42,219 nt of DNA from Armatimonadota bacterium (GTDB lineage: Bacteria; Armatimonadota; UBA5829). Below the pieces are notes generated by a model. The model ran no database searches and was not told the DNA's origin. It saw only the letters and a list, made by a program, of their open reading frames with translations. The translations under genes were made by a program, and so were the position numbers. Shown piece by piece: positions 1 through 42,219 of this stretch. The stretch is taken from assembly GCA_039679645.1 (NCBI GenBank), contig JBDKUO010000026.1, forward strand, positions 1-42,219, in the 5' to 3' direction. Numbering within the stretch: the stretch's first letter is position 1; every line of letters begins with the position of its first letter.

Positions 1-13
1 CTTACCCATCATA

Positions 14-41
14 GATTAAAAAATCCTGGGATGCACCCCGG
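14..41 (-). terminator. Candidate intrinsic terminator of dsbD
   Basis: Read on the minus strand just after the dsbD stop codon, a short imperfect GC-rich hairpin (arms roughly CCGGGG and TCCCAGG with one mismatch) is followed by a run of six T. The stem is short, so termination may be weak. Confidence 0.45.
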
Positions 42-47
42 AACAAA

Positions 48-1817
48 TCAGCGTATTTCGGAGATGCGGCGCGCCATCTCTTTTGAAGAGACGAAACCGA
101 CTATCCTGGCTGACTTGACCTCTTTGCCCGAGCTGTCGAAGAAGATAACCGTAGGAAAGCCCTTTACCTCATACTTCTTCACCGCAGCAAGCATGATGGG
201 GTCGTTTTGGTCGGTGCCGTCCACGCGGAACTTATCGAACCTGGCGGCAGTCTTTATCACCTTTGGATCACTGAATGGACCGTGCTCGAGTTCTCTGCAG
301 ACACCGCACCACTTCGCGGTGAAATCCAGCATGGAGGGCTTGCCTGATGTGGCGGCTGACTCTATTGAGCCTGGCTTGTAGGGCTGCCAGTCCATATTCT
401 TTGCCGGTTGAGAGCCGGGCATAGCCATAACCACAGCAGCCGCGACAGCAACTGTGCAGCCGACTTTAGTCAGAGCTGCCGCATGTCTGCCGGTCTTGAG
501 TGATTTTTCAAACCAACCTAGGTATATCGCGGCAACTAATACGACCAGCGGCATAAGTAGGCCAGCAATTGAATCGGGCATGATCGGCTTGAGGAAATAT
601 GCAGCAGCGCCCAGCATCAAGAACCCGGCGATCTTCTTTACGGCTACCATCCACATCCCCGGCACGGGCATTTTGGCCGAAAACGCGGCCAGAAAAAAGA
701 GAGGTGTTCCCAGTCCAAGCGCCAGCGCAAAGAACAAGATAAATCCCATCAACGGGCTGCCGAGTTTGGCTACATATAAGAGCAGGCCGAGCACCACCGG
801 ACCCACGCATGGAGCTGCGACAATCCCGAATACCAGTCCCATCATCAGCGCGCCCAGCACGCCGTCTTTGCCTGAGGACCTGTTTGCTATAAACGCGGGA
901 GGCTTCAGCTCGTATACACCGAACATGGATAATGACAATAGAACGAGCAATGCAGCAATCCCCACGATCACAGCAGGGCTTTGCATGGCGGAGCCGAACA
1001 CGCCGCCGGTGGTTGCGGCAACCGCTCCGAGGGCCGAATATGTAAGCGCCAGACCCAGGACGTATGTCCCGGCAAGTTTCATCACTCTGGAATTACTCGA
1101 TCCGACCTGGCTGCCGAAGTAGCCCACCGTAATCGGGATCATTGGATATACGCACGGAGTAAATGCAAGCAGCAGCCCGAGACCGAAGAGCATGGCAAGG
1201 CGAAGCGGGATGCCTGCGGACGCCAATTTGCCCGCCATTTTGCCTGCCTCATCGCCGGAGCCCGCGGTGGGCTTGACCACCGCGGACCCGAAGACGTTCT
1301 TGTTGATAGACTTTGCCTTCTCACCAGACTTGGCAATTTTTACTTTAGCTTTTGCCTCGCTGGCCTGAGGAGGATAACACTGATTGCCGCCGCAAGCTTG
1401 AGTCTCGAGTTTTGATATAATCGTGATGGTTCCGGGCTTTACGCTCTTAGCGACCTTGCCCTTAATTTTTATCACGAACTTGCCTTCGTATACCGAAACT
1501 TTCTCTTTGGGTGCGATCGGAAAAGCTTTGCGCTCGGCTTTGGGCCATGTCGGCTCGGCTAACGTAACGCCTTTGGGCGCGGTGATCTTCAGCTTGGCCG
1601 GATAGAGCGCGGCTTTGTCGTGGGACCCGATGTGGAATCCCTTCTTGACCGTCGCCACGACCGCGAGTTCGAACGTGCCGCCGGGTTGGAGTTTGTCCTT
1701 TGACAGCACGATCTTACTCGTCACGATCGGCTCGGACTTGCCGAACTGGGCGAATGCCGCCCCGGTTAAGGTCAAGATTGCGATAATTGAGATAGCGATG
1801 AACTTGTATGTGCGCAT
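48..1817 (-). CDS. dsbD: Thiol:disulfide interchange protein DsbD
   Basis: Inner-membrane protein that carries electrons from cytoplasmic thioredoxin to periplasmic disulfide reductases and cytochrome c maturation. All three classical modules are visible in 589 residues. A signal peptide (about 1-23) precedes a periplasmic immunoglobulin-like N-terminal domain with the cysteine pair C142/C147. A hydrophobic core of about eight membrane segments (about 205-465) carries C222 in TPCVYP and C337 in APCVGP. The C-terminal thioredoxin-like domain has WCGVC (C504/C507). No redox cysteine is missing, so it should be active. The ATG start is chosen because it opens directly into the signal peptide; no strong ribosome site precedes it. 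The gene stands alone, with its own candidate promoter upstream. Confidence 0.93.
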   Translation of the reverse strand: MRTYKFIAISIIAILTLTGAAFAQFGKSEPIVTSKIVLSKDKLQPGGTFELAVVATVKKGFHIGSHDKAALYPAKLKITAPKGVTLAEPTWPKAERKAFPIAPKEKVSVYEGKFVIKIKGKVAKSVKPGTITIISKLETQACGGNQCYPPQASEAKAKVKIAKSGEKAKSINKNVFGSAVVKPTAGSGDEAGKMAGKLASAGIPLRLAMLFGLGLLLAFTPCVYPMIPITVGYFGSQVGSSNSRVMKLAGTYVLGLALTYSALGAVAATTGGVFGSAMQSPAVIVGIAALLVLLSLSMFGVYELKPPAFIANRSSGKDGVLGALMMGLVFGIVAAPCVGPVVLGLLLYVAKLGSPLMGFILFFALALGLGTPLFFLAAFSAKMPVPGMWMVAVKKIAGFLMLGAAAYFLKPIMPDSIAGLLMPLVVLVAAIYLGWFEKSLKTGRHAAALTKVGCTVAVAAAVVMAMPGSQPAKNMDWQPYKPGSIESAATSGKPSMLDFTAKWCGVCRELEHGPFSDPKVIKTAARFDKFRVDGTDQNDPIMLAAVKKYEVKGFPTVIFFDSSGKEVKSARIVGFVSSKEMARRISEIR

Positions 1818-1837
1818 ATCACTTATGATTTTACCAA

Positions 1838-1868
1838 ATTATATACTCTACGTCACGTAATTGAGCAA
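1838..1868 (-). promoter_or_regulatory. Candidate sigma-70 promoter of dsbD
   Basis: On the minus strand a TATAAT box (1843-1838) lies 20 bases before the dsbD start, and TTGCTC (1868-1863) sits 19 bases upstream of it. The -10 box is perfect; the -35 box is partial and the spacing slightly long. Confidence 0.35.
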
Positions 1869-1973
1869 ACTAATATGTCCGAATGTGGAAATAAATCTGC
1901 GTTCGGCTTTTATATTACACTCAGCATTACGCAAATTTTGACTATTTGGGTTCCGACTACGTAGACGGTGATT

Positions 1974-1993
1974 GCCGGATTCGGAGATCCGGC
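1974..1993. repeat. Hexaloop hairpin 1
   Basis: Seven-base arms GCCGGAT / ATCCGGC enclose the loop TCGGAG. Fifteen bases downstream a second hairpin has the same loop but a different stem (TAAGGAT / ATCCTTA), so stem pairing seems to be kept while stem sequence changes. Confidence 0.55.
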
Positions 1994-2006
1994 GCTGGCT
2001 TTAGGT

Positions 2007-2026
2007 TAAGGATTCGGAGATCCTTA
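2007..2026. repeat. Hexaloop hairpin 2
   Basis: Seven-base arms TAAGGAT / ATCCTTA enclose the loop TCGGAG, identical to the loop of the neighbouring hairpin. No T-run follows on either strand, so it is not an ordinary terminator. Confidence 0.55.
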
Positions 2027-2058
2027 CCCATCCAAGATATCTTGAGAGGCAGGCTGCG

Positions 2059-2145
2059 CCCTCACCCCAACCCTCTCGGGAGCCAGGCAACATATCAATG
2101 CACACAAGAACAATAATCAATACAATATACTAATTACTAAATCAG
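2059..2145 (+). repeat. Composite dispersed repeat, copy I
   Basis: A C-rich block (CCCTCACCCCAACCCTCTC) is followed about 30 bases later by an A/T-rich block (ATCAATACAATATACTAA and onward). The same two blocks recur in the same order and orientation at 39921-40026. The A/T block ends next to the ribosome site of the LigD-type gene. Confidence 0.55.
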
Positions 2146-2155
2146 AGGGTGGTAT

Positions 2156-2671
2156 ATGACACTGGAAAATTATCAAAAGAAACGCGATTTTGACAGGACA
2201 ATCGAACCTGTCGGCGCTGAGCATAAAGGAGAAGGCGGAAGGTTCGTAGTGCATGAGCACCACGCAAGTCATCTGCACTATGATCTCAGGCTTGAAATGG
2301 AGGGAGCGCTCAAGAGTTGGGCGGTCCCCAAAGGTCCGTCAATGAACCCGGCGGAGAAGCGGCTTGCGGTGATGGTCGAAGATCACCCGCTGGAATATAT
2401 AAGCTTTCGCGGTGAGATTGCTGAAGGCAACTACGGGGCGGGAAAGGTCGAGATCTGGGACAGCGGGACGTATGAAGTCAGGGACGGCAGTCTCGAAAAA
2501 GGTAAGCTCGTATTTGAAATGATGGGGACAAAGCTTAAGGGCATTTTCAGCCTGGTCAGGCTTAGAGGGGATCAAAGACAATGGCTGCTGATTAAGGGAG
2601 CCGATGAGTTCGCCGACCATGACTGGAAGCTGGAGCAGGTTCTGCCTGGTGGAGGTCGAAAAGATAAGTAA
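2156..2671 (+). CDS. Stand-alone LigD-type 3'-phosphoesterase domain protein
   Basis: 171 residues matching the phosphoesterase domain that in bacterial DNA ligase D removes 3'-phosphate or terminal ribonucleotides at double-strand breaks. Visible motifs are FVVHEHHASHLHYDLRLE (about 31-48) with the metal-binding histidines, SWAVPKGPS (about 54-62), EDHPLEY (about 75-81) and GAGKVEIWDSGTY (about 94-106). The polymerase and ligase domains of full LigD are absent, and no Ku gene lies in the window. A GAGGGTGG ribosome site lies 4 bases before the ATG. It could act in repair with a ligase encoded elsewhere; that is inference. Confidence 0.88.
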   Translation: MTLENYQKKRDFDRTIEPVGAEHKGEGGRFVVHEHHASHLHYDLRLEMEGALKSWAVPKGPSMNPAEKRLAVMVEDHPLEYISFRGEIAEGNYGAGKVEIWDSGTYEVRDGSLEKGKLVFEMMGTKLKGIFSLVRLRGDQRQWLLIKGADEFADHDWKLEQVLPGGGRKDK

Positions 2672-2721
2672 GAGCGGTGGATAGACGTAAACCAGCGCAT
2701 AGCCCATACTGGACCAGTATA

Positions 2722-2754
2722 AATACAAAGCCGACCGCTAGGGACACGGTCGGC
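2722..2754 (-). terminator. Intrinsic terminator of the sigma factor / LuxR-HTH operon
   Basis: On the minus strand a perfect 8-base stem (GCCGACCG / CGGTCGGC, 9-base loop) is followed by TTTGTATTTAT. It starts 17 bases after the stop of the LuxR-type gene. A second palindrome (2707-2721, ATACTGG A CCAGTAT) abuts it and may serve the plus-strand gene. Confidence 0.75.
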
Positions 2755-2771
2755 AGATAACTTACAGGTTT

Positions 2772-3029
2772 CTAAGTCGTAATGATGCCCAGTTCCACGG
2801 CCCTTTTAAATGCCTGAAACCGGTTCGATACACCCAGCTTGGTATAAGCCCGAGCAAGGTGGAAGTCTACCGTTCTCTTGCTGACCGCAAGGGTCTCGGC
2901 AACTTCGTTTGAGCACTTTCCATCGAATATCAGCCTGAGAATCTCACGTTCTCTTTCGGTAAGCCGGGCTAATTCATCCACTTCTGCGGGGCTTGCAATA
3001 GTCCGCTCCGTGCTCTCCATACCTGCCAT
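2772..3029 (-). CDS. Small LuxR/GerE-type HTH regulator
   Basis: 85 residues made almost entirely of a LuxR C-terminal DNA-binding domain: LTEREREILRLIFDGKCSNE, then AETLAVSKRTVDFHLARAY (recognition helix) and TKLGVSNRFQAFKRAVELG. There is no receiver, PAS or autoinducer domain, so its activity would be set by expression level or a partner. The gene starts 9 bases after the sigma factor stop and must be co-transcribed with it. The first ATG lies only one base after GGGAGG; the ATG at 3020 (MESTERT) is better spaced and may be the true start. Confidence 0.82.
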   Translation of the reverse strand: MAGMESTERTIASPAEVDELARLTEREREILRLIFDGKCSNEVAETLAVSKRTVDFHLARAYTKLGVSNRFQAFKRAVELGIITT

Positions 3030-3038
3030 GCCTCCCTC

Positions 3039-3932
3039 TCAAGTCTCAAAGTAGGTCTCCAGCCAGTTGCGTGTCACAGCCGTCCGCATCTTCTTCAAGG
3101 CTCGCGCCTCGAGTTGGCGGACTCGCTCCCGTGTGATATTCAACTGCTCGCCTATCTCTTGCAGAGTTGAGGTCATCCCGTCTGCCAGTCCGAATCGCTT
3201 TTCGATTATCAGCTTCTCCTGTGGACTCAGCCAGGACATAAGTTGACTCAGGACTTCGAGACTCTCCTTATGCAGCGCATCGTCCTCAGGATTGGACGCT
3301 TGAACGTCATTAAGCCGTTCGAGAAGCGACGTATTGTTGTCGTCTTTCACACCCTCGTCCAGCGAAACGAGTGCCTCTGACGCCTCGAGCAAGCGCAATA
3401 CTTTCTCCCTGGAAAGCTGCGTCCGCTCGCACAGCTCATCCACCGTAGGCTCCCTGCCGAATTGGCTCGTGAACGAGGATCCTACTTTGTGGAGCTTTCT
3501 TATTGATTGTACAACATAACTCGGCACCCTGATTGCGCGGCCCTGGCGTTCTATGGCGCGCGTGATTGCCTGGCGAATCCAGGCAACCGCATAGGTGCTG
3601 AATCTGAACCCCTTCTCAGGATCGAAAGAGTCCACGGCCTTGATGAGGCCTATATTGCCCTCTTGAATGAGATCGGGCAGCGGAAGTCCCGAGCGCGAAT
3701 ACACCTTGGCCACACTCACGACCAACTTGAGATTGCTCTCTATCAGCTTGCGCTTGGCTTGGTCGTTGCCGGCCTGGGCATCCCGAGCCAGATCACGTTC
3801 TTCATCAGCCCCCAACAGGGGCCAACGGCCAATCCGACTTAAATACATATCCATCGAATCGCCAACTTCAGAAGCTACGGGCAGCGCTTCTTCTTTTTCG
3901 GGCTCTGTCAATTCGAGCAAGTTACCGCTCAT
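3039..3932 (-). CDS. RpoD/SigA-family RNA polymerase sigma factor
   Basis: 297 residues. A short acidic N-terminus leads into region 1.2 (DMYLSRIGRWPLL), region 2 (LIQEGNIGLIKAVDSFDP, then FRFSTYAVAWIRQAITRAI with the -10-reading helix), region 3 (RVPSYVVQSIRKL) and region 4 with the HTH LQEIGEQLNITRERVRQLEA. The large region 1.1 of classical primary sigma factors is missing, so this is either the compact primary factor or a group 2 paralogue. The ATG start is fixed by AAGGAGG seven bases upstream; an in-frame TTG at 3953 would put that ribosome site inside the gene. A LuxR-type HTH gene follows in the same operon. Confidence 0.9.
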   Translation of the reverse strand: MSGNLLELTEPEKEEALPVASEVGDSMDMYLSRIGRWPLLGADEERDLARDAQAGNDQAKRKLIESNLKLVVSVAKVYSRSGLPLPDLIQEGNIGLIKAVDSFDPEKGFRFSTYAVAWIRQAITRAIERQGRAIRVPSYVVQSIRKLHKVGSSFTSQFGREPTVDELCERTQLSREKVLRLLEASEALVSLDEGVKDDNNTSLLERLNDVQASNPEDDALHKESLEVLSQLMSWLSPQEKLIIEKRFGLADGMTSTLQEIGEQLNITRERVRQLEARALKKMRTAVTRNWLETYFET

Positions 3933-4177
3933 CGACAAGCCTCCTTCCTCCAACTACCTCACAACAGGAACATCGACATAGACTTCCGTCTCTGGCCTGC
4001 CATCGCCGACACATTACCCTCAGTATCATGTCCAGCTTATATGTCGCTGCCTGCCCGCCATTCGGCTGACTACCAAAGTCAACCTTCCAATAGTGTTCAT
4101 CCTGCCAGCATCAATTCCAAAATTGTCCGAACTTCCGTGTCGATCAAGCCCACCATAACGGCAAACTGACATTTCAC

Positions 4178-4195
4178 CCCGGATTTGAGTCCGGG
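4178..4195. repeat. Hexaloop hairpin 3
   Basis: Six-base arms CCCGGA / TCCGGG around the loop TTTGAG. It has the same 6+6+6 layout as the hairpins at 1974-2026. Confidence 0.45.
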
Positions 4196-4322
4196 ATTAA
4201 ACCATGCAAATTGACCGCATGAGACAGATCAGGTCTAAATGTATTGCGGATTATTATTCGGCGGACTGATGCCGCGCGGAAATTGTGGATTATGGCACTG
4301 TTGCTGCCACATGGTTTACTAC

Positions 4323-4376
4323 GACATTACCCCCCGGCCATCCTCTGTCTTTTTTCAAGACATTACCCCCTGGCCA
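4323..4376. repeat. 18-base direct repeat, two copies 36 bases apart
   Basis: GACATTACCCCCCGGCCA and GACATTACCCCCTGGCCA differ at one base and are spaced 36 bases start to start. A partial match (ACATTACCC) occurs near 4009. Regular spacing upstream of a sigma factor gene could mean a regulator binding site; no family is recognised. Confidence 0.45.
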
Positions 4377-4538
4377 CTAGAATTATTCAGCAAGATTAAT
4401 GCCAAAACCGCGTTTTAAGAAGACTCAAATATTCAACAAGAATGCCGATGAGCGTAAAATTGCCAATCTTTCCGCAGCGAAACCGGTAATTTAGCCGTGT
4501 GATTGATATTTATTTACCTCAACTCTAGTTATCTTAAA

Positions 4539-5348
4539 CTATTCTTTCCAACAAAGGCTCGGCACATCGCGAAGAGCGACTTTGATATCCATTGTTATCC
4601 CCAAACAGCTCCAAAGGGCGTATTGTGCAGTCGTCAGAGCAATTGCAGGGCTATTATTGGTTTTGGATAGATGAGCGAGCCAGACCGAGACCGGTTTCTC
4701 AGCCTCAGCCAGATCTATAAGCAGATTGGAAGCGGTGTCATTGGAGATGTGACCCTGTTCCGAGGCGATTCTGCGCTTGAGATACCAGGGGTAAGGACCC
4801 TTAAGCAGCATCTCCTCATCGTGGTTGGACTCGAGGATCAACAGATCGGCGCGAAATGCCTCTTCCCGGATTTCGGGTGTGAGCACACCGGTATCTGTCG
4901 CAATTACCGCCGTAGCTGAGGTTGAATGCACGCAGTAGCCGACCGGGCAAACGGCGTCATGGGAGATCTTAAACGGCCTTATGAGCAGTTCGCCCAGAGT
5001 CATCTCCTCGCTCGTATCCAGCACTTTGTGAGGCACATCCCCCGCCCCGGAAATACGATCCAGGGTCGGCGCATTGGCGACTATAGGCACATCGTAGCGT
5101 CTGGCCATACGCACAGCTCCCGAAACGTGGTCTGTATGTTCGTGGCTAACAAAGATTGCGGACAGATCGGCAGGATTGACCTCAGACTGCATAAGTGCTG
5201 CCGTAAGGCGTCGAATGCCTATCCCGGCATCCACCAGGATCGAAGTATTGCCGTCCTTAATCAGGAATGAATTGCCGGAGCTTCCGCTCGCGAGGGAATG
5301 GACTGTAAGAGACAAAGTATTACTGCTCCGTAGCTGCAAGGAATTCAT
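4539..5348 (-). CDS. yycJ: YycJ/WalJ-type metallo-beta-lactamase-fold hydrolase
   Basis: 269 residues from the ATG. The N-terminal LASGSSGNSFLI is the hallmark of the YycJ (WalJ) branch of the metallo-beta-lactamase superfamily, whose members include 5'-to-3' exonucleases linked to DNA replication or repair. The metal motif SHEHTDH lies at 68-74, with further ligands in ISHDAVCPVGY, ATDTGVL and LESNHD, so the dinuclear metal site looks complete. The start is uncertain: a TTG lies directly upstream and the ribosome site is weak, suggesting coupling to the HicB-like gene that ends about 20 bases upstream. Confidence 0.85.
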   Translation of the reverse strand: MNSLQLRSSNTLSLTVHSLASGSSGNSFLIKDGNTSILVDAGIGIRRLTAALMQSEVNPADLSAIFVSHEHTDHVSGAVRMARRYDVPIVANAPTLDRISGAGDVPHKVLDTSEEMTLGELLIRPFKISHDAVCPVGYCVHSTSATAVIATDTGVLTPEIREEAFRADLLILESNHDEEMLLKGPYPWYLKRRIASEQGHISNDTASNLLIDLAEAEKPVSVWLAHLSKTNNSPAIALTTAQYALWSCLGITMDIKVALRDVPSLCWKE

Positions 5349-5369
5349 CAATGATCAAGCTCAACGGCA

Positions 5370-5576
5370 TCAGGCTGCGACCTCGACATGTCTGGTCTCT
5401 ATTGTCAGAGGCAACCCTTTCTCGACACGCACCTCAAGACACTCTTTGATGGCATCGCGAATATTCCGTTCCGCCTCATCCTCGTCTCTGCCCTGACTGA
5501 TGCAGCCTGGAATAGCCGGGCACTCGGCAACAACCATTCCATCTTCGTCTCGCATAAGAGTGATCTCAAATTTCAT
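5370..5576 (-). CDS. Orphan HicB-like antitoxin (UPF0150 fold)
   Basis: 68 residues: an N-terminal HicB-type beta strand set (MKFEITLMRDEDGMVVAECP), the conserved AIPGCISQGRDEDEAERNI, and a helix IRDAIKECLEV. HicB proteins neutralise the HicA mRNA interferase, but no HicA-sized gene lies on either side. The C-terminal DNA-binding HTH/RHH extension of full HicB is also absent. It may be a solitary regulator of this widespread UPF0150 type. GGAGGT lies 8 bases before the ATG, and an extended -10 promoter is just upstream. It appears co-transcribed with the yycJ-like gene. Confidence 0.8.
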   Translation of the reverse strand: MKFEITLMRDEDGMVVAECPAIPGCISQGRDEDEAERNIRDAIKECLEVRVEKGLPLTIETRHVEVAA

Positions 5577-5605
5577 GTTGATTTACCTCCAGGTCACGCA
5601 CGTTT

Positions 5606-5614
5606 ATTATACCA
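5606..5614 (-). promoter_or_regulatory. Extended -10 promoter of the HicB-like / yycJ operon
   Basis: On the minus strand TGGTATAAT (an extended -10 with TGN) lies 30 bases before the HicB-like start. No good -35 is seen, as expected for extended -10 promoters. The same TGGTATAAT string recurs before the GxGD protein gene and before the lipA upstream ORF. Confidence 0.5.
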
Positions 5615-5656
5615 CCCCATTATAAACAGGGAGCAGATTGCTCCGCGCTGTTGTAG

Positions 5657-5720
5657 GGACGAAGCAATCGCCGGTAAAAAATCAGATGACTCATTAATCT
5701 TAAGCGCGATTGCTTCGTCC
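5657..5720. repeat. RAYT-associated palindrome, variant subfamily
   Basis: Perfect 15-base arms GGACGAAGCAATCGC / GCGATTGCTTCGTCC separated by 34 bases. The outline (GTAGGG-RYGAAGCA) and arm length match the three palindromes around the transposase, but the inner arm bases differ, so this looks like a diverged sister element. Confidence 0.7.
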
Positions 5721-5731
5721 GAAGACATTGT

Positions 5732-5794
5732 GGGTGAAGCATTTGCGCCTGTTATTCAAGACACAACAAAAAAAGATGGGCAAATGCTTCACCC
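5732..5794. repeat. RAYT-associated palindrome, copy A (downstream of the transposase)
   Basis: Perfect 15-base arms GGGTGAAGCATTTGC / GCAAATGCTTCACCC with a 33-base spacer. The spacer shares AAGACACAACAAAA with copy C on the other side of the gene. It lies 39 bases past the transposase stop. Confidence 0.8.
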
Positions 5795-5833
5795 CTACAT
5801 ATATGTCATATAATTCATACATCACTGGAAGCA

Positions 5834-6415
5834 TCAGAAGTATCTGTCGCTCGACCAGTTCCACGGATTGCCGAGGGTATACTCCCGTATCTCATCAAGA
5901 GACTGTTCACTTCGAATTATATGCTCATAATAGTTGCGCTGCCATAGAGTGCCGCCACGCGTTCCATTGACTGCATTGATGCGTCGGCTGGTATTGGCTT
6001 TGAAGCTTTGAATAATAGCAGAAATAGACCCAGATAAAGTGCCGATTGCAAAGTGTGGATCGGGTGAAGCATTTGCGGCGATTATTGAATGCACTGCAGA
6101 TAATTGATTGGCAAATGCTTCACCCCTACAGTGTTCCTCGTCATCAACAAGGATAATAATCCCATGGATGTGGTTTGGCATGATTACATAAGTATCAAGG
6201 CGTACGTTATGAAAGCTCTTTGGGAGGGTTAGCCAGCACTTTTCAACTATAAGTCCGACTTGGGACAAAGAAACCCTTCCATCTTTAATGGAGCCGAAAT
6301 AGTGCTTTTTGCCAGCGGTGCAGATCGTAATGAAGTATGCGCCGGGCCAGCGATAGTCATAGCCTTTTAGTCTGATGAATTTCCTTGCAGGCAGGTTATT
6401 ATCATTATTCATCAT
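5834..6415 (-). CDS. REP-associated tyrosine transposase (RAYT, Y1_Tnp family)
   Basis: 193 residues. The Y1 nuclease motif MPNHIHGIII gives the metal-binding HIH (about residues 82-84), and the C-terminal WQRNYYEHIIRSE holds the likely catalytic tyrosine (about 162-163). The family start RLKGYDYRWPGAYFITICT is present. RAYTs mobilise or process dispersed palindromes, and palindromes sit on both sides here (5732-5794 and 6468-6531). Residues about 97-118 (RGEAFANQLSAVHSIIAANA and onward) are encoded by a further palindrome copy inside the gene, in a stretch where the family varies in length. The ATG at 6415 is chosen because an earlier in-frame ATG lies within the flanking palindrome. Both motifs are intact, so it may be active. 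Confidence 0.88.
   Translation of the reverse strand: MMNNDNNLPARKFIRLKGYDYRWPGAYFITICTAGKKHYFGSIKDGRVSLSQVGLIVEKCWLTLPKSFHNVRLDTYVIMPNHIHGIIILVDDEEHCRGEAFANQLSAVHSIIAANASPDPHFAIGTLSGSISAIIQSFKANTSRRINAVNGTRGGTLWQRNYYEHIIRSEQSLDEIREYTLGNPWNWSSDRYF
6062..6125. repeat. RAYT-associated palindrome, copy B, inside the transposase coding sequence
   Basis: Same 15-base arms as copies A and C, spacer of 34 bases with a different sequence. The 64-base element and its immediate flanks are read through in frame, with no stop codon, by the transposase gene. Confidence 0.8.
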
Positions 6416-6467
6416 TCCACCAGCGTTATGTCTAGGGAAAAGCAATTGCCTTGTCGAAAAGTGTTGC

Positions 6468-6531
6468 GGGTGAAGCATTTGCGCCTATTATGTAAGACAC
6501 AACAAAAGCTTGGCGGGCAAATGCTTCACCC
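6468..6531. repeat. RAYT-associated palindrome, copy C (upstream of the transposase)
   Basis: Perfect 15-base arms GGGTGAAGCATTTGC / GCAAATGCTTCACCC with a 34-base spacer very like that of copy A. It lies between the transposase start and the end of the acyl-CoA dehydrogenase gene. Confidence 0.8.
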
Positions 6532-6566
6532 CTACGGCATTACGCCACAATTGTAGAACCGAAGGC

Positions 6567-7736
6567 TCAGTCTTTCTTCCTGGCTGCCTCGGCGACCAGA
6601 CCGCGGCCTATCTCGTCGCGCTGGATCTGGTTGGTGCCTTCGTAGATCTGAGTGATCTTGGCGTCGCGCATCATCTTCTCGACCGGATATTCTTTCATAT
6701 AGCCGTATCCGCCGAAGACCTGCACGGCGTTGGTAGTGACTTCCATCGCCATATCCGACGCCCAACACTTGGCCATGGCTGAGTAGGCTGTGGTCTTCTC
6801 TGAAGGATGCGAATCGATCCAGCGGGCGACAGAGTAAACCAGCGCACGGGCGCTCTCGACCTTCATCGCCATATCGGCAAGCATAAAGCGAAGACCCTGA
6901 TTGGCTGAGATCGGCTGGCCGAACTGGACTCTCTCGCGTGAATAGTTCACTGAAAGCTCCAACGCGCCCGCGGCGATTCCCAACGCCTGAGCGGCTACAC
7001 CCGGGCGGGACTGATCGAAGGTCTTCATTGCGGTGAAGAAGCCCGTGCCTCGGCGGCCTATCATGTTCTCCTTGGGAACGCGGCAGTCCTGGAAGACCAG
7101 CTCACGGGTGGCCGACGCGCGGATACCCATCTTGTCTTCCTTCTTGCCGAAGCTGAAGCCCTCGGCACCCTTTTCGACCACGAAGCAACTCACGCCTCTT
7201 GGTCCGCGGTCAGGGTCGGTCACTGCAAATATTGAATAAATATCGGCTTCGCCGCCGTTAGTGATCCACTGCTTGGTGCCATTGATGATGAAACTGTCGC
7301 CGTCCTCGACCGCTCGGGTCTGCATGCCTGCGACATCCGAGCCGGCATTGGCTTCGGTAAGGCCGAACGCCGCTATAGTGCCGTCGGCAATACGTGTAAG
7401 CCATCTCTTCTTCTGCTCATCGGAGGCCGACACCAAAATCGGGAAAGTGCCCAGGCCAGTCGCGGCGAAGGCAAGCGAGATGCCGCCGTCGACCTTGCTG
7501 AGCTCTTCGGTAACTACGCACATATTCATGATGGCGCTGTCGCCTGCCATACCGCCGTATTCGTCGGGAATGAAGACGCGGAAGAGATCAGCCTCGGCTA
7601 TGGCCTTTACTATCTCCCATGGAAACTCTCCGGTCTCATCATGATGAGCGCTAACCGGCTTGATCTTTTTAACGGCGATCTCCTTCGCAACGTCCTTCAT
7701 AAATTGCTGCTCTTCGGTCAGAAAATAATCTAACAT
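6567..7736 (-). CDS. Acyl-CoA dehydrogenase
   Basis: 389 residues, the usual length for short- or medium-chain acyl-CoA dehydrogenases that pass electrons to ETF. Signature stretches are FGLTEANAGSDVAGM and KQWITNGGEAD (flavin site), RVQFGQPISANQGLRF, and the C-terminal QVFGGYGYMKEYPVEKMMRDAKI followed by YEGTNQIQR. The glutamate of the last motif (E366) is the catalytic base of the butyryl-CoA dehydrogenase type. Substrate length cannot be read from sequence. No ETF, thiolase or hydratase genes are adjacent. A GGAGG site lies 10 bases before the ATG. Confidence 0.93.
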   Translation of the reverse strand: MLDYFLTEEQQFMKDVAKEIAVKKIKPVSAHHDETGEFPWEIVKAIAEADLFRVFIPDEYGGMAGDSAIMNMCVVTEELSKVDGGISLAFAATGLGTFPILVSASDEQKKRWLTRIADGTIAAFGLTEANAGSDVAGMQTRAVEDGDSFIINGTKQWITNGGEADIYSIFAVTDPDRGPRGVSCFVVEKGAEGFSFGKKEDKMGIRASATRELVFQDCRVPKENMIGRRGTGFFTAMKTFDQSRPGVAAQALGIAAGALELSVNYSRERVQFGQPISANQGLRFMLADMAMKVESARALVYSVARWIDSHPSEKTTAYSAMAKCWASDMAMEVTTNAVQVFGGYGYMKEYPVEKMMRDAKITQIYEGTNQIQRDEIGRGLVAEAARKKD

Positions 7737-7932
7737 CGTGTAATGTCCTCCTCAAACCGGACCGGTCGGCCCGATCAAAACCCTCCATATATTGCAGGGC
7801 GCAAGTAATGCATCTCCGTACATCAATGTCGGCACGGGAACAAACCCGCGCCGGTATATTTTACAATATTAGGCAGGCTGCTGCGAAATTCCTTCAGAGT
7901 ATCTAATCAGACAAACCTTCCCCCAAAAATAC

Positions 7933-7990
7933 AATCGCGGAGGCGCTGAATGTGAATTTGATCTTACCATCATTCATCGCTTCCGCGATT
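7933..7990 (-). terminator. Long inverted repeat, likely terminator of the sialate esterase gene
   Basis: Two 20-base arms (7933-7952 and 7971-7990) pair at 18 of 20 positions around an 18-base loop. On the minus strand the stem is followed by TTGTATTTTT. It starts about 35 bases after the esterase stop. The arm length is like that of the palindromic repeats near the RAYT, so it could also be a mobile repeat. Confidence 0.5.
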
Positions 7991-8025
7991 ATTTCTACCT
8001 AATCTGCTGTCCCAAAATAACCAGC

Positions 8026-9438
8026 CTACTTTTTTGTTGTCCAGGGCAGGTCGGACGTCGAGAACGGCGAGGCCGGAAAACCGGCTTTGTTGAATAGATT
8101 CACAATAGGCGCATCAGCCCAGCCATAGCGGACTACAGCCGGATGCGCGACATCAGGGCTGCTGACAACAACTTTATCGCCCACTATTCTTGCACGAGCA
8201 TTCACAAACTTGTGGTCTTCGCCCGCGATTGTCCAACCCATCAGTACGCCACCTCTAGCTTGAAGGCCGCCGGTTGCATTGTCAAACGACAGCACTGCTC
8301 GGTCGCCGAATGTCTCCATAGATTTGAAAGAAGGCCCCTGATAAGGCACATTTTTCTTATAAACCCTGGCAAGGGCTGCCGCTGCAAGACGATTTCCAAC
8401 AGGCTCTTTCCATATGGGATGTATATTTTCGGGATTGCCGTAATCGGTAATGACTGCCATCGCGGTATTAGGCACATTTTCTGCGGTCAGGCGCTGCGCC
8501 TCGCGAAGCTCCGCCCAGTGGCTATCGACCGGTTCCGAGTAGAGCTTGCCGAATGGAGCCAACTGCACAAACAGGAACGGAAAATCGCCCTGAGCCCATG
8601 CTTTGCGCCAGCAGTCGATCATTACGGGAAAAAGAGACTTATACCTGAAAGCATCAGGAGCATTTGCTTCGCCCTGATACCAAATTACTCCCTTGACGGC
8701 ATATGGCTGAAGAGCGAGAAGCATGCCGTTGTAGAGAACAGTGCACGATTTGGCGTCACCATCTTTTGGAGAATGCTCATCAATCATCGGTTTTGTGACC
8801 GGATTTGCCTGCAGACACTCCATACTCGTCCAGGCCTGAGCAGGAGTGCCGCCCCATGAAGTTTCAATCAGGCCTATTGGAACGTTCAACTGCTTGCGCA
8901 GACTGCATCCAAAGAAATATCCCACGGCTGAAAACTCATCAACCGCTCCGGGGCCGCACTCATTCCACTTGGCGTCAACATCATACATTGGATCGGCGGT
9001 TGCTCTTCTGGGAACCTTAAAGAGCCTGAGCTGTGAGTCTTTTGAACTCGCTATTGTCGATTCTGCATTGTCAGCCTTTTTAAGTTGAAACTCCATATTT
9101 GACTGCCCGCTGCAAATCCATACCTCGCCGACGAGTATATTTTTGACCTCAATTGTGTTCTCGCCGGAGACTGTCATGGTATATGGGCCACCGGCTGTAA
9201 GAGGCTTCAAACGAACCATCCACCGGCCATCTTTGGCTTTTGCGCTTACAGCCTGGTTTTGAAATTTGACGGTTACTTTCTCGCCGTTGGATGCCGTCCC
9301 CCAGACAGGCACACTTATGCCCCGCTGAAGCACTGAGCCGTCTGAAAACAGTGCGTTTGGTTTTACGGTTGCTTGCGCCGGTATCGTCAATGCGATGCAC
9401 AGCAAAAGCAGCGCCAAAACACGTACAAACACTTTCAT
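8026..9438 (-). CDS. Sialate O-acetylesterase family SGNH hydrolase, secreted
   Basis: 470 residues with a signal peptide (1-23). The SGNH block I nucleophile is S113 in CSGQSNMEF. Other family stretches are GLIETSWGGTPAQAW (189-203) and IWYQGEANA (252-260). Family members remove acetyl groups from sialic acids or, in many environmental bacteria, from plant polysaccharides such as xylan; the true substrate is not evident. A beta-rich N-terminal domain precedes the hydrolase. The gene starts 12 bases after the stop of the membrane/spermidine-synthase fusion and is probably its operon partner. Confidence 0.9.
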   Translation of the reverse strand: MKVFVRVLALLLLCIALTIPAQATVKPNALFSDGSVLQRGISVPVWGTASNGEKVTVKFQNQAVSAKAKDGRWMVRLKPLTAGGPYTMTVSGENTIEVKNILVGEVWICSGQSNMEFQLKKADNAESTIASSKDSQLRLFKVPRRATADPMYDVDAKWNECGPGAVDEFSAVGYFFGCSLRKQLNVPIGLIETSWGGTPAQAWTSMECLQANPVTKPMIDEHSPKDGDAKSCTVLYNGMLLALQPYAVKGVIWYQGEANAPDAFRYKSLFPVMIDCWRKAWAQGDFPFLFVQLAPFGKLYSEPVDSHWAELREAQRLTAENVPNTAMAVITDYGNPENIHPIWKEPVGNRLAAAALARVYKKNVPYQGPSFKSMETFGDRAVLSFDNATGGLQARGGVLMGWTIAGEDHKFVNARARIVGDKVVVSSPDVAHPAVVRYGWADAPIVNLFNKAGFPASPFSTSDLPWTTKK

Positions 9439-9450
9439 TGCAATTCCCCT

Positions 9451-11130
9451 TTACTGCATACTCATCAAGCGTTCTACAGGCGCCCACATATCGGTGAGTA
9501 TCTCACCCTTGCTCTCCCAGTTTCGCTTGAGCACCAAACAGGATGTGATATACTGCGGGTCGATGCCCTGGTCACTTGTAAACTTAAGTCTCTTTTGTGC
9601 CTTTGTTGCCCTATCCAGTGTCATATTCTTTTTTGCGCCGATCTGGCTGACCAATATGGCATTGCCGCTGCGATGGCACATATAAGCGTCAACAGTGCCA
9701 AACGCGGCGTTCATTGTCCGGGCCTGGTAACTGTAAAGCTCACTTATAATCGTAGAATTGACGGATACGACGCCATCAGGTGTCATTACCACGGCGAGAT
9801 GGCGATAAAAGCCAAGAGTGTTGAGATGGAATGGTGTATAGTCGCTGTCGTACGCGTCAACTATTGCCCAGTCGTAAGGCTCCGATTTTGTAAGCAGCCT
9901 GAAGTTGATAAATGTGCGGCCGTCCATGGTGTATACGGTCACGTTTTTGCCGGGTCGCCAGAAAAAGTACTTTTGGGCGATACTAACGACCGCAGGGTCG
10001 ATCTCTACTACGTCCAGTTTAGCATCCGGGTAACAGTTTTCGACAGACCTGGCTATATCCGCTCCACCAAGACCGATCATCAGGATTCTTTTCGGATGAG
10101 GCTTATAGAGCACCGGAGCCAGCATAACGCCGGTATACTCACTGATATGGGTAGAAATGTTGCGCAGGTTGATGGCTGTCTGTGGGTACTTGAACTCATG
10201 AGAGCCGAATGTGAGCATTCGCACAGGGCCTTCTTGGGTAACTTCTATCCTGTGGTAGGCCGTCTCAGTCCTAAAGAGCAGCTTTGTGTCCGAAGCGGTG
10301 CCGACTTTGCTCAGTTTCGTCAGAGCCTGACGCTGCGCCTCGGCAAGTCTGGATTTAGCAGTTGAGTTATCTTTGCAGAGTACCTCACCGACCATGCTTT
10401 TCTGGTATATCTTTTGCGAAATCGGCACGAGCTTTGCGGGCGATATCCATGACAGCGCGATAACCGCACCTGTAAAGATAATGCTAAGCGCCACTGAAGC
10501 GCGATTGGCCGTCGAAAGAGCAATGGCTGTAACGATTCCAGCCACGGCTACAATCAGTCCGCCGCTGATGGCGACCGCTCCCAGCGAGAACGATGGAATC
10601 AAAATGAATGAGGTAATCAGACTGCCGACGAAACTGCCGACTGTTGAGACCGAATAAAGTGTGCCTGCCTTGCTGCCGGTCTCGGAACGCGCACCCGCTG
10701 CAAGATGAATGGCATAGGGTGAGATAGTACCGGCAAGCACCATAGGAAGTGCATATAGAATCGCAGTAGCCGCCAGAGACCCCCATCGAACATCAAAACC
10801 CTTTGCAACAAACCAAGCGCACAGGCTGTCCTGATACGTAACGGACAGGATTACCATCGCGCCGGCTATAATAAGCAGGATCGCAGGTATCCAGTGTGAT
10901 TGAAACCTTCGAGTGAGAAACCCTCCAATCCCATAGCCTATAGCAAGCGTGACAAGAAAAACAGCTAATACACTGCCCCACACATATATCGAGTTGCCGA
11001 AATATGGAGCAAGCGCGCGCGCGCCGACCAGCTCGGTCTGCATAACAAACCAGCCGGCAAAAAACACCAGAACCCACAGAGAAATGAGCTTTTCCATACC
11101 GAAGTATGGCAACTTCTTGCTTTCATCCAT
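9451..11130 (-). CDS. Membrane protein fused to a spermidine-synthase-like domain
   Basis: 559 residues. The first about 230 residues form six or seven hydrophobic segments of the MFS-like type often fused to this enzyme. The C-terminal half (about 300-559) has the aminopropyltransferase/methyltransferase fold with GLGGADIA (353-360), VVEIDP (374-379), MDGR (402-405) and VDAYDSD (424-430). The glycine-rich loop reads GLGGAD rather than GGGDGG, so polyamine synthesis is not assured. A ribosome site GGGAGG precedes the ATG, and a pyrimidine-rich tract lies upstream. The sialate esterase follows closely; a functional link is not obvious. Confidence 0.85.
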   Translation of the reverse strand: MDESKKLPYFGMEKLISLWVLVFFAGWFVMQTELVGARALAPYFGNSIYVWGSVLAVFLVTLAIGYGIGGFLTRRFQSHWIPAILLIIAGAMVILSVTYQDSLCAWFVAKGFDVRWGSLAATAILYALPMVLAGTISPYAIHLAAGARSETGSKAGTLYSVSTVGSFVGSLITSFILIPSFSLGAVAISGGLIVAVAGIVTAIALSTANRASVALSIIFTGAVIALSWISPAKLVPISQKIYQKSMVGEVLCKDNSTAKSRLAEAQRQALTKLSKVGTASDTKLLFRTETAYHRIEVTQEGPVRMLTFGSHEFKYPQTAINLRNISTHISEYTGVMLAPVLYKPHPKRILMIGLGGADIARSVENCYPDAKLDVVEIDPAVVSIAQKYFFWRPGKNVTVYTMDGRTFINFRLLTKSEPYDWAIVDAYDSDYTPFHLNTLGFYRHLAVVMTPDGVVSVNSTIISELYSYQARTMNAAFGTVDAYMCHRSGNAILVSQIGAKKNMTLDRATKAQKRLKFTSDQGIDPQYITSCLVLKRNWESKGEILTDMWAPVERLMSMQ

Positions 11131-11156
11131 TTTTGCAAACCTCCCAAAAGATAGTT

Positions 11157-11195
11157 GTGAGTGGAGAGTAGAAAGTGGAGAGCAAAGAGCAAAAA
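11157..11195 (-). repeat. Pyrimidine-rich upstream tract a
   Basis: On the minus strand, CTCTCCACTTTCTACTCTCC and flanking pyrimidine-rich sequence sits between 26 and 66 bases before the start of the membrane/spermidine-synthase gene. Similar tracts lie before three other genes in the window. Confidence 0.45.
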
Positions 11196-11252
11196 CAAAG
11201 CCTCAGCTAGCTGCGAATATCATACTATGCGCTCGCGTAAAAGGCAATTGCT

Positions 11253-12986
11253 TTACCTGGGGAATACGACAGAACTGCGCGTCCGGCCATCGATGCCGGT
11301 CGCGATGGTAAAATCACCCATCAGATTGTCGCGGACGAGGCTTTCGACTATACGCAGGCCAAGGTTGCGGTTGCGCTTGATGTCAAAGTCGACCGGAAGC
11401 GGGCAGCCGTCATTGACGACATCGAGGATGATATTCTCATCGTTTCGCGCAATACGCACTGTAAGCTCCGTCCCAATTCCACTGCTGAACCCGTGTTCAA
11501 TGGCATTTTGTACCAGCTCGTTGAGAACAAGGGCTACATAGGTAGCTTGTCCGCTGGGAAGCAGGAAATCATCACCATCAACCAGCATGTTTATTTGGCG
11601 CGCGTCAGGCAGCAGACCCCGCGCAGTAGCGCTGAGAATGGTGTCCGCCAGACGTTTGATGCTGACATTGTCCAGATTCTCGCTTGAAAGCATCTCATGG
11701 ACCGCTGCAATACTCTGGATGCGGTTGATACTTTGTGTAAGCGCCTCTTTTGGCGAGTCGAACTTTCCTATTTTTATCTGCAGCCTGAGCAGACTTGCGA
11801 TTGTCTGAAGGCTGTTTTTGACCCTGTGGTGCATCTCTTGAAGAACAGCCTTCTGGACCATCAGTTTGGCGTTCTGAATAGAAATGGCAGCCTGGTTGGC
11901 AAGAGCGGTCAGCAGCCCTATATCTTCCTCGGAGAAATCGCGAGGGGTAGCAGTGTAACAGTTAAGCACACCGATTATCTCTTTTTTCACCGAAAGAGGA
12001 AGCGCAATAAGCGAGCAAAGGCCCTCTTTCTTGGCAATGTCCGGATACTGATAGCCCGGAGTCTTGCGTACATCGCGTATAGTGATAGGCTTGGCCTCCA
12101 CTATCGCGCGGCCTGCCACACTCTCGGTGAGCTTTACATTCGGCTTCTTTGTATAGGCGCGGCTCTTGCTCTGGGTGGCTTTGATAACCAGTTCTTTCCT
12201 GTCTTCATCCAGGAGCATAACCGAGCATATCTTGAAGTTCATGCTCTCGGCTGTCATAGCGACAATAAGCTGCAGGATCTCTTCAAGATATAGGTCCGAA
12301 GTAATCGTGCGGCTGATCTCCGAAAGAGTGCTCAGTTGTGATGCGCGCTGCTCCATACGGTGATAGACATTGTAGTTTTCGACCGCGCCGCCGACCTGCC
12401 GCGCTATGCTGTCGAGCAGGCTGATCTGCATCTTGGTGTAATCGTGCGGAGGGTTTGTGCGGACATTTATAACGCCGACCAGATCGTTTCTGCCCCTCAA
12501 GGGGACTGATAGCATGGACTGATATTTGTCTTGCACGAGGATCGGGACCGGTTTGAAGCGTTCATCGCGCCAAGCCTCGCGGCTGAGGACCACATGCTGG
12601 CCCTGTTGAGCTACCCATCCGGTGATCCCTTCGCCTACTTTAAGCCTGATCTTGCCGACGACATCTTTGACCTCGCCGCTGGCCCCGCGCAGGACCAGTT
12701 CCTGACCGGACTCCGATAGCAGATATATCAGGCAGAAGTCGGTACCCGTTACTTTGACGACTATATCGGCGACTTTTTTGAGCATGTCGTCGATATAGAG
12801 CATGGAGCCGATTGCCTGACCGACCTCACGCAGAGCATCAGCTTCCAGCATTTTTTCGGCGATGCGCTTCTCGAGGTCGGCAACACGCACACGCAGCGCC
12901 TCAAGCTCCTGCTCCGGCGGAAGCTCGCGCAGCGCGGCGTCGGTCGCGTCCCGTTCCTGTTTTTTACGTTCGTTCCATGGGCTCAT
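11253..12986 (-). CDS. Sensor histidine kinase: two GAF domains, HisKA_2, HATPase
   Basis: 577 residues, cytoplasmic (no membrane segment). An N-terminal coiled coil (about 10-55) is followed by GAF 1 (about 55-205), GAF 2 (about 220-375), a HisKA_2 dimerisation helix with EMHHRVKNSLQT (phosphoacceptor H387 or H386), and an ATPase domain with N box NELVQNAIEHGF (489-500) and G box NRNLGLRIVESLV. HisKA_2 kinases commonly pair with ANTAR response regulators, and one is encoded two genes upstream in the same operon, so the pair is very likely cognate. The ligand sensed by the GAF domains is unknown. No clear ribosome site is seen before the ATG; a pyrimidine-rich tract is there instead. Confidence 0.9.
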   Translation of the reverse strand: MSPWNERKKQERDATDAALRELPPEQELEALRVRVADLEKRIAEKMLEADALREVGQAIGSMLYIDDMLKKVADIVVKVTGTDFCLIYLLSESGQELVLRGASGEVKDVVGKIRLKVGEGITGWVAQQGQHVVLSREAWRDERFKPVPILVQDKYQSMLSVPLRGRNDLVGVINVRTNPPHDYTKMQISLLDSIARQVGGAVENYNVYHRMEQRASQLSTLSEISRTITSDLYLEEILQLIVAMTAESMNFKICSVMLLDEDRKELVIKATQSKSRAYTKKPNVKLTESVAGRAIVEAKPITIRDVRKTPGYQYPDIAKKEGLCSLIALPLSVKKEIIGVLNCYTATPRDFSEEDIGLLTALANQAAISIQNAKLMVQKAVLQEMHHRVKNSLQTIASLLRLQIKIGKFDSPKEALTQSINRIQSIAAVHEMLSSENLDNVSIKRLADTILSATARGLLPDARQINMLVDGDDFLLPSGQATYVALVLNELVQNAIEHGFSSGIGTELTVRIARNDENIILDVVNDGCPLPVDFDIKRNRNLGLRIVESLVRDNLMGDFTIATGIDGRTRSSVVFPR

Positions 12987-12993
12987 TGTTAGT

Positions 12994-13026
12994 CTAAAAG
13001 TTGGAAAGTCGAAAAGTCAAAAGTTT
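12994..13026 (-). repeat. Pyrimidine-rich upstream tract b
   Basis: On the minus strand, a run built of CTTTTGACTTTTCGACTTTC-like units lies directly before the histidine kinase start, where a ribosome site would be expected. Confidence 0.4.
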
Positions 13027-13041
13027 ATGGCCGTGTTTTAC

Positions 13042-13518
13042 TCAGCGCAATTGCATAATAGCTTCTTGCATATCCCTGACGAATGACTCATACTCTCCTT
13101 CACCATATACTCCAGGATCTCTTAGTCGCCAGTCTATAGGGCCGTCCTCGAATCTATCACCTATCTGCCTCGGCCACAAATGCATATGAAGATGAGGGAT
13201 AGTGTTGCCATGAATTTCATAGTTGATTTTTATTGCGCCGGTAACTTTTTTGAGAGCACGGGCAGCCATCTGAATATCGGACATAAAGGCTGCAGCATCC
13301 TCACTTGAAAGATCATACAACTCGACTGCATGCGGTTTCACAACCAGGCAGCAGTGACCTTTCATACATGTATTGCTATCAGTCCCCAGCGTCGATATGG
13401 TAAGGTCGGCTATATGCATTTCGCCGTTGGGTTGATCATTCGGCTCTTGATTGCATACCGGACACCCCTCACGCGAGACATATCTCTGCCACTGCCTTAT
13501 ATTGTGCCAGCTGCTCAT
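13042..13518 (-). CDS. HIT-family (histidine triad) nucleotide hydrolase or transferase
   Basis: 158 residues. The triad HLHMHLW (H109, H111, H113) follows the conserved EIHGNTIP, which is the active site of nucleoside-phosphoramidate and dinucleotide hydrolases. An N-terminal CPVC pair (C19/C22) may bind a metal, as in some HIT branches. The gene lies between an ANTAR response regulator (19 bases upstream) and its likely kinase (55 bases downstream), so it is transcribed with the two-component pair. Whether it acts on a nucleotide connected with that pathway is unknown. Confidence 0.88.
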   Translation of the reverse strand: MSSWHNIRQWQRYVSREGCPVCNQEPNDQPNGEMHIADLTISTLGTDSNTCMKGHCCLVVKPHAVELYDLSSEDAAAFMSDIQMAARALKKVTGAIKINYEIHGNTIPHLHMHLWPRQIGDRFEDGPIDWRLRDPGVYGEGEYESFVRDMQEAIMQLR

Positions 13519-13537
13519 TATCCGTTGTCCCGCTCCG

Positions 13538-14113
13538 CTAAATGTCGTGAGCGATGATGAGAGCTTCGGCGATCTCCTTCATCGAGCGGCGCTGGTTCAT
13601 GCTCTGCTGCTGTATTCGCCTGAATGCTTCGGCCTCGGAGAGCTTATACTTGTCCATTAAAATACCTTTGGCGCGGTCAACAATCTTGCGGGTCTCAAGC
13701 TTGGTCTCAAGATCGCCCAGAGTAGTCTCGAGTTCCTGCTGCTCCAAGTATCTCGATATCGCTATCTCGATTGCGGGCAGTACATCCGATTCCTGGAAAG
13801 GCTTAACCAGGTATGCATATACCCCAGCCTCTTTCGCGCGCTCTATCAAATCCTTCTGGCTGTAGGCAGTAAGCAGCACCACCGGCGCGATCTTTTCATC
13901 GGCAACAATCTTTGCGGCATCGAGGCCGTCCATTACGGGCATCTTGATGTCCATTATCACGACATCCGGTTTCAGAGACCGGGTGAGTTCGAGGGCTTTC
14001 TGACCGTCGGCGGCCTCCCCTACAACAACATGCCCCATCTCCTCGAGAAGCGTTTTCAGGTCCATCCTGATAATGGATTCGTCGTCGGCTATCACAACCC
14101 TAATCTGGCTCAT
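13538..14113 (-). CDS. ANTAR-type response regulator (RNA-binding antiterminator)
   Basis: 191 residues. The receiver domain (1-120) has the acidic pair D10/D11, phosphoacceptor D55 in VIMDIKMPVMDG, T83 and K105 in YLVKPF. A coiled-coil linker (about 120-145) leads to the ANTAR domain (KIVDRAKGILMDKYKLSEAEAF, then RRIQQQSMNQRRSMKEIAEA). Family members such as EutV and AmiR dimerise when phosphorylated and bind paired hairpins in mRNA leaders to prevent termination. GGAGAGG lies 6 bases before the chosen ATG; an in-frame GTG at 14128 overlaps that site and is rejected. A strong promoter lies upstream, overlapping the divergent promoter of the GxGD membrane protein. Confidence 0.93.
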   Translation of the reverse strand: MSQIRVVIADDESIIRMDLKTLLEEMGHVVVGEAADGQKALELTRSLKPDVVIMDIKMPVMDGLDAAKIVADEKIAPVVLLTAYSQKDLIERAKEAGVYAYLVKPFQESDVLPAIEIAISRYLEQQELETTLGDLETKLETRKIVDRAKGILMDKYKLSEAEAFRRIQQQSMNQRRSMKEIAEALIIAHDI

Positions 14114-14143
14114 ATCAGTCCTCTCCACATTTATCCTACTATG

Positions 14144-14172
14144 ATTCTACAGTGTGGTATAATCGTTGTCAA
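14144..14172 (-). promoter_or_regulatory. Sigma-70 promoter of the ANTAR-HIT-kinase operon
   Basis: On the minus strand a perfect TTGACA (14172-14167) and TAGAAT (14149-14144) are 17 bases apart. The -10 box lies 30 bases before the response regulator start. The spacer contains the -10 box of the divergent gene. Confidence 0.72.
14155..14163 (+). promoter_or_regulatory. Extended -10 promoter of the GxGD membrane protein gene
   Basis: TGGTATAAT lies 26 bases before the GTG start, with AAGGAG between them. It falls inside the spacer of the divergent ANTAR operon promoter, so polymerase can occupy only one of the two at a time. Confidence 0.55.
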
Positions 14173-14189
14173 AGTCCAAGGAGCGATAA

Positions 14190-15287
14190 GTGTTCAAGAA
14201 ATCACCTGTTTTCAGCCTGGCGATCACATTAATCGCATATCTTGCGCTGTGGCTGCTGGTCCCAAAAGCGACATTTTTGCCTGCGATCATCAATCACCTT
14301 GTAAAAGCGGCTTCTCACGCCTCGGGGATTGGCGCTGCAGGCATTAGAATAATCGGTATGCTGATAATCGCGCTGCCGACTGCCATGTTCATGGCCATAC
14401 AGATCGGCATCATCTACCAGAGCGCAAAGCTCAAAATGGGCTTCATACACTCTTTAGCGGCATTTGCACTGAGCCTGGGATGCGCTTATGGGCTGATAAA
14501 CCTGATTGTGCGGCAATCAGGAGCCGTCAAGATAGTGCATCGCGCACTGACACTCCGCGAAAAGCTCTTTGTGGTCGGCAACTACGTGACGCCTCTTTCG
14601 ATGATCTACTTCATCTGTATCATGTTCGCCGCAATCAGCTTGGGATATATGGTCTCGCTGCGGATAAAAGACAAGAACCTGCTCCTGCCTGTGGTAATGT
14701 TTGCCGCTTATATCGATTTCTGGACCGTGACCAGAGGACCGGTATCGCAGGTAATGAAAAATGCGCCCGAGGTGGTCGGAGCCGTTAGCACACCCATACC
14801 TCACGCAGGAACCGGCACATTTATGCCGGCCACAATGATCGGACCCGGCGACTTTATATTCATGGCCATAGTGTTTGCGGTGGTGCACAGGTTCGCGATG
14901 CGGCCGTCGCGCAACTACTGGTTCGTGTTTGGAGCGATGACACTCGGGATGCTCGCAGTGTTGTTCGGGCTTCTGCACGCTCTGCCCGCGCTTATGGTGC
15001 TGGCTGTGGCGGTGGTGACAGCTAACTGGCGCGCATTCAAGCTCTCGCGCGAGGAGAAGATATCGACCGCCGTGGTGGGCCTGCTGCTGCTTGCGTCGCT
15101 GCCGATTGTGTGGTCACTTTTTAAGCCTCAGCCGGTGAAGAAGCACAAGCCGAAGACAGCGGTTGCGTGTCTGATGACATCTTACGCCCCATCACGGACC
15201 GAACTGCCTGGTTTTACATACGATCAGCCGTCATGGCGCTCTCTCGCCATGAGTGGGCAACAACCATTACATATAACACCAATCTGA
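14190..15287 (+). CDS. Presenilin/SPP-like GxGD intramembrane aspartyl protease candidate
   Basis: 365 residues with about nine hydrophobic segments. Three motifs stand in the order and spacing of presenilin and signal-peptide-peptidase proteases. AAYIDFWTV (D176) corresponds to the YD segment and resembles the YDIFWV of SPP. MIGPGDFIFMAIVFAVVHRF (GPGD, D221) corresponds to the GxGD segment. After one intervening segment, HALPALMV (P266-A267-L268) corresponds to the PAL motif. Between the two aspartates is a loop of about 40 residues. The YD motif is shifted by one residue (YID). Type IV prepilin peptidases also carry GxGD but lack PAL, so they fit less well. The GTG start has AAGGAG six bases upstream. 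The C-terminal 50 residues are hydrophilic and probably cytoplasmic or periplasmic. Confidence 0.6.
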   Translation: MFKKSPVFSLAITLIAYLALWLLVPKATFLPAIINHLVKAASHASGIGAAGIRIIGMLIIALPTAMFMAIQIGIIYQSAKLKMGFIHSLAAFALSLGCAYGLINLIVRQSGAVKIVHRALTLREKLFVVGNYVTPLSMIYFICIMFAAISLGYMVSLRIKDKNLLLPVVMFAAYIDFWTVTRGPVSQVMKNAPEVVGAVSTPIPHAGTGTFMPATMIGPGDFIFMAIVFAVVHRFAMRPSRNYWFVFGAMTLGMLAVLFGLLHALPALMVLAVAVVTANWRAFKLSREEKISTAVVGLLLLASLPIVWSLFKPQPVKKHKPKTAVACLMTSYAPSRTELPGFTYDQPSWRSLAMSGQQPLHITPI

Positions 15288-15356
15288 GGAACTATGGTGG
15301 TGCAAGTAACTTGTCCTACTACACAACGTTTTTCGACATTCATTAGGAGGGCAAAC

Positions 15357-15779
15357 GTGAAGCAAACTAGGATTGCTGCTGTTCTGATCATCTGCATAGG
15401 TGTAATTGTTGCCATTGGCGCTTCCAAATGGAATGAATTGTCTGTGTGGTATGCATGGCAAAAATCAAAACCTAATGTAGCAGTTCAAAATGCAGTATCA
15501 GGACTAAAGGCAAAAGACATCTCATACATTGAGCTGAAGACACCATTTTTCCCGAAAGAGATTCGCAGTCGTGCAACAATTGCTGCATTACTAAATGGGC
15601 TCAAGGCTGCAACTCTGCCAGATTCACTAATGAAGAATCGAGTAGACACAATCACGCTAAGTCTCAAAACAGGTAAAAAGCGAGGGCCTTTTTATTTCAG
15701 CTTGGATCGCGAAGTTGATTCTTTCAGCCCCGAGTTTGTCTCAGGTCTAAGATCAGCAGGCATAAAAGTTCCACGTTGA
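15357..15779 (+). CDS. Hypothetical membrane-anchored small protein
   Basis: 140 residues, not recognised. One N-terminal membrane segment (IAAVLIICIGVIVAIGA, about 6-22) is followed by a soluble domain of mixed helix and strand with a basic, lysine-rich surface (DISYIELKTPFFPKEIRSR, then RVDTITLSLKTGKKRGPFYF). The GTG start is chosen because AGGAGG lies 6 bases upstream; a longer reading frame starting at 15294 has no ribosome site. It follows the GxGD protease gene by about 70 bases on the same strand and might be co-transcribed. Confidence 0.7.
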   Translation: MKQTRIAAVLIICIGVIVAIGASKWNELSVWYAWQKSKPNVAVQNAVSGLKAKDISYIELKTPFFPKEIRSRATIAALLNGLKAATLPDSLMKNRVDTITLSLKTGKKRGPFYFSLDREVDSFSPEFVSGLRSAGIKVPR

Positions 15780-15867
15780 AACAGCTAGGAAATCATATGA
15801 TGGGCCGGATGGTATCAGCACGGCCACTTTACACTGAATGCACCATCATAATGTTTCCCCAACCCCC

Positions 15868-15897
15868 GAAAGTGATCATACCTAATATGACACTTTC
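15868..15897. promoter_or_regulatory. Inverted repeat in front of the HtrA-like gene
   Basis: GAAAGTG (15868-15874) and CACTTTC (15891-15897) are perfect 7-base arms 16 bases apart, and the second arm abuts the AGGAGG ribosome site. It could be an operator or an mRNA hairpin that affects ribosome access. Confidence 0.4.
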
Positions 15898-15911
15898 AGG
15901 AGGGAACGCAT

Positions 15912-16943
15912 ATGCAAAGGCCAAAACCAGCCGCATTCGGCTTAATAGCGCTGATCATATTATCCACTACAATCTGCTTTGCACAAACCCAGGCAGACTC
16001 AGGCAGGGGTCCGGTCACATTCCTGCTGCCTGAAGAGAGCCGGATCATAGATATTGTAAAAAACATCGGCCCGACAGTAGTAGCCGTCATGCAGCTTGAT
16101 GCAAGCGGCGACGAAAGCGGCCTGGGTTCGGGAGTCATTATCTCCAAAGAAGGCGAAATCCTTACCAACAACCATGTTATCAGCGGCGCGAAGAAGCTTA
16201 CCGTAACACTGGCAGACGGCAGGCAGGTGGAAGCAAAAAGCCTGGGTGGAGACCCGGGCATAGACCTTGCGATCATAAAAGTCCCCGTCACAAACCTCCC
16301 TGTGGCGCCGCTGGGAGATTCGGACTTGCTTCAGGTCGGCCAGGTCGCCATAGCTATCGGAAACCCATACGGTTTCGAGCGCACGGTTACCGTCGGTGTA
16401 GTGAGCGCCCTGAGCAGGACAATCCCCGGCGGCGGACTTTCCCTAACCAACCTCATCCAGACAGATGCGCGCATCTACCCGGGCAACAGCGGCGGACCGC
16501 TTGTCGACAGCGCAGGTAAAGTCATAGGCATAAACACAGTCGTTGTCAGCGGAAAGGCCGGGACTCTCGGTTTCGCGATCCCAATCAATACGGCTCGCAG
16601 CGTGCTGGATGAAGTCAAAAAGCAGGGACGGATCGTTGTCGGGTGGATCGGCATTTCTTTCGCGGAACTCAGTGCAGAAGTGGCTGAAGAGTTCGACCTG
16701 CCTGTAAAGGAAGGGGTAATTGTTGCCCAAGTTGAAAAAGGCGGCCCTGCGGCGCTTGCCGGAATCCGCAGAGGAGATATAATCATTGAGGTGGACAATA
16801 AAAAAGTAGCTGACGGAGGCGCGCTACAGAAAATTATCCGCCAAAAAGAAATTGGAGATAAGCTGGACGTCACCGCTATCAGAGACAGCAAACCGAGGCA
16901 TTTCGTAGTCGTTATTCGCGAAATGCCCATGTCGGTCAGATAG
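15912..16943 (+). CDS. HtrA/DegP-type trypsin-like serine protease with one PDZ domain
   Basis: 343 residues with an N-terminal signal peptide or anchor (about 7-24). The catalytic triad is complete: H88 in TNNHVI, D118 in GIDLAIIKV and S193 in YPGNSGGPL. A single PDZ domain (about 245-335) contains GWIGISFAEL and the loop AGIRRGDIIIEVD. HtrA proteases degrade or refold damaged envelope proteins. The usual QTDAAINPGNSGGPL reads QTDARIYPGNSGGPL here, a mild departure next to the active site. AGGAGG lies 8 bases before the ATG. A polysaccharide deacetylase gene follows on the same strand after 65 bases. Confidence 0.93.
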   Translation: MQRPKPAAFGLIALIILSTTICFAQTQADSGRGPVTFLLPEESRIIDIVKNIGPTVVAVMQLDASGDESGLGSGVIISKEGEILTNNHVISGAKKLTVTLADGRQVEAKSLGGDPGIDLAIIKVPVTNLPVAPLGDSDLLQVGQVAIAIGNPYGFERTVTVGVVSALSRTIPGGGLSLTNLIQTDARIYPGNSGGPLVDSAGKVIGINTVVVSGKAGTLGFAIPINTARSVLDEVKKQGRIVVGWIGISFAELSAEVAEEFDLPVKEGVIVAQVEKGGPAALAGIRRGDIIIEVDNKKVADGGALQKIIRQKEIGDKLDVTAIRDSKPRHFVVVIREMPMSVR

Positions 16944-17008
16944 CATTCGACAGGGCTCAGTATGCTGGAGTATACTATCATAGAATCAGTCATTATGGAG
17001 AATGGACA

Positions 17009-17746
17009 TTGCTTTCTAGTATTTCGCGCACGACAACATCGGTTGTGCTGCTATATCATCGCATGGGACTGCCTAAGCTCTCTTCACTGGTGGCGGGCCA
17101 GTATGTAGCGCCTAATCTTTTCAGATCGCAGTTGGACTATCTTTCATCGAAAGGATGGGCGGCGGCAAACCTTGAATCTGTCATATCAAACGATTTATCG
17201 GACATCGACAGGTTCGCGATCACATTCGATGACGGCTACCTGAGCGTATATGAGCACGCCTACCCCGCTCTTGTCGAACACCAGATCAAGGCGACGATAT
17301 ATGTGGTGGTCGACTCCATAGGCGGCCTTAATGAATGGGACCGCAAAGCAGGTGACCAGAGTGAGCCTATGATGAGCGCCGAGCAGATAAAAGAACTCTC
17401 GAACGCTGGATTTGAGATAGGCTCCCATACTCTTACTCATCCTCACCTGACCGAACTTAACGACAGCGAGCTTAAACACGAACTAGTCGAATCTAAAAAC
17501 CGGCTCGAAGATTTGATCGGCAAACCAGTAAAATCGTTCTCCTACCCGTATGGCGACTGCGATGACCGCGTTATAGCAAGTGCAATAGAGGCAGGTTACT
17601 CCAATGCCGTCACCACGAAGCTGGGGATTGTCTGGAAGTCAAGCGCATTCGAGATACCCAGGGTAAACGTGCGCTGGAACGCCTTTGGCCCGATGCTGAT
17701 GAGAAAGATCGGCAGGGCTAAACGGGCATGCGGAGTGCTTGACTGA
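17009..17746 (+). CDS. Polysaccharide deacetylase (NodB fold, CE4)
   Basis: 245 residues. The CE4 motifs are present: LLYHRMG near the start, TFDDGY with catalytic D74 and metal ligand D75, SHTLTHPHL with H140 and H144, and SFSYPYGDCD. Such enzymes remove acetyl or formyl groups from amino sugars of envelope polysaccharides or peptidoglycan. The start is a TTG with GGAG 8 bases upstream; the next ATG would cut off the first conserved strand (YHRM). There is no signal peptide, so the enzyme is either cytoplasmic or the N-terminus is misplaced. The following glycosyltransferase gene abuts it and suggests a shared role in glycan synthesis. Confidence 0.85.
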   Translation: MLSSISRTTTSVVLLYHRMGLPKLSSLVAGQYVAPNLFRSQLDYLSSKGWAAANLESVISNDLSDIDRFAITFDDGYLSVYEHAYPALVEHQIKATIYVVVDSIGGLNEWDRKAGDQSEPMMSAEQIKELSNAGFEIGSHTLTHPHLTELNDSELKHELVESKNRLEDLIGKPVKSFSYPYGDCDDRVIASAIEAGYSNAVTTKLGIVWKSSAFEIPRVNVRWNAFGPMLMRKIGRAKRACGVLD

Positions 17747-17750
17747 GCCT

Positions 17751-18809
17751 ATGCGTGTGCTGGAGGCGATAACCCCATCACGGATCGGCGGCGCGGAAGT
17801 GTATGTCGCCGACTTGTGTGAAGAGTTTTCCAGACTCGATATCGATGTTGAGCTGTTTATCCCCTCAGGCAGGCCATTTGTCAAATATGCAGCCGACCGC
17901 GGGATATCAAGCATCAACTGGAAGACACACGGCAAGCTCGACCCGATAACGGTAATTCGACTTGCATCCCTGATTCGCTCACACGGTATAGATGTGATCC
18001 ACACACATCTTTCGACGGCAAGCCTGCTCGGAGCCTTTGCTGCAAAGCTCGCCGGTGTGCCGTCAGTCGCGCACGTGCATGGCTTGAACACAGCAACATG
18101 CTTCAAATACTCCACAGCAGTAATTGCGGTGTCTGAGGCTGTAAAAAAACACCTCTGCGCACAGGGGCTGGATGCCGGCAATATTCACGTAGTCCACAAT
18201 GGTGTCGATCTGACTCGATTTACTCCGATTCCAATCTCAGAAGCAAAACGCGCACAGGGCTATGATGAAAACACGCCTGTCTTTGGTGTGTTCGGCAGGC
18301 TCTCGGAAGAAAAGGGCCAGCGGAGTGCAATCGAGGCCATGTTTATCCTGTCTAAAACCTGCCAGAGCGCTCGACTGATGATCGTTGGAGACGGCAAGAC
18401 CCGCGACGAATTAGTCAGATCCGCCCAGGCTCTGGGGATTGCAGGCAGTATTGAGTTCAAAGGGTTTAATGCAGATGTGCGAGGACTCATGTCCGCGTGT
18501 GATGCGATTATAGCCCCATCCCTTAAGGAGGGTTTCGGTCTGGCTGCAGTCGAGGCTATGGCTCTGTCCAGGCCCGTCATAGCTGCGGATGTCGGAGGGC
18601 TGCCCGAGATCATAGTGCCGGGTGAGACAGGTTTTCTGGTACCTGCAAACAATCCTCAACAGATAGCCGATGCGATGGAACAATTGATCTCAGATAGGTC
18701 TGCTGCCGAAAGCATGGGCAGATCAGGCAGGATACGGGTGGATAGCTGCTTCGATCTCAAAAAACAGATTAAGGCCGTATCGTCGATACTTGAAGGCTGT
18801 GTAAAATGA
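17751..18809 (+). CDS. Glycosyltransferase family 4
   Basis: 352 residues, GT-B fold. The N-terminal domain opens with the acceptor-side loop SRIGGAEVYVADL; the C-terminal domain has GRLSEEKGQRSAIEAM, a nucleotide-sugar site, and PSLKEGFGLAAVEAMALSRP, where the EX7E element marks retaining GT4 enzymes. It probably adds a sugar to a lipid-linked or cell-surface glycan. The ATG at 17751 is preferred over an in-frame TTG at 17739 that would overlap the deacetylase gene; neither has an ideally spaced ribosome site. Its stop overlaps the start of the NUDIX gene by four bases (ATGA). Confidence 0.9.
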   Translation: MRVLEAITPSRIGGAEVYVADLCEEFSRLDIDVELFIPSGRPFVKYAADRGISSINWKTHGKLDPITVIRLASLIRSHGIDVIHTHLSTASLLGAFAAKLAGVPSVAHVHGLNTATCFKYSTAVIAVSEAVKKHLCAQGLDAGNIHVVHNGVDLTRFTPIPISEAKRAQGYDENTPVFGVFGRLSEEKGQRSAIEAMFILSKTCQSARLMIVGDGKTRDELVRSAQALGIAGSIEFKGFNADVRGLMSACDAIIAPSLKEGFGLAAVEAMALSRPVIAADVGGLPEIIVPGETGFLVPANNPQQIADAMEQLISDRSAAESMGRSGRIRVDSCFDLKKQIKAVSSILEGCVK

Positions 18810-19228
18810 AGCCTTTCGCGCTGTCGGTCAAGATGATATTAAAGGACGAACATGGCCGGTGCCTGCTGCTGAAGAGGTCTATGGACTCAAAGAATAACCC
18901 GGGTAAATGGGACTTCCCCGGCGGAAAGGTCGACCCGGGCGAAGCGTTCGATCAGGCTCTGATGCGTGAGGTTGCAGAAGAGACGGGGCTGAAGGTCGCC
19001 ATAGACAGGCTTGCCGGCTCAACTCAGTCAGAGTCACCATCCAACCATATTGTCTACCTGCTGCTCGAAGGACAGATAGAATCGGGAAAACTCACACTCA
19101 GCAGTGAGCATGACGATTTCCTCTGGGTTTATCCCCATGAGCTTGAAAAAGCGGATATCTGCGATCAGTTCAAGCAACTTGCAAAAACACTTGCCGCAAC
19201 TAAAAATGGCTCACCCCTGTGCTCATGA
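18806..19228 (+). CDS. NUDIX hydrolase
   Basis: 140 residues with a complete Nudix box: G40, E46, R54-E55, E58-E59 and G61 in PGGKVDPGEAFDQALMREVA and onward, all matching GX5EX7REUXEEXGU. The family hydrolyses nucleoside diphosphates linked to another group, such as oxidised nucleotides or sugar nucleotides. It is translationally coupled to the upstream glycosyltransferase through ATGA, which makes a sugar nucleotide a reasonable but unproven substrate. Confidence 0.88.
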   Translation: MKPFALSVKMILKDEHGRCLLLKRSMDSKNNPGKWDFPGGKVDPGEAFDQALMREVAEETGLKVAIDRLAGSTQSESPSNHIVYLLLEGQIESGKLTLSSEHDDFLWVYPHELEKADICDQFKQLAKTLAATKNGSPLCS

Positions 19229-19264
19229 ACATGCCTAGGATAAGTCGTCTTGAGGGGAAACCTA

Positions 19265-19287
19265 CTTCGGGGCATTCGCCCGCGAAG
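19265..19287. repeat. 23-base hairpin repeat, copy 1
   Basis: A hairpin with outer stem CTTCG / CGAAG and inner stem GGGC / GCCC, loop ATTC and one bulged G. An identical copy lies at 21249 and a near-identical one at 41028, all in the same orientation and each followed by NATAA. It lies after the NUDIX gene. Confidence 0.7.
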
Positions 19288-19325
19288 AATAAGGATTACC
19301 TGACTTTTGACTCAATGTTTAGCTC

Positions 19326-19355
19326 TTGACAGTGTGTGGCATATAGATATAGAAT
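19326..19355 (+). promoter_or_regulatory. Sigma-70 promoter of the hydG leader and operon
   Basis: A perfect TTGACA (19326-19331) is followed by overlapping -10 candidates TATAGA (spacing 16) and TAGAAT (spacing 18). Transcription would begin near 19362, at the start of the structured leader and about 158 bases before the first gene. Confidence 0.65.
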
Positions 19356-19360
19356 CAAGT

Positions 19361-19508
19361 GACGGGTGATGGGACTTGTTCCACCGCCGGTTTGGAAAAA
19401 TAACCCGACCGCAAGGCCGATTGATCCGAGCGGGAGGGCGCGTTAAGCGTTTAATATCGAAACGTCTTAAGACGCCCCCTTGCAGATATGCGAGAGGGCT
19501 TTTTGTTT
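19361..19508 (+). ncRNA. Candidate cis-regulatory leader RNA (attenuator) of the hydG operon
   Basis: Between the promoter and the first gene lies a GC-rich, self-complementary leader. The 5' part (19361-19435) can form GGT(GAT)GGGA-CTTG-TTCC-ACC, CGGGT with ACCCG (19403-19407), and CGGTT with GACCG. It is followed by a long hairpin (19436-19477; GGGCG...CGCCC, TTAAG...CTTAA, CGTTT...AAACG). The 3' end of that hairpin (19474-19477) is also the 5' end of the terminator stem, so the two hairpins exclude each other. This is the layout of a transcription-attenuating riboswitch or protein-binding leader. I could not match the 5' domain to any aptamer class I know. Confidence 0.6.
19474..19508 (+). 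terminator. Intrinsic terminator in the hydG leader
   Basis: GCCCCCTTGC pairs with GCGAGAGGGC at nine of ten positions around the loop AGATAT and is followed by TTTTTGTTT. It ends 11 bases before the first gene start, so it must be bypassed for expression. Confidence 0.78.
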
Positions 19509-19519
19509 AGGTGGTGCAT

Positions 19520-19771
19520 ATGGAAAAGCGTCTGGGCGTAGTGGGAATTATAGTCGAGGACTTAACGGCAGCCGAAGAGATAAATGCAGTGCTCCATGAG
19601 TTCTCAGGCATTATAGTAGGCCGCATGGGTGTGCCGTATAAGGAACGCGGAGTGTCGGTGGTGTCCGTAATAGTGGATGGAACAGGTGACGAGATAAGCG
19701 CACTCACGGGCAGGCTTGGCCGTGTGCACAACGTATCGGTAAAGACCGCTCTGGCGAAGGAAACGAGGTAG
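19520..19771 (+). CDS. TM1266-type iron-only hydrogenase system regulator
   Basis: 83 residues matching the small ferredoxin-fold/ACT-like family annotated as iron-only hydrogenase system putative regulator: RLGVVGIIVEDLTAAEEINA, then FSGIIVGRMGVPYKERGVSV and LTGRLGRVHNVSVKTALAK. It sits 6 bases before hydG, the usual genetic company of this family. Its biochemical role is not established. AGGTGG precedes the ATG; an in-frame GTG at 19511 would overlap that site. Expression depends on read-through of the leader terminator. Confidence 0.85.
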   Translation: MEKRLGVVGIIVEDLTAAEEINAVLHEFSGIIVGRMGVPYKERGVSVVSVIVDGTGDEISALTGRLGRVHNVSVKTALAKETR

Positions 19772-19777
19772 TTTAAC

Positions 19778-21196
19778 ATGTATGACCCGAAATCCAATGA
19801 TTCCAATGAGTTTATATGTCATGAAGAGATAGAGGAGACTCTCGCGCAGGGACGAGAACAGGCTGACGATATTGTGCGGGTCAGAGAAATCCTGGCAAAA
19901 GCGGCAGACTTCAAGGGACTGACCCATCGCGAAGCCGCAGTGCTGCTGAATATTGAATCGCCGGAGATTATGGAAGAAGTCTTTGCTCTGGCCCGAAAAG
20001 TCAAGGAACACATATACGGCCGCCGGATCGTAATGTTTGCGCCGCTGTATGTCTCGGACTACTGCGTCAACCGCTGCGCTTACTGCGGTTACAACCATGA
20101 TCACGCGTTTGCACGCCATAAACTCAACCAGGAAGAGCTTGCCAGGGAAGTAAAACTGCTGGAGAGTATGGGCCACAAGCGCCTTGCTCTGGAGGCCGGT
20201 GAAGATCCCGTCAACTGCCCAATAGATTACGTGCTGGACTGCATTAAGACAATCTATTCCCTCAAGTTCGACAACGGCTCAATCCGCCGTATAAATGTAA
20301 ATATTGCCGCGACAACCGTCGAGAACTACAAGAAACTTAAAGATGCCGGCATCGGGACGTATGTTCTATTCCAGGAAACCTATCACAAACCAACCTACCT
20401 CAAGGTTCATGAGGGGCCAAAACGTAACTACGAATATCACACTGAGGCGCACGACCGCGCGATGCTCGGTGAAATTAACGATGTGGGCCTGGGATTGCTT
20501 TACGGACTGTATGATTGGAAATACGAAGTAGTCGGGCAGTTGATGCACGCTGAGCACTTGGAAGCAAGGTTTGGAGTGGGGCCGCATACATACTCCGCTT
20601 GCCGAATGCGCAAAGCCGAAGGTGTAAACGCGGAAGACTTTCCATATCTTGTAAGCGATGCGGATTTCAAGAAGATTATCGCCATATTGAGACTGGCTAC
20701 GCCGTATACCGGCATGATACTATCTACACGTGAACCGAAGGGCTATCGCGATGAGGTCATAGCGGTGGGAATCTCGCAGGTCAGCGCCGGGTCACAGACA
20801 GGAGTCGGCGGGTACGCGCATGCGGCAAAGCTGGGATTCGAGGATGAGATACCACAGTTCAAACTGGAAGATCATCGCTCACCCAATGAAATGCTCAAAG
20901 ACCTGATCCGAGACGGATATATCCCGAGCTACTGCACGGCCTGCTATAGACTGGGACGCACAGGCGACAGGTTTATGAAGCTCGCCAAAACCGGCGAGAT
21001 ACAGAATATGTGCCAGCCTAACGCAATCCTTACCCTGCAGGAATATCTTGACGACTACGGTGATGATGAACTCCGTGAGCTGGGCAAGAAGGTAATCGAC
21101 AGGGAAATGGCCGCAATACCGAACCCGAAGGTGCGCGCAAAGGCCAGTGAGTATCTCGAAAAGATTCGAGCAGGCGAGAGGGACTTCAGGTTCTAG
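19778..21196 (+). CDS. hydG: FeFe-hydrogenase H-cluster radical SAM maturase HydG
   Basis: 472 residues, the standard HydG length. HydG cleaves tyrosine to supply the CO and cyanide ligands of the FeFe-hydrogenase active site. The radical SAM motif is C96, C100, C103 (CVNRCAYC). The C-terminal C386TAC389 and C412, separated by exactly 22 residues (CX2CX22C), form the auxiliary cluster that separates HydG from the related thiamine enzyme ThiH, which lacks that tail. LALEAGEDPVN and ILSTREPKGYRDE are also family-typical. Genes for HydA, HydE and HydF are not in this window. The gene follows the TM1266-type regulator under the same leader. Confidence 0.95.
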   Translation: MYDPKSNDSNEFICHEEIEETLAQGREQADDIVRVREILAKAADFKGLTHREAAVLLNIESPEIMEEVFALARKVKEHIYGRRIVMFAPLYVSDYCVNRCAYCGYNHDHAFARHKLNQEELAREVKLLESMGHKRLALEAGEDPVNCPIDYVLDCIKTIYSLKFDNGSIRRINVNIAATTVENYKKLKDAGIGTYVLFQETYHKPTYLKVHEGPKRNYEYHTEAHDRAMLGEINDVGLGLLYGLYDWKYEVVGQLMHAEHLEARFGVGPHTYSACRMRKAEGVNAEDFPYLVSDADFKKIIAILRLATPYTGMILSTREPKGYRDEVIAVGISQVSAGSQTGVGGYAHAAKLGFEDEIPQFKLEDHRSPNEMLKDLIRDGYIPSYCTACYRLGRTGDRFMKLAKTGEIQNMCQPNAILTLQEYLDDYGDDELRELGKKVIDREMAAIPNPKVRAKASEYLEKIRAGERDFRF

Positions 21197-21203
21197 AGAC
21201 CGG

Positions 21204-21231
21204 CGGGTCAGAATTTCAAAATGTCGACCCG
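21204..21231. repeat. Short inverted repeat after hydG
   Basis: CGGGTC / GACCCG arms around a 16-base loop. The loop contains TCAGAATTT, and GGTCAGAATTT also occurs near copy 3 of the 23-base hairpin repeat (about 41070). Confidence 0.35.
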
Positions 21232-21248
21232 GAGGTCTTGCAGATAAC

Positions 21249-21271
21249 CTTCGGGGCATTCGCCCGCGAAG
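21249..21271. repeat. 23-base hairpin repeat, copy 2
   Basis: Identical over all 23 bases to copy 1 at 19265, again followed by NATAA. It lies between the hydG stop and the convergent terminator hairpin. Confidence 0.7.
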
Positions 21272-21276
21272 TATAA

Positions 21277-21312
21277 TGGGTCAGGGTTCGTAAATCCTGA
21301 CCCAGATTTATT
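21277..21312 (+). terminator. Terminator hairpin between hydG and the convergent secreted-protein gene
   Basis: A perfect 9-base stem TGGGTCAGG / CCTGACCCA with a 10-base loop, followed on the plus strand by GATTTATTGTG. It separates two convergent genes and could serve both; the T-run is poor. Confidence 0.55.
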
Positions 21313-21317
21313 GTGCT

Positions 21318-24272
21318 TTACTGTTTCCAGTTAGCCTCATCGAGGTTCTTATGCAGCTCTTTGTATCTCTCAATAAGAGCCTGCATGTCTGCGCTTAGTT
21401 TTTTCACCTGTGCCGCCTGGGCATCGGTTCGGTCGGTGCTTGATTTGATGCCGTTCCAAGCCTGATAGTATTGGGTGAATGTATAGGCCAGGTCGGCGGT
21501 CATGCTGCCGTATTTCCATGCAAGCCCGGGGACAGTGGTATCCAGAGACAATAGACCCGATATCTGGCCGATGCCGTCCCGGATCGATTCGTAAACGTCC
21601 GCATCGGTCTTGTTTTCGCGATCCTGCCATTCTGCATATGTGCCCACATCTTTTGCGTTTTTCATAGATGTGGTCAACGACTCCAGGCGTCTGTATTTTT
21701 CGATAGTGTCGGCCTCACTTGCCGGAAGCTTCTGAGCGACCTCATTTATATCCTTGAACCGGTCCGCAAGCAAGCCGATGGTGGTATCGAAGAAAAGGTC
21801 CTTTACGGTGGACTTGCATTTGTCCATACCCTCGGAGGCCATCTTCTCCCAGTCATTATATAGAGACTGGTCAGTCTGTATCTGCTTGTTGAGCATCGTC
21901 AGCATCTGCTTAGTCATCTCTATCTTCCTGTTTGTCTCGTCCAGCTCTTTTATCCATTTCGCCCGCATAGCTTCCATGTCGACAGGCTTGATATTGGCTG
22001 CTGGCTGGACTGGTGTCTGAGCAGTCTGAGTCTGACCGGACGAAGCAGTCGTGTTCTGAATTGGCCGGACTACACCGGAGAGGCCCTTGAGCGAGACAAC
22101 AATATCATCCGCCTGAGAAGGGTCTGCCTGGAGTGTCTTAGCGGAACTCATTAAGCTTTGAAGCTTTTCGCTCGCTTCGTCCTGATCCTTGGTCGCTTGA
22201 GCACGGATCTTTTCGGCCTCCTCGGGCTGAGTGGGTGCGATACTGTCCGCTTTAGCCATATCCTTTTGCGCCTGGTCCATAGTCTTCAAGCAGTCGCCGG
22301 CCTGGTCGATCAGTTCCTTGTCGGCTGCGGCATATGACCCCGGGTCGGTCGGCATTGGTATATCCGAGAGTGAAGGCAGCTTAGTGTAATCGATCTCGCC
22401 GGTCATGGCGCGAGCGCTCTTATCGGCGAGGTCTCTGGCTTCCTCCATATTGCCGCCAACCGCTGCATTGGCCGCCTGATTTGCAAACACTGCGCTGGCC
22501 ACCAGTTGCTTGCACACATCGGAGGTGACCTCGACATTCTGATTGGGCTTCACCCACTCTTCACCCTCGTCTGAAGAGAAACTGGCGCCGCCCTCGCCGA
22601 TGATCGTCAAAGAAAACTTGTTCTGGTTCGCCTGGAAGACTGCACTCCAGAAACCGTTTATAGTCTTGGGGTGCTCGATTTTTGTGTTGGACGTCTGACC
22701 TGCAGCCAGCGTATAGCCGTTGCTCTTTGCCCAGCGAGCCAGGGCTACCAGTTTAGCCACTTCCTGCATCCTGTAAAGCTCGGGATAGACCTTGGCATAA
22801 TCGTCCAAATGGGCGGTGACATAATCGGCATATTTGGGGACGATCGAATTGAGGAAGCTCTTGGCCTGGCTGTCCCAGCCATCTCCCAGGTATTCTCTGA
22901 CCCAACTGGTCACCTTCACGTGCGCATTATCAAACCTTACAACATCACCCGTCGGTGACACGCTCATGGTGACATCGGCTGGTATAAGCCTGCTGCCGAC
23001 ATCGGCGCCCGCATTTGATGGCGTAAAATAGTTGTTCTTGATAGACTCCTGCTGCTGGAACTCCATATCCGTCATATGCCCCGGCACCTGCTCGCGCAGA
23101 TCGGGGTTCGAGCAGATTGTTTTGAGTAGATAGTCGGCTCTAAAGAGAATGCCTCCCAGCACAGAGTCGGATGGAACATTGGTATATACCAATTCTGACT
23201 GAGGCAGAGGGAAGTCGTAGAGCCTGGTCATCAGTTCGGGGCTGAACACCAGCCCGTTTATGATCTTCTCGCCGAACCTGTCTGTAATATATGAAGTAAG
23301 CTGGGTGCTGAAGGCATCAGCCATCACATCCCGTGACTGCGAGCCATTGCGCACACCATCGGCCATCTTCTGCAGTTTATCCGCAGGGTAGTCCAGTTGG
23401 CGCAGAATCTCAGAGAAGCACAGGACATAGCCCTCGGTGCCGTACTCGCTCTGGCTGATTTGGCCGGAGTCCAGTTTCGCCTTGAGGCTGTCGAGTTCGG
23501 GCAATATTCCGAGCGCCGCGCCTATATCATGGATCATATCGCCAGTGCCGCCGTTGCCGCTCATTACGTTGAGCATATCGGCAATTTTAGGCAGTCCTAT
23601 CACGCGTATCATCTTTGCAGCCGTAGGGATCCACTCTTCCTGCGGCACGCTTGCCATATTCTGAGCGCCATAGAACATCTGCCTGAACTCCTCGGCGCTC
23701 AGACTGAAGGCATCGCCAAAATGCTTCATAAAGCGTTTGTTGTCTACCGCCACCGCAGGGTCGTTCAGCAGAATTGAAATAAGCTTGTTCGCCCACTGGT
23801 TGCAGTAGTCCGGCTCATTGTTCATCTTTGCAATATCGACTGATATTGCCTTGTCCATTCTCATAAAAAGAGCCTTCTGATCTGGTGTGGGCTCCAGAGA
23901 AAAAGACGGGTAGGCATTGTTTAGCACGTCCTTGAGAATATCGTCATATGGGATCGGGCCAGTCGGATAGGCCGGATCATACTTACCGACAAACGTTACG
24001 ACATGTGTCTTCTTATCTATCAGAGCATATTTGAGAGTGTTGATATCGGTAAGGCGGCTCTTAACACCCTTTATGCCTATATTGCTCGTCGAATTGACGT
24101 TTGCAGTGTTGGAGTTTAAATTCTGAAACCTGCGTATCCTAGCTTGTATACGTGGGTTTGTATATGTCGTGCCGTCAGCTTGGCCGGGCATGGGTCTTGT
24201 CTGTGCATAACTTGCCATAGACAGAAATAGAATTGCAAATGCAGTGAGGATTCGACTGTAGCGGATACCCAT
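21318..24272 (-). CDS. Large secreted protein of unknown function
   Basis: 984 residues, family not recognised. A signal peptide (about 1-23, cleaving after SYAQ) is followed by an Asn/Thr-rich linker and a segment INTLKYALIDKKTHVVTFVG (about 75-95). A predicted globular middle (about 100-540) precedes a section centred on TIIGEGGASFSSDEGEEWVK. The C-terminal 400 residues are rich in Lys, Glu, Ala and Gln with heptad-like stretches (about 610-710 and 770-830), suggesting coiled coils, with a Thr/Gln/Pro-rich spacer near 735-755. It contains few cysteines and no membrane segment beyond the leader. It may be an exported surface or periplasmic protein. No neighbour suggests a function. Confidence 0.8.
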   Translation of the reverse strand: MGIRYSRILTAFAILFLSMASYAQTRPMPGQADGTTYTNPRIQARIRRFQNLNSNTANVNSTSNIGIKGVKSRLTDINTLKYALIDKKTHVVTFVGKYDPAYPTGPIPYDDILKDVLNNAYPSFSLEPTPDQKALFMRMDKAISVDIAKMNNEPDYCNQWANKLISILLNDPAVAVDNKRFMKHFGDAFSLSAEEFRQMFYGAQNMASVPQEEWIPTAAKMIRVIGLPKIADMLNVMSGNGGTGDMIHDIGAALGILPELDSLKAKLDSGQISQSEYGTEGYVLCFSEILRQLDYPADKLQKMADGVRNGSQSRDVMADAFSTQLTSYITDRFGEKIINGLVFSPELMTRLYDFPLPQSELVYTNVPSDSVLGGILFRADYLLKTICSNPDLREQVPGHMTDMEFQQQESIKNNYFTPSNAGADVGSRLIPADVTMSVSPTGDVVRFDNAHVKVTSWVREYLGDGWDSQAKSFLNSIVPKYADYVTAHLDDYAKVYPELYRMQEVAKLVALARWAKSNGYTLAAGQTSNTKIEHPKTINGFWSAVFQANQNKFSLTIIGEGGASFSSDEGEEWVKPNQNVEVTSDVCKQLVASAVFANQAANAAVGGNMEEARDLADKSARAMTGEIDYTKLPSLSDIPMPTDPGSYAAADKELIDQAGDCLKTMDQAQKDMAKADSIAPTQPEEAEKIRAQATKDQDEASEKLQSLMSSAKTLQADPSQADDIVVSLKGLSGVVRPIQNTTASSGQTQTAQTPVQPAANIKPVDMEAMRAKWIKELDETNRKIEMTKQMLTMLNKQIQTDQSLYNDWEKMASEGMDKCKSTVKDLFFDTTIGLLADRFKDINEVAQKLPASEADTIEKYRRLESLTTSMKNAKDVGTYAEWQDRENKTDADVYESIRDGIGQISGLLSLDTTVPGLAWKYGSMTADLAYTFTQYYQAWNGIKSSTDRTDAQAAQVKKLSADMQALIERYKELHKNLDEANWKQ

Positions 24273-24388
24273 TGAGAACCTCCAATAAAGTATGCCTAAT
24301 ACATCGTAATAGCTGAGGATAAGATATCACGGGATTGGAGCCTTGTCCAGATACATACTGCTATTATTGGTTTATCCGACTGTGGCAA

Positions 24389-24958
24389 TCAGCTCTTTTC
24401 ACGAAATGCTTCCAGAGCAGGATGATCGATAACCTCCGCCAGCATCGCCCACGCCTCTTCAAACCTCTCAGAGACATTCGCAGGCACAAACCCGAAGTCC
24501 AGATACATCCTGATGGCTTTCGCGGCAGAAGTCATACTCCAGAGATGCACTCTCTCGTGATGATAAGCTCTGAGGACGCGCATGGCCTCGGCAAGCAATG
24601 GTTTTGCAAGCTTGCGGCCTTGAAAGCCGGGTATAATTGCTACCCAGTGGATGCGTCCACGGTCATCATCTCGATCAGGGTGATACCAGGCTGTGGTGGT
24701 GCCGATTACCCTGCCTGTCGATTCTTCCACAAGGAAAATGCAACGTTTCTCAAACTCGTCTATATGCGGAGCGAATTCACTGTTATAGCGCTCCATCGCT
24801 TTCTCGATGCTCTCAAACGCGCCCACATCCACCTGCATCTGTGCCCACACAAGTTCTTCACCGCGCTTGAAAAAGCGAAATTTATAACCCGCAGGCAGCG
24901 GATATTCGGGGATATTGTCGAGGTTGCCACGGGTCATTGAGACAGGAATTCGTTCCAT
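24389..24958 (-). CDS. GNAT-family N-acetyltransferase
   Basis: 189 residues. The acetyl-CoA-binding motif A is IHWVAIIPGFQGRKLAKPLL (about 110-129), with strand 4 CIFLVEESTGRVIGTTTAWY before it and SMTSAAKAIRMYLDFGFVP (motif B, about 148-166) after it. The acceptor cannot be told. The gene stands between the large secreted protein and the oxidoreductase, on the same strand but with gaps of about 75 to 115 bases on each side. Confidence 0.85.
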   Translation of the reverse strand: MERIPVSMTRGNLDNIPEYPLPAGYKFRFFKRGEELVWAQMQVDVGAFESIEKAMERYNSEFAPHIDEFEKRCIFLVEESTGRVIGTTTAWYHPDRDDDRGRIHWVAIIPGFQGRKLAKPLLAEAMRVLRAYHHERVHLWSMTSAAKAIRMYLDFGFVPANVSERFEEAWAMLAEVIDHPALEAFREKS

Positions 24959-25034
24959 TGGATGCCTTCTTCGATACTACTAAGGAGCCACTTCAAAACA
25001 GAAGCGGCTCCTTGATTTACTAATGACTGCTTAT

Positions 25035-26060
25035 TTACTCAGGCAGCACTCTTGCCAGGCCCTCAAGCTCTGGCTCGCCTGGACCCAGAGGAAAGTCGAT
25101 CTTTTTGCGCTCTATGGCTGAACGCATCAGACCACACATAATCTCCTGGTCCTTGTAGCCGTCTTCGCCATTGCATGGATGCACCTTTGTGCCGTCGAGC
25201 CAGAGAGCTATATCCTCTATATAAGGGACCTGCTCGTGGTCGGCATCCCATGTGCCTTCGTCGGAACCCTCGGCCCCACGGCTCTTGGTGACTGCTCTCC
25301 AGCCGCCGCCGACATGTACTTCGGCAAAGCCCTCGGTGCCCTCGATCAGAAACCGCACTTTACGCCACCAGTAGTCGACTTCAGGCACGTCAGGAGCGAC
25401 CTCGCCGACCTCCATTATACCACGCACGCCGTTGGCGAACTGAATGAACCCGCCAAGGTAGTCCGGGCTGGGATGGTTGTCGGTGAGCTTCTCACGGCCA
25501 AACGCCTGGCCGATAACCCACTCGACCTCGTCTCCACTGTTGAACCAGCGGATGTAGTCGGCGATATGGGTCGCAAGATGCATCATCCAGCCGGTGCCGG
25601 TGCCGTAGATGGTGTGAATCCGGCCTAATGCGCCGCTGTCGACCACTTCCTTGCATTTTACGAACTGGATATTATACTTGCGCTGATGGCTCTGGACCGA
25701 TTTGACACCTGCGTCATCAAGGACTTTCTTCATCTCGATGGCTTCGGTCATGTTGGTCGCCATGGGCTTTTCGTAAGCAATCAGCTTTACGCCGTTCTCA
25801 CAGCCAAGCTTGACCAGCGGCAGGCGCACCGTAGGCGGTGTGCAGAAGCAAAAGACGTCGGGCTTTGTGGCTGCAAGCATCTTTCCCGCATCATCAAAAC
25901 CTTCGGGGTTGCCGCAGAGCGCTGCGGCATCGGCTATCCTGCCCGAATCCACATCCGCAAGGCCGACAACCTTGAACCTGGAATTCTTATGAAACACATC
26001 AGCATGGACTTTTCCGCGCTTGCCAAGCCCGGCTATAGCCACTGTGTATACTTGAGACAT
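25035..26060 (-). CDS. Gfo/Idh/MocA-family NAD(P)-dependent oxidoreductase
   Basis: 341 residues. The Rossmann start VAIAGLGKRGKVHADVF (7-23) and the EKP motif at E97-K98-P99 mark the family. The C-terminal domain has the conserved histidine region (GTGWMMHLATHIADYIRWF). Members oxidise sugars, inositols or sugar nucleotides. The ATG follows GGGAGG at good distance; a pyrimidine-rich tract lies just upstream. A DegT-type aminotransferase lies upstream on the same strand, a pairing seen in amino-sugar biosynthesis, so a keto-sugar intermediate shared by the two is plausible. Confidence 0.9.
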   Translation of the reverse strand: MSQVYTVAIAGLGKRGKVHADVFHKNSRFKVVGLADVDSGRIADAAALCGNPEGFDDAGKMLAATKPDVFCFCTPPTVRLPLVKLGCENGVKLIAYEKPMATNMTEAIEMKKVLDDAGVKSVQSHQRKYNIQFVKCKEVVDSGALGRIHTIYGTGTGWMMHLATHIADYIRWFNSGDEVEWVIGQAFGREKLTDNHPSPDYLGGFIQFANGVRGIMEVGEVAPDVPEVDYWWRKVRFLIEGTEGFAEVHVGGGWRAVTKSRGAEGSDEGTWDADHEQVPYIEDIALWLDGTKVHPCNGEDGYKDQEIMCGLMRSAIERKKIDFPLGPGEPELEGLARVLPE

Positions 26061-26081
26061 TTGATTACCTCCCTAGAATGC

Positions 26082-26105
26082 AGCAGAGAGCGGAGAGCGA
26101 AGAAC
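26082..26105 (-). repeat. Pyrimidine-rich upstream tract c
   Basis: On the minus strand TCGCTCTCCGCTCTCTGCTG lies about 20 bases before the Gfo/Idh/MocA gene start, just ahead of its GGGAGG. It matches the tract before the FKBP gene (CTCTCCGCTCT). Confidence 0.45.
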
Positions 26106-26135
26106 CCGGACATGTCGCCGCTCAGTAGCTATTAC

Positions 26136-26164
26136 ATCCCTCCAGGTAGGATACCTGGAGGGAT
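26136..26164. repeat. 29-base palindrome, copy 1
   Basis: Perfect 13-base arms ATCCCTCCAGGTA / TACCTGGAGGGAT around the loop GGA. A second copy at 33819-33847, in the opposite orientation, matches at 27 of 29 bases. No T-run follows on the strand of the upstream gene. Confidence 0.65.
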
Positions 26165-26271
26165 AAAAACAGGTTTGCAAACAGGAATACAGGTCGGGGG
26201 CAAGAATACCCCGGCCATTGTATTTGATGTCGTCACCTCGTTTTTTAACTGAGAACCGAAAATCAATAACT

Positions 26272-27420
26272 TTATTTGAAGTACTTCGCGCCCGGGCCTT
26301 TTTCCCACTCGAGCACCGCGGCGGCCACATACTTGACCTCCTCCTCAGTAAGCTCGGGATAGATCGGCAGGGTGAGGCAGTTTGCAGAGTTCTTCTCTGT
26401 CTCAGGTAGCACCGGCTTGGGATCGCCACCTGCATACGGCCATCCCTGCTCGGGTCCGAACGGGAAACCTTCCTGCTCGTGGATCGCAATCGGGTAGTTT
26501 GTAAGAGCGGTGATGCCCTTCTCGTCCAGGAACTTCTGCAGATCGTCTCTGCCGGTGGTCTCGACAACATAGAGGTGATAGATATGTCTGTAGCCGGGCT
26601 TGCCGTAGGGCAGCTTGATCTTGGTTCCGGCGAGTTCCTTGTCATAGAGCTTGGCCCACTTGATCCTGTTGTCATTGAACTCGTCGATATGCTTGATCTT
26701 CACGCTCAGGATGGCAGCGTGGATATCATCCAGGCGGCTGTTCCAGCCGACGCTGTGGTGGGATCGCTTGTTGGAACCATGATTGCGCATTTTGAGAATC
26801 GGCTCGACGATATCGTCACGGTTTGTGAAGACCGCGCCGCCGTCGCCGAATGTGCCGAGGTTCTTGGCTGTAATGAAACTTGTTGCAACCGCATCGGAAA
26901 GCTCGCCGATCTTGAACGTGTCGCCCTTTGAGCCGAAGGCCTGAGCGCAGTCCTCGACTACGAGCAGATTATGCTTCTTTGCGATCTTTGCGATTTCGGT
27001 CATATTTGCCGGCTGGCCATAAAGGTGAACCGGGATGATTGCCTTGGTCTTGGGAGTGATCTTCGACTCGATCTTGGTAACATCGATGTTGCGGGTATCG
27101 GCTTCGCAGTCGACAAACACGGGTGTCGCGCCTACCAGCCAGATGGCCTCAGCGGTCGCAAAGAATGTGTTTGATGTGGTAATGACTTCATCGCCCTTGC
27201 CGATTCCCAGAGCCAGGAATGTGAGCCATAGAGCATCCGTGCCGGAATTGAGACCAATGCAGTGCTTCATGCCCATATAAGCTGCGGCCTCTTTTTCGAA
27301 GCTCTGCATGGCCGGGCCCATTGTGTATTTGCCGCTCTCGAGGACATCGACGATCGCTTTGTCGATATCAGCCTTGAGGTTGTGATACTGGCGTACGTGA
27401 CCGTAAAAAGGTACTTTCAT
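26272..27420 (-). CDS. DegT/DnrJ/EryC1-type sugar aminotransferase
   Basis: 382 residues of the PLP-dependent fold type I family that converts keto-sugar nucleotides to amino sugars. LNSGTDALWLTFLALGI, VEDCAQAFGSK and SFITAKNLGTFGDGG are characteristic; the lysine of TAKNLG should bind PLP. HHSVGWNSRLDDIHAAIL is the second family block. The start is fixed by AAGGAGG about 6 bases upstream of ATG at 27420; the frame stays open for 63 more codons upstream but that part has no family features. The Gfo/Idh/MocA gene is downstream on the same strand after 211 bases that hold a palindrome. Confidence 0.92.
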   Translation of the reverse strand: MKVPFYGHVRQYHNLKADIDKAIVDVLESGKYTMGPAMQSFEKEAAAYMGMKHCIGLNSGTDALWLTFLALGIGKGDEVITTSNTFFATAEAIWLVGATPVFVDCEADTRNIDVTKIESKITPKTKAIIPVHLYGQPANMTEIAKIAKKHNLLVVEDCAQAFGSKGDTFKIGELSDAVATSFITAKNLGTFGDGGAVFTNRDDIVEPILKMRNHGSNKRSHHSVGWNSRLDDIHAAILSVKIKHIDEFNDNRIKWAKLYDKELAGTKIKLPYGKPGYRHIYHLYVVETTGRDDLQKFLDEKGITALTNYPIAIHEQEGFPFGPEQGWPYAGGDPKPVLPETEKNSANCLTLPIYPELTEEEVKYVAAAVLEWEKGPGAKYFK

Positions 27421-27667
27421 TTGTCCCTCCTTCGAAAATGCGAAACATTTTCGTTCCCTTCGTGGCGAACACGGCAGCGTTCTCCACAGGAGAATCGCGA
27501 GAGTGTTCATGCCACGATTCCTAACAATATGATAGCCATCGCGCATATTCGTGCGGATGGCCGCCTCATTCCCCTCTAGGAACGATGCCAAAAGATGCCT
27601 TGCGGGCATATTATATCACAGCTCAGTTATGAATCATAGTGCTGTTTTTGGGGTAGTATTCAAAAAA

Positions 27668-28558
27668 ATGTTTCCTAAGTTACTGATAATCAACGCCGAT
27701 GACTTCGGCGCGTCAAAAGGAGTAAACGCAGCAGTCGCGCGTGTGAGACAATATGGACTGCTTACGAGCGCCAGTCTGATGGTGACCGGTAACGCCGTCG
27801 ATGAAGCCGTCTCGATTGCACGCAGCGATCCACAGCTTACTGTAGGACTGCACCTTGCTCTCAGCAATGCCCACTGCGTGCTCGACCCGGAGCAAATTCC
27901 TGATCTGGTGGGCGCAGACGGCAAGTTCGGTAATAACCCTGCCGCATGTGCATTTAGATACTACTTTGACCGGCGCGTAAAGAAACAGCTTGAATCTGAG
28001 ATCGAGGCTCAGTTCGAAGCGTTTGCTCGAACAGGACTGCCTCTATCTCATGTTGACGGCCACCAGCACCTGCACATGCACCCGGCATTGCTCCCCACTG
28101 TAATTGAGCTGGCAAGGCGATATGGCGCGAAGGGGATAAGGCTTCCCCGCGACCCGCTGCTTGCAAATCTGCGTGTGGACCGCACCTGTTTAGGCTTAAA
28201 GATGATCACGGCCATAGGCCATGCTTACCTCGCAAGGGCAGGCAAGCATGCGCTCGATGAATGCAAGTTGTCGGTGTGTGATCTGTCCATCGGGGCTATG
28301 ATGAGCGGAGCCATGAGTATCGATTATGTGATTGGCATGCTGGACACGGCACGCGCAAAGAGTGTAGAGCTATTCTTTCACCCATGCGCTTTCGGACTGA
28401 CCTACCCACAGGGGCCCAACCATGGCGATATGAAGACTCTGCTTGACCCGAGGCTTAGGGAATATGTTGCAGCAAAGGGGTTTATACCGGCTACTTATGC
28501 CGACCTGACTATGATGCGGGAGGGCGAGGCTCCCGCCGAGCCGGAGGCGACAGAGTGA
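27668..28558 (+). CDS. hpnK: YdjC/ChbG-fold deacetylase, HpnK-like
   Basis: 296 residues. The metal motif NADDFG (9-14), TVGLHLAL and SHVDGHQHLHMHP are hallmarks of the YdjC carbohydrate deacetylase fold. The branch in which HpnK removes acetyl from hopanoid-linked N-acetylglucosamine is suggested by the HpnI-like gene overlapping its end (GTGA). The last 13 residues (REGEAPAEPEATE) come from a palindromic DNA repeat (28516-28544), not from the family. The start is uncertain; the ATG at 27668 places NADDFG at its usual distance from the N-terminus, but the ribosome site is weak. Confidence 0.75.
   Translation: MFPKLLIINADDFGASKGVNAAVARVRQYGLLTSASLMVTGNAVDEAVSIARSDPQLTVGLHLALSNAHCVLDPEQIPDLVGADGKFGNNPAACAFRYYFDRRVKKQLESEIEAQFEAFARTGLPLSHVDGHQHLHMHPALLPTVIELARRYGAKGIRLPRDPLLANLRVDRTCLGLKMITAIGHAYLARAGKHALDECKLSVCDLSIGAMMSGAMSIDYVIGMLDTARAKSVELFFHPCAFGLTYPQGPNHGDMKTLLDPRLREYVAAKGFIPATYADLTMMREGEAPAEPEATE
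28516..28544. repeat. Palindromic repeat forming the end of the HpnK-like coding sequence
   Basis: GCGGGAG / CTCCCGC arms (28516-28522 and 28530-28536) overlap a second pair GGCTC / GAGCC. The repeat is read in frame as the peptide GEAPAEP near the C-terminus. From memory, very similar GC-rich palindromes encoding GEAPAEP occur in other environmental bacteria; I could not check this. Confidence 0.6.
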
Positions 28559-29697
28559 GCTTGATCAGTATCGCACTTCTGATATTGGCTGGGATGGGTA
28601 CGCTGCATTATGTGTTGTCGACCGCCGCTCTGGTCCGCCATTTTCAGAAGTCCCCCTCTCCCGCAAGGGCAGAGGGAGATGTTCCAAAGGTCAGCATACT
28701 AAAACCTGTCCGTGGAATAGATTCAGAGGCGCGGGACAACTTTCTATCATTTCCGGATCAGGATTACCCGAGCTTTGAAGTGCTCTTTGGAATACTTGAT
28801 CCAGACGACCCTTCAGCGGATTTGATTCGCGATATTATCGAAGGAAAGCCTTATGCATTAATGCATACCGGCAGTGACATAGAGGGCTTCAACAACAAGG
28901 TCAGAATACTTCACACTCTCTTTGAGCAAGCAAGAGGCGATATTCTGATTATTACCGATGCGGATACTCGCGCAAGCGCCGACTTTATTGATCGTATAAC
29001 CGTGCCGTTCAACGACCCGAGGGTCGGGATGGTAACGTGCATGTATAAGGGCATCAATGACCGCGGTATGGCTGATATGCTCGAGGCCTTACATATGACA
29101 TGTGTATTTGCGCCGGGCGTGGCGGCAGCCAATGCCATAGGCGGGATAGACTTCGGTCTTGGGGCGGCAATAGCCATTAGGCGCAAGGTTATAGAGAAGA
29201 TAGGTGGCTTTGAATCGATTGTTAATTATCTTGCGGACGACTTTCAACTCGGTAGAAGGGCTGCACAAACCGGCTATGACGTCGTACTCTCTGACTATGT
29301 GATCGATATCACGCTATCAGGCGAAAAAATGGCGAGTGTGCTGAGAAGAGAACTAAGGTGGTCGGTCACGACTCGAATCAGCAGGCCGTTTGGACACTTC
29401 GGCCTTTTATTCACATTCGGGTTTGCATATGCGCTGCTCTTTGCCGTATCGGTAGGGTTTTCATCGGTAGGATGGATTGTGCTGGCGGTAGTCGTGCTCA
29501 TAAGATGGATAACGGCGTATATAGGCGCAAATATCTGCCTCGGCGACAATGGCTACATGAAAAGAGCTTGGCTGATGCCTGTCCGCGACTTGCTCTCTTT
29601 TATTATATGGATCGCGGGATACTTCAAGAAAAGCGTTACCTGGCGCGGCAGGTGTCTTACTCTGCATAAGGACGGCACAATTGTTCGAGCGAGATGA
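28555..29697 (+). CDS. hpnI: Ceramide-glucosyltransferase-like GT, HpnI-like
   Basis: 380 residues. An N-terminal membrane segment (about 4-27) is followed by a GT-A domain of the GT21 type: SILKPVRGIDSEARDNFLSF, FNNKVRILHTLFEQARGDIL, ITDADTRAS (metal site), YLADDFQLGRRAAQTGYDVV and RRELRW (the QXXRW-like element). Three C-terminal membrane segments complete the HpnI pattern. HpnI links N-acetylglucosamine to bacteriohopanetetrol, and HpnK then deacetylates it. The GTG start overlaps the stop of the HpnK-like gene. Residues about 33-41 (SPSPARAEG) are encoded by a small palindromic repeat. Other glycosphingolipid-type acceptors remain possible. Confidence 0.78.
   Translation: MSLISIALLILAGMGTLHYVLSTAALVRHFQKSPSPARAEGDVPKVSILKPVRGIDSEARDNFLSFPDQDYPSFEVLFGILDPDDPSADLIRDIIEGKPYALMHTGSDIEGFNNKVRILHTLFEQARGDILIITDADTRASADFIDRITVPFNDPRVGMVTCMYKGINDRGMADMLEALHMTCVFAPGVAAANAIGGIDFGLGAAIAIRRKVIEKIGGFESIVNYLADDFQLGRRAAQTGYDVVLSDYVIDITLSGEKMASVLRRELRWSVTTRISRPFGHFGLLFTFGFAYALLFAVSVGFSSVGWIVLAVVVLIRWITAYIGANICLGDNGYMKRAWLMPVRDLLSFIIWIAGYFKKSVTWRGRCLTLHKDGTIVRAR
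28654..28676. repeat. In-frame hairpin repeat inside the HpnI-like gene
   Basis: CCCTCT-CCC, tetraloop GCAA, GGG-C-AGAGGG: nine paired bases with one bulge. It encodes SPSPARAEG between the first membrane helix and the catalytic domain, where an insertion is likely tolerated. Confidence 0.5.
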
Positions 29698-29699
29698 TA

Positions 29700-31124
29700 C
29701 TATTCCGGCTCAGCGACAGGCCGCTGTATCACCGACAGCAGATCACGCCTGACCACCGGCTTTTTCCACCAGCCTGAGAAATAAACGAAAAGACTCGCTA
29801 TCACAGAAACCACCGTGCTTATTGCAATTGCATACCAGATTCCCTCGACTCTGTGGAGCCTGTGTGTGAGAAATACCGCCAAAGGCACACGTGCAAGCCA
29901 AAACGCGACCAGTGTAATAACAGTCGTGATCATAGTATGCCCTGCGCCATTGATGACTCCATTTGAGACGAACAATATCGAAACCAGCAGATAGTTGATT
30001 GCCGCCACATGTAAATAAGTAACGCCTATGGCCATTACGCTCGGCTCATTCAAAAACATCTTCAACATGACCTGCGGCGCGGTGAGTGAAAATATGGAAC
30101 CAAACATAGTAATTCCGCCGCAGAGGACCAACGCCCATTTGAACACAGACTTTACCCTGCTGATCTGCCCGGCGCCGATATTCTGGCCGACAACCGTTGC
30201 CACCGCGGCGTTGAATGTCATTGCAGGCAGAAACGCAATCTGGTCGATCCGCATTGCCGCGCCGAACGCCGCTGTAGCGTTCTCGCCGTACGAGTTCACT
30301 AAACCTATCACCACAAGCATGCCCAGCGAGACCAGCGACTGCTGCACCACGGACGGCATACCAATCTTGACAATAAGCCACATCGTTGACCAATCGACAT
30401 TAAGGCGCATCCAGTCCGGAGCTACGATGTGATCGCGCCTATATAGATACATAAACATCGCGACCATCCCAAGGCCCTGCATTGTGACACTGGCGATGGC
30501 AGTGCCGTTGAGCCCAAACCGAGGAAAACCAAGCCAGCCGAACATCAGTATCGGGTCGAAAATGGCAGTCAGTATCAGGCCGCCTATCTGAAAGTAAAGC
30601 GGAGTCTTGGAATCCCCTACCCCCCGCAGCATCGATACCACCAAAAAAGTGGCGTAGACGAACGGAATGCTGCAGAGGAATATGCGCATATAGCTGACCG
30701 CCAGGCCATATACGTTCGGAGGAGTCTGCATCTGGCGCATAAGCCATGGCGTGGCAAGTTCCCCAATTACAAAAAGGATTGTGCTGAAGCTTATGAGCAG
30801 GACAGTCGAGGTCTGAACCACGCTCCTGAGCCTCTGCCAGTTGCGCGCGCCAGCAAACTGAGAGACTAGAATACTCGTGCCCATAGTAAGACCGATCGCG
30901 ATAGCCATCAGCAGGAAGACTATCGGCATACTGACCGTCACCGCCGCCAAATCGACCTTGCCAAGTCCTTTGCCGACCCATATCGCGTTTATTATGCTAT
31001 ATGCTACCTGGACGATATTGCCTGCCAACATAGGAAGCGAAAAATGAATGAGGTGGCGTGGGATGCTCCCGCTTGTCATATCGCGGCCGTGCTTTGAGGC
31101 GGATAATTGAGGTGATTGTTCCAT
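29700..31124 (-). CDS. MATE-family multidrug/cation efflux transporter
   Basis: 474 residues with twelve hydrophobic segments arranged as two similar halves, typical of MATE antiporters that use sodium or proton gradients. Family stretches include LSLPMLAGNIVQVAYSI-like SLPMLAGNIVQ near the N-terminus, VSMLRGVGDSKTPLYF after segment 5, and AAMRIDQIAFLPAM with TVVGQNIGAGQ in the second half. The substrate is unknown. It is convergent with the HpnI-like gene, with only two bases between the stops, so transcripts of the two probably overlap. Confidence 0.92.
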   Translation of the reverse strand: MEQSPQLSASKHGRDMTSGSIPRHLIHFSLPMLAGNIVQVAYSIINAIWVGKGLGKVDLAAVTVSMPIVFLLMAIAIGLTMGTSILVSQFAGARNWQRLRSVVQTSTVLLISFSTILFVIGELATPWLMRQMQTPPNVYGLAVSYMRIFLCSIPFVYATFLVVSMLRGVGDSKTPLYFQIGGLILTAIFDPILMFGWLGFPRFGLNGTAIASVTMQGLGMVAMFMYLYRRDHIVAPDWMRLNVDWSTMWLIVKIGMPSVVQQSLVSLGMLVVIGLVNSYGENATAAFGAAMRIDQIAFLPAMTFNAAVATVVGQNIGAGQISRVKSVFKWALVLCGGITMFGSIFSLTAPQVMLKMFLNEPSVMAIGVTYLHVAAINYLLVSILFVSNGVINGAGHTMITTVITLVAFWLARVPLAVFLTHRLHRVEGIWYAIAISTVVSVIASLFVYFSGWWKKPVVRRDLLSVIQRPVAEPE

Positions 31125-31206
31125 ATTGACTCCAGCTATATTTTACGCCCACGGGCGAGGAAATTCTATACCCATCGCTAATACATTTTCGTGTGAGGTA
31201 GCCGTA

Positions 31207-31536
31207 ATGATAAACATCGAGTTGATGAAAGCAATACTGGACAGTATGAGAGACCCGCTTGTGTTTGTGGATACAGAACATGTCGTTCGTTATATGAACA
31301 AGCCTGCAATTGCAAATTACGCCAAGTGGGGAAATGTCATAGGCAAATCCATCTTTGGCTGTCATAATGAGCACTCGAAGGAGGTGATCCGCGAAGTATT
31401 TTCCGCATTCGAGCAGGGTGAAGAGGAGCGAATGATCTCTGACAATGAGAAACACCGCGTGTATATGCGCGCTGTTCGAGACAAAAACGGGCAGCTTATA
31501 GGTTATTATGAGAGATATGAACCGCCAGTGAAATGA
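31207..31536 (+). CDS. Small single-domain PAS protein
   Basis: 109 residues, one PAS domain: MRDPLVFVDTEHVVRYMNKPA, GKSIFGCHNEHSKEVIREVF, then RAVRDKNGQLIGYYERYEP. The CH-x-xHS element and the ending resemble the PAS domain of DUF438/hemerythrin-linked redox sensors. There is no output domain, so it must act through a partner or merely bind a ligand. GAGGTAG lies 5 bases before the ATG. Divergent from the MATE gene and upstream of aspartate kinase, with about 220 bases before the latter. Confidence 0.78.
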   Translation: MINIELMKAILDSMRDPLVFVDTEHVVRYMNKPAIANYAKWGNVIGKSIFGCHNEHSKEVIREVFSAFEQGEEERMISDNEKHRVYMRAVRDKNGQLIGYYERYEPPVK

Positions 31537-31607
31537 TAAACTCCTAGGTCGTTGCAACAGAAAAAAACTGCGATTTTAATGCTCTCACCGCTGTATTGAG
31601 GAGTGGC

Positions 31608-31641
31608 CGAGTAAGAAAATCGCCGGGTTTGGCGCTTACTC
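31608..31641. repeat. Hairpin between the PAS gene and lysC
   Basis: GAGTAAG / CTTACTC and CGCC / GGCG stems, with a six-base bulge and loop GGGTTT. It lies upstream of the candidate lysC promoter and has no T-run; it may be a weak terminator or an element of a longer leader. Confidence 0.4.
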
Positions 31642-31651
31642 TCGTCACCCA

Positions 31652-31680
31652 TTTACACCCCTGCCTTAATATGCTATCCT
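31652..31680 (+). promoter_or_regulatory. Candidate sigma-70 promoter of lysC
   Basis: TTTACA and TATCCT are separated by 17 bases, giving a leader of about 70 bases before the GTG start. Confidence 0.5.
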
Positions 31681-31707
31681 AATCACAGTAAAGCTGCGGC
31701 GGGCGGG

Positions 31708-31754
31708 GTTCTATGGGACCCCATGGGTTCGTAGTTAGTAAGGAGGCATAGAAC
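31708..31754 (+). promoter_or_regulatory. Stem enclosing the lysC ribosome binding site
   Basis: GTTCTATG (31708-31715) and CATAGAAC (31747-31754) are perfectly complementary. The AAGGAGG site (31740-31746) is stacked against the second arm, so the stem could change ribosome access. A smaller competing hairpin, GGGGT / ACCCC, overlaps the first arm. No lysine riboswitch core is seen. Confidence 0.4.
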
Positions 31755-31757
31755 GTC

Positions 31758-32981
31758 GTGATTGTCGTTCAGAAATATGGTGGAAGCTCCGTCGCCTCTA
31801 CCGAAAAGATCGCCGCCGTCGCGAAACGAGTGGCGGCACGAGCAAAGGATGCGCAGATAGTCGTAGTTGTGTCGGCAATGGGCGATACTACCGACGAACT
31901 GATCAGCATGGCCAAGGCGCTGTCCACTGCACCCGGAGACCGGGAGATGGACAAGCTCCTTTCAACAGGCGAACAGGCATCGAGCGCGCTTATGGCGATA
32001 GCCCTGCAGCAGCTCGGACAAAAGTCGGTCTCACTCACTGGTGGGCAGGCAGGTATTATCACCGAGCGGGTCCAAGGCAAGGCGCGCATATTGAAGATCG
32101 ACGGCAAGCGCCTTAAAGATGAGCTTAATAAAGGAAATGTGGTGGTAGTCGCCGGCTTCCAGGGGATCACCGAGAATGCCAGTTGGGCAGACATTACCAC
32201 ACTAGGCAGAGGCGGGTCCGATACTACGGCAGTAGCTCTCGCTGCAGCCCTTAATGCCGATAAATGTGAAATCTACACTGATGTCGACGGCGTTTTTACC
32301 GCCGACCCGAGAGTTGTGCCGGATGCTGTCAAACTAAACATCATATCATATGAAGAAATGCTTGAACTGGCGGGCCAGGGAGCGCGGGTTATGCATAACC
32401 GCGCAGTAGAGTTGGGTCAGATATATAACGTAGATATCCTGGTAGCCAACAGCGCCAGGGAAGTCCCAGGCACAATCATCACCAAGGAGGATCCTGATAT
32501 GGAAATTCGCAACCCCGTTCGGGGGATTGCTCATGATATAGGCGTAACGAGATTCACGGTTGTGGCTATTCCCGATCAGCCGGGTGTGGCAGCAAAGATA
32601 TTCCATGCGCCGTGCCAAGCCAATGTCAATGTCGATGTAATCGTGCAGAATGTCAGCACAGAGGGTCATGCCGATATATCGTTTACCGTCTGCGATGCCG
32701 ATTACGAAAAGACAAAGAAAGCACTTGAACCTGTCGTCGCTGAGCTGGGCGCAAAGGGACTGCTAGCCGATCAGACACTGGCAAAAGTGTCTATCGTTGG
32801 AAGTGGAATACGAAATAACCCCGGCTATGCCGATAGGATGTTTCAGGCTCTCGCAAACGAGGGGATCAATATCCTGTCTATCGCTACCAGCGAGATCCGC
32901 ATAACCTGCCTTATCGAGCGCGAAAAGGTCAAGCAGGCCGTAAGGGCGCTGCACAAGGTCTTTGAGCTGGAGAAAGTGTAA
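31758..32981 (+). CDS. lysC: Aspartate kinase
   Basis: 407 residues, the length of single-function aspartokinase alpha subunits. The kinase domain starts with VVQKYGGSSVA, followed by VVSAMGDTTDELI, TLGRGGSDTTAVALAAAL and EIYTDVDGVFTADPR. Two ACT domains fill the C-terminus (FTVVAIPDQPGVAAKIFHAP and KVSIVGSGIRNNPGYADRMF) and are the usual site of feedback by lysine or threonine. It makes aspartyl phosphate, the entry to lysine, threonine and methionine synthesis. GTG start; no other pathway gene is adjacent. Confidence 0.96.
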   Translation: MIVVQKYGGSSVASTEKIAAVAKRVAARAKDAQIVVVVSAMGDTTDELISMAKALSTAPGDREMDKLLSTGEQASSALMAIALQQLGQKSVSLTGGQAGIITERVQGKARILKIDGKRLKDELNKGNVVVVAGFQGITENASWADITTLGRGGSDTTAVALAAALNADKCEIYTDVDGVFTADPRVVPDAVKLNIISYEEMLELAGQGARVMHNRAVELGQIYNVDILVANSAREVPGTIITKEDPDMEIRNPVRGIAHDIGVTRFTVVAIPDQPGVAAKIFHAPCQANVNVDVIVQNVSTEGHADISFTVCDADYEKTKKALEPVVAELGAKGLLADQTLAKVSIVGSGIRNNPGYADRMFQALANEGINILSIATSEIRITCLIEREKVKQAVRALHKVFELEKV

Positions 32982-33018
32982 AATCGGCTACCGCAATCTG
33001 AAATTGTGGGATTTCAAT

Positions 33019-33047
33019 TTCGGACGAGATCGGATATCGCGTCCGAA
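33019..33047. repeat. Strong hairpin after lysC
   Basis: TTCGGACG / CGTCCGAA arms continue, after a single A-G mismatch, into GAT / ATC, giving 11 paired bases in 29. It lies 38 bases past the lysC stop. Without a T-run it may be a repeat, or a transcript end that uses Rho. Confidence 0.5.
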
Positions 33048-33088
33048 CAGTGACGTTGTCTGGCTACTGAATTACATAGGAGGGACAA

Positions 33089-33766
33089 ATGAATACGAAA
33101 CGCATGCTCGTAATTGCAATAGTCGTTCTTGTGTTTTTAGCGCTGAACTGCACGGCATACGCAACCGGAGAAGTGTATATCGACGATTTTGTCATTAAGA
33201 ACAATGGGAATGCCGTACTATACGATGACTTCAATGACGGCAAACTCGATGGATGGACAGAATGTCAGGATGCCAAAGTTACATGTTCGAAATCGGGCTG
33301 TGGTATGTATCTGAACAAACAACACTTATATCCGGCGGCCGCTTTGCACAATTTGGATCTGAAAAAGCCGGGCATTGTCGAGATGACTATGTCCGTCTAT
33401 ACCACTCCTCGCAGTGAGCAATACGCCTGTTCCAAGGAACAAGCATGTCCATTGTATGTTATTCTATACTCGGGTGAGCAGACGATTATCAAGGCCACTA
33501 TTTTCCAGAAATTCAATGAAGATGGTTGTCGCGTAGGAATCGGGCTTAAGGAAGATGGCAGCGGAGCATTGACTGATCAACCTGTACTTGTGTCTAATAC
33601 TTGGGGCGTCCTCTCAATGCGTTTGGACTGCAATAATGGAGTCGCCGATTTGTCATTGAACGGCAAACTGATGAAGACCCAGAAATTTATGCCGGAGCTG
33701 TTCTCTTCATTTAGTAAAGTACTGATAACCTCCGGTTTCGGCGATGGAAGTTTTCGCAACGATTGA
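33089..33766 (+). CDS. Secreted LamG-like protein of unknown function
   Basis: 225 residues. A signal peptide (about 1-25, ending TAYA) is followed by YIDDFVIKNN and VLYDDFNDGKLDGWTE, the start typical of concanavalin-like or family-16 carbohydrate-binding jelly-roll domains; GVLSMRLDCNNGVADLSLNG is the usual last strand pair. Seven or more cysteines in the mature part suggest disulfides, fitting the DsbD in this genome. No catalytic residues are evident. AGGAGGG precedes the ATG. Confidence 0.75.
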   Translation: MNTKRMLVIAIVVLVFLALNCTAYATGEVYIDDFVIKNNGNAVLYDDFNDGKLDGWTECQDAKVTCSKSGCGMYLNKQHLYPAAALHNLDLKKPGIVEMTMSVYTTPRSEQYACSKEQACPLYVILYSGEQTIIKATIFQKFNEDGCRVGIGLKEDGSGALTDQPVLVSNTWGVLSMRLDCNNGVADLSLNGKLMKTQKFMPELFSSFSKVLITSGFGDGSFRND

Positions 33767-33818
33767 GACAGTATAGTTAGAAGAGAATCAGTAACATAGA
33801 ACGTGTAATTTCTTCTAT

Positions 33819-33847
33819 CCCTCCAGATATCCAACCTGGAGGGATTT
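33819..33847. repeat. 29-base palindrome, copy 2
   Basis: Arms ATCCCTCCAG / CTGGAGGGAT around nine bases. It matches the reverse complement of copy 1 (26136-26164) at 27 of 29 positions. It lies 52 bases after the LamG-like gene and is followed by TTTCT, so here it could also stop transcription. Confidence 0.65.
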
Positions 33848-33865
33848 CTATGAAAGCCGAAAATA

Positions 33866-34465
33866 ATGAGTCGAATAGAACGCACAAAATTTCTTCTCTG
33901 GTCACGCCCAGTGTTTCGCACATGTGAGATCATATGCAATCACGCCGCCAGACTCTTCGAAAGAGGCAAAAGCCTTGCGCATGCCGGTTCTGAACTGAGA
34001 GAGCTGAACCGCAAAAGAATGCAGTATCAGCGTATACTCAACCGGATTGGATCGAGCCATGGTCATGTCTGCGCTGATTGTAAAGGCAAGTGCTGCGGAG
34101 GAGTGCGCGAGCGCGACGCATTCACTGACCGCGTTCTTCAACACCCACAGACTCCTTACAGGCAAGGCAGACGCAAAAAGGGCAAGATGGCTCCATACGA
34201 TGTTGCCGCCGAACGGGTAAAAAGTAACACTGCCGCAATGCAGGCAGAATGTGTTCCAGGTCATTGCCCGGAACTGACTGCTAAAGGCTGCCGCATTCCG
34301 TATGAGCTTCGCCCTATCCAGTGCGTAGCCTATTTTTGCAATGCCACTATCAACGAACTGTCGCCACATCAGTGCCGGACCGGCTCAAAGGCACTGATAG
34401 GCTTGATGAAAATCCAGATAGCCACGGTATTGTTGGCTCTCAGGTCGAAACGGCGGAGAGTATGA
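33866..34465 (+). CDS. Cysteine-rich YkgJ-like metal-cluster protein
   Basis: 199 residues. Cysteines cluster as CADCKGKCC (C69, C72, C76, C77) and in HCPELTAKGCRIPYELRPIQ and onward (C129, C134, C142, C153, C158). This resembles the YkgJ-type zinc- or iron-binding domain (CX2C...CC...C-P-X-L...GC...Y..RP..C). Its function is unknown. The N-terminal 60 residues are helical and basic. The ribosome site before the ATG is poor, so the start could be further in. Its stop overlaps the ywbE start (ATGA), so the two are translated together. Confidence 0.65.
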   Translation: MSRIERTKFLLWSRPVFRTCEIICNHAARLFERGKSLAHAGSELRELNRKRMQYQRILNRIGSSHGHVCADCKGKCCGGVRERDAFTDRVLQHPQTPYRQGRRKKGKMAPYDVAAERVKSNTAAMQAECVPGHCPELTAKGCRIPYELRPIQCVAYFCNATINELSPHQCRTGSKALIGLMKIQIATVLLALRSKRRRV

Positions 34466-34656
34466 CAGTCGAAAAGAGGAGCGATATCAAACCCGGCATG
34501 CGCGTTCAGATTGTTGAAAAGCAAAACCAGCGCACCGGCGCGCTAACTGAAGGTGTTGTCTCCCGAATCCTCACTAACAGCGCTGTTCATACGCGCGGGA
34601 TAAAGGTGATGCTGACCGATGGGACGGTCGGTCGGGTGATGGCAGTATTGGCTTGA
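34462..34656 (+). CDS. ywbE: YwbE-family protein (DUF2196)
   Basis: 64 residues, the full length of this small family: DIKPGMRVQIVEKQNQRTGA, LTEGVVSRILTNSAVHTRGI, KVMLTDGTVGRVMAVLA. It is predicted to be a compact beta-barrel; its role is unknown. GGAGAG directly precedes the ATG, and the start overlaps the stop of the YkgJ-like gene. Confidence 0.85.
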   Translation: MTVEKRSDIKPGMRVQIVEKQNQRTGALTEGVVSRILTNSAVHTRGIKVMLTDGTVGRVMAVLA

Positions 34657-34733
34657 CATCCGGTCTTGGATTTGGGTATATTCTGACCTGGCAGCCAGGA
34701 TGATTATGTTCCAACTAATTTTTCGGAGGCAGT

Positions 34734-35816
34734 ATGGCTCTCGATCTTATGGAAGCTCTTCACGACAGGGAGAGCAAAATCAGCAAGTATTTTCAGCAGC
34801 CGCGGTTCCGCGAATGGTTCAAACCAAAGGACCTGGAGGACGCGGTTTTTGCTTACATCGAGCGGTCCGGCAAGCGGCTGAGACCGTCTGTGCTTATGTG
34901 GGCATGCGGAGCCGTGGGCGGCGATGAGAATATCGCGCTGCCGGCTGCGGCGGCTGTGGAGTTGTTCCACACATGGACGCTGGTCCATGACGACGTTATA
35001 GACAATGACGAACTCCGGCGCGGCGGCCCGACTGTTCACAAGCTGGGTGAGACATTCGCCGTTCAAAAACTGGGATACAGCGAGGAGAAGGCGAAAGAAT
35101 ATGGCCGGGACCTCGCGATCCTTACGGGTGATTCTCAGCATGGCTGGAATGTGAGTCTGCTTTGTGAGTGCGCCCGAAATGGTGATGTGGACGCCAGAGT
35201 GGCACTTGAGATCATCTATTACCTGGAATCGCATGTGGTCAACACCCTGATCGAAGGTGAGGCTCTGGATGTTCAGTATTCGCACACACCAATAGAACAG
35301 CTTACCCGCGATGATATCGTTTATATGCTCTGGATGAAGACCGGTGTGCTCTATGAGTTCGCCGCCAAGGCAGGAGCCATGATCGGCCTGAACACCGCAG
35401 ATATCAACCACCCGACAGTTGCGGCCTTGTCGCGGTTTGCATCGAGCTGTGGGACGGCATTTCAACTGCAGGACGATATTCTCGGCCTGCTGGGAAAAGA
35501 AGAAAAGCTCGGAAAGCCCGTCGGATCGGACGTCCGCGAGGGAAAGAAGACCACAATAGTCTTCTTTGCCTTAAAAGAAGCGACCAGTGAGCAGCGCAAG
35601 TTCCTGCTCTCAGTGCTCGGTAACTCCGACGCCTCTAATGATGAAGTTCAAAAAGCAACCGACCTGATGGCGCAGCTAGGCGGCATAGACAAGACAAAGG
35701 AACTGGCGCTCGAACACGTGAACAAGGCGCTGCCTGAGCTGGATGTGCTGCCGGATACGGAGTATAAGCATCTGCTGGAGTCCTGGGCGCATTATATGAT
35801 TGACAGGAGCTTTTAA
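34734..35816 (+). CDS. Polyprenyl (geranylgeranyl/farnesyl-type) diphosphate synthase
   Basis: 360 residues. The first aspartate-rich motif is HDDVID (D86, D87, D90) followed by RRGGPTVH. The second is FQLQDDILG (D247, D248), with glycine where many homologues have a third aspartate; this DDxxG form is seen in other long bacterial versions. SGKRLRPS near residue 46 binds diphosphate. It condenses isopentenyl diphosphate onto allylic primers for isoprenoids such as quinone tails, carotenoids or the squalene needed for hopanoids. Product length cannot be fixed from sequence. GGAGG lies 5 bases before the ATG. Confidence 0.92.
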   Translation: MALDLMEALHDRESKISKYFQQPRFREWFKPKDLEDAVFAYIERSGKRLRPSVLMWACGAVGGDENIALPAAAAVELFHTWTLVHDDVIDNDELRRGGPTVHKLGETFAVQKLGYSEEKAKEYGRDLAILTGDSQHGWNVSLLCECARNGDVDARVALEIIYYLESHVVNTLIEGEALDVQYSHTPIEQLTRDDIVYMLWMKTGVLYEFAAKAGAMIGLNTADINHPTVAALSRFASSCGTAFQLQDDILGLLGKEEKLGKPVGSDVREGKKTTIVFFALKEATSEQRKFLLSVLGNSDASNDEVQKATDLMAQLGGIDKTKELALEHVNKALPELDVLPDTEYKHLLESWAHYMIDRSF

Positions 35817-35842
35817 TTGCGATAACAAAGGGAGCTGTTGTT

Positions 35843-36025
35843 CTGTCATTCCGAGCCCCCAGTGGGGGTTGCCCACTTGTTTCGATTAGAAAAACGTCTG
35901 GATGCGAACCCTTTATTTGTCGACTGCACATAGACGTTTTCTTAGGAAGAGAAACGACGAGGAATCTGCTTTTTTCATAGAAGCTGTGCTCAAAAGCAGA
36001 TTTCTCGCTACGCTCGAAATGACAG
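35843..36025. repeat. Long palindromic element with an apparent internal insertion
   Basis: Outer arms CTGTCATTCCGAGC (35843-35856) and GCTCGAAATGACAG (36012-36025) pair at 13 of 14 positions. Inner arms AGGAATCTGCTTTT (35960-35973) and AAAAGCAGATTTCT (35992-36005) pair at 13 of 14. On the right the two arm parts are joined by a few bases; on the left they are split by about 100 bases holding a third hairpin (AAAACGTCT / AGACGTTTT, 35891-35940) and a CCCCC/GGGGG hairpin. No gene is seen in it. Confidence 0.65.
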
Positions 36026-36057
36026 TGTGCGAAGGGTCTTATTGCTAATAGACCGCG

Positions 36058-37668
36058 TTAAAACAACTGTCCTACGCTGAAGTAGGTCCGAAAAGCGTCA
36101 CCGTATGCGAAGTCGATTGACATCTGGCCGTAAGGCGAGTTGTACCTGACCCCTAACCCAGCGCCTGCTCGTGGTGAGAAGCTATTTGTCTGGCTGAATT
36201 GTGTGGTTATTCCCGGGACATACTGAAATTCACTTCCCCATGCGTCACCCGTGTCCACGAATGCCACGCCCCAGATGTCCCGTGTGAACGGATATCTCAG
36301 CTCAGCATTTGCCAGCATTGCGTATTTGCCCCAGTACCGGCCTTCTAGGTAACCCCTAAGCGGCATGTCGCCGATTCCACCGACAAAGTATTGCTCGTAA
36401 TATGGCAGGCTCCCGGCTGACCCGGCAAGCATTGTCCTCACAGCCAGGACCGGCACACTCTGTTCGCCGACTGCGCCCGGCTTAACGCTTTGTTGGCGCA
36501 AAGGAATATACCATCTGCGGTCGGCCCAGAGTTTGCCGATCATGCTGCTGCCGCCGTTATCTTGGTCTGACCATCCGCTCTCGAAGAAGCCGAGGGTGTA
36601 TATGCCATGGGTAGGGTTTGTAGCCGAGTTGCGATAGTCCTGCGCAGCCTTGAGGCTCGCAAGCAGCAGGCTGCCGCTCTGGAGTGTCGGATCAGTCAGT
36701 TCGGTTGAAGGCAGGTTTTTGGCTATTACGTTTTCATATCTAAGCCCGCGTGTCAGAGTCAAAGATGGTTCCGGCATATGGCTCACTTCAGCCGTAAAGC
36801 CGCTGCGGCGTTCGTAGTAGCGCCCGACGGCGGAGAGGTCTCTTGAGAACCTGTAACGCGGCAGGCTGAAGAGGTCGAGCTTCAATGATGTGTTCTCAGG
36901 CGCTATCCAAGGATTACAGTATTCGATCCGACCGCCCGCTTGAGACTCGACACTGCCTATCTCGCCCGAGACCAGCAGTTTTTGCGCATAACCGCCGAGG
37001 TTTCCGAATGTGAGGTCGATTGAACCTATCAGGCTGTCCTGAGGGCTGTAGCTTCCACCGAGGTCGGCGTAGTTGAACTGCGTCTGCTCGTCAAGCTTCC
37101 ATATGAGCATCGCTTCACCCATCTCTTGGGTAGGCTCCATGTCCGAGCTTATACCGGCGAATACTCCAAGCTGCTGGAGTTGGATATAGTCGCGTGTTAT
37201 CGCTTCACGGCTGAAGAGGTCGCCTGTCTTGGTCGTCAGTACCCGCCTGACTGCGCTCTCGCGGACTTTTTTTAACCCCTCAAATTTGATGCCTGCGATT
37301 TTCAGCTCGGTGATGTTTATTGTCATTGTGCCGATCTGTCCGGGTTTTGGCAGGTCAATGCTCGTTACGGCAGCTATATATCCCCGCTCCTGATAAGCTG
37401 CCTGGATTCTATCAATCGCCTTTTGAAGCACGTCTTCATTTATCAACTGACCTGATTTGAGTCCTGAGGCTTGCAGGAGCTGACTGGACGGGACCAACGT
37501 ATTGCCCTGGAATGTAATGGATCGAGCCAGTGGCGGAATCTCTATGTGCAGGTCATTTGTATTGACCGAGCCTATGCCTGGCTCCGACGCATCTTGAGCT
37601 GCGCACGGCATCACCATCAGGACGGCGCAAGCTATAACACATATATACACAATCCAGCTTCTTCTCAT
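36058..37668 (-). CDS. Omp85-superfamily outer-membrane protein with POTRA domains
   Basis: 536 residues. A signal peptide (1-24) is followed by two POTRA-like domains (about 48-118 with ITFQGNTLVPSSQL and AYQERGYIAAVTSI; about 122-200 with IAGIKFEGLKKVRESAVRRV). A 16-strand-type barrel follows, carrying the lid-loop element PLRGYLEG and a terminal VGQLF with C-terminal Phe. The short POTRA set resembles TpsB/FhaC or TamA more than five-POTRA BamA, but compact BamA proteins exist in some phyla. It inserts or secretes outer-membrane or surface proteins. It implies a diderm envelope. GAGGT precedes the ATG. Confidence 0.87.
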   Translation of the reverse strand: MRRSWIVYICVIACAVLMVMPCAAQDASEPGIGSVNTNDLHIEIPPLARSITFQGNTLVPSSQLLQASGLKSGQLINEDVLQKAIDRIQAAYQERGYIAAVTSIDLPKPGQIGTMTINITELKIAGIKFEGLKKVRESAVRRVLTTKTGDLFSREAITRDYIQLQQLGVFAGISSDMEPTQEMGEAMLIWKLDEQTQFNYADLGGSYSPQDSLIGSIDLTFGNLGGYAQKLLVSGEIGSVESQAGGRIEYCNPWIAPENTSLKLDLFSLPRYRFSRDLSAVGRYYERRSGFTAEVSHMPEPSLTLTRGLRYENVIAKNLPSTELTDPTLQSGSLLLASLKAAQDYRNSATNPTHGIYTLGFFESGWSDQDNGGSSMIGKLWADRRWYIPLRQQSVKPGAVGEQSVPVLAVRTMLAGSAGSLPYYEQYFVGGIGDMPLRGYLEGRYWGKYAMLANAELRYPFTRDIWGVAFVDTGDAWGSEFQYVPGITTQFSQTNSFSPRAGAGLGVRYNSPYGQMSIDFAYGDAFRTYFSVGQLF

Positions 37669-37695
37669 AATTACCTCAGACGTTGTCTTTCGCTT

Positions 37696-37726
37696 ATGAT
37701 ACCTGTTTAGCCTATATCATTGTCAA
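37696..37726 (-). promoter_or_regulatory. Candidate promoter of the Omp85 gene
   Basis: On the minus strand a perfect TTGACA (37726-37721) and TATCAT (37701-37696) are 19 bases apart, 28 bases before the start. Confidence 0.4.
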
Positions 37727-37860
37727 ATTGCATTTGGCTTGCGTGATATTGGCCATTCGTGTTATTGTGGTGAGGCGGTTCCGACCGGTTTTGCAAGGGT
37801 ATCAATAAGGTTAGGAATCGTCACGATATATCGAACAACTGAGCGGTGTGGGTACCTGGC

Positions 37861-37888
37861 TCTTGGCTTTCTACTCTCCGCTCTTGGG
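37861..37888 (+). repeat. Pyrimidine-rich upstream tract d
   Basis: CTTTCTACTCTCCGCTCTTG lies shortly before the AAGGAGG of the FKBP gene. CTTTCTACTCTCC is shared exactly with tract a, and CTCTCCGCTCT with tract c. Confidence 0.45.
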
Positions 37889-37909
37889 CTATTAAGGAGG
37901 ACGGATAAT

Positions 37910-38338
37910 ATGGCGCAGGCAAAACAGGGTAACAATGTTAAAGTTGAATATACGGGCAAGCTCAAAGACGGCAGCGTGTTTGATACATCCGCTGACCGTG
38001 AGCCGTTGGAGTTCACAATAGGCGGCGGTCAGATCATACCGGATTTTGAAGAGGCTGTGGTCGGGATGAACCCCGGCGACTCCAAGACTATCGAGGTTCC
38101 GGCTGCCAGAGCCTATGGTCCGCGCCATGATGATATGGTGATCAATATCGACAGGGCACAGTTTCCTGAAGATATCAAGCCTGAGGTCGGTGACCAGCTT
38201 CAGATCAGCCAGCCGGACGGCCGCGCAGCGGTGGTCACGGTTACTGAGATTACCGAAGACAGCGTGACTCTGGACGCCAACCATCCGCTTGCCGGGCAGG
38301 ATTTAACATTCGACATACAGCTTGTTGAAGTGGCCTGA
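37910..38338 (+). CDS. FKBP-type peptidyl-prolyl isomerase, SlyD-like
   Basis: 142 residues. KVEYTGKLKDGSVFDTS and PLEFTIGGGQIIPDFEEAVV give the FKBP fold, with the inserted flap domain (about 65-120) of the SlyD branch and closing TLDANHPLAGQDLTFDIQLV. The histidine-rich metal-binding tail of E. coli SlyD is missing. It is a cytoplasmic folding catalyst and chaperone. AAGGAGG lies 9 bases upstream of the ATG; the frame is open further upstream but has no family features there. Its stop overlaps the NUDIX start (TGATG). Confidence 0.93.
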   Translation: MAQAKQGNNVKVEYTGKLKDGSVFDTSADREPLEFTIGGGQIIPDFEEAVVGMNPGDSKTIEVPAARAYGPRHDDMVINIDRAQFPEDIKPEVGDQLQISQPDGRAAVVTVTEITEDSVTLDANHPLAGQDLTFDIQLVEVA

Positions 38339-38751
38339 TGGCCGACATAACTCCGAAACCTGCCGTCTCGGCTCTGATTGTCGATGACGGCAGGGTGCTT
38401 CTGGTAAAGAGGGGCTGCGAGCCCAACAAGGGCTTATGGTCGCTGCCGGGCGGCAGCATTGAACCCGGTGAGACTCTGCGTGAAGCGACAGCCAGAGAGG
38501 TCTTTGAGGAGACTTCGCTGGTTGTCGAGGCCGGGGATGTGGTTGGCGCGCATGAAGTCATATCGAAAGATGGCGAGGCGCTCCTCTTTCATTACGTCAT
38601 AATTACTCTCCGCGCAAAATTGATCTCAGGTGAACTTGCTCCGTCGGACGATGCAGCAGATGCAGGATGGGTCCCATTGGATCAGGTGGGTAAATATCCA
38701 ACAACACCCGGGCTGGCGGATCGACTATCGTCTATGAACCTCTTCTCATAG
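38338..38751 (+). CDS. NUDIX hydrolase
   Basis: 137 residues. The Nudix box PGGSIEPGETLREATAREVF and onward has E45, R53-E54 and E57-E58, but the glycine that normally follows EEX is serine (EETSL), a small departure outside the metal ligands. The domain ending DAADAGWVPLDQV is of the ADP-ribose-pyrophosphatase-like type. The substrate is unknown. It is translationally coupled to the FKBP gene through TGATG and is convergent with the pyruvate dehydrogenase genes. Confidence 0.9.
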   Translation: MADITPKPAVSALIVDDGRVLLVKRGCEPNKGLWSLPGGSIEPGETLREATAREVFEETSLVVEAGDVVGAHEVISKDGEALLFHYVIITLRAKLISGELAPSDDAADAGWVPLDQVGKYPTTPGLADRLSSMNLFS

Positions 38752-38802
38752 TTCTTCAAACAAAACAAACCCTTTGTGGCGCTCTCAGCATCTACCAGTT
38801 CT

Positions 38803-39807
38803 CTAGATCGACACGGCCGGCTCTCTTGCAGTCCCCTTCAGCACGCTGCCGGCTGTCGCGATTACCTTTTCCACGTTCGGCAATGCCGACTGCTCAAGCT
38901 CTCTTGAATACGGCATGGGGGTATCGGCAAGAGTAACGCGCATGATCGGGGCGTCGAGATAGTCGAAAGCATGTAACTGGAGTTGATCGACCACCTGCGC
39001 GCCAATACCGCACTGCGGCCAGTCTTCTTCAACTATGATCGCATGCTTGGTCTTCTTTACAGACTCGACGAGCGTGCTTATATCCATCGGTCTGAGTGTG
39101 CGCAGATCAATCACCTCCGCACTAATGCCTGTCTTTGCAAGAGCTTCAGCAGCGCTTAGCGCTATATGGACCATGCGAAGGTAGGCGATTATTGTGATGT
39201 CATCACCTTTGCGCTTGACGTCCGCCCTGCCTATTGGAAGTGTATATCCTTCCTCGGGGACCTCGCCGCGCATGGAGTAGAGGAGCGCATGTTCGAGAAA
39301 GATCACGGGGCTGTCGTCACGGATCGCGCTCTTTAGGAGCCCTTTGGCGTCATATGGAGTCGAGGCGGTTACAACCTTGAGGCCGGGCACATGCACAAAC
39401 CAGGCCTCCAGGTTTTGCGAGTGCTGGGCACCGAGCTGCATACCTGCGCCCTCAGGCGCTCGGATCACCATAGGAATCTTGATTTGACCACCGGACATAT
39501 AGCGCAGTTTTGCCGCATGGTTTACGATCTGGTCCATCGCAAGCAGCGCGAAGTTGACAGTCATCATCTCGACCACAGGTCGAAGACCGACCATGGCCGC
39601 ACCTGTGCCTATTCCCGCTATAACCTCTTCAGAAATGGGCGTATCCTTGACCCGCCTGTCGCCAAACTCTTCGAGCAGGTCCTCGGTAACGCGATACGCG
39701 CCCTGATATTGCGCGACCTCCTCGCCGATGACGAACACGTTTTCATCGCGCCTCATCTCTTCGCGAAGCGCCTGGTTTAGGGCTTGTCTGTAGTATATAA
39801 CCGGCAT
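38803..39807 (-). CDS. pdhB: Pyruvate (2-oxoacid) dehydrogenase E1 component, beta subunit
   Basis: 334 residues. The ThDP-pyrimidine domain opens YRQALNQALREEMRRDENVF with FVIGEEVAQYQGAYRVTEDL and TPISEEVIAGIGTGAAMVGL; the C-terminal domain has VIDLRTLRPMDISTLVESV. With the alpha subunit it decarboxylates pyruvate or a related 2-oxoacid and passes the acyl group to lipoyl-E2. The ATG is chosen at the family start MPVIYYRQAL with AAAGGGTG upstream. The alpha gene lies upstream, but 212 bases of repeats separate the two. E2 and E3 genes are not in the window. Confidence 0.92.
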   Translation of the reverse strand: MPVIYYRQALNQALREEMRRDENVFVIGEEVAQYQGAYRVTEDLLEEFGDRRVKDTPISEEVIAGIGTGAAMVGLRPVVEMMTVNFALLAMDQIVNHAAKLRYMSGGQIKIPMVIRAPEGAGMQLGAQHSQNLEAWFVHVPGLKVVTASTPYDAKGLLKSAIRDDSPVIFLEHALLYSMRGEVPEEGYTLPIGRADVKRKGDDITIIAYLRMVHIALSAAEALAKTGISAEVIDLRTLRPMDISTLVESVKKTKHAIIVEEDWPQCGIGAQVVDQLQLHAFDYLDAPIMRVTLADTPMPYSRELEQSALPNVEKVIATAGSVLKGTAREPAVSI

Positions 39808-39880
39808 TTTATCACCCTTTGAGATAGGCTGCACCTTTACCCCAGCCCTGCACTGGATAGGCGAACAACCCCAAACATAC

Positions 39881-40026
39881 AAAATCAGTAATCAATACAA
39901 TATATTAAATATCAAATCAGATGCCCCCTCACCCTAACCCTCTCCCCCAGGAGAGGGAACAGGCCGGCATCTCAAAACACAAAAATCAATAATCAATATA
40001 AAATACGATATACTAAATGCTAAATC
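39881..40026 (+). repeat. Composite dispersed repeat, copy II, between the E1 genes
   Basis: An A/T block (39881-39920, AATCAATACAATATATTAAA and onward), a C-rich block with a CCTCTCCC / GGAGAGGG hairpin (39925-39957), and a second A/T block (39981-40026). The C-block/A-T-block order matches copy I at 2059-2145. The last block contains the stop codon of the E1 alpha gene. Confidence 0.55.
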
Positions 40027-40985
40027 CGGTTCGCGTAGACGTCTTGGTACAGGGCTTCGGGCTTGGGAATGGGCGAGTCCTCGGCAAATTGAACTGCCGC
40101 TTCTATCTCTTTCGCGACATCGGAGTGTATCTTTTCAATCTCCTCTGAACTCAGAGTGCCTTCATCAAGGAGTTTCTTGCCGTATTGGACAATCGGGTCG
40201 CGCCTGCGCCACTCTTCGATCTCTTCTTTAGTGCGATACGTGCCCGGATCGGCAATAGAGTGGCCGCGATATCTGTAGGTAACAGCCTCCACGAACGCTG
40301 GGCGCTTGGTCTCACGCACTTCAGAAATGAGTCTGTCGGCCATTTCATAGACCGCCAGCACATCCATGCCGTCCACTGTCTCGACAGCCATCGAGTAGCA
40401 CTGAGCGCGGCGAGGCAGGTTCGGAACGGCAGATGCCCGCTCGACTGCCGTGCCCATGCCGTAGAGATTGTTCTCGCATATAAACAGGATGGGCAGGTTC
40501 CAGAGGGAGGCGATATTAAGTGTCTCATGAAATGAGCCTTCGTTGACCGCGCCGTCGCCGAAGAAGCACAGGCATATCTGATCGCCGCCGTGATAGTTTA
40601 TGGCAAAACCGATGCCCGCGGCTATAGGCAGCCCGCCCCCGACTATAGCCGTGCCGCCCAGAAACCGTCGGTTCACATCAAAAAGATGCATCGACCCGCC
40701 TTTGCCGCCGGATACTCCCGTGGATTTACCGAATAGCTCTGCCATAACAGCGCGAGGGCTTGCACACCGCCCCAGAGCCTGGCCGTGCTCGCGGTATGCG
40801 CCGATCACATAGTCGTCGGCTCGCAGCGGCCACATAAACCCGCTCGCCACAGCTTCCTGGCCGATATAGAGATGCAGGAAGCCTCGGATATTGCCGCGCT
40901 CATACATCTCGCCGGCTTTCTCCTCAAACTTGCGGATCATGGTCATTTCATGGAAGATATCTATCTTGTCTTGTTTGGTGAGCAT
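40020..40985 (-). CDS. pdhA: Pyruvate (2-oxoacid) dehydrogenase E1 component, alpha subunit
   Basis: 321 residues. The ThDP-magnesium motif is GDGAVNEGSFHETLN followed by CENNLYGMGT; GGKGGSMHLFD, YRYRGHSIADPGTYR and IGQEAVASGF are family signatures. The loop serines that are phosphorylated in mitochondrial enzymes are part of a region present here (YRGHS). It works with the beta subunit encoded downstream. The stop codon TAG lies in an A/T-rich repeat. The lipoyl synthase gene upstream on the same strand would supply the lipoate needed by the E2 partner. Confidence 0.93.
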   Translation of the reverse strand: MLTKQDKIDIFHEMTMIRKFEEKAGEMYERGNIRGFLHLYIGQEAVASGFMWPLRADDYVIGAYREHGQALGRCASPRAVMAELFGKSTGVSGGKGGSMHLFDVNRRFLGGTAIVGGGLPIAAGIGFAINYHGGDQICLCFFGDGAVNEGSFHETLNIASLWNLPILFICENNLYGMGTAVERASAVPNLPRRAQCYSMAVETVDGMDVLAVYEMADRLISEVRETKRPAFVEAVTYRYRGHSIADPGTYRTKEEIEEWRRRDPIVQYGKKLLDEGTLSSEEIEKIHSDVAKEIEAAVQFAEDSPIPKPEALYQDVYANRI

Positions 40986-41027
40986 CGGCCTGTCTCTTGA
41001 CTATAAGCGACCTTGTGATAAGACTAG

Positions 41028-41050
41028 CTTCGGGGCATATGCCCGCGAAG
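41028..41050. repeat. 23-base hairpin repeat, copy 3
   Basis: Same hairpin as copies 1 and 2 with loop ATAT instead of ATTC, again followed by NATAA. It lies between lipA and the E1 alpha gene. Confidence 0.68.
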
Positions 41051-41098
41051 CATAAGAACCTGAGTTCGTTGGTCAGAATTTACCCACCGCCGGATAGA

Positions 41099-41947
41099 TC
41101 AAACTTGCTCGGAGGCATGGTATGAGCTTCTGACCAGCGGGCCAGATTCAACATACCCAAAACCCATATCAAGACCGATATTTTTTAGTTGGATGAACTC
41201 ATCGGGTGTGTAGTATTTGACAATGGGGGCATGCTCAGCAGAGGGGGCAAGGTATTGGCCTATTGTGAGGATATCGCAGTGTGCACCACGCAGGTCATGC
41301 ATGGTCTTAATGATTTCGTCCCAGTTCTCGCCTGCGCCGACCATAATGCCGGACTTTGTGCGCACATCCGGCGCGATCTCGTCGGCTCGCCTTAACAGCT
41401 CAATTGAGCGGAAATAGACTGCCTGCGGACGCATAGACGGATAGCACCGCTCGACTGTCTCTATATTGTGATTTAGTATCTCAGGCTTGGCATCCAGAAC
41501 GATCTTGAGAGAGTCTAAATCACCCTGGAGGTCCGGGATCAGGACTTCGACTGAACAGTTATTTCCCTGCTCGTGAATAAGCCTTATAGCCTGGGCAAAG
41601 ATATGAGCGCCGCCATCGGGCTGATCGTCACGGGTAACGCTGGTGATCACGGCATGGCGCAGGCCCAAAAACTTCACGGCATCGGCGACTCTTCGGGGCT
41701 CGTCTTCATCAATCGGGTCGGGCCTGCCGTGGTCAACTGCGCAAAAGCGGCAGTTGCGTGTGCAGGTATTACCCAGGATCATGAAAGTGGCTGTGCGCGC
41801 ATGCCAGCACTCGCCTATATTCGGGCAGTTGGCGCTCTGGCAGACAGTGTGCAGCCTGGCACCTTCGACCAACCGCTTGACCTCGGTATAGTTTTCTCCT
41901 TGCGGGGCTTTTGCTTTGATCCACTCGGGACGTTTTATTACTGACAT
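41099..41947 (-). CDS. lipA: Lipoyl synthase
   Basis: 282 residues. The auxiliary cluster motif CX4CX5C is C36, C41, C47; the radical SAM motif CX3CX2C is C62, C66, C69; the C-terminal RSSYHA supplies the serine ligand of the auxiliary cluster. It inserts two sulfurs into octanoyl groups on E2 and glycine cleavage H proteins. No lipB or lplA is adjacent. The ATG overlaps the stop of a 28-codon upstream ORF (TAATG), so its translation may be coupled to that ORF. The nearest GGAG-like ribosome site is about 15 bases away. Confidence 0.96.
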   Translation of the reverse strand: MSVIKRPEWIKAKAPQGENYTEVKRLVEGARLHTVCQSANCPNIGECWHARTATFMILGNTCTRNCRFCAVDHGRPDPIDEDEPRRVADAVKFLGLRHAVITSVTRDDQPDGGAHIFAQAIRLIHEQGNNCSVEVLIPDLQGDLDSLKIVLDAKPEILNHNIETVERCYPSMRPQAVYFRSIELLRRADEIAPDVRTKSGIMVGAGENWDEIIKTMHDLRGAHCDILTIGQYLAPSAEHAPIVKYYTPDEFIQLKNIGLDMGFGYVESGPLVRSSYHASEQV

Positions 41948-42039
41948 TACAGACGAAGGAACTCCTCAATGGTAAGACCTGAGGCGCGTACAATTGCTCG
42001 GGCGGTTCGTTCGGTCACTGTCTCCAATTGCATATGCAC
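41947..42039 (-). CDS. Small upstream ORF coupled to lipA
   Basis: An open frame of 28 codons from ATG (42033) or 30 from GTG (42039) ends in TAA overlapping the lipA ATG. The peptide is VHMQLETVTERTARAIVRAS then GLTIEEFLRL; it is amphipathic and helical, and not recognised. No ribosome site precedes it. An extended -10 TGGTATAAT ends 6 bases before the GTG, so the transcript should begin at or just before the start codon (leaderless or nearly so). It could be a leader peptide, a small protein, or chance. Confidence 0.42.
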   Translation of the reverse strand: MHMQLETVTERTARAIVRASGLTIEEFLRL

Positions 42040-42045
42040 TAGACA

Positions 42046-42054
42046 ATTATACCA
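42046..42054 (-). promoter_or_regulatory. Extended -10 promoter of the lipA transcript
   Basis: On the minus strand TGGTATAAT lies directly ahead of the small upstream ORF. The predicted start of transcription falls around 42039-42041. Confidence 0.5.
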
Positions 42055-42136
42055 CAAGTGTGCTCCTCATAAGACCGGCGATGCACACCTGGCAGGGCGA
42101 ACGCATCAAAATGCTATCCACCTTGTTTTGGCCTCT

Positions 42137-42211
42137 GCGGTTAAAACCGCGGCTAAGAAAAACACGAAGTGTCCCTTCGGACACTGAGATTTCAGTCGGC
42201 GAAGGCCGACT
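42137..42211. repeat. Cluster of three short hairpins at the window edge
   Basis: GCGGTT / AACCGC (42137-42150), AGTGTCC / GGACACT (42168-42185) and AGTCGGC / GCCGACT (42194-42211) lie within 75 bases. The six-base cores CCTTCG and CGAAGG of the last two are reverse complements of each other. No gene is seen between the lipA promoter and the end of the window. Confidence 0.55.
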
Positions 42212-42219
42212 TTGTGTAT

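Follow-up and report, generated by a model that had tools for sequence, protein, structure and literature searches.

A candidate attenuator-type leader RNA before TM1266 and hydG in an Armatimonadota genome, with a core hairpin that recurs at H-cluster maturation genes

The window, i.e. the whole analysed stretch of 42,219 nucleotides from an Armatimonadota genome, contains a TM1266-family gene followed by hydG, and the leader considered here is the gap between the end of the preceding Nudix gene (position 19228) and the TM1266 start codon (ATG 19520) (Table 1). TM1266 and HydG were assigned by NCBIfam, in agreement with the original prediction, which had been made from the letters of the DNA and had proposed a new riboswitch or attenuator at this site. 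The strong promoter and the intrinsic terminator named there were also recovered, and the RNA between them is structured as claimed, since the region 19356-19510 folds more stably than its shuffled versions (z = -2.1). The terminator had been described as ending 11 bases before the gene, whereas its T-run ends 15 nt before ATG 19520 and 6 nt before an alternative GTG start at 19511. The predicted promoter lies upstream of the terminator and has a similar counterpart in all six homologues compared, which argues against a transcript start downstream of the terminator. The genome of the window (G000, 3.4 Mb) contains ten [FeFe]-hydrogenase large-subunit domain matches, and its hydE, hydF, and hydG genes are located on three separate contigs.

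Table 1. Features of the leader and the genes downstream of it in the window
Feature	Coordinates	Strand	Evidence
Predicted sigma-70-type promoter, TTGACA-18-TAGAAT	19326..19355	+	11/12 consensus matches; similar promoters upstream of the RNA in L004-L009
P1 hairpin with G.G mismatch; apical GGGA-CUUG-UUCC	19361..19392	+	5/12 pairs with two-sided change; 96.7% of cells paired
A-rich linker	19393..19403	+	Leader alignment
P2 core hairpin, CCC-GA-CCGC-AA-GG-loop-CC-GA-GCGG-GA-GGG	19404..19438	+	Covariation in 28 + 19 sequences
P3 mini-hairpin, CGC-GUUAA-GCG	19439..19449	+	Hand fold and RNAalifold; pairs invariant
Predicted antiterminator, 5' half (3' strand of P2)	19430..19440	+	Partner 19473-19483; minimum free energy fold when the RNA ends at 19483; permutation test
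Intervening hairpin inside the antiterminator (the 'antiterminator' of the original prediction)	19443..19470	+	Window folding; weakly conserved among homologues
Predicted antiterminator, 3' half (mostly the 5' arm of the terminator)	19473..19483	+	Permutation test; window folding
Intrinsic terminator	19474..19504	+	Hairpin 19474-19499, -15.6 kcal/mol; T-run 19500-19504
TM1266-family gene (PF21699/TIGR03959)	19520..19771	+	TIGR03959, 111.9 bits; predicted fold ferredoxin-like, near the C-terminal domain of NikR
hydG, H-cluster radical-SAM maturase	19778..21196	+	TIGR03955, 687.7 bits

HydG relatives were collected from named genomes as well as from whole genomes of this phylum, and those with names include Armatimonadetes UBA5829 and UBP13. 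Leaders preceding TM1266-hydG in 10 genomes, all of them distinct, could be aligned over 95 columns, 35 of which are invariant, and drawing by hand and RNAalifold independently produced identical P1, P2, and P3 helices. In this fold, 97.1% of the cells of the 10 leaders are paired, a value that drops to ~40-47% when the alignment is slid by 1-3 columns. Two-sided changes were found in seven pairs (14 cells), compared with a mean of 5.0 cells in shuffled alignments, none of 500 of which reached 14; P3 receives no support from covariation because its pairs are invariant. The apex of P1 reads GGGA-UUUA-UUCC in several homologues. The homologous leaders thus covary, on stems different from those originally named: CGGGT/ACCCG and CGGTT/GACCG show no two-sided change and covary no more than shuffled columns do, and one pair is broken in 8 of 10 homologues. 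A third proposed stem, GGT...ACC around CTTG, does lie within P1, while the set of aptamer stems as a whole has to be replaced by P1-P2-P3. A covariance model of the leader finds a single match in the window's own genome and eight strong matches in 291 genomes of the phylum, seven of which are the leaders already found; the eighth is a new leader in G259, likewise located upstream of TM1266. Leaders of TM1266 in Clostridia (Caloramator) are picked up weakly by the same model.

The core hairpin P2 (~32 nt) is pseudo-symmetric, following the pattern CYGA-NNNN-RAGG...YYGA-N'N'N'N'-RAGG, in which two 2x2 purine loops flank a 4-bp stem. At a score of at least 7, this motif was identified in 27 of 59 regions upstream of TM1266, whereas dinucleotide-shuffled regions yielded a mean of 1.1 and a maximum of 4. 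Among 28 P2 hairpins, two-sided changes occur in eight of nine pairs and in 67 cells (shuffled mean, 16.7; 0/500), although placing these sequences by hand on the GA and AAGG motifs, with masked loops, makes the result lean towards the structure. The 4-bp stem of these hairpins occurs as C-G, U-A, A-U, and G-C at most positions. A further 19 hairpins from outside the model-building set, which also lean towards the structure in that the model used to find them rewards pairing, display two-sided changes in all nine pairs and in 45 cells (shuffled mean, 16.0; 0/500). Three regions upstream of TM1266 (L026, L049, and L058) contain a look-alike, CUGAAGCCAAGG, repeated twice; it is possibly a divergent form, the repeats are not complementary in the way that the P2 model demands, and the model has no match there.

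The P2 model is short (32 nt) and ill-suited to blind genome scans: its filter missed true sites, e.g. that of Christensenella (33 bits), and the weak genome-wide matches examined lay inside open reading frames. The contexts of P2 were therefore assessed on loci. Searching 80 hydG loci (681 kb, both strands) yielded 53 matches at E <=10, nearly all on the sense strand, the E-values of this and of the leader model being rough. Approximately 40 of the 80 loci, mostly from Clostridia, are marked directly upstream of TM1266, hydE, or hydG, and about half of the 80 contain no match to the P2 model. Three arrangements were recognized: attenuator leaders at the head of TM1266 operons; leaders of this attenuator type before hydE, seen in Christensenella and G308 and at unlinked hydE genes in Caloramator and G014; and hairpins whose 3' end abuts the Shine-Dalgarno sequence of hydG, in Thermoanaerobacterium and several Oscillospiraceae-type genomes. 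Tandem copies of P2, ~45-50 nt apart, precede TM1266 in four loci (L046, 177-259; L031, 2456-2532; L052, 2535-2615; and L079, 2526-2606). In G014, an identical P2 together with the same terminator hairpin is found on contigs C126 and C108 (L146 and L148), before TM1266-hydG and before an unlinked hydE. No P2 copy of its own was detected for hydA in 30 loci, where only a downstream TM1266 leader was found, or for hydF in the loci tested, where only an upstream hydG copy was seen. The unlinked hydE gene in the window's genome has no convincing second copy in the sequence available, the contig ending ~240 nt upstream of it. Judging from the translations, the hyd maturation clusters of L021 and L076 include an apparent aspartate ammonia-lyase gene, which is preceded in L076 by a weak P2-like match (17.3 bits). 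A conserved, covarying structure is in this way found upstream of a functionally coherent set of genes.

The pairing predicted to switch this leader joins the 3' strand of P2 to the 5' arm of the terminator. Across 32 leaders in which the terminator could be cleanly delimited, the mean energy of pairing between the P2 strand and the leader's own terminator arm was -13.9 kcal/mol, compared with -11.9 kcal/mol (sd 0.48) for permuted arms, and only 1 of 20,000 permutations was as low; for the 23 leaders that are not Armatimonadota-like, none of 20,000 was. The remaining nine leaders, all Armatimonadota-like, resemble one another and the test is consequently powerless in them. In an earlier run with poorly delimited terminator arms, 877 of 20,000 permutations were as low; the delimitation by single hairpins was adopted after that first result had been seen. 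Folding of successive transcripts of the window yields P1 and P2 when the RNA ends at 19450, the antiterminator at 19483, and P2 with the terminator at 19499. The conserved antiterminator encloses a 15-bp hairpin (~19440-19475) that had been put forward for that role and that proved to be poorly conserved. By predicted pairing, the antiterminator is accordingly mutually exclusive with the core helix and with the intrinsic terminator. For the full-length leader, the state with P2 and terminator (-53.0 kcal/mol) is ~8 kcal/mol more stable than that with the antiterminator (-44.6 kcal/mol); antitermination must therefore be kinetic or assisted, and it is for this reason that the direction of control is one we infer.

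On this basis, the leader is predicted to fold into P1 and P2; the 3' strand of the latter could, as the comparative data suggest, leave it for the 5' arm of the terminator, forming an antiterminator predicted to exclude both P2 and the terminator. When no effector is bound, the antiterminator would form during transcription and polymerase would read into TM1266-hydG; an effector stabilizing P2 would free the terminator arm, so that the terminator forms and expression declines. In species in which P2 adjoins the ribosome-binding site of hydG, the same logic would block translation. The natural reading is thus an OFF switch, which predicts that stabilization of P2 represses the maturase genes. 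We are fairly confident, from sequence comparison and predicted folding, that the region 19361-19504 is a cis-regulatory RNA of an undescribed family governing H-cluster maturation genes through this P2/antiterminator switch. Of the proposed riboswitch or attenuator, the attenuator-type RNA has good support, which comes from its conservation and covariation, from the mutually exclusive pairing, and from the lack of an Rfam match; the aptamer stems named for it are not supported.

Several explanations would dispense with the switch or assign it to a familiar machinery. A fixed terminator behind an unregulated structured 5' UTR, keeping mRNA level or stability constant, would accord with P2 plus terminator being the most stable full-length fold; we consider it unlikely given that the terminator arm matches the P2 strand beyond permutation, that the motif also occurs at unlinked hydE genes and directly at hydG ribosome-binding sites, and that the sequence is conserved across phyla. 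Control by an antiterminator protein of the ANTAR type is less probable still. A response regulator whose RNA-binding domain is of the ANTAR type (PF03861) is encoded at 13538-14128 on the minus strand, ~5 kb from the leader. ANTAR target RNAs consist of two hairpins that share a hexaloop consensus; inspection of the homologues against that consensus led to rejection of such a target, since neither the P1 loops (CUUG, UUUA, UAAA, and UGCG) nor the variable P2 loop resembles the dual hexaloop, and the leader has no Rfam match. The least credible possibility is translation-coupled attenuation through a leader peptide: the window does contain a 25-codon ATG frame starting at 19369, but this frame stops after eight codons in G004 and its ATG is missing in L004-L009, and the candidate was rejected for this want of conservation. 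A T-box leader was likewise rejected, as neither the window nor the homologues had an Rfam T-box match.

What would act on P2 is a closer question. A true riboswitch, in which P2, alone or together with P1, directly recognizes a small molecule and brings about feedback termination or a translation block with no protein involved, is a serious possibility to which we assign a chance of about one in three; candidate ligands are, for example, an H-cluster synthon (the Fe-CO-CN-cysteine product of HydG), SAM, tyrosine, iron, or a redox signal. The conserved purine internal loops flanking a covarying stem of free sequence speak for it, as do the attenuator and Shine-Dalgarno contexts and tandem copies typical of riboswitches, and the fact that it is the genes of two H-cluster enzymes, HydE and HydG, that are targeted, not hydA. 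Against it stand the core of merely ~32 nt with its two-fold pseudo-symmetry, and the distribution of TM1266, which is present in every genome examined with the element, while relatives that have hydG but no TM1266 lack the element near hydG. A protein, most likely TM1266, would explain this co-occurrence at least as well as a small-molecule riboswitch.

TM1266 was found above the curated cut-off in all 35 element-bearing genomes examined (23 reached through the loci and 12 from the phylum), a co-occurrence that is confounded in that one hydG clade carries both. In four of these genomes (Christensenella, two Thermoanaerobacterium genomes, and G308), TM1266 is located away from the element-bearing operon. 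Conversely, none of 17 members of the phylum with hydG and no TM1266 above the cut-off has the element near hydG. One genome (G012) belongs to the same genus as G008 and G014 and possesses hydG, with TM1266 and the element both absent; the RNA and TM1266 therefore seem to travel together as a module. The predicted structure of TM1266 is a beta-alpha-beta-beta-alpha-beta domain (pLDDT 94.5) without a DNA-binding domain; among solved structures it comes closest, TM1266 itself (2NZC) apart, to the C-terminal metal-sensing domain of NikR, with ACT domains further down. Residues N22, R35, and K75 are near-invariant and positions 4, 43, and 65 are largely basic, which would suit an anionic partner. 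H26 is conserved as well. Because of its co-occurrence, its fold resembling the NikR C-terminal domain, and these residues, TM1266 is rated the likeliest effector, a protein consisting of a regulatory domain only that would act on a pseudo-symmetric hairpin as a feedback repressor, and we regard this assignment as about evenly balanced. The repressor may sense an H-cluster-related signal. A more specific proposal, offered tentatively and at somewhat less than even chance, is that the stand-alone NikR-C/ACT-like TM1266 binds the CYGA-N4-RAGG hairpin and, in response to a metal or to a precursor of the H-cluster, turns down hydE, hydG, and its own gene, either through termination or by blocking the ribosome, which would constitute a new class of RNA-binding regulators with a regulon extending across several phyla.

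No Rfam 15 family matches the leader in the window at gathering scores and a permissive search of the leader returned chance-level matches only, in keeping with the initial impression that it belongs to no known aptamer class. The homologous leaders are also unmatched, permissive settings included, and only tRNA and cobalamin families were detected elsewhere in these loci. In two genomes of the window's family, cobalamin riboswitches lie directly downstream of hydG (L092, 2974-3155, and L093, 1289-1462). In the open literature searched, no RNA element tied to hydG, hydE, or TM1266 was found, with an earlier mention possible, e.g. in a 2017 survey of 224 candidate RNAs, and the genome-wide RNA-motif papers examined do not mention hydrogenase. 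Attenuation is a known kind of control; the RNA family and its regulon appear to be unreported in Rfam 15 and the literature covered.

Since the release of its structure in 2006, TM1266 has carried no more than the label 'putative regulator', and how synthesis of the H-cluster, which involves toxic CO and CN ligands and radical-SAM enzymes, is matched to demand is poorly known. A compact RNA marking hydE, hydG, and TM1266 in many Clostridia and their relatives opens the question of H-cluster supply to direct testing, suggests a concrete role for TM1266, and could be used for control in strains that produce hydrogen. Were a small precursor of the H-cluster to prove the effector, the RNA would have an unusual, organometallic ligand.

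Among known systems, transcription-attenuating riboswitches, e.g. OFF switches of the SAM-I type, similarly combine a 5' leader with a mutually exclusive core hairpin, antiterminator, and terminator, and also have a Shine-Dalgarno-proximal form. Unlike them, the hydG/TM1266 RNA has no Rfam match and a small, two-fold pseudo-symmetric core; the likeness is one of mechanism. Protein-dependent attenuators (TRAP, PyrR, ANTAR/EutV, and ribosomal-protein leaders) share with it a small recurrent hairpin, tandem copies, and several unlinked targets, and often have the candidate regulator, here TM1266, as the first gene in the operon. The present RNA differs from these in that it matches no Rfam leader family and in that RNA binding by TM1266 is a proposal. 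The TM1266 family itself (PDB 2NZC; TIGR03959, 'iron-only hydrogenase system putative regulator') would enter this comparison twice, as the gene controlled here and as the candidate effector.
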